A stretch of DNA of 34,025 nucleotides from an uncultured Clostridia bacterium (lineage in GTDB: Bacteria > Bacillota_I > Bacilli_A > RF39 > UBA660): positions 1-34,025 of the forward strand of contig CAMVLU010000007.1 of the NCBI GenBank assembly GCA_947168405.1, in the 5' to 3' direction. The position numbers and the translations under genes were made by a program. Under the pieces are notes generated by a model. The model made no database searches and was not told the DNA's origin. It was given only the letters and a program-made list of their open reading frames with translations. The number at the start of each line of letters is the position of its first letter. Position 1 is the stretch's first letter. This document shows positions 1 to 34,025 of the stretch, in pieces.

Positions 1-1
1 A

Positions 2-1441
2 CAAAATGAATTACAAGTTAAAACAAATAAAGAATTGTTTAAATATCCATCTAATCCAACAATTGTAATGAAACAATTTGGACCAACTGTTTATATTTTA
101 TTAGATTTTAAAAGTTTATTTATTAAAGAAGCTAAAGAAATAAAAGAGATTGATTATAAATATAATCAATCTAATAAAGAAATAAATGATGAAAATTGGA
201 TTAAATTAATGAATGAAGAAGAAGATATTGTTTTAAAAGATTTACATAATTACTTTATAAATAATAAAATAGAAGATAAAAATAGTTATACTGGTTTATT
301 TGAAGATAAAAATTTAATTGTTATTATGATGGAATCTGTCAATGATATTTATATAAATAAAGAATTATATCCTAATTTTTATAAATTATTAAATAATGGT
401 TTTTATTTTAAAAACAATTATTCTCCTAGAAATTCTTGTTCAACAGGAAATAATGAATTAAGTGGAATGATTGGCTTGTATTCAATTTATAGCGAGTGTA
501 CTGCTAATACTTATAGTGATAATATATATCCAGAAAGTATCTTTAACTTATTTAAAAATAAAGGTTACAATGCATTTTCTATGCATGACTATACTGAGCA
601 ATTTTATCAAAGAAGAAAAATTCATACCAACTTAGGTAGTGAAAAATATTATGATGTTGATGATTTAAAAATACCTTATAATTTAAAAGATGAACAATGG
701 GCTAGCGATGAAGACTTTATGAAAGAAGTTGTTAAAATATTAAATAATTATAGTAAAAATGATAAATTCATGACTTGGTTAACTACCGTTACATCACATC
801 AACCATATGGAGATAGTTTATATGGTAATAAGTATTTAAATTTATTAGAAGATAGTAAATATGATAATTTAGATATGAAAGTCAAAAGATATATGTCTAA
901 ATTAAAAGTATTAGATAATGGATTAGGAATATTACTTGATGGTTTAGAAAAACAGGGAAAACTGGATAATACCGTAATTGTTTTATTTGGAGATCATTAT
1001 CCATATGGAATATCTCAAACACTTTTAGAACCTGCTATCCCCTATTCTACTAAAGAAAAATATGAATTAGAAAGAGTTCCATTTGTTATTTGGTCTAATG
1101 ATATAGAAGCAACAACTTATAGTCAATATACAAGTTATGTTAATTTAACCCCAACTATAGCTAATTTATTTAATTTAAATTATGATTCTAGATATTATGT
1201 TGGATATGATTTATTCTCAAATGATTATAATAGTTTAGCAGTATTTGCTGATTCATCTTGGAAAAATGAATATGCTTTCTATGATGCATCTAATAGTTCT
1301 ATTACTTATTATACTGATAAGGTTTATTCCAAAGATGAAATATTAAAAATAAATGATATAGTTGAAAAGAAAATTTATTATTCTAATTTAGCTATAAGAT
1401 TTGATTATTTTAATTATTTAAATGATAAATTAAAGAAGTAA
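2..1441 (+). CDS. LTA synthase-like sulfatase-family protein (5' truncated by window edge)
   Basis: Frame is open to the window edge (QNELQVKTNKE upstream of the TTG at 35). Alkaline-phosphatase/sulfatase-like motifs: LIVIMMESVND, NSCSTGNNELSGMIG, VIVLFGDHYPYG. Confidence 0.8.
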   Translation, partial: QNELQVKTNKELFKYPSNPTIVMKQFGPTVYILLDFKSLFIKEAKEIKEIDYKYNQSNKEINDENWIKLMNEEEDIVLKDLHNYFINNKIEDKNSYTGLFEDKNLIVIMMESVNDIYINKELYPNFYKLLNNGFYFKNNYSPRNSCSTGNNELSGMIGLYSIYSECTANTYSDNIYPESIFNLFKNKGYNAFSMHDYTEQFYQRRKIHTNLGSEKYYDVDDLKIPYNLKDEQWASDEDFMKEVVKILNNYSKNDKFMTWLTTVTSHQPYGDSLYGNKYLNLLEDSKYDNLDMKVKRYMSKLKVLDNGLGILLDGLEKQGKLDNTVIVLFGDHYPYGISQTLLEPAIPYSTKEKYELERVPFVIWSNDIEATTYSQYTSYVNLTPTIANLFNLNYDSRYYVGYDLFSNDYNSLAVFADSSWKNEYAFYDASNSSITYYTDKVYSKDEILKINDIVEKKIYYSNLAIRFDYFNYLNDKLKK

Positions 1442-1466
1442 GAACTGATTTGTTCTTACTTCTTTT
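1435..1466 (+). terminator. Rho-independent terminator after sulfatase gene
   Basis: GAAGTAAGAAC-TGATTT-GTTCTTACTTC followed by TTTT; 11-bp perfect arms overlapping the stop codon. Confidence 0.85.
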
Positions 1467-1643
1467 CAATATATCTTATATTTTAAAATTAATTTACTTT
1501 AATCAAAAAAATATTTAGCACTAATCTTTAGAAATATTTAATTGAATAATTGTATTTATTACTATGACATAATATATTCTTTAATTAAGAAATATATTGT
1601 TTTTTATAATTTATTATTTTATAATTATCTTAGGAGGAAAAAT

Positions 1644-2717
1644 ATGAAAGATATTAATGTTGTTCAAATTGGAACAGGAAAAATGAGTCGTTATACAATG
1701 CGATATTTACTTGAGAAGGGATGCAATTTAGTAGGTGCTTTTGATATTAATGAAAGCATCATTGGAAAAAGTGTTCATGATGTTTTTAATGAGGTTAATT
1801 CAAATATTATAATTTCTAATATTAATAAATTAGATACCAAATTAAAAGAATTAAAACCTGATATTGCTATTGTAACTACTATGAGTTTATTAAGTGATGT
1901 TGGTGATGTTTTAAAAATATGTGCTAGAAATGGTGTAAATGCTATTACAACATGTGAAGAAGCATTTGATTCTTATAACTCTAATCCAAAATTAACAAAA
2001 GAAATTGATGAACTTGCAAAACAAAATAATTGTACTATTACAGGATCTGGTTATCAAGATGTTTACTGGGGTAATTTAATTAGTATAATTGGAGGTTCAA
2101 CTTTTAAAATAACTGAAATTAAAGGAAGTAGTAGTTATAATGTCGAAGATTATGGTATAGCTCTTGCTAAAGCACATGGAGCTGGTTTAACACTTGATGA
2201 ATTTGATAAAGAAGTTGCAAGTGTTGATAAAATAAGTGATGAAGAAAGAAATAAAATTATAGAATCAGGTAAATATTTACCAAGTTATATGTGGAATGTA
2301 AATGGATGGTTAATTGATAAATTAGGTTTAACTTTGAAAAGACAAACTCAAAAAACAATACCTACTACCTATAAAGAAGATATTTATTCAGAAACTCTTG
2401 GAACTACTGTTAAAGCTGGAGATGCAACTGGTATGAGTGCCGTTGTAACAACTGAAACTAATGAAGGAATTACAATTACTTCAGAATGTATTGGAAAAGT
2501 TTATTCTAAAGAAGATTATGATAAAAATGTTTGGACAATAGTTGGAGAACCAAATACTACTGTTATAGTTGAAAGACCTGCAACAGTTGAACTTACATGT
2601 GCAACAATAGTTAATCGTATACCAGATGTAATTAATTCAAGAAGTGGTTTCGTTTTAACAAGTGAAATGCCTGAATTAACATATAAAATTAAACCATTAA
2701 AGGAGTATTTAAAATAA
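1644..2717 (+). CDS. DapB-like / 2,4-diaminopentanoate dehydrogenase-family NAD(P)-binding oxidoreductase
   Basis: Start revised from 1542 to ATG 1644, preceded by TAGGAGG. N-terminal Rossmann VVQIGTGKMSRYTMRYLLEKGCNLVGAFDIN; overall resembles the dihydrodipicolinate reductase-like amine dehydrogenase family. Confidence 0.65.
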   Translation: MKDINVVQIGTGKMSRYTMRYLLEKGCNLVGAFDINESIIGKSVHDVFNEVNSNIIISNINKLDTKLKELKPDIAIVTTMSLLSDVGDVLKICARNGVNAITTCEEAFDSYNSNPKLTKEIDELAKQNNCTITGSGYQDVYWGNLISIIGGSTFKITEIKGSSSYNVEDYGIALAKAHGAGLTLDEFDKEVASVDKISDEERNKIIESGKYLPSYMWNVNGWLIDKLGLTLKRQTQKTIPTTYKEDIYSETLGTTVKAGDATGMSAVVTTETNEGITITSECIGKVYSKEDYDKNVWTIVGEPNTTVIVERPATVELTCATIVNRIPDVINSRSGFVLTSEMPELTYKIKPLKEYLK

Positions 2718-3112
2718 TGGACGATTGTTTATTTTGTAAAATAATAAAAAAAGAAATACCTTCAGAAATAATATTTGAAGATGATAAAATAATGGTATTT
2801 TTAGATATTAATCCAACAACAAATGGAGATACCTTAATTGTTCCAAAAGAACACTTTGATACAATGTTTGATGTTCCAAGAGAACTACTTAATTATATGG
2901 AAGAATGTTATAAACACATATATGAAGTATATAAGAAAAAATTAAATTGTGATGGATTATCACTTACCACTAACTTTGGAATTGCTCAAGAAATAAAACA
3001 TTTTCATATGCATTTTATTCCAAGATATAAAAATGATGAAGTTAAATATTTATCAAATAAATCTATTTTAAAAAATTTAAAAGAAATACAAGATATAATA
3101 TTAAAGGACTAG
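2717..3112 (+). CDS. HIT family protein
   Basis: CLFCKIIKKEIPSEIIFEDD N-terminus and HFHMHFIP histidine triad; start overlaps the previous stop (TAATGG). Confidence 0.92.
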   Translation: MDDCLFCKIIKKEIPSEIIFEDDKIMVFLDINPTTNGDTLIVPKEHFDTMFDVPRELLNYMEECYKHIYEVYKKKLNCDGLSLTTNFGIAQEIKHFHMHFIPRYKNDEVKYLSNKSILKNLKEIQDIILKD

Positions 3113-3127
3113 TAACCTAGTCCTTTT
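3103..3127. terminator. Bidirectional terminator between convergent genes
   Basis: AAAGGACTAG-TAAC-CTAGTCCTTTT lies between the HIT gene (+) and the pilin-like gene (-). Confidence 0.8.
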
Positions 3128-3533
3128 AACATCCTTCAGTTTTATAATGTATATTTCCAGCATTATCTTTACAAATAACACATGATTTATAATTTAAAGT
3201 AAAATTAACACCTTTATCCATAGTTCTTGAAACAATAACGTAACTAGAACTACAATCCCCTCCTTTTGGATCTTCAAATTCATCAATATAATTACCTTTT
3301 AATAATTCTGTATAAGTAATACTTTTGTTACCATTTACAGCTGGTAAGTGAGATGTATTAGCTATAAAATAATTTTCTGTTCCTCCCTTAAGGGAAGTTT
3401 CTAGATTTTGATATACTCCTTTTTTACCACTTTCAACAACTCTATTAACAGAAATAACAGCCAACGTAGAAACTATAGCAAGTACAACAATAACAGCTAA
3501 CAATTCAGCTAATGTAAAACCTTTTTTATTCAT
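3126..3533 (-). CDS. Type IV pilin-like / pseudopilin with prepilin N-terminal methylation motif
   Basis: MNKKGFTLAELLAVIVVLAIVSTLAVISV class III prepilin signal; Cys residues near the C-terminus. Confidence 0.85.
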   Translation of the reverse strand: MNKKGFTLAELLAVIVVLAIVSTLAVISVNRVVESGKKGVYQNLETSLKGGTENYFIANTSHLPAVNGNKSITYTELLKGNYIDEFEDPKGGDCSSSYVIVSRTMDKGVNFTLNYKSCVICKDNAGNIHYKTEGC

Positions 3534-3604
3534 ATTTTACTCACCTCATATCTATACTAATAATATCATAAAATTAAAATTTTTTAAATAATTTATTATA
3601 TATT

Positions 3605-6082
3605 TTATTTTAAATTCAATTTTTTTAATAATGATTTTCTTATTATATCTACTATTATTATAGAACTTGATAAAAGAATTATAATAAATAATTCTAAAGA
3701 TGTTAAACCATATGTTCTAAATATATCTCCTCCATAATAAATTAAATATATTTGAACTATAATTATAAAAGTTATTATTATCATAAATACTTTATTTTTA
3801 AATATATTAGAAAAAATATTTATACGATATGTTCTAGCATTAAAAGAATTAAATATACCTAAAAAGATAAATAAAGCAAAATAAGCTGTCATTAAATATT
3901 TATTATTCTCACCTATTCTAAATATTGTTTTAATAATAGGTAATTTTAAAAATAAAATACACATTATTGATGAATACAAAGATGTTATTATTATTTCATT
4001 ATACATATAACTATTCATTATTTTTTCATTTTTATTTTTTGGCGGTTCTTCCATATATTCTAAGAGTGCTGGTTCATAAGAAAAAGCAATTGCCGAAAAT
4101 GTATCCATTATCATATTAAGCCATAACATTTGAACTATTGTAATTGGAGATGAAAAACCAATAAAAGGACCAATTATTGATAATATTAAAGCACACATAT
4201 TAACACTTAATTGATAAATAATAAATTTTCTTATACTTTTAAATATTGTCCTACCATAAAGAATTGCTTTAGAAATAGATAATATATTATCATCAAGTAT
4301 TATAATATCACTTGCTTCTTTAGCAACTTCTGTTCCTGAACCCATAGCAAATCCAACATTAGATTGTTTTAAAGCTGGTGCATCATTTACACCATCTCCT
4401 GTCATTCCAACAACTAAATTCATATCTTCAATTACTTTTACTAACCGGCTTTTATCTTCAGGAAGAGCCCTTGATATTACTTTAATATTTTTTATTTTAT
4501 TCTTTAACTCTTTATCGCTTAACTTATTTAATTCTAAACTATCAATGACTAAATCATTTTTATTATTAATAATTCCTACTTCACTTGCAATATTATAAGC
4601 TGTTTCTTTTGAGTCTCCAGTTATCATAATAATATCAATACCAGCTTTTTTAATTAAATCTATTCCAGTATATGCCTCATCTCTTATTTCATCTTTTAAA
4701 TAAATAAAACCTAATAATACATAGTTATTATTTTTTTTATACGTTAAAGTTATAACTCTAATTCCTTTATTATTAATATAAATTTTATTACATTTAGGAA
4801 GTAATACTTCTAATGCTCCTTTATAATAAGTTATATTATCAATAGTTATAATACTATATTTTATTTTACTATTAAAGTGAATTTTATTTTTAACATCTTT
4901 ATTTTTTTTATGATTTCCAATAAATCTTAGTATTGCTTGATCAGTTATATTACCACCAAGTATATCATTATCACTAAAAAAACTATCATTGTTGTAAACA
5001 ATAGAATTGCAAAATAAGTTATTGTTGATTATTTCTTGCTTATTTAAAGATTTAAAATTACTTGTTAAAACATCTATTACTTCTAGTTTTCCTTTCGTAA
5101 TAGTTCCTGTTTTATCAGTTAGTAATATATTAATATTACCAGCAGTCTCTATTCCTACTAATTTTCTAACTAATACTTTATCTTTTAACATTTTCTTCAT
5201 ATTACTAGAAAGTACCAAAGTTATCATCATAGGAAGTCCTTCTGGAACAGCAACAACTATTATCGTAACACTTAAAGTTAAAGCATATATTAAATAATTA
5301 ATCATAAGAGGAATGTTACAAATTGTATTCTTAATTAAATTAATATCATAATGATTACTAATGACTATTTTAGAAAATAAATAAGCAATAGTAACTAAAA
5401 AAGCTCCTATATAACCTATTCTACTTATTACTTTAGCTAAATCTATTAATCTACTCTTTAAAGGACTAATTGGCTCTTTATTGTGTAATCCCATTGCTAT
5501 TTTACCATACATAGTATTGTTACCAACACTCATTACTTTCATTTTACCATATCCAAAGTAGACAGTTGTTCCTCGATATAATTTATTATTCTTATAAATA
5601 TTCTTTTTAGATTCTTTACTCTCGCCATTTAAAATAGATTCATCAACACTTAATTCTCCTTCAATTAGTATCCCATCTGCACCTATTTTATCACCTGATT
5701 CAAGTATTATAATATCATTTACAACTATATCATTTATAAATATTTCTTTAATAACATTGTTTCTTAAAACTTTAATTTTAATATTATCATTAACACTTTC
5801 TAATTTTTCAAATGCTTTATTACTTCCATACTCTGATATAGATGATATAAAAGTTGATAATAAAATAGCAATTATTATTCCAAGTGTTTCAAAAAAATCA
5901 AAATCTTTAAATAAAAAAACAATCTTAATTGCTAAAGCAACTAAAAGAATTTTAATCATTGGATCTCCAAATGATTCTATTAATAAATTTATAAAACTAT
6001 TTTGTTTTTTACTTATTATTTCATTAGTTCCATATTTTTTTCTAAATTCTATTACTTCTATATCACTTAGTCCTTTATTCAT
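3605..6082 (-). CDS. P-type cation-transporting ATPase (Ca2+ ATPase type)
   Basis: DKTGTITKGK phosphorylation motif, VPEGLPM, TGDSKETAYNIA, MTGDGVNDAPALKQSNVGFAMG. Confidence 0.93.
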   Translation of the reverse strand: MNKGLSDIEVIEFRKKYGTNEIISKKQNSFINLLIESFGDPMIKILLVALAIKIVFLFKDFDFFETLGIIIAILLSTFISSISEYGSNKAFEKLESVNDNIKIKVLRNNVIKEIFINDIVVNDIIILESGDKIGADGILIEGELSVDESILNGESKESKKNIYKNNKLYRGTTVYFGYGKMKVMSVGNNTMYGKIAMGLHNKEPISPLKSRLIDLAKVISRIGYIGAFLVTIAYLFSKIVISNHYDINLIKNTICNIPLMINYLIYALTLSVTIIVVAVPEGLPMMITLVLSSNMKKMLKDKVLVRKLVGIETAGNINILLTDKTGTITKGKLEVIDVLTSNFKSLNKQEIINNNLFCNSIVYNNDSFFSDNDILGGNITDQAILRFIGNHKKNKDVKNKIHFNSKIKYSIITIDNITYYKGALEVLLPKCNKIYINNKGIRVITLTYKKNNNYVLLGFIYLKDEIRDEAYTGIDLIKKAGIDIIMITGDSKETAYNIASEVGIINNKNDLVIDSLELNKLSDKELKNKIKNIKVISRALPEDKSRLVKVIEDMNLVVGMTGDGVNDAPALKQSNVGFAMGSGTEVAKEASDIIILDDNILSISKAILYGRTIFKSIRKFIIYQLSVNMCALILSIIGPFIGFSSPITIVQMLWLNMIMDTFSAIAFSYEPALLEYMEEPPKNKNEKIMNSYMYNEIIITSLYSSIMCILFLKLPIIKTIFRIGENNKYLMTAYFALFIFLGIFNSFNARTYRINIFSNIFKNKVFMIIITFIIIVQIYLIYYGGDIFRTYGLTSLELFIIILLSSSIIIVDIIRKSLLKKLNLK

Positions 6083-6163
6083 AAATCCTCCAGATAATTA
6101 TATGAACAATGGTAAAAAAAAAGAAACACAATATCATTTTAATTTTTTAAAATAATTATAAAA

Positions 6164-6187
6164 AAAAATATTGTAAATCAATATTTC
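6164..6187 (-). terminator. Terminator downstream of 63-aa ORF
   Basis: Minus strand ATATTG-ATTTA-CAATAT followed by a long T run, overlapping the TGA stop. Confidence 0.65.
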
Positions 6188-6369
6188 TTTTTTATAAAAT
6201 TTAATTTTTTTACTTTTTCTTCTTCTGGATTTCTTTTATTCCAAAAATCTTGTAAAATCATTTGTTGCACTTCTGGGTCTAATTTATTAAATTCTTCCAT
6301 TGTTATATTGTATGAACATAATGTTCTTCTGTTAATAATTTGCTTTATTGTGTATAATACCTCAAACAT
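6178..6369 (-). CDS. Small hypothetical protein (63 aa)
   Basis: ATG preceded by AGGGGGGG; directly downstream of prs on the same strand; terminator follows. Confidence 0.6.
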   Translation of the reverse strand: MFEVLYTIKQIINRRTLCSYNITMEEFNKLDPEVQQMILQDFWNKRNPEEEKVKKLNFIKKKY

Positions 6370-6380
6370 ATAATCCCCCC

Positions 6381-7457
6381 CTAATTTTTTGCAAAATCTT
6401 CTAATACTTTACTTGTTGCAGATAATATTGGAGAAACTGATCCTCCTATATGGAATGTATATATTATCTTAGCTAAATACTCTGAACAATCACCTATCTC
6501 TAACCATTCTTTATCTTTGGCTTCATCTAATATATACGATAAGTTAGTTGTAAATATCTTGGTAAATAATCCTTCTTTATAAGCTTTTTCAAATACTTCT
6601 ATTCCTTTTGTAAACATTACATAAGCTGAAAACATATAAATTCTTTTAGCACCTCTATTTTTTAATTCACGTGCAACATCTAACATTGATTCTCCACTGG
6701 CAATCATATCATCAACTATAATAATATCTTTACCAGCTACATCTTTTCCTATATATTCATGTTCAAGAATAGGATTTTTACCATCCACTACATGATATAA
6801 ATCACGATGTTTTTCAAAATGTCCTCCAAGTTCACATCCTAACATATTAGCATAGAATCTTGTCCTTTTTAAAGCTCCATTATCAGGTGATACAGCAAGT
6901 AAATTATCTTTTGTTACATCTTCTGTGGTTACAAATTTTTCAAGTATTATATTAGTTGGATAAAAATTATCAAATGATGAAGATGGTATAGCATTTTGAA
7001 CATTAGAATCATGTACATCAAAAGTAATTATGTTTTTTACACCTTGATGAATAAATTCTTGAAGTGCTACTGCACAGTCAAGGGACTCTCTTCCATCTCT
7101 TTTATGTTGACGTGATGCATATAAAAATGGCATTACTAAATTTACTCTTTCAGCATTATTTCTAATAGCACATAAAGTTCTAATTACATCTACATAATGA
7201 TCATCAGGACTTTTATGATTAATATAATTATACATTTTATAAGTTATTGAATGATTCATAGGATCTGTTAAAATAAATAAATCTTTTTTTCTAACACTTT
7301 CTTTTATTACAACTTTTCCTTCTCCATTATTAAATTTGACTTCTTCAACAGGAATTATTAAATCTTCTGTTTCACCCATTAATTCTTTTAAATGAATGTT
7401 AACTTTTTCACCTAATTCCTTACAATTTTCCATTACAACTAATCTTAAATTATCCAT
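6381..7457 (-). CDS. prs: Ribose-phosphate pyrophosphokinase
   Basis: FDVHDSNVQNAIP, IIIVDDMIASGESMLDVARELKNRGAKRIY PRPP-binding loop. Confidence 0.88.
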   Translation of the reverse strand: MDNLRLVVMENCKELGEKVNIHLKELMGETEDLIIPVEEVKFNNGEGKVVIKESVRKKDLFILTDPMNHSITYKMYNYINHKSPDDHYVDVIRTLCAIRNNAERVNLVMPFLYASRQHKRDGRESLDCAVALQEFIHQGVKNIITFDVHDSNVQNAIPSSSFDNFYPTNIILEKFVTTEDVTKDNLLAVSPDNGALKRTRFYANMLGCELGGHFEKHRDLYHVVDGKNPILEHEYIGKDVAGKDIIIVDDMIASGESMLDVARELKNRGAKRIYMFSAYVMFTKGIEVFEKAYKEGLFTKIFTTNLSYILDEAKDKEWLEIGDCSEYLAKIIYTFHIGGSVSPILSATSKVLEDFAKN

Positions 7458-7527
7458 ACTACTACTCCTTATCCTTATATATTTTATCTCATTCTATAAT
7501 AAAAATCAATTATTTTAAAAGAAAAAA

Positions 7528-8499
7528 CTAAAGTAAATCATTAGCTTTTTCTTTAAATTCATCTATAAGCATATTTTTTAACTCATCAGATACATTAATA
7601 TTATTTAATATATTTAATGTTATAACAACTAAATCATGTAAATTAAATGGAAATACATTAAATAATTTACAATATTCATTTAATAAATCTGTATCAAGTG
7701 AAGTCATATCTATTGTTGTAAATGTTAATAATACATTATCTTTAAATAAATCATAAACAAAATGATTTTCTAAAGAATCATAAATATTAAAATAATTTTG
7801 ATAAGTTATAGGAAATTCTAAAATAATATTGTTTTCTTTAACTATCTCTAATAAAATATCATCTGGTTTAATCATTACATTATAAATTATTTTATATGCA
7901 TTAGCAAAAATATCTTTATCTTGAGAAGTTATTTTACTATCTAAAACAATAGTATATTTTATATCATCTTTAACAAACTTATCAAATAAAGCTTTATAAG
8001 TTTCAAAATTATCTAATTTATTCTTTTTAAAATATACACCACTTATTCCTTTATTATAATATTTATATAATATATTAAGAGTATTATACATATCTTCTTT
8101 AGATATATTAGAATCTATTTCTAACACAATATTTAAATTAATTTTTTCATTCTTTATAGTATTTAAACATATTTCTAATACTTTTTCTTTTCCTAAATTA
8201 CCTAAAAAAGTATGTAAATTAATAAATAATTCTCCATATAAAATATTATCACTTTTTAATTTATTAATTAAATCTATTAAAGCAATTTCTATATTATTAT
8301 AACTATTTAATAAACTTCTAGTTAACTTTTTAACATTGTTATAATCTTTTAAACTTTCAAAATCAACAATATCTTCTAATTCTTCTCTTGTAGTATTATC
8401 TTTAGTTAATTTTTGAATGGTATCAATAGGAATAGATCCTAAAAAGTCAATATGCATATCAACTTTAGGCATTTCTTTTAAACTTTCAAATAACGTCAA
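7528..8499 (-). CDS. Adenosine deaminase-fold protein, apparently degenerate
   Basis: PKVDMHIDFLGSI aligns with the ADA motif PKxELHxHLxGS; C-terminal TTIDMTSLDTDLLNEY resembles TDDPxxFxTxLxxEY. Several catalytic motifs are missing. Confidence 0.6.
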   Translation of the reverse strand: MTLFESLKEMPKVDMHIDFLGSIPIDTIQKLTKDNTTREELEDIVDFESLKDYNNVKKLTRSLLNSYNNIEIALIDLINKLKSDNILYGELFINLHTFLGNLGKEKVLEICLNTIKNEKINLNIVLEIDSNISKEDMYNTLNILYKYYNKGISGVYFKKNKLDNFETYKALFDKFVKDDIKYTIVLDSKITSQDKDIFANAYKIIYNVMIKPDDILLEIVKENNIILEFPITYQNYFNIYDSLENHFVYDLFKDNVLLTFTTIDMTSLDTDLLNEYCKLFNVFPFNLHDLVVITLNILNNINVSDELKNMLIDEFKEKANDLL

Positions 8500-8676
8500 A
8501 ATATCACGTCCTTCATAAGTATTATATTATAATTAATAAATAAAAGCAAGTTTGAAAATATATAATTAACCTTATCAGCATATTATAACTTTTTAAAATT
8601 TATATTTAGAGATTAAATAATATGAGTATATTCCTAAAATATTTCTTAACATTTTACAAAAATGTTACATATCAAC

Positions 8677-8705
8677 TTGATTATAAATTTCAAATATGAT
8701 ACTAT
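8677..8705 (+). promoter_or_regulatory. Predicted promoter of small toxin-like transcript
   Basis: TTGATT (8677-8682), 17-nt spacer, TACTAT (8700-8705) with extended -10 TGA; predicted start near G8712. Confidence 0.65.
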
Positions 8706-8776
8706 ATATATGAACACTTAATTAGTTGGGTGATTAATTGCCATACCTTATCTTTAAAAGAAAGGGGGCGATTGTG

Positions 8777-8860
8777 ATGAATAAGAAAGATTTCTTAATT
8801 GCGTCTTTGATTATTCTAAACTTCCTTTTAATTATACTACTTTTTGTAGTATTAATATAA
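8777..8860 (+). CDS. 27-aa hydrophobic peptide, candidate type I toxin
   Basis: MNKKDFLIASLIILNFLLIILLFVVLI*, preceded by the purine-rich SD AAAGGGGG (8761-8768). Absent from the ORF track because of its length. GTG at 8774 is an in-frame alternative start. Confidence 0.65.
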   Translation: MNKKDFLIASLIILNFLLIILLFVVLI

Positions 8861-8868
8861 AATGAAAA

Positions 8869-8900
8869 TCACCTAACAAATCAAACAATGTGTTAGGTGA
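8869..8900 (-). terminator. Hairpin, probable terminator of antisense RNA
   Basis: TCACCTAACA ... TGTTAGGTGA 10-bp arms; T-rich tract follows only on the minus strand. Confidence 0.65.
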
Positions 8901-8922
8901 AAACATAAAATTATATTATGGC

Positions 8923-8958
8923 AACACTCAACATGCGAAATTAAGTGTTCCTTTTTTT
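8923..8958 (+). terminator. Terminator of toxin-like mRNA
   Basis: AACACT-(15 nt)-AGTGTT then CCTTTTTTT. Confidence 0.6.
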
Positions 8959-8989
8959 ATTATATGCAAGACGACTTGCTTACATACTA

Positions 8990-9018
8990 ATAATAACACA
9001 AATAGTCACAAAAGTCAA
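8990..9018 (-). promoter_or_regulatory. Predicted antisense RNA promoter
   Basis: Minus strand TTGACT (9018-9013), 17-nt spacer, TATTAT (8995-8990), TGT extended -10. Confidence 0.65.
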
Positions 9019-9061
9019 AATAAATTTGATACGTAAATTAATTTTAAATAAAAGTTAAAAA

Positions 9062-9700
9062 CTAATTAGCACATTTACGTAATTTAGTAATAGCCTCTTG
9101 ATAATCATCAGAATTTAAAATAGTAGACCCCGAAACTAATATATCGGCATTTTTTAAATCTTTAGCATTTAAGAAATTTATTCCTCCATCAACATTAATA
9201 AGAATTTTTTTATTTTGCTTTTTTAAATATGCTTTTAATTTCTTAACTTTATTTACTGTTTCAGGAATAAACTCTTGTCCAGGAAGACCTGGAACAACAC
9301 TCATGATTAAAATTAAATCAATTTTATCAAAATATGGATACACGCTTTCTATGTCTTGATCTGGATTAATTGCAATTCCCACCTTAATTCCATATTTTTT
9401 ATATTTATCAATTACTTTATCTATATCTTCCTTAATATTAAGGTGAATATTGATGTATTCAACATTTAAAGTTACTAAAGTTTGTAAATATTTTAAAGGC
9501 TTTTCAACCATTAAATGAACATCTAATCTTTTTCTTGTAAAATTAGTAATACATGATAAATCACTTATAGACATTGTTTTCTTTTTTACATATTTACCAT
9601 CCATTACATCTACATGAATAAAATCTACGTCTGTAACATTTAATTTTTCAAGAACTTTAGGAATATTTTTACTTCCTAAAAATGATGCACCTATTTTCAT
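9062..9700 (-). CDS. rpe: Ribulose-phosphate 3-epimerase
   Basis: VDFIHVDVMDGKYV, LDVHLMVEKP, VDGGINFLNAKDL, LVSGSTI. Internal ATG at 9700 preferred: GAGGTGG SD. Confidence 0.9.
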   Translation of the reverse strand: MKIGASFLGSKNIPKVLEKLNVTDVDFIHVDVMDGKYVKKKTMSISDLSCITNFTRKRLDVHLMVEKPLKYLQTLVTLNVEYINIHLNIKEDIDKVIDKYKKYGIKVGIAINPDQDIESVYPYFDKIDLILIMSVVPGLPGQEFIPETVNKVKKLKAYLKKQNKKILINVDGGINFLNAKDLKNADILVSGSTILNSDDYQEAITKLRKCAN

Positions 9701-9701
9701 A

Positions 9702-10547
9702 TTACCACCTCTTACTTTCAAATTCTTGAATAAAACTTACATAATTATCTAATCTACTTTTTAATATTTTACTATCAAGAACCGCCTTTTTTACATTACA
9801 TTCTGATTCTTTAAAATGAAAGCAATCTTTGTATTCACAAGGATATTTTTTAAACTCTATAAAAGCATCTCTTACATTTTCTTTAGTATATGCTAAAAAA
9901 GATAAAGCTGAAAATCCTGGAGTATCTAAAACTTTAATTTTATCTTTAATTATTATTTCAACATGCCTTGTTGTATGTTTACCACGACCAAGTGCTATAG
10001 ATACTTCACCAGTTTCTAAATTTAAATCTTTAAATAATTTATTAAGCATTGTTGATTTACCTGCACCTGTTTGTCCCATAAAAACACTTATATTATTTTC
10101 CAATTCTTTTTTAATTTTATCTATTTCAGTATTATATAAAACTTTATATCCAATAGATTCATAATAACTTAAATTATTTTTTATTAATTTAAAATCTTCA
10201 TTATCAACCAAATCTTTTTTTGTTATTAATATAATTGGTTTAATATGATTTATTTCAAGTTCTACTACTAATTTATCCAATAAATTAGTACTAAAATCAG
10301 GATTTTTACAACTTGTTACAATTATTCCTTTTGTTATATTAGCAACATGTGGTCTTAATATTTCATTTTGTCTTGGAAAAATTTCTTCAATTGTCTTATT
10401 ATTTTTATCTATGAAAACAAAATCCCCTACTAAGGGAATTTGTTTATCAAGTCGCATTTTACCACGACATTTGCATTCAATTTTTTCATTATTTACAAGA
10501 ACTGTAAATATATCACTTATATTTTTTATTACTAATCCTTTTTCCAT
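9702..10547 (-). CDS. rsgA: Ribosome small subunit-dependent GTPase A
   Basis: Circularly permuted GTPase: ITKKDLVD, GQTGAGKSTMLN, LDTPGF; Cys/His zinc motif CEYKDCFHFKESEC. Confidence 0.93.
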   Translation of the reverse strand: MEKGLVIKNISDIFTVLVNNEKIECKCRGKMRLDKQIPLVGDFVFIDKNNKTIEEIFPRQNEILRPHVANITKGIIVTSCKNPDFSTNLLDKLVVELEINHIKPIILITKKDLVDNEDFKLIKNNLSYYESIGYKVLYNTEIDKIKKELENNISVFMGQTGAGKSTMLNKLFKDLNLETGEVSIALGRGKHTTRHVEIIIKDKIKVLDTPGFSALSFLAYTKENVRDAFIEFKKYPCEYKDCFHFKESECNVKKAVLDSKILKSRLDNYVSFIQEFESKRW

Positions 10548-12319
10548 TAATTATTTTCATCTTTCTTTTCTTCTGTTTTAGTATCAGTAGTATCAGTTTT
10601 AGTTTCTTCCTTTTTAGTCTCTTCTTCATATTTAACAGCATATACTATTTTTAAGTTTGCACCTTTTACAATAGGAGTTCCAGCTGCTCTACTTTGGCTA
10701 ATAATAGTATTTGGAGTAAATTCATTTGTTGGTTTAGAAACAAATGAAACGATTATTCCATATTTATCACAGAAAGCTTGTATTTCATCAATAGACCATT
10801 GTTCTGTAACAAAATCAGGATATTCATCAACAACATTTGGAATATATAATGTTACTTTTTGTCCTTTAGATACTTTAGTTCCTTTTTCTGGATCTGTTTT
10901 AATAATTTCTTCTTCTCCATATTCAGTATCATCTTCTGGATCAACTTTTTCAAGGACCACTTCTAACTCATATTTAGATTCCAAAATTGCTTTTATTTCT
11001 TTATAATTTTTACCTTTAAAATCTTCCATTTCATAAACTGTATCACCTAAAGATTCAAATAAAGTAATACTGGTTCCTTTTTTAACTTTTCTTCCTATAG
11101 CAGGGGAAGTTTTTGAAATAAGTCCGGCTTCAATTTTTTCATCACTTACTTGTTCAACTTTTAATTCAACTTCAAAACCAGCTTTCTTTAATGTATCTTC
11201 AGCTTTTTGAACTGTCATACCAGCAACATTTGGTATAACTACATCAGGAACTTCAGAGAATATTGGATAAATTACAAATATTCCTACTAGTATTAATACA
11301 ACAAAGATAAATATTCCAGATAAAATCCAAATCCAAGTATTTTTCTTTTCTTCTCTTAAATCACCAAGTTCATCTTCTAGTTCTTTAATTTCTTCTTCTT
11401 TTTCTTCTAATAAAACTGGTTTTTTATCTTCAGAATCACCTTCATGTTCAGGAAATAAGAAAGTAACTTTTCCTTCATTTAATCTATCTTCATTTAAACA
11501 AGTTAGTAAATCATCATGCATTCTTGAAACTGTTTCATATCTATTTTTAGGATTTTTAGCAGTTGCTCTTAATATGATATTTTCAACACTTTGAGGAATA
11601 GAATCATTTTTCTCTCTTATACTAGGAAAATCACTTTTCATATGTTTAAGAGCTATTTCAACAGCATTTTCTCCTTTAAAAGGAAGACTACCCGTTAATA
11701 ATTCATAGAATAATATTCCCATAGAATAAATATCACTTTTAATAGTTGCTCCTTTACCACTTGCTTGTTCTGGAGGTAAATAATGAACTGACCCCATAAC
11801 AGAATTAGTTTGTGTTAATTGAGTGCTGTTAAGTGCCATAGCAATACCAAAGTCTGTTATTTTTATTTCTCCATTATCTTTTATTAAGATATTTTGAGGT
11901 TTTAAATCACGATGAATAATATATGAGTCATGTGCTTCTTTAATACCATCTGTTATTTGTAACATGATATCGATTGCTTCTGATAAAGATATACTTCCAC
12001 GTTTTTTAATTAATTGTTTAAGAGTTTGCCCTGGAACATATTCCATAACTATATAATAAGTTCCATTATCTTCACCAACATCATACATTTCAACAATATT
12101 AGGATGAGATAAACTAGATGCACTTAAAGCTTCTCTTTGAAAACGTCTTACAAATTTCTCATCTCCTGCAAGATCTCCTCTTAATACCTTAATTGCAACA
12201 TCACGATCAAGAATAATATCATGAGCAAGGTAAACATTAGCCATTCCACCTTCTCCAATACTCTTTATTATTTCATAACGTTCGTTAATCTTCTGCCCCT
12301 TCGTTATCACTTTCAACAC
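10547..12319 (-). CDS. prkC: Serine/threonine protein kinase with PASTA repeats
   Basis: IGEGGMANVYLAHD, IIHRDLKPQNILI, DFGIAMAL kinase motifs; TM segment; repeated PASTA-like segments (VPNVAGMTVQKAEDTLKKAGFEV). Confidence 0.95.
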   Translation of the reverse strand: MLKVITKGQKINERYEIIKSIGEGGMANVYLAHDIILDRDVAIKVLRGDLAGDEKFVRRFQREALSASSLSHPNIVEMYDVGEDNGTYYIVMEYVPGQTLKQLIKKRGSISLSEAIDIMLQITDGIKEAHDSYIIHRDLKPQNILIKDNGEIKITDFGIAMALNSTQLTQTNSVMGSVHYLPPEQASGKGATIKSDIYSMGILFYELLTGSLPFKGENAVEIALKHMKSDFPSIREKNDSIPQSVENIILRATAKNPKNRYETVSRMHDDLLTCLNEDRLNEGKVTFLFPEHEGDSEDKKPVLLEEKEEEIKELEDELGDLREEKKNTWIWILSGIFIFVVLILVGIFVIYPIFSEVPDVVIPNVAGMTVQKAEDTLKKAGFEVELKVEQVSDEKIEAGLISKTSPAIGRKVKKGTSITLFESLGDTVYEMEDFKGKNYKEIKAILESKYELEVVLEKVDPEDDTEYGEEEIIKTDPEKGTKVSKGQKVTLYIPNVVDEYPDFVTEQWSIDEIQAFCDKYGIIVSFVSKPTNEFTPNTIISQSRAAGTPIVKGANLKIVYAVKYEEETKKEETKTDTTDTKTEEKKDENN

Positions 12320-13055
12320 CTTCTTTTTCTTCTATTTCTAAGTAAGCAACTGATATATTATCAGTTCCTCCTTCATTATTAGCTTTTTGTATTAAACTAA
12401 CGATTTTTTCTTCTATCTCCATGTTACTATTTATTACATCTTCTATTTTACTCGAATCTACTAAATTCGTCAACCCATCACTTGCAAGAAGAATAGAAGT
12501 TACATCTAAATCACAATCAAATACATCAGGAGTTACTTCGTCACTTGCTCCAAGTGCTTTCATTAAAACATTTTTTCGTGGATGGTCTTTAGCTTCTTCT
12601 TCAGTAATTTCGCCAGCTTCAACTAATAAATTAACTAAAGAATGATCTACTGTTACTTTATGTAATTTATTATTTTTTATAACAAATCCACTTGAATCTC
12701 CAACATTTCCAAATAATATATATTCATTTGTAATAATTGCAAGAACTAAAGTTGTTCCCATCCCTACACATTCTTTATTTTCTGCTTCATATTTAAAAAT
12801 TTCCGTATTAACACCTTTAACAACATCATTTATCCAAACAATAGCATCTTCTTTTGATAAATCATAAAAAGTTTCCGTAAATTGTTTACTTAAATAACTA
12901 ATAGCAATTGATGATGCAACTTCTCCAGCTCTATGTCCTCCCATTCCATCTGCAACAGCCATTAAATAATCACCTTTATGATTTTTTAAAATAATAACAC
13001 TATCTTCATTATGATCTCTTACTTTTCCAACATCTGTTAAATAAAAACTCTTCAT
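12285..13055 (-). CDS. prpC: PP2C-family protein phosphatase
   Basis: TDVGKVRDHNEDS, MAVADGMGGHRAGEVAS, LLASDGLTNLV; gene overlap with prkC. Confidence 0.95.
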   Translation of the reverse strand: MKSFYLTDVGKVRDHNEDSVIILKNHKGDYLMAVADGMGGHRAGEVASSIAISYLSKQFTETFYDLSKEDAIVWINDVVKGVNTEIFKYEAENKECVGMGTTLVLAIITNEYILFGNVGDSSGFVIKNNKLHKVTVDHSLVNLLVEAGEITEEEAKDHPRKNVLMKALGASDEVTPDVFDCDLDVTSILLASDGLTNLVDSSKIEDVINSNMEIEEKIVSLIQKANNEGGTDNISVAYLEIEEKEGVESDNEGAED

Positions 13056-14074
13056 AAACTCTCCTTACTAGACTTTAACTGTCCACACGCTGCACTTATT
13101 TTTCTACCAAATTCACGTCGTATAGTAACATTTATATTATTTTTTTTCAAAGTATCATAAAATTTTAATATATTTTCTTTACTACTTCTTTTATATCCTA
13201 AATTATCTGTTTCATTATAAGGTATTAAATTAACATAACAATTAATATTTTTAAGTAATTTACTAAGTTCAATTGCTAATTCTTTACTATCATTTATATT
13301 ATCTAACATAATATATTCAAACGTTACTCTTCTATTAGTCTTACTAACATAATATTTAATACTCTTAATTAAATCATCTAATTTATAAACTTTATTAATA
13401 GGCATTAATTTACTTCTTAATTCATCATTAGGGGCATGTAAACTAATAGCTAAATTAACTTGATAGGGAAATTCTGAAAACTCATAAATTTTAGGAATTA
13501 TTCCACATGTAGATATAGTTATATGACGAGAACCAAGTGCTATTCCTAGTGGATGATTAACTATTTCTACAAAATTTGTAATATTAACATAATTATCAAA
13601 TGGTTCTCCTATTCCCATAATTACAACATGACTAATTCTTGATTTAATATCATTTTCAATTGTTAATAATTCAAGGACCATTTCTCCAGCTGTAACATCT
13701 CTTTGTTTTTTTATTCTACCTGATTCACAAAAAGAACAGTTCATATTACAACCAACTTGACTAGATATACATAAACTAGTTCCATAATCATGTTCCATTA
13801 ATACAGCTTCTATTGTTTTAGAATCATTAAGTTTTAACAAATACTTTTTAACATCAATATCTATTTCTTTATTAATAATTTCTATTTTATCAAAATAAAA
13901 ATCTTTCTTTAATCTTTCTATAACATCTTTTTTAATATTACTAATATTATCAAATTCTTTTATTCTTTTAACATATATCCAATCATATAATTGTTTAGCT
14001 TTATATTTTTTCTCTCCTATTGATACAAAATAATCCTCTAAACATTTATATGTTATATTATAGATACTTTCCAT
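13052..14074 (-). CDS. rlmN: 23S rRNA (adenine2503-C2)-methyltransferase, radical SAM
   Basis: CNMNCSFCESG, VIMGIGEPFDNY, HITISTCGIIPKI, GRKISAACGQL. Start revised to internal ATG (MESIYNITYKCLEDYF). Confidence 0.93.
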   Translation of the reverse strand: MESIYNITYKCLEDYFVSIGEKKYKAKQLYDWIYVKRIKEFDNISNIKKDVIERLKKDFYFDKIEIINKEIDIDVKKYLLKLNDSKTIEAVLMEHDYGTSLCISSQVGCNMNCSFCESGRIKKQRDVTAGEMVLELLTIENDIKSRISHVVIMGIGEPFDNYVNITNFVEIVNHPLGIALGSRHITISTCGIIPKIYEFSEFPYQVNLAISLHAPNDELRSKLMPINKVYKLDDLIKSIKYYVSKTNRRVTFEYIMLDNINDSKELAIELSKLLKNINCYVNLIPYNETDNLGYKRSSKENILKFYDTLKKNNINVTIRREFGRKISAACGQLKSSKESL

Positions 14075-14167
14075 ACAAACACCCAATCTAATTTTATCAT
14101 AATAACAAATAGAAATATAGTACAAAATACATTTATTTAACATATTCTGACTATATTTTACATTTAT

Positions 14168-15079
14168 TTACATATTCAGTATAAATGATAAAAGAGAAAT
14201 ATTTGGAAGTTGTTTACCACTTTTAATATCTTCATCTATATTACCTAAATTATATAATATATCAAGTAATTCCTTTTTCGAATATCTTAATCCTTTGCCT
14301 CTTGCTAATTTAACAGGATATTCTTTTACATCTAATATATTTGCTATATCAGAATCTCTTAAATTAGATAATACTTTTACATTATAAATTAATCTTATTT
14401 GATTAGAAAGTAATACTAAAATTCCAAATACTTCTGTTCCATTATTAATAAAATGATTATATAACTCTATTACTTTATCTTTTTGTTTTAAAAGAATTGC
14501 ATCTATTAAATCAAAAATACTATCTTCAATATTTTTTCTACAAACTAAATCTATATCTTCTTTAGAAATTGTTTTAGAATCGTTTTTTAATAATTTTAAT
14601 TTATCTAATTCATTAGAAATATTATAATAATTTTTTCCTACTCTATTAATAAAATAATTAACTGTAATATTATCCATTTTATAATTATTTAAATTATTTT
14701 TTATAAATTCATAAATATTCAATTCTTTTAATTCTATATAATTAAAATATGGTAAGATATCTTTTACAAGTTTTAATCTTTTATTAATTTTTTTAGATAT
14801 TATTATTAAAATATTATCACTGGGATTTTTTAAATATTTTAAAAATTTTTCATTAGGAAAATCATCTACAACATTATTTAAAAAATTTGGATTAGTTGCT
14901 ATAACTAATTTTTGATTACCAAACATATCATATGTATCTAATGTTTCTATCACATCATCTATTGTTTTATTTTCTAAATCAATATTAATTATTTCTAAAT
15001 CTTTACCTTTTGTTATTTTATTAATTTCAGATTGAATTAAAAAGGAATTATCTCCTTCAATTAAATATAATTTAGTCAT
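14168..15079 (-). CDS. holA: DNA polymerase III delta subunit
   Basis: YLIEGDNSFLIQSEINKI N-terminus; characteristic length and position downstream of alaS; LLSNQIRLIYNVKVL. Confidence 0.82.
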   Translation of the reverse strand: MTKLYLIEGDNSFLIQSEINKITKGKDLEIINIDLENKTIDDVIETLDTYDMFGNQKLVIATNPNFLNNVVDDFPNEKFLKYLKNPSDNILIIISKKINKRLKLVKDILPYFNYIELKELNIYEFIKNNLNNYKMDNITVNYFINRVGKNYYNISNELDKLKLLKNDSKTISKEDIDLVCRKNIEDSIFDLIDAILLKQKDKVIELYNHFINNGTEVFGILVLLSNQIRLIYNVKVLSNLRDSDIANILDVKEYPVKLARGKGLRYSKKELLDILYNLGNIDEDIKSGKQLPNISLLSFILNM

Positions 15080-17760
15080 TATAATTCCTTTTTAATAACA
15101 TCAAATACTTTATCTATATATTTCGTAGTTTTTCCAGATCCCATAGCAAATTTAGGAGATCCTCCCCCATTTCCATTAGATTTATTAGCAATTAATTTAA
15201 TCATTTCAGAGGCATTTATATCTGAATTACTTCTTGCTATAAAAGTTGGAATATTATCTTTAATATTAGCAACTAAAATAAAAATATTTTCATATTTATT
15301 TGCTAATGTATCTAAAATATTTTTTAATGCATTTGTATCTTGATTATCAGTTTTTAATAATAAGAAATTGTATTTTTTACCTGTTTCTATTTTTTCTTCA
15401 TAATCTGCAATATTTTTAGATGCATTCTCTGCTAATAATTTTTGATAAGTTTTTTCTAATTCTTTTAAATCTTCTGATACTTTTTTATCTGTTTCTTTTA
15501 ATTCAACTATTTCTTTATAACTCATTGGTTTTACTTCATTGTTATACTTATTTATAAACTTTAATTTAATATTATCTTTTTTAGCTTGTAAAACAATATT
15601 ACTTGCTTTCATAGAATTTTTTATAATATTATCATTATATGGTTTAGCTATTTGCAGTAAAGCATTTTCTATTCCATTTTTAGTTGCACCTGTTATACGA
15701 TATGTATTACTTCCTTTATTTTCAAATGAGACAATTGCAAATCTTTTTATATCTTTCGTATTTTTAACATGAGTACCACCACATAATTCTTTAGAATCTC
15801 CTATTTCAACAAGTCTTACTTTATCTTGATATTTATCCGTGAAAAGTGCCATGACTTCTTTAGTATCTACCTCATCATAATCCATTATTTTGGTAGTTCT
15901 ATCTATTTTTTTATTAATATCATTATTAACAAATTCTTCAACTTTAATTAAGTCTTCATCAGTTATTTTTCCGTGATAATTAAAATCAAATCTTAAGTAT
16001 TCATCAGTTACTTTACTACCTGCTTGATATATATTATTATCAATTAAAGTTTTTAAAGCATGTTGAAGTAAATGAACACTTGAATGATTTGCCTCAATAG
16101 ATAATCTTCTATCTTTATCTACCATACAAATTACTTTATCATCTTTAGTTATAGTTCCCGATAATAATTTAACTTCATGTATATGTTGTCCATTTGGAGC
16201 TTTAAATACATCAACAACTCTTGCTTTAAAATTATCTCCTATAAGCATTCCTGTATCACTTATTTGACCACCAGATTCAGAATAAAAACATGTTTTATCT
16301 AAAACAACATATCCTTTTCCTTTTAATTCATCAATAAATTTATCATTTTTTATAATAGATATTACTTTAGATTTTAACTCATATACTTCATAGACAAATT
16401 CAGATTTTTCTTTATAATTTAATAAGAATTCATTTTGAGATTTAAATGATTCAGTTTGTTTTTGGTTACTTTTAGATAATTTCTTTTGTTCTTCCATACA
16501 TTTTAAAAATTCATCATATGATGTTGTAAAGCCTTTCTCTTCTAAATACTCTAATGTTAATTCAAAAGGAAATCCATAAGTATCATATAATTTAAATGCA
16601 TCTTTACCACTTATTTTATTAGTTAATGATTCATCCATTAGTTCATATAATTTCTTTTCACCCTTATCTAATGTTTTTAAGAATAATTCTTCTTCTTCTT
16701 TAATTAAATCTTTAACTAATTTCTTTTTTTCTGTTAAATATGGATAAGCATCTTTCATATTAGCAACAACTGAATCAACTAATTTATACATAAATTTATC
16801 GTTTAATCCTAGTTTTCTTCCGTATCTTACACTTCTTCTAAGTAATCTTCTTAAAATATATCCACGACCAACATTATCAAATGTTGCTCCATCAGAAAGT
16901 GCAAACGTTAAAGCTCTTATATGATCTGCAATTACTTTATAAGGCATAGATCCATCATATAAAGTATCTGATAAATTTTCGATTTCTTTAATAATTGGTA
17001 AAAACAAATCAGTATCAAAGTTAGAATCTGCATCTTGAAAAATACATGCCCATCTCTCTAATCCTGCTCCTGTATCAATATTTTTACTTGGAAGTTCTTT
17101 ATAATCTTTTCTCTCTACTCCATTTTTGGAATTAAATTGACTTAAAACATTATTCCAAATTTCAACAAATCTTTCGTTGTCTTCACCTTTCATGAAATGT
17201 TCTAAGGCTTTTCCATCATAATCGTATTTACTTCCACGATCAAAGAAAATTTCGGTATCTGGTCCACATGGTCCTTCACCAATTTCCCAGAAGTTATCTT
17301 CAAGTTTTGCTATATGACTTTCTGGTACTCCTAAACTAATCCATTTGTTAATCGTATCGAAATCACTCGGATAGACTGTAAAATATAATTTTTCAATTGG
17401 TATATTAAACCATTTTTCACTTGTTAATAATTCATAAGCAAAAGATAAAGCTTCATCACGAAAGTAATCACCTACTGAAAAGTTTCCCATCATTTCAAAG
17501 AATGTATGATGACGTCTTGTTACTCCAACATTTTCTATATCATTAGTTCTTATACATTTTTGAATATTAGTTATTCTTCTATTATCAGGAACAATTGTTC
17601 CATCAAAATAATGTTTTAAAGGTGTAACACCAGCATTTATCCAAAGAAGTGAATCATCATCCATTGGAATAAGTGGTGCACTTTCCATTACTTCATGTCC
17701 ATGTTCTGAAAAATATTTAAGCCACATCTTTCTTATTTCTTTACTTGTCATTTTCTTCAT
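15079..17760 (-). CDS. alaS: Alanyl-tRNA synthetase
   Basis: SKEIRKMWLKYFSEHGHEVMESAPLIP, HHTFFEMMGNFSVGDYF, NHSSVHLLQHAL, ELCGGTHVKNT, NGNGGGSPKFAMGSG. Confidence 0.98.
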   Translation of the reverse strand: MKKMTSKEIRKMWLKYFSEHGHEVMESAPLIPMDDDSLLWINAGVTPLKHYFDGTIVPDNRRITNIQKCIRTNDIENVGVTRRHHTFFEMMGNFSVGDYFRDEALSFAYELLTSEKWFNIPIEKLYFTVYPSDFDTINKWISLGVPESHIAKLEDNFWEIGEGPCGPDTEIFFDRGSKYDYDGKALEHFMKGEDNERFVEIWNNVLSQFNSKNGVERKDYKELPSKNIDTGAGLERWACIFQDADSNFDTDLFLPIIKEIENLSDTLYDGSMPYKVIADHIRALTFALSDGATFDNVGRGYILRRLLRRSVRYGRKLGLNDKFMYKLVDSVVANMKDAYPYLTEKKKLVKDLIKEEEELFLKTLDKGEKKLYELMDESLTNKISGKDAFKLYDTYGFPFELTLEYLEEKGFTTSYDEFLKCMEEQKKLSKSNQKQTESFKSQNEFLLNYKEKSEFVYEVYELKSKVISIIKNDKFIDELKGKGYVVLDKTCFYSESGGQISDTGMLIGDNFKARVVDVFKAPNGQHIHEVKLLSGTITKDDKVICMVDKDRRLSIEANHSSVHLLQHALKTLIDNNIYQAGSKVTDEYLRFDFNYHGKITDEDLIKVEEFVNNDINKKIDRTTKIMDYDEVDTKEVMALFTDKYQDKVRLVEIGDSKELCGGTHVKNTKDIKRFAIVSFENKGSNTYRITGATKNGIENALLQIAKPYNDNIIKNSMKASNIVLQAKKDNIKLKFINKYNNEVKPMSYKEIVELKETDKKVSEDLKELEKTYQKLLAENASKNIADYEEKIETGKKYNFLLLKTDNQDTNALKNILDTLANKYENIFILVANIKDNIPTFIARSNSDINASEMIKLIANKSNGNGGGSPKFAMGSGKTTKYIDKVFDVIKKEL

Positions 17761-18430
17761 TTTCTAACCTCTTCTTATATAAATTAATTATATTATCTAT
17801 TTCTTCTTCTATTGTCATATTAGATGAATCTATTAAAATAGCATTATCCGCTTGTTTTAAAGGACTATTTTCACGATGAGAATCGCGATAATCTCTTTCT
17901 TCTATTTCTTTTCTAGTTATTTCTAAATCAGCAACTATTCCTTTTTCCTCTAGTTCTTTACATCTTCTTTTTGCTCTTTCTAAACTAGATGCTGTTAAGA
18001 ATATTTTTAATGTTGCATTTGGAAGAACAACTGTTCCAATATCTCTTCCATCCATTACTACATTTTCTTTTTTTGCTATTTCTTGTTGCATAGATACTAG
18101 TCTAGTACGAACTTCTTTGTAAACACTTACCTTGCTTGCCGCTTCTCCTACTTCCTGAGTACGTATTAAATCAGTAATATCAACTTCATTTAAAAATATT
18201 CTTTGCATTCCTTCTACAAATTTAATTTTTATATCAATGGCATCAAGATTATTATTTACATCTTCTTCTGTATCAACATCAATATTATTATGAAGACAAT
18301 AATAACCTATTGTTCTATACATTGCTCCTGTATCAATATAAATAAAATTTAAAATTTGAGCAACCTTCTTAGCTACTGTACTCTTTCCAGCTCCTGCCGG
18401 TCCATCAATTGCAATACTATAATTTTTCAT
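17741..18430 (-). CDS. cmk: Cytidylate kinase
   Basis: IAIDGPAGAGKSTVAKKVAQIL, YIDTGAMYRTIGYYC, VVMDGRDIGTVVLPNA. Confidence 0.96.
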   Translation of the reverse strand: MKNYSIAIDGPAGAGKSTVAKKVAQILNFIYIDTGAMYRTIGYYCLHNNIDVDTEEDVNNNLDAIDIKIKFVEGMQRIFLNEVDITDLIRTQEVGEAASKVSVYKEVRTRLVSMQQEIAKKENVVMDGRDIGTVVLPNATLKIFLTASSLERAKRRCKELEEKGIVADLEITRKEIEERDYRDSHRENSPLKQADNAILIDSSNMTIEEEIDNIINLYKKRLENEENDK

Positions 18431-18449
18431 ATAAACACTCCTCCTAAAT

Positions 18450-18625
18450 AATAAAAGACCTTATTAGGAGTGAATAAAATCACGGTACCATCCTAATGGG
18501 TCTTAATTTTTATAACGGTATCCCGAAATCCTAAATAAACAGCATTTCTTATATATTTGTATTAGTTTTCACCTACCACTAACTCTCTAAAACGAAATAT
18601 ATAATACTTCGAATATTTAATAGAT
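18450..18625 (-). promoter_or_regulatory. T-box leader upstream of cmk-alaS
   Basis: Minus strand AGAGAGTTAGTGGTAGGTGAAAACTAATAC, Stem III-like CGG-GATA-CCG, T-box AGGATGGTACCGTG (18494-18481), terminator AAGACCcATTAGGA...TCCTAATaaGGTCTT-TTATT. Candidate specifier GCT at 18543-18541. Confidence 0.9.
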
Positions 18626-18659
18626 TTTAAATAACAAAATTATTTTAACATATATTTAT

Positions 18660-20090
18660 TTAAAATGCTACTTTTTTATTATCATTTTTTCTTTTTTTTA
18701 AAATAATTAATACTATTAATATAATTATTACTAATACTATAGCAATTATTATAATTATATTTGAAGAAATAATGTCTAATATTGATTGTCCTTCTTCAGC
18801 ATCTACTCCTGAATCTTTTTCAACTTTAAGTGTTCCTTCATTAGTTTTTATTTCTTTACCATCTACATATAATTTATAACCATTAGAATAAATATTATTA
18901 TTATTAGAATCTTCATTTTCTAATGAATTAACATATGTATTATTTGTTAAAGAAATTATAGAATTTTTTTCTAAAGTTAATGTTACTTTTTTAGCCTTAT
19001 TATCTGAATTAATTGCTCCTGTAAGTTTAGTTTCTCCTTTTAAATTTAACTCTAATGTTGAAATATTATCGATTATCATATTGCCATTTATTAATTGATT
19101 AGTTGCATTTAATGTAACTATTCCTCCATTAGAACCACTTTTTCCCCATTTACCAGTTTGAATTCTTAAAAAATCTCCATCGGTATTTGTAAATGCATTT
19201 CCTTCTAAATTAATTTCTGCTGTTGTATTGGTAACAAAGAAAGTATCTCCTTTATTTGTAGTAATAGTTGAGTCTTTGGCAGTAAAAGTAGATTTCCCAA
19301 CTTCAGCATCTCCTGACATTGATTGATATAAGAAAATATTTTTATATGTTTCACTATTACCATTTAAAGTATTATTTGTATCTGTTAAAGTTACATTATC
19401 TAAAGATACAGAATTAGATCCTTCAATGACAATTCCTTCAGAAGAATTAGATAAAAGAGTGGCATTTTTTACAGAAATATCTGCAGTTGAATAAATAGTT
19501 GGACTTCCCATACCACTTGTTTCATAAGTTCCTTCTTCAACTGTTAAAGTTCCTCCTCCTCGATCGCTTCTAATTGCAGCACTTGAATTACCACTTGTTT
19601 TAACTGTTAAATTTTTTGCATCGAGTTTTCCATTTCCTGTAACCATAATTCCACCTGAATTATTACCAGTTGTTGTAATTTTCGAATTATTAATTTTAAT
19701 ATGACCAGTTCCTATTGCAAATACACCATTGGCATGAGTTCCATTTGTTATAATTTCTCCATTGTTAAATATTAATATTCCATTATTATAAGCAAGTATT
19801 CCTGCATTAGTTCCGTAAAAATCGGAGTTTTCAGAACTTTCATCTCCACTTTTCGATACAGTTGAATTAGATATAGTTACTTCAGCATTACTAATCAGTA
19901 AAGCATTTTCTCCTCCGGTAGAACTAGAATATTTTTTATTATCTAAAGTATCATTACTTGTTAAAGTTGATGCTCCTTTATAAGAAACATTTGTATTGTT
20001 TCTATTATCTCCTGGTTTTGCTGGTGGTTCGGCTAAAACCATAACAGGAATTAATAATAAAATAATAAATATTAAAACTTTCTTTTTCAT
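18660..20090 (-). CDS. Secreted/surface right-handed beta-helix-like protein with C-terminal membrane anchor
   Basis: Signal peptide MKKKVLIFIILLLIPVMVLAEP; repeated short beta-helix-like strands rich in N/T/S/G; C-terminal SNIIIIIAIVLVIIILIVLIILKKRK. Confidence 0.75.
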   Translation of the reverse strand: MKKKVLIFIILLLIPVMVLAEPPAKPGDNRNNTNVSYKGASTLTSNDTLDNKKYSSSTGGENALLISNAEVTISNSTVSKSGDESSENSDFYGTNAGILAYNNGILIFNNGEIITNGTHANGVFAIGTGHIKINNSKITTTGNNSGGIMVTGNGKLDAKNLTVKTSGNSSAAIRSDRGGGTLTVEEGTYETSGMGSPTIYSTADISVKNATLLSNSSEGIVIEGSNSVSLDNVTLTDTNNTLNGNSETYKNIFLYQSMSGDAEVGKSTFTAKDSTITTNKGDTFFVTNTTAEINLEGNAFTNTDGDFLRIQTGKWGKSGSNGGIVTLNATNQLINGNMIIDNISTLELNLKGETKLTGAINSDNKAKKVTLTLEKNSIISLTNNTYVNSLENEDSNNNNIYSNGYKLYVDGKEIKTNEGTLKVEKDSGVDAEEGQSILDIISSNIIIIIAIVLVIIILIVLIILKKRKNDNKKVAF

Positions 20091-21838
20091 TTTTCCTCCT
20101 CAATATTTTCTTCTTGTAATTTAGTAAAATCAATTTTTCCTACAATAGTCTTAGGTAAACTACTTCTAAATTCAAATTCTTTTGGTATAGCATAATGAGC
20201 TAAATTTTTACTACATAAATCTTTTAATTCATTAATTAATTTTTCACTTTTATAGTATCCCTTATTTAAAACTATATAAGCTTTAGCAACTTCTTGTTTA
20301 TATGGATGTGGTATTCCAATTACACTTACTGTTAAAACTGCTTTATGTTGCATTAAAACTTCTTCTATTTGAGATGGATAAACATTATATCCACTTGATA
20401 TAATCATTCTTTTTAATCTTTGTTTATAGGTAATAAATCCATCTTCATCCATGGAACCAATATCACCAGTATGAAGCCAAATATTTCCATCTTTATGAAA
20501 TTTTAAAATATTATTTGTTTCTGCTTCATTGTTATAATATCCAAGCATTACAACTGGTCCACATACACATATTTCTCCATCTGTATTATATGGAACACCT
20601 TTTTCCGTATTAGGCTCAAATATTTTAATATAAATTCCTGGCCAAGGAATTCCAATAGTTCCTGGACGACTAGCACCTTTTAAATCAACAGATACAGCAG
20701 CTACTGCTTCAGTTAATCCATATCCTTGAATCATATTCGTTCTACTTCCATGATTAAATAAAAATCTATTTATATTTATAACTCTTTCTTTGTTTAAAGT
20801 ATCTCCTCCACTTATAACATATTTCAAATTTGATAAATTTAAATCATCAGTATTTTTATTTGTAGTTAAAGCTTCAAATAAAGTTGGTACACCAACTAAT
20901 ACACTTGGTCGATATTTACGAAGTAATTCATCAAATTTCCTTGATTTAAAAGTTGGAATTAAAACTACTTCTGCTCCGACACAAAAAGCATCATTAATAG
21001 AAACTTCTAAACCAAATCCATGAAAAATTGGCATTATACCTAAAATAACATCTTTCTGATTTAAATCAGGATAAGCTTTTAAAGCTGATATTGTTGCAGC
21101 ATTTATATTACCATTTGATAATACTATTCCTTTTGGTGTTCCAGTTGTACCCCCACTTTGAAGTATTAAAGCTGGATCATCTTTTTTAAATTTAATTATA
21201 TCATTTTTAATACTCCCATTTATTCTTAAAAATTCTTTCCAACTCATAAATTTAGAATTTAATACTCCATGATATCTACTGTTAAAACTTACTATTTTAT
21301 AAATAAATTTTTTTATTTTTTTCATCGAAGTTCCTGGAGATAAAATAATAACTTTAGAAACTTTTGTTTTATCTATAATATTATTTATCTTTTCAATAGT
21401 AATATCCATTGCTAATAAATGCTTAGTATGGTACATATTTAAAGCATCTTTAATTTCATTTTCCGATAGTAATGGATGAAGTAAATTAACAACAGCACCA
21501 ATTTTATTTAAAGCATAAAAAGATATTAATGCTTCTGGAATATTAGCTGATATAATAGTTACTATTTCATATCTTTTTATTCCCATTTTTTTAAATTTAA
21601 AAGCAACATTATCTATTCTATTTAAAAATTCTTGATAAGTTATTTTTTTATCATAATAATTAATTGCTGTCTTATTTTCATATTTTCCAGTTTTTATTTT
21701 ATTAATTAAAAACTGATATATATTATCATTTGGGACTATATATTTCATATCTTCAGGTTTATAATATTTTTTCCATGGTGCATCAGGAACTTTTTTTATT
21801 CCTATAAAACTAAGTAATCTCATATCAAAAAAATCCAT
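20087..21838 (-). CDS. AMP-dependent synthetase/acyl-CoA ligase
   Basis: LQSGGTTGTPKGIVLSN, GYGLTEAVAAV, WLHTGDIGSMDEDGFITYKQRLKRMIISSGYNVYP, PKTIVGKIDF. Confidence 0.92.
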   Translation of the reverse strand: MDFFDMRLLSFIGIKKVPDAPWKKYYKPEDMKYIVPNDNIYQFLINKIKTGKYENKTAINYYDKKITYQEFLNRIDNVAFKFKKMGIKRYEIVTIISANIPEALISFYALNKIGAVVNLLHPLLSENEIKDALNMYHTKHLLAMDITIEKINNIIDKTKVSKVIILSPGTSMKKIKKFIYKIVSFNSRYHGVLNSKFMSWKEFLRINGSIKNDIIKFKKDDPALILQSGGTTGTPKGIVLSNGNINAATISALKAYPDLNQKDVILGIMPIFHGFGLEVSINDAFCVGAEVVLIPTFKSRKFDELLRKYRPSVLVGVPTLFEALTTNKNTDDLNLSNLKYVISGGDTLNKERVININRFLFNHGSRTNMIQGYGLTEAVAAVSVDLKGASRPGTIGIPWPGIYIKIFEPNTEKGVPYNTDGEICVCGPVVMLGYYNNEAETNNILKFHKDGNIWLHTGDIGSMDEDGFITYKQRLKRMIISSGYNVYPSQIEEVLMQHKAVLTVSVIGIPHPYKQEVAKAYIVLNKGYYKSEKLINELKDLCSKNLAHYAIPKEFEFRSSLPKTIVGKIDFTKLQEENIEEEK

Positions 21839-21888
21839 ACTGCCTCCTATTATTGTATATAGTTATTATATCATATATTTTTAAAAAA

Positions 21889-21915
21889 AATAAAAAAACT
21901 TTATAAAACTAAAGT
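21889..21915 (-). terminator. Terminator after polysaccharide deacetylase gene
   Basis: Minus strand AACTTTA-GTTT-TATAAAGTT followed by T-rich run. Confidence 0.6.
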
Positions 21916-23472
21916 TTAATTATTAACTCTTTGGGTAACCATAGGAGTATCCATCGTAATTACTTCAAATGTATAACCATTATTTTTACCATATTTTATA
22001 ATATCTCTTAAAGCATCTCTCGTATACCATTTAATATCATGCATTAAAACCATATTACAACGATTTTTAGATAAACTATTTACAACATAACTGTAAACAC
22101 AACTTGAAGAACCACCAGCACATGCTCCTGCATCATTAGAATCAACATTCCAATCATGATAACGATAACCTCTACTAATTACTTCATTAGTTAAAGTTGT
22201 CATAATACCTCTTTGATAATTTCGACTAACTGTATTACTAGATCCTCCTGGAAATCTAATTATTTTTGATTCAACACCTGTTACTCTTTTAACTCTATCT
22301 TGAACAGTTTTTAAATCTTTAAAATATGAATCTACTGATCGATAAACAATTGAATATTCATGACTTGCTGTATGCAATGCTACAACATGTCCTTCATCAT
22401 GTTCTCTTTTTATTAAAGAGTCAGGTCCTTTATTAGTAACAAAGAAAGTTGCTTTAACACCTTCATCTTTTAAAATATCTAAAATCACATTTGTTGTTCC
22501 ATTTTGTGGTCCATCATCAAATGTTAAATAAATTGCACCAGCTTTATTACAACTACTACCACTTGCAACTGCTGCTCTTGCTTGAACAATTACTTTTCTT
22601 GTTGCTTCAGCTTTTTTACCATCGGAATTTTCTACTGAATAAGTAATTGTATAGGTTCCTTTAACATTTGAATTAACAGAACCTGATGTTATTATTTTAT
22701 CGCTTATATCTCCGTCACATTTATCTGTTGCAGTTGCTCCTTGTTCATTGTAAGTTCCTCCAACAAACATATATTTAGTTCCTTCACCATTTAAACTAAT
22801 AATGGGATCACTTGAAAACTCTAAAGCTGCTACTTCAATACTTTCTTTATTACCACTTGTATCTTCAACTTCTAAATAAGCCTTATCCCCTTCAATAGTT
22901 AACTTAACTTTATCAGTTATATCACCATCATAATTATCAGTTGCATGAAATTTACCATTTCCAACATTTCCATTTTTACAAAAAGATAATTCTTCATCAA
23001 CAACTAATTCAGGTTTAACATCATCATATACTTTAACTACTCTTTTTAATGTCTTATCTTTTCCATCAATTTTATAATGATATGTTAAAGTATATTCACC
23101 TAATTTAGTTATATCAACTTCTCCTTCAGTTATATATTTTATTTTTTTACAATTAATAATTGGACCATAACAAATAGAAAATTTTTCATCTTTATATTCT
23201 TCTCCTACTCTTGATTCTATTTTTGATTTAAATACATGTCCAGTAGTTTTTTCACTCGTTATTTTTACTTCTTTACGAATAGCAAAATAATAAATTGCTG
23301 CAACAGAAAACAAAAAAACTAAAATTAATAAAATAATAGTAATTATTTTCTTCTTTTTAGATTTTTCTTTTTCTATTCCATTTTTATTTTTCTTTTTAGG
23401 TTTTTCTTCAATTATTATATATTCATCATCAAGATCTATTTCTTCTTTTTTCTTTTCATTCTTTCTTGTCAT
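21916..23472 (-). CDS. Membrane-anchored NodB-type polysaccharide deacetylase with Ig-like (DUF5011-like) domains
   Basis: IYLTFDDGPQNGTTNVILDIL, HTASHEY, RFPGGSSNTV; N-terminal TM; GTYTITYSVENSDGKKAEATRKVIV Ig-like modules. Confidence 0.9.
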   Translation of the reverse strand: MTRKNEKKKEEIDLDDEYIIIEEKPKKKNKNGIEKEKSKKKKIITIILLILVFLFSVAAIYYFAIRKEVKITSEKTTGHVFKSKIESRVGEEYKDEKFSICYGPIINCKKIKYITEGEVDITKLGEYTLTYHYKIDGKDKTLKRVVKVYDDVKPELVVDEELSFCKNGNVGNGKFHATDNYDGDITDKVKLTIEGDKAYLEVEDTSGNKESIEVAALEFSSDPIISLNGEGTKYMFVGGTYNEQGATATDKCDGDISDKIITSGSVNSNVKGTYTITYSVENSDGKKAEATRKVIVQARAAVASGSSCNKAGAIYLTFDDGPQNGTTNVILDILKDEGVKATFFVTNKGPDSLIKREHDEGHVVALHTASHEYSIVYRSVDSYFKDLKTVQDRVKRVTGVESKIIRFPGGSSNTVSRNYQRGIMTTLTNEVISRGYRYHDWNVDSNDAGACAGGSSSCVYSYVVNSLSKNRCNMVLMHDIKWYTRDALRDIIKYGKNNGYTFEVITMDTPMVTQRVNN

Positions 23473-23517
23473 AACTTCCTACCTTCTACATAAGTATAAC
23501 TCTTATTAAAGTAATTC

Positions 23518-24012
23518 TCAAGATTTTTTGAATTTATTTTTAACAGATTTTTTACTTCTAATTTTTCTTTTAAATTCCAAAAAGAAATCAATAAAATCTT
23601 CTATATCATCTTCTTGATTTATTATAGCAAGTATATCTTCATCTCCATAATTTTTATCAATTAATATAAATTTTTCACGATCACTTTTTAAATCTGTCTT
23701 TTCAATATAATAGGTATCTTTTGATTTATTATAATATCCTTTTTTAAATTCTCCTTGTTTATATTTTTTTAAATTTTGTACCTTTTTAAAATCTTTATCA
23801 ACATCTAAAATCAATAAAGTCATATCCTCTTCACGATATGCAATAATTTTACTTTGATAAACATAACCAAAATCTTGTAAAGTTGTAGCATAACCATATA
23901 ATAAATTATAATTTTCATTTTCTTTAATTTTTTTATTAAATAATTCATGCATTTTTTCTTTTGTTTCTTCAACTTTTTTTAATCTTAATTTTCTTTTTTT
24001 AAATAATATCAT
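23518..24012 (-). CDS. Hypothetical protein (164 aa)
   Basis: Intact ORF in a same-strand gene run; no recognised motif; Lys-rich termini. Confidence 0.6.
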   Translation of the reverse strand: MILFKKRKLRLKKVEETKEKMHELFNKKIKENENYNLLYGYATTLQDFGYVYQSKIIAYREEDMTLLILDVDKDFKKVQNLKKYKQGEFKKGYYNKSKDTYYIEKTDLKSDREKFILIDKNYGDEDILAIINQEDDIEDFIDFFLEFKRKIRSKKSVKNKFKKS

Positions 24013-24063
24013 ACTACAACCTCCACTTCAAAGATATTTTATCATATAAATTTAAAAGTTAAA

Positions 24064-24098
24064 AGAAAAAAACACTAAAAATTATATTTTTAATGTTT
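24064..24098 (-). terminator. Terminator after 168-aa membrane protein gene
   Basis: Minus strand AACATTAAAAATATAATTTTTAGTGTTTTTTT hairpin plus T run. Confidence 0.6.
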
Positions 24099-24604
24099 TA
24101 TTTAATCGTGCAAGCAAAATCTAATTTTTCATAATATATCTGTTGAGCATCCATTTTTTGTGTTAATTTATTTATTTCTAATTCTTTATGTTGATCATAA
24201 CTAAAATCTATTGAAACAACTTCTCCATTATCGTCTACATTATAAATAACTGTTGATTTATTTTTTAAATTATCAAACATATCAACAATTTCTTGATATT
24301 TTAATACTATTGTATCTGAATCCAACAATTGTTCATCAAGATTTTCAATATTTTCATCTATGTTTTTTCTTTTATCAATTTCTTCCTGAGTAAATATTTT
24401 TTTTATAACTATCATATTAATTTTTTCTTGATCATAACTAGTATTAATAGTAAATTCTTGATTAGAACAAGATAATATATAACTTTTTCTATCTATTTGC
24501 TGGTCTTCATCGTTTTTTTTAGGAAGTGACATTCTTAAAATAGGAGGCAATAGTACTAATCCTAATAACAAAATTATGCCTATATAACTTAATACATTCT
24601 TCAT
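24098..24604 (-). CDS. Hypothetical membrane-anchored protein (168 aa)
   Basis: N-terminal TM NVLSYIGIILLLGLVLLPPIL; no family recognised. Confidence 0.6.
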   Translation of the reverse strand: MKNVLSYIGIILLLGLVLLPPILRMSLPKKNDEDQQIDRKSYILSCSNQEFTINTSYDQEKINMIVIKKIFTQEEIDKRKNIDENIENLDEQLLDSDTIVLKYQEIVDMFDNLKNKSTVIYNVDDNGEVVSIDFSYDQHKELEINKLTQKMDAQQIYYEKLDFACTIK

Positions 24605-24645
24605 AATCCACCTCTATTATAATATTATCATATTTTTTGTAAATT

Positions 24646-25758
24646 TTAAAGATAATTTTTCTTTATATATTTAATTATATCTTTTTTATTATTTTTTAAA
24701 GTATTATATACTATTTCTTTTTCAATAGAAATATAAATACTATTTAAAAATTCATTTGGTTCTTTATTCAAAATATCACATATATCTTTTGCATTAATAT
24801 CAATATCTTTTTTAGATTTAATTGATAAATTATTATATATTTCTGTTATTGATTTTTTACTAATATTTTTGTTTATTCCCGCAAGTATATTAACATATAA
24901 ACCATATTTATATAATATATATGGATCTAAATTATTTAATTCATATACTTGATTGACTTTCTTTATTAATTCTTTTTCATGTTTAGTAAATTTATAGCAA
25001 TGAGAGTCAATCATAGACCATATGCCAATTAAATCTGTATAATCATTAATTCTCTCTAAATTAGTTAATTCTAAAGAATCTACTAAATCTAATTTTTTAA
25101 TTAATTCTATTCCATCTTTAGCATGAGGACTAGCAAATATTTTATCAAGTTCTATTTTCTTTCTTTCATAAGAAATATTTTTTAAATATAATTTTGTTTT
25201 AGAAATAGCATCAATAATATCTTTATCTAATTTAAAACCTAAAATAACTGAAAAGCGAATTGCTCGAAGTATTCTTAAAGCATCTTCCTTAAAACTTTTA
25301 TCACTTGGACTTATAGTTTTAATAATTTTCTTTTTTAATTCTTTTCTACCCTCTAACGGATCAATTATTTTACCATTTTTATCCATACAAATAGCATTTA
25401 TTGTGAAATCACGTCTTATTAAATCAGTTTCTAAATCATTTATATAAAATATACTACTTGGATGTCTATTATCCAAATAGTCAAGTTCTATTCGAAATGT
25501 AGTTACTTCAAACAAAATATTTTTATAAACTACTCTAACACTTCCATAGTTAGAATCTTCTCTTTTACCTCTTGTTATCGAAACATTTGAAAAAATATTT
25601 TTTATATCTTTAGGAGTTGCATTAGTAGTAATATCAATATCATAAGATTCTATTCCTAAAAGATAATCTCTTACATAACCTCCAACAACATAAGCTTTAT
25701 AACCATTATCTTCTATTTTATTTAAAAATTCTATTGCTAAATCTTTCAATTTTATCAC
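24646..25758 (-). CDS. cca: CCA tRNA nucleotidyltransferase / poly(A) polymerase family
   Basis: AYVVGGYVRDYLLGIESYDIDITTNATP, RRDFTINAICMDKNGKIIDPLEGRKEL, EDALRILRAIRFS. Confidence 0.93.
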   Translation of the reverse strand: MIKLKDLAIEFLNKIEDNGYKAYVVGGYVRDYLLGIESYDIDITTNATPKDIKNIFSNVSITRGKREDSNYGSVRVVYKNILFEVTTFRIELDYLDNRHPSSIFYINDLETDLIRRDFTINAICMDKNGKIIDPLEGRKELKKKIIKTISPSDKSFKEDALRILRAIRFSVILGFKLDKDIIDAISKTKLYLKNISYERKKIELDKIFASPHAKDGIELIKKLDLVDSLELTNLERINDYTDLIGIWSMIDSHCYKFTKHEKELIKKVNQVYELNNLDPYILYKYGLYVNILAGINKNISKKSITEIYNNLSIKSKKDIDINAKDICDILNKEPNEFLNSIYISIEKEIVYNTLKNNKKDIIKYIKKNYL

Positions 25759-25761
25759 CTA

Positions 25762-25795
25762 TATTAAAAAACTAAAAAGTTTTCACTTTTTAGTT
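25762..25795 (-). terminator. hup terminator
   Basis: AACTAAAAAGT-TTTC-ACTTTTTAGTT (11-bp arms) with T run on the minus strand; overlaps the hup stop. Confidence 0.8.
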
Positions 25796-26062
25796 AACTT
25801 TGTTTTTTAATTGAGTTCCAGCTTTGAATGTTACAGCATTACGTGCAGGAATTTTAACTTCAGCACCAGTTTGTGGATTACGTCCAGTTCTAGCAGCTCT
25901 TCTTGAAACACCAAAAGTTCCAAATCCAATTAGAGTTATTTTATCCCCTTTCTTTAATGCTTTTGTGATTGCATCAAATGTAGCATCAATTGCGCGATTT
26001 GCATCTGCTTTTGTTAGTCCAACACTTGTTGCAACAGCTTCTACTAATTCAACTTTTTTCAT
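25790..26062 (-). CDS. hup: HU-family DNA-binding protein
   Basis: MKKVELVEAVATSVGLTKADANRAIDATFDAITKALKKGDKITLIGFGTFGVSRRAARTGRNPQTG. Confidence 0.97.
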   Translation of the reverse strand: MKKVELVEAVATSVGLTKADANRAIDATFDAITKALKKGDKITLIGFGTFGVSRRAARTGRNPQTGAEVKIPARNAVTFKAGTQLKNKVN

Positions 26063-26090
26063 TATGTTCCTCCTTTATTAGCGAATCTTT

Positions 26091-26110
26091 TAAGCATAAT
26101 ATTATGCTTA
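26091..26110. repeat. Perfect 20-bp palindrome upstream of hup
   Basis: TAAGCATAATATTATGCTTA. Confidence 0.9.
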
Positions 26111-26177
26111 CATATACAACTTATCATAAAACAATTTGAAAATCAACACTTTTCAATCAATTTTACAAAAATTATTT

Positions 26178-27011
26178 TTATTTTTTAGTTTTGGTAGTTT
26201 TATTTGTTTTCTTTTTTTGTGGTGTTTTAGCAGCTGTTTCATTTTTTTTAACAGTTGTTTTTTTTGATTCTGTTTTCTTAGTTACATTCTTTTTAGGTGC
26301 AGTTTTCTTTATAGTCTTTTTTGGTTTAGCAACAACATTCTTTTCAGCAACTAATTCTTCAGCACTTAAATCTTTGCTTTCCTTCTTTTCAATCTTTTTT
26401 ATAGGTACAACTTTTTCTTCATTTTCTTTTAAAATATAGAATAAAATTGTTATAATTATTACCATTATTACAGAAACAATAATATTACTTAATAAAATAT
26501 TAATTATAAAAATTGGTTCATATCCATTTAATGTAATTACTAAAAATACAATTGAGTTTAAAATCATTGCTCCAAGTAATCCAATAACTAATCCATATAA
26601 TTCTTTACCTAATTCTTTAAAATTAGTATACAAATATATTAAAGAACAATGTGATAAAATAAATGCTAAAACTGATGTTAATATTTTAGTTTCATCAACT
26701 TTGAATAATACATCAACATACATACCTTTATCTGGCATTAACGTCTGATTTCCTAAACTAACTATAAATGCATAACTAATGGTAATCAATAATTGAATAA
26801 CACTAGCAACCAAAATTCCTCTGTAAGCATCCCTTTTCCCTCCATAATTAAGGATTAACAAGGTACATAAAAATGTAAAAGGAAATGTTACAAAATCAAC
26901 CCCTATCGTAACATCTAAAAAGTTTGTATATTTAGCACCTACTATATTAGACACAATCAATAGAACCGCCAATAAACAAACAAAAAATGTTTTTTTAAAT
27001 TCTTTATTCAT
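26178..27011 (-). CDS. VUT/YhhQ-family (queuosine-precursor-transporter-like) membrane protein with Lys-rich C-terminal tail
   Basis: LLIVSNIVGAKYTNFL...DFVTFPFTFLCTLLILNYGGKRDAYRGI resembles PF02592; tail KKTIKKTAPKKNVTKKTESKKTTVKKNETAAKTPQKKKTNKTTKTKK. Confidence 0.75.
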   Translation of the reverse strand: MNKEFKKTFFVCLLAVLLIVSNIVGAKYTNFLDVTIGVDFVTFPFTFLCTLLILNYGGKRDAYRGILVASVIQLLITISYAFIVSLGNQTLMPDKGMYVDVLFKVDETKILTSVLAFILSHCSLIYLYTNFKELGKELYGLVIGLLGAMILNSIVFLVITLNGYEPIFIINILLSNIIVSVIMVIIITILFYILKENEEKVVPIKKIEKKESKDLSAEELVAEKNVVAKPKKTIKKTAPKKNVTKKTESKKTTVKKNETAAKTPQKKKTNKTTKTKK

Positions 27012-27079
27012 TTTTCCTCCTATTATGTATTAATTATATAATAGGATTATTTTCTTGTAAAGTAAATTTGAAAAATTTG

Positions 27080-27108
27080 TTGATAAAAATTACAATATTT
27101 GTTAAAAT
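27080..27108 (+). promoter_or_regulatory. Predicted promoter of 101-aa membrane protein gene
   Basis: TTGATA-17-TAAAAT with TGT extended -10. Confidence 0.55.
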
Positions 27109-27133
27109 ATATTAAGAATAGGAGTGATAAAAA

Positions 27134-27439
27134 ATGGATGCAATTATCTTTTTAATATTATTAGTAATAGTAATAATCTTCTTTAAGCGTTTTTCTAACA
27201 CAGTATTCTTTGTGGCAATATTTGATATACTGTTAAGAATACTAACTTTCTTTAAATATAATACATTTAAAGAAGTAAAAGATTTTTTAGGAAAATATGT
27301 TCCTGAAAACATTCCTCATATAATTGGAAAATATACAGAAGGAACAATATATAAAGTTTTACTATGGTTCTACGTAATAATAATGATAACATTCTTATAT
27401 TATGTAATACGTATATTTATCAAAAGAAAGAAATTTTAA
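27134..27439 (+). CDS. Small membrane protein (101 aa), unknown function
   Basis: Preceded by AGGAGTG SD; two hydrophobic segments; promoter and terminator flank it. Confidence 0.75.
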   Translation: MDAIIFLILLVIVIIFFKRFSNTVFFVAIFDILLRILTFFKYNTFKEVKDFLGKYVPENIPHIIGKYTEGTIYKVLLWFYVIIMITFLYYVIRIFIKRKKF

Positions 27440-27472
27440 TTCTTTTTTTTGCAAAAAAATAAGAATTATTTT
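27438..27472. terminator. Bidirectional terminator between convergent genes
   Basis: AATTCTTTTTTTT-GC-AAAAAAATAAGAATT. Confidence 0.75.
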
Positions 27473-29001
27473 GTAATTCTTACTTTAACCCCTCTTATAT
27501 TAAAATACAATGTTACATTATCTACATTAATATTTGATGGTACTTCAAGAAGTGCTGTATTTTCTTCGTAGTTATCAGGTGTAATATCATTTATATCCAT
27601 AGCACTTGCAAAATTATCACTTTCAATATTTAAATAATTAAATATATTTTTTGGTGTTCCATCTCCATATTTTACTTTTAATATTTTTTTTACTCCTTTA
27701 GGAACAATAGTAACTTTTTCATCAGAGCAATTATCTTCCGTTATACATTTAGAATATACATATTCTTCTATATCTTTAAATTCTATACTATTAATAGAAA
27801 AACTACCATTTTTATAAAGAGTATCTTTTAAAGGAATACTACTTCCCATTTGATATGTTTTTAAATCTTTATTTTTAAATGTATATGGTTTTAACGAAAC
27901 ATCACGATAATATAAAATTGCTTCACCATTTACAACTTTTTTACCTCTATAAAGTTGTAAAATATAATCATTAGATTTCTTTTTGATTTCAAATATTAAT
28001 AGATATTCACCTTTACCATTTTTACCAATAACTTGTTTTTTAAAATAATTTCCTAAATCAATAAATTTACTTGCTTGAGTAGCCTTTGGATAAAAATAAT
28101 CATCCCCTATTTTGATTCTAGTATTTTCCATAGATATTTTTAAAGATTCTTCACTTTTATTTTCTATTTCAAAGGAAACTATTAAATAATTTTTATTATT
28201 TTTTATAACATTGCCAAATAAATCTTTATCGGTTATATATGAACCTAATACTTTATAATTAATAGAATCAATTTGAACAACATTACCTTCATTATAAACT
28301 CTTGCAACAACTAATTTATTAATGGCAATGATAGATCCTGTTATCAATGTAACTATAATTAAAAAAACAATTAATATATATGAATTTTCTTTTACATAAT
28401 ACATTAAATTTCTTTTTCTTCTTCTAACAAAGTTACCAACATTTTCTAAATCAAGTCCACTTCCAACTTCAATTTCTTCTCTATCTTCTTCAGTTATATT
28501 TAATTCTTTTAAATCTTTTTCAAAATTAAATTTTTTAACATTAAATCCAAATCCTCTTACAAAAGCAATTGTTAAAAAGAAATAATTTATATAATAAATA
28601 ACCATTGCAATATCCCTATAAATAACTATAGATTGATTAGATAAAGAATTATATTCTAAACTATTAAATGCACTTAACAGCACAATATATACAATAAACG
28701 AAATTGCATAAAATATTATTCCTAATAAGTAATATAATACTTTCTTTTCTTTTTGTTTCATCAATAAATATATTAACAAGAAAATTCCCATCAATAAAAT
28801 AGATACTATTATCATAAATGGATGAACATATGAAAGAGCCATATTTTCAATATAATTATAAGTTCCACTTATTAAATAATCTCCAAAAAACACATAAATA
28901 TTTCTTGATTTGATTAACAAATAAATTGCTATAACAAAAATAGTAATATGAATTACTTTAAAATATTTAATCAAAAATGCATAAGGTTTTCTAATTATCA
29001 T
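27466..29001 (-). CDS. Polytopic membrane protein with DUF4352-like extracytoplasmic region
   Basis: Multiple TM segments; YKVLGSYITDKDLFGNVIKNNKNYLIVSFEIENKSEESLKISMENTRIKIGDDYFYP. Confidence 0.6.
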   Translation of the reverse strand: MIIRKPYAFLIKYFKVIHITIFVIAIYLLIKSRNIYVFFGDYLISGTYNYIENMALSYVHPFMIIVSILLMGIFLLIYLLMKQKEKKVLYYLLGIIFYAISFIVYIVLLSAFNSLEYNSLSNQSIVIYRDIAMVIYYINYFFLTIAFVRGFGFNVKKFNFEKDLKELNITEEDREEIEVGSGLDLENVGNFVRRRKRNLMYYVKENSYILIVFLIIVTLITGSIIAINKLVVARVYNEGNVVQIDSINYKVLGSYITDKDLFGNVIKNNKNYLIVSFEIENKSEESLKISMENTRIKIGDDYFYPKATQASKFIDLGNYFKKQVIGKNGKGEYLLIFEIKKKSNDYILQLYRGKKVVNGEAILYYRDVSLKPYTFKNKDLKTYQMGSSIPLKDTLYKNGSFSINSIEFKDIEEYVYSKCITEDNCSDEKVTIVPKGVKKILKVKYGDGTPKNIFNYLNIESDNFASAMDINDITPDNYEENTALLEVPSNINVDNVTLYFNIRGVKVRITK

Positions 29002-29166
29002 AATATTCCTCTATTCTTATAATTAGTATACTACAAATTGTTATAAAAAAAAAGATATTTATTAAGAATATTTTTTTAAGTAATAAAAATTATAATTTTT
29101 ATAATTATTAATTATTTTATATCAAATTAAATATCTTGAATTATTAAACTATTTAAATACTTTAAA

Positions 29167-30417
29167 TTATCTTCTTATTTTTTTTATTTTAATTTCTTTT
29201 AAATTATATTCTTCTTCTTTTTCTTTAGCATATTCAAGCATCTCCAATAATTCTTCATGGCTATAACTACTACATTCATACGCACGATTTGCTTCGTCTG
29301 TTGTAATCCATAAATTATTAGAAAAATTATCTTTTAAATTATATAGAGGAGTATTAGGAATAATAGTTAAATGATAACTATAAAATTCAGTTGGATTTAA
29401 AGAACATACAAAATCAATACTGTTTTTCAATCCTTCAAAATCATCTCCTGGTAATCCTGTAATTAATTCAGCTCTCCATGGAATATTATTTTCGGATAAT
29501 TTAGGTAATTCATTTATAACCGAATACATATTATTTGATCTTAACCATTGAGGAACATTTATATTAGTGGTTTGAATACCTATTCTAATTTGACTAATAT
29601 TCGCATTTTTTAATAATTCTATCATTTCTGAATCAATAAATTCAGGTCGAAAATACAGTCCAATTTTTGTATTTGGAGCATATTTATTAAAATAACTTAA
29701 TACTACTTTTGCTCTTTTTTTACTTCCAGCAAAATTAGGATCTATTACAAATATTTGTTTAAAACCAAGCCTACCAATATTTTTTATTTCTTGTTCAACT
29801 ATATCTAAAGGAATATATGCAACTTTATGTCTTGTTTTATGACCACAATAGCCACAATTATATGCACATCCCCTACAAGTTTCATACCATAAAAAATCTC
29901 TATCATCAATGTAAGTATTTGTAAACAAAGGATTTTTTATTTGAATAGCATCTTCTACTTTTTCATGATATACATTTTCTTTGTTAAAAATATTTATATT
30001 ATTGTTAAAAAAATTTTTATCTTTCTTTCCATCTTTAATGTAATCACATAATCTTTTTAACGCTTCTTCTCCTTCTCCAATTATAAAATATTCTTTATCA
30101 AATTGATTTATATCCATAACTTCTACTTCAGGACCACCTATAACAATTTCTAGATTAGGATTTATTTCTTTTAATTTTTTATCTATATCAATAGTTGCAT
30201 GATTAACCCAAGAAAAATTTGATATACCAACTAAATCATAATTATTATTTATAACATTATAAACATCAAAATTTTCATATTCTTTTAAATCAATTGGTAT
30301 TATATCAACATTAATTTCATAACTTTTCAAATATTCTGCAAGTCTTAATACCGATAAAGAATATCTATTAGGATATTCAATCTGTCTACTATAAAAACTT
30401 ATTAAAGCGACTTTCAT
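29167..30417 (-). CDS. B12-binding-domain radical SAM protein
   Basis: N-terminal B12-binding-like fold (YDLVGISNFSWVNHATIDIDKKLKEINPNLEIVIGGPEVEV) followed by CAYNCGYC (CxxxCxxC). Confidence 0.85.
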   Translation of the reverse strand: MKVALISFYSRQIEYPNRYSLSVLRLAEYLKSYEINVDIIPIDLKEYENFDVYNVINNNYDLVGISNFSWVNHATIDIDKKLKEINPNLEIVIGGPEVEVMDINQFDKEYFIIGEGEEALKRLCDYIKDGKKDKNFFNNNINIFNKENVYHEKVEDAIQIKNPLFTNTYIDDRDFLWYETCRGCAYNCGYCGHKTRHKVAYIPLDIVEQEIKNIGRLGFKQIFVIDPNFAGSKKRAKVVLSYFNKYAPNTKIGLYFRPEFIDSEMIELLKNANISQIRIGIQTTNINVPQWLRSNNMYSVINELPKLSENNIPWRAELITGLPGDDFEGLKNSIDFVCSLNPTEFYSYHLTIIPNTPLYNLKDNFSNNLWITTDEANRAYECSSYSHEELLEMLEYAKEKEEEYNLKEIKIKKIRR

Positions 30418-30424
30418 ATTTCAC

Positions 30425-31723
30425 CTATAAAGAATGATATACATTCACCTTTCTCATATCTATTTTTTTTGTTTTCATTTCTTCTTTATACTCTTTTGGA
30501 CACAATGGATCTATATTTTTTATTTCACCATATTCAACTTTTTTTCTAACTTGACATCCTCCACGGCATGAAGAATGAATTTTACAATCTGAACAATCAT
30601 AACTACTAATTAATTTAATATAATCTCTTAATTCCTTTGAATGAAGTAAATAATCTAAAACACTAGAATAATCATAAATATTTCCAAGTAAAGTGTGATT
30701 CATAAGACAAGGAGTAATTCTTCCATCTGGATTAATTGTTAATAATTCTTGAGCACCTATACATCCCTTATTTTCTTCTATTCCAATTATAAAATCATAT
30801 AAAGAAGGATTGGATGCATTTGTTATTTTTAAATTATTGTCTTTTTCATTATCAATTACACCTTGAATCATCATAATTGCTTTATAATATTCATCTTTAA
30901 TACTTCCGTAATATCCAAGTTCATGTTCTTCACATCTTTCAGGATTAGCAAATTTCAATATATCAATATTATGTAATTTAGAAAAATCAATTAATTTTTT
31001 TACTTCTTCCTTTGTTATATTTGGATAATAAACTGGTTTAAAACAGATATTTAAATTACTATTATTTTTTAATTTGTGACTATATAAATTTTTTAAACCT
31101 AATAAAGCTTGTTTATAACTACCATTTCCTCTTGTTTTATCATTTTGTTTTTCATCACAACTATCTAAACTAATACTAACAGAAAAAATATCATTCGTTG
31201 TTAATAACTCACATACTTTATCTGTTAAACAAGTACCATTTGTTGCTAATGATAAAACCATTCCTAAATTTCTTCCATATTCGATATAATTTTTTAATCC
31301 ATCATAGTCAATAGTTGGTTCTCCTCCAGCTAAATGAACTCTCATAATTCCTAATTTATAAAAATCATCAAATATTTTTCTTACCATACATTTTTCCATT
31401 ATTGTATTACCTAAATATTTTTTATTATAACAATAGGTACAATTTTTATTACATTTTGATGTATAATCAAAATAAGCTTCTAATGGTACAAATATATCTT
31501 TTCCATAAATAGTATTATCAATATATCTTATATTATATTTACTAAGTTGTAATTCATTATATTCTTTATTAAATTGGTCTTTTAACTTATTATAATTATT
31601 ATTACTGATACATTCTACCAAACAATTATATAATTCCCCTTCATATATTCTAAAATATGATTGCTTATCTGGAACAAATATTAATATTCCATAATTTTCC
31701 TTTCTAATAACTACTTCTTTCAT
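30425..31723 (-). CDS. Radical SAM/SPASM protein, candidate peptide maturase with RRE-like N-terminus
   Basis: CNKNCTYC (CxxxCxxC), VHLAGGEPTIDYDG, C-terminal CSDCKIHSSCRGGC SPASM-like Cys cluster; N-terminal IRKENYGILIFVPDKQSYFRIYEGELYNCLVE. Confidence 0.85.
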   Translation of the reverse strand: MKEVVIRKENYGILIFVPDKQSYFRIYEGELYNCLVECISNNNYNKLKDQFNKEYNELQLSKYNIRYIDNTIYGKDIFVPLEAYFDYTSKCNKNCTYCYNKKYLGNTIMEKCMVRKIFDDFYKLGIMRVHLAGGEPTIDYDGLKNYIEYGRNLGMVLSLATNGTCLTDKVCELLTTNDIFSVSISLDSCDEKQNDKTRGNGSYKQALLGLKNLYSHKLKNNSNLNICFKPVYYPNITKEEVKKLIDFSKLHNIDILKFANPERCEEHELGYYGSIKDEYYKAIMMIQGVIDNEKDNNLKITNASNPSLYDFIIGIEENKGCIGAQELLTINPDGRITPCLMNHTLLGNIYDYSSVLDYLLHSKELRDYIKLISSYDCSDCKIHSSCRGGCQVRKKVEYGEIKNIDPLCPKEYKEEMKTKKIDMRKVNVYHSL

Positions 31724-33080
31724 TTTTCATTCCTTTCAATACTTTAATATATTTTTTATGTATTTCTTTATCACTTTCATCACAATCGTTAGTTAATAAT
31801 CTTTTTTCAAAAAATGCAAGTCCATATAACAACCTATAAATAATTAAATTACGTATAATATCTTTATCACATTTATCAAATAAATTAGCATATTTTAAAT
31901 AATCTTCATAATTAGAATTTGGACTTTCTAATAAAAAACATGAGCATATTAACGTTGCTAATTGTAAATCTTTAGGATATTTTTTCATATTTTCAAAATC
32001 AATAATATGGATTTCATCATCTTCAATTAATAAATTAGAACGATGTAAATCATTATGAATTAACAGTCTATCTACTTTTTTTAAATAATTATTAAATTTT
32101 TCATCATTAATTAACTCTTGTAAATCCTCTTTGGCAAAATCAGTAAAAAGATTTTTTTGACAATTAAGTAAATCTTTTTTTATATTTCCATCAGGCGAAA
32201 AATCATTATCATATTTTTTTAATAATTTATTTAAAGTAGATACTTCTTTGAAAATATGAACTATATCATTATCTTTTAAATCTCCAAACTTATGTATACC
32301 ATCTAAATATTTCATTACTTTAGTTTGACCATACTCTGTATTATCCATTTGAATTACTGATGGAACATTCATTTTTTTATTTAAATAATTTAAAACGTCC
32401 ATTTCTAAATAATCGCTTAATTTTAAATGATTATTTTTAAATTTTACAATATATTTATTATCAAATGTTTCTATCATTTTAACTATAGCTGTTTTAGCAA
32501 TTGGAAAATCTACTATATTTAATTTACTCATTGGATTAATTATTTCAAAAATACTACCATTAGGAATATCAAATTGTGTATTTCTATATCGATTATTTAA
32601 TAAATTATACATACATCTGATAAAAGCTGCATGTGAAACGACAATATCATTTTGATTATCACATTGTAAATATTTTGATAAAAATAAAATTGCTCTTGCT
32701 TGATTTTCTTGCCATGTACTAGCATTTAAAATATCATTATAATCTCCTCTTTTAGAATATATTTCATATTCCTTGGGATATGCATATTTACAATAATCTT
32801 TAGTATTACCTTCAAGTATTCCAGCACTTACTTCTCTTAAATTAGGATCTATTTTAATTTTTTTATAGAAATTAATCTTATTCTTAATAATTTCAGCAGT
32901 TTCCATAGCTCGTTGTAAATTACTAGTATAAATATTCGTAATATTAATAAGTCTCGAAAAATCTTGATTTTTTAATTTTTCTATCCCATTTCTTGATAAT
33001 CCATAATTTTCATTACCTTGAATAACACCTATTTCATTTCCAATAGAAATACCATGTCTTACTAATGTTAATTTATTCAT
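31704..33080 (-). CDS. Histidine phosphatase domain fused to APH/choline kinase-like domain
   Basis: N-terminal LTLVRHGISIGNE ... YTSNLQRAMETAEII ... VVSHAAFIR; C-terminal LLIHNDLHRSNLLIEDDEIHIIDFENM. Confidence 0.88.
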   Translation of the reverse strand: MNKLTLVRHGISIGNEIGVIQGNENYGLSRNGIEKLKNQDFSRLINITNIYTSNLQRAMETAEIIKNKINFYKKIKIDPNLREVSAGILEGNTKDYCKYAYPKEYEIYSKRGDYNDILNASTWQENQARAILFLSKYLQCDNQNDIVVSHAAFIRCMYNLLNNRYRNTQFDIPNGSIFEIINPMSKLNIVDFPIAKTAIVKMIETFDNKYIVKFKNNHLKLSDYLEMDVLNYLNKKMNVPSVIQMDNTEYGQTKVMKYLDGIHKFGDLKDNDIVHIFKEVSTLNKLLKKYDNDFSPDGNIKKDLLNCQKNLFTDFAKEDLQELINDEKFNNYLKKVDRLLIHNDLHRSNLLIEDDEIHIIDFENMKKYPKDLQLATLICSCFLLESPNSNYEDYLKYANLFDKCDKDIIRNLIIYRLLYGLAFFEKRLLTNDCDESDKEIHKKYIKVLKGMKNERSSY

Positions 33081-33213
33081 AACCCCCCCTTAAAGAAAAA
33101 AGGCGATAATACTTTTCAATATTAACGCTTTTTATAGACAATAAAAGATAACTATTATTGATAATAATTAGAAAATATAATATAAATAATAAAAATTCTA
33201 AAAAATGTTTCAT
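33073..33213 (-). CDS. Unannotated 46-aa peptide, translationally coupled to the phosphatase-kinase gene
   Basis: AGGAGAATAATATG start; MKHFLEFLLFILYFLIIINNSYLLLSIKSVNIEKYYRLFSLRGGYE*; stop overlaps the downstream ATG (TATGAATAA). Confidence 0.65.
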   Translation of the reverse strand: MKHFLEFLLFILYFLIIINNSYLLLSIKSVNIEKYYRLFSLRGGYE

Positions 33214-33260
33214 ATTATTCTCCTATTTATTAATACTATATCTCGTAAATTCATTAACTA

Positions 33261-33290
33261 TATTAATAAAAATAGTTTTATTTGTCAATA
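33261..33290 (-). promoter_or_regulatory. Predicted promoter of peptide/phosphatase-kinase/radical SAM operon
   Basis: Minus strand TTGACA-17-TAATAT within TATTGACAAATAAAACTATTTTTATTAATATAG. Approximate coordinates. Confidence 0.65.
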
Positions 33291-33313
33291 CAATTATCTT
33301 TTTTTTATTTATT

Positions 33314-33322
33314 TGGTATAAT
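33314..33322 (+). promoter_or_regulatory. Extended -10 promoter element for divergent transglutaminase-like gene
   Basis: TGGTATAAT; no good -35. Confidence 0.5.
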
Positions 33323-33339
33323 ATCTACTGGTGATCAAT

Positions 33340-34025
33340 ATGTCTGTCCATATTAATCATGATAAAATTATTAATATAATTGAAAATGATTTAATGGTAT
33401 TTGATGAAAGAAATATATTAAATGAAATTAAAAATATTCCTAATACAATACCAAATAATTTAACACCACTAGAAAAAACTAGATATATTTATAAAAAATT
33501 AGGAAATTTATTTTGTTTTGATTATCGGACAAGATTTACTGATAATGTAACAGAAGCAATTACCAAACCACTTAATTATAATTATTATATTAATAACTTC
33601 GTATCATGTATTCCAATGGCAATTATATTAAATAAATTACTTAACAATATTAATGGAGTAAGTTCTATAATAATACCTAGACAAATTCCTAATTTAAGAG
33701 GAGCGGCTTTTCAAGAACAACATACTGCTAATGAAATAACAATCAATAATAAAAAATATTTAATAGATTTAGCACTTGATTTATATTTAATACAATCTAA
33801 TTGTCAAACTAAATATTTTGCTGCACAATCAGATAATAATAAATATCAAACCTTATCTAATAATAAATTAAAAGAAATCGATAAAAAATTAAATTTTAAT
33901 ACTAATTATTTAGATGATTCAATATTACAAATAAAAAAAAAATTAACAAAAATACAAAAAGCACATAATTATTTTAATACTATCATCTTAAATATAAATC
34001 TTCTTTATGAAAAATATCAAAGTCA
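33340..34025 (+). CDS. Transglutaminase-like cysteine protease-fold protein (3' truncated by window edge)
   Basis: Open frame to window end, not in ORF track. MSVHINHDKIINIIENDLMVFDERN...; ordered Cys/His/Asp pattern FVSCIPMAIILNKLL ... QEQHTANEITINNKKYLIDLALDLY. Confidence 0.6.
   Translation, partial: MSVHINHDKIINIIENDLMVFDERNILNEIKNIPNTIPNNLTPLEKTRYIYKKLGNLFCFDYRTRFTDNVTEAITKPLNYNYYINNFVSCIPMAIILNKLLNNINGVSSIIIPRQIPNLRGAAFQEQHTANEITINNKKYLIDLALDLYLIQSNCQTKYFAAQSDNNKYQTLSNNKLKEIDKKLNFNTNYLDDSILQIKKKLTKIQKAHNYFNTIILNINLLYEKYQS

Follow-up and report, generated by a model that had tools for sequence, protein, structure and literature searches.

There is strong evidence, from gene order and sequence comparison, that three enzyme genes on the minus strand of this contig, from an uncultured bacterium of gut type, form a functional unit; they encode a histidine phosphatase-APH kinase fusion, a radical SAM/SPASM protein and a B12-binding radical SAM protein. 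Judged by the genomes compared, their co-occurrence is beyond chance, and we consider them probably to be a real but undescribed biosynthetic cassette. It is a claim from gene linkage rather than from chemistry. The individual parts belong to known kinds; their combination and the fusion are new on present evidence. The earlier note on this DNA had named no described pathway with such a combination, and the open-access papers that we searched likewise gave no description of two radical SAM enzymes together with a phosphatase-kinase fusion. If the interpretation is right, the cassette adds a new combination to the tailoring repertoire of tiny-genome bacteria with few biosynthetic clusters, and its three genes make a compact system for reconstitution.

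Gene layout and occurrence in relatives

The window, by which we mean the whole stretch of DNA analysed, is the entire contig C7 (34,025 bp, 23.6% G+C) of a 1.44 Mb draft genome in 127 contigs. It otherwise carries mostly housekeeping genes (RsgA, PASTA kinase, PP2C phosphatase, RlmN, DNA polymerase III delta, AlaRS, Cmk and CCA enzyme). At 33213-29167 lie four dense minus-strand ORFs, in transcription order the 46-aa ORF, the fusion, the SPASM protein and the B12 radical SAM protein, and an ORF check returned them at the coordinates given earlier. The 46-aa ORF shares 8 nt with the fusion gene, which in turn shares 20 nt with the SPASM gene, and a gap of 7 nt precedes the B12 gene; this spacing supports the single dense operon that had been proposed. 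The enzyme classes had also been named correctly, with Pfam placing His_Phos_1 and APH in one frame, Radical_SAM with SPASM in the next, and Radical_SAM with B12-binding in the last. Catalytic motifs are complete in all three enzymes, and the cassette holds no scaffold-forming enzyme, protease or exporter. The features are as follows, with identities referring to the one relative (G004) that also carries the cassette.

33260..33288, minus strand: promoter-like site TTGACA-17-TAATAT, supported by its position only; G004 counterpart TTGACA-16-TAAAAT
33073..33213, minus strand: 46-aa ORF with AGGAG site, most likely a leader peptide and less likely a precursor; overlaps the start of the next gene
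33096..33138, minus strand: leader hairpin followed by a T-run, terminator- or attenuator-like, within the 3' half of the 46-aa ORF (-9.4 kcal/mol, z -4.7)
31704..33080, minus strand: histidine phosphatase-APH kinase fusion, 458 aa (Pfam; 37% identical to the G004 fusion)
32547..33071, minus strand: His_Phos_1 domain, residues 4-178, RHG and SHA motifs intact (Pfam 2e-28, motif check)
31983..32459, minus strand: APH kinase domain, residues 208-366, HNDLHRSN and DFE motifs intact (Pfam 2e-9, motif check)
30425..31723, minus strand: radical SAM/SPASM protein, 432 aa (Pfam; 44% identical to G004)
31469..31723, minus strand: RRE-like N-terminal domain, residues 1-85 (AlphaFold topology; Foldseek top matches SuiB/SkfB)
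30983..31462, minus strand: radical SAM core, CNKNCTYC (Pfam, motif check)
30500..30763, minus strand: SPASM domain, full seven-cysteine pattern CX12GX4C-CX2CX5CX3C-C (Pfam, motif check)
29167..30417, minus strand: B12-binding radical SAM protein, 416 aa (Pfam; 50% identical to G004)
30052..30357, minus strand: B12-binding domain, residues 21-122 (PF02310, 37.9 bits, above cut-off)
29410..29886, minus strand: radical SAM core, CAYNCGYC (Pfam, motif check)

When 145 relatives were searched with the SPASM protein, one genome besides the window's own was found (G004, E 2.5e-109), a rabbit-gut MAG of a second species in the same genus. Its cassette lies on a contig of 4,680 bp (L005) in the order SPASM-fusion-B12, as against fusion-SPASM-B12 in the window. 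The SPASM and fusion genes overlap there, a gap of a few bases separates the fusion and B12 genes, and a tyrosine-phosphatase gene follows that is cut by the contig end. Adjacency kept despite a changed order, at 37-50% identity, points to long-term selection for linkage and hence to a functional unit. The earlier note had named a neighbourhood conserved in no relative as evidence against its proposal, and this outcome did not occur.

The cassette is carried by 2 of 17 genomes of the genus, and neither radical enzyme was found in the other 15. Samples of the order (385 genomes) and of the class (395 genomes) yielded no further cassette, and neither did a seed-based scan across 84,980 species genomes, so that distant or unsampled copies could escape these searches. 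With an alignment as query, that scan returned full-length relatives of the fusion only from G004 and from a further genome, G016; with the single fusion sequence as query it returned no matches. Collections of viral contigs, phages and plasmids held no cassette, and a SPASM match among them was a generic radical SAM protein at 24% identity.

The genes flanking the window cassette are not kept beside it in relatives. A divergent gene at 33331 was considered as a member and rejected, because relatives of it are present where the cassette is missing and no counterpart was found in G004. On the upstream side of the DUF4352 neighbour, the adjoining gene varies across most of the relatives examined and matches the window in none, so no syntenic empty site or insertion boundary can be drawn.

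The three enzymes and their known counterparts

Both SPASM proteins, from the window and from G004, have the CX3CX2C motif of radical SAM enzymes and all seven SPASM cysteines; the Pfam SPASM score of the window protein is 27.4 bits against a cut-off of 21.5. An AlphaFold model built on a two-sequence alignment has a mean pLDDT of 55, with residues 1-70 mostly at 67-80 and arranged as E-E-E-H-H-E, that is, three strands, two helices and another strand. The RRE of SkfB has been described with the same order (PMC6231123). Foldseek searches with the model rank SuiB, SkfB and CteB first, and the top seven matches are all RRE-bearing peptide maturases; these align over 412-445 columns, compared with about 310-330 or fewer for the RRE-less MoaA and viperin. 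Pfam and a PDB sequence-profile search gave no match for an RRE. The structure prediction that the earlier note had proposed for the N-terminus of the 30425-31723 product has in this way returned the predicted RRE-like topology (bbb-helices-b). Because the model is structurally nearest to RRE-bearing maturases, a peptide substrate is favoured for the SPASM protein; as far as such a model can carry it, we regard this as supported, not proven.

With these maturases (SuiB of streptide, SkfB and CteB) the window protein shares the three-domain order, the N-terminal bbb-helix-b domain and the radical SAM core, and its SPASM cysteines are complete, as in SuiB and CteB. It differs in sequence, with roughly 16-18% identity in structural alignments, and in company: the SuiB, SkfB and CteB systems lack B12 radical SAM and phosphatase-kinase companions, whereas the window cassette lacks an identified precursor. 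The best curated NCBIfam matches are the PapB-family ranthipeptide maturase for the window protein (NF047865, 89 bits, cut-off 340) and the mycofactocin maturase for the G004 protein (TIGR03962, 93 bits, cut-off 265). Since the cut-off is missed, identity as a PapB ranthipeptide maturase was rejected, and no PapA-like or MftA-like peptide was seen beside the cassettes. Membership of a known housekeeping family, which the earlier note had also named as counting against its proposal, was not found for either radical SAM protein, as no curated NCBIfam cut-off was reached.

The B12 enzyme has PF02310 and PF04055 above their cut-offs and a CX3CX2C core; a motif check found it to lack DxHxxG. CysS and TokK were its only matches in a PDB sequence-profile search, and its best curated match is PhpK (TIGR04479; 114.5 bits in the window, 91.9 bits in G004, cut-off 600). 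It has the B12-binding and radical SAM architecture of all three, and it may act as a methylase. The likeness to PhpK goes little further: the score is 114 bits against 600, and phosphonate pathway genes were not found.

In the fusion, the phosphatase half has the catalytic residues of histidine phosphatase branch 1, with R8-H9 and H150 invariant across three relatives. The kinase half has the HxDxxxxN motif and the D(F)E metal site of active APH-type kinases (HNDLHRSN, DFE), and both are intact in G004 (HDDLHRAN, DFE). The G016 relative, at 31% identity, has lost the catalytic Asp of its kinase (HNKLDKNN). The structure model of the fusion is uninformative (pLDDT 38), the kinase half gave no significant match in a PDB profile search, and the phosphatase half matches PFKFB (6-phosphofructo-2-kinase/fructose-2,6-bisphosphatase) weakly. 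In PFKFB, too, a single chain unites a kinase domain with a histidine-phosphatase domain of opposing activity; the window fusion differs from it in its reversed domain order and in having an APH kinase fold instead of a P-loop. Another point of comparison is CaoK of class V lanthipeptides, an APH-like kinase in a RiPP pathway that phosphorylates Ser/Thr of CaoA (PMC9486802). The comparison is one of fold class, not sequence; the window cassette has no HopA1-like lyase, and its kinase is fused to a histidine phosphatase.

The leader region

Upstream of the cassette, the TTGACA-17-TAATAT site that the earlier note had called a promoter is present at 33288-33260, and G004 has TTGACA-16-TAAAAT at L005 99-126. 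By itself it carries little weight: the window contains 78 promoter-like sites of this general kind where 78.8 are expected, and since such sites occur at chance frequency in DNA of this G+C content, the promoter alone is weak evidence.

In shuffled intergenic sequence an ATG opens a frame of this length (46 codons) with a probability of about 0.013, and an AGGAG ribosome-binding site lies just 5' of it; on these two grounds the 46-aa ORF may be translated. The encoded peptide is plainly hydrophobic in its N-terminal half. No homologue was found in any genome of the genus, G004 included (best other match E 0.03), and in G004 its position holds an unrelated ORF of 20 aa.

The hairpin is the part that recurs. 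Each of the two genomes has, downstream of its promoter-like site and ahead of the first enzyme gene, a hairpin with a T-run; that of G004 (L005 203-238, z -5.6) is the strongest T-run hairpin on its contig, and that of the window is only moderately strong among the window's T-run hairpins. No Rfam riboswitch was found in the leader. Because the 46-aa ORF is not conserved and the leader hairpin is present in both genomes, a leader or attenuator is preferred over a precursor, and we read the ORF with its hairpin as a candidate for leader-peptide attenuation or translational coupling.

The search for other precursors gave little. No other fitting precursor-like ORF of at least 20 aa was found on the cassette strand of the window, and in G004 only the 20-aa ORF offers itself, there being no space downstream of the cassette. 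Thus a conserved precursor peptide beside the enzymes, the mark of a RiPP cluster, is found at neither locus.

Proposed working and alternative readings

Our preferred reading, held tentatively and at a little short of an even chance, is that of an accessory tailoring cassette, patchy in distribution, probably exchanged laterally and acting on a peptide. Transcription would begin upstream of the 46-aa ORF, and this ORF with its internal hairpin would serve as leader or attenuator for the enzyme genes. The SPASM protein would use its RRE-like N-terminal domain to bind a small peptide by the leader part, and its two auxiliary Fe-S clusters in a radical reaction, be it a cross-link, an epimerisation or something comparable, while the B12 enzyme would place a methyl at an unactivated position. 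The APH half may phosphorylate the substrate or product and the histidine-phosphatase half remove the phosphate again, the phosphate being either a protecting or self-resistance group or an obligatory intermediate. Kinase/phosphatase pairs give self-protection in aminoglycoside pathways. The precursor may be encoded elsewhere and act in trans. The most far-reaching version, in which a peptide with its precursor outside the operon is modified by paired SPASM and B12 enzymes while the fused kinase-phosphatase cycles phosphate, would represent a new class of natural product from gut-type Bacilli with small genomes; we think that improbable.

A peptide substrate seems to us more likely than a small molecule. 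The cassette might tailor an amino-acid- or amino-sugar-derived compound, with the kinase protecting or inactivating it, the radical enzymes epimerising or dehydrating and methylating it, and the phosphatase freeing the active product, in the manner of the kinase/phosphatase pairs of aminoglycoside pathways; small-molecule pathways typically include the APH fold and histidine phosphatases. The only other fusion relative, in G016, adjoins genes of small-molecule rather than RiPP type (CobD/HisC-like aminotransferase, PLP decarboxylase, nucleotidyltransferase, type I phosphodiesterase and AMP-binding protein), and the genus genomes show no conserved precursor peptide. However, the likeness of the SPASM protein to RRE-bearing peptide maturases extends along its whole length, the cassette has no scaffold-forming enzyme, and the kinase of G016 lacks its catalytic Asp, so its neighbourhood may reflect another use. 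We rate this reading as possible, if rather unlikely. That the 46-aa peptide is itself the precursor of a RiPP operon, as the earlier note had it, appears quite unlikely. The ORF stands first in the operon, with its good ribosome-binding site and a length beyond chance, and many RiPP precursor genes sit before a leaky terminator; here, however, the hairpin lies within the 3' half of the coding sequence, the start codon of the next gene falls inside the ORF, its first half is plainly hydrophobic, and G004 has an unrelated 20-aa ORF and no homologue.

Returning to the tailoring cassette that we prefer, three further readings can be set against it. A phosphonate or phosphinate pathway with the B12 enzyme as a PhpK-like P-methylase would fit PhpK being the best curated match in both species, but the score lies far under the cut-off and PEP mutase, the entry enzyme, was not found over cut-off in G000, G004 or G016, the first two being incomplete drafts; we rejected it as very unlikely. 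Slighter still is the chance of an anti-phage defence system, either viperin-like or the PADLOC candidate PDC-M51. PADLOC does report PDC-M51A at about 144-145 bits and pVip at 77 bits; yet most PDC-M51A matches in the phylum fall within unremarkable open frames, roughly 540-570 codons long, and score 110-166 bits, the one strong member (263 bits) sits among unrelated genes, PDC-M51B is absent from the genome, and the viperin score is 68.8 against an NCBIfam cut-off of 180, viperins having no SPASM domain. We rejected both forms on background scores and cut-offs. Finally, unrelated genes might adjoin by accident and share no pathway, as the changing flanks would allow; this is highly improbable and largely refuted, for neither radical enzyme was found in the other 15 genomes of the genus, and the same genes adjoin in G004 in shuffled order, tightly packed in both.

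Genes bordering the cassette

Window 27466-29001 (-): membrane protein with DUF4352
Window 33331-34023 (+): divergent gene, truncated by the contig end

The DUF4352 membrane protein is kept in 14 of 16 genus genomes; the genes upstream of it differ among them, which points to frequent rearrangement.

For the product of the divergent gene Pfam returned no match, and its C..H..D residues may recall transglutaminase-like proteins. One relative (46%, 364 aa) lies in G011, another relative's genome, and four other genera have relatives too; wherever they are found the cassette is absent.

L005 4247-4678: tyrosine-phosphatase-family gene (Y_phosphatase3), truncated by the contig end

This gene adjoins the 3' end of the cassette in G004, a second species of the genus; unlike there, no tyrosine-phosphatase-family gene follows the window cassette.

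Other loci

Window 1542-2717 (+): protein with a match to the C-terminal domain of 2,4-diaminopentanoate dehydrogenase

A HIT protein is encoded beside it, and so is a protein with a sulfatase fold.

G016, which has only a relative of the fusion, carries a compact, metabolite-type cluster (L006, G016:C2:94000-112000, about 2885-12584), unusual for a genome of 1.2 Mb. It comprises the phosphatase with its degenerate kinase half, a CobD/HisC-like aminotransferase, a PLP decarboxylase, a minimal nucleotidyltransferase, a type I phosphodiesterase, a LysR regulator, and an AMP-binding protein of 955 aa.
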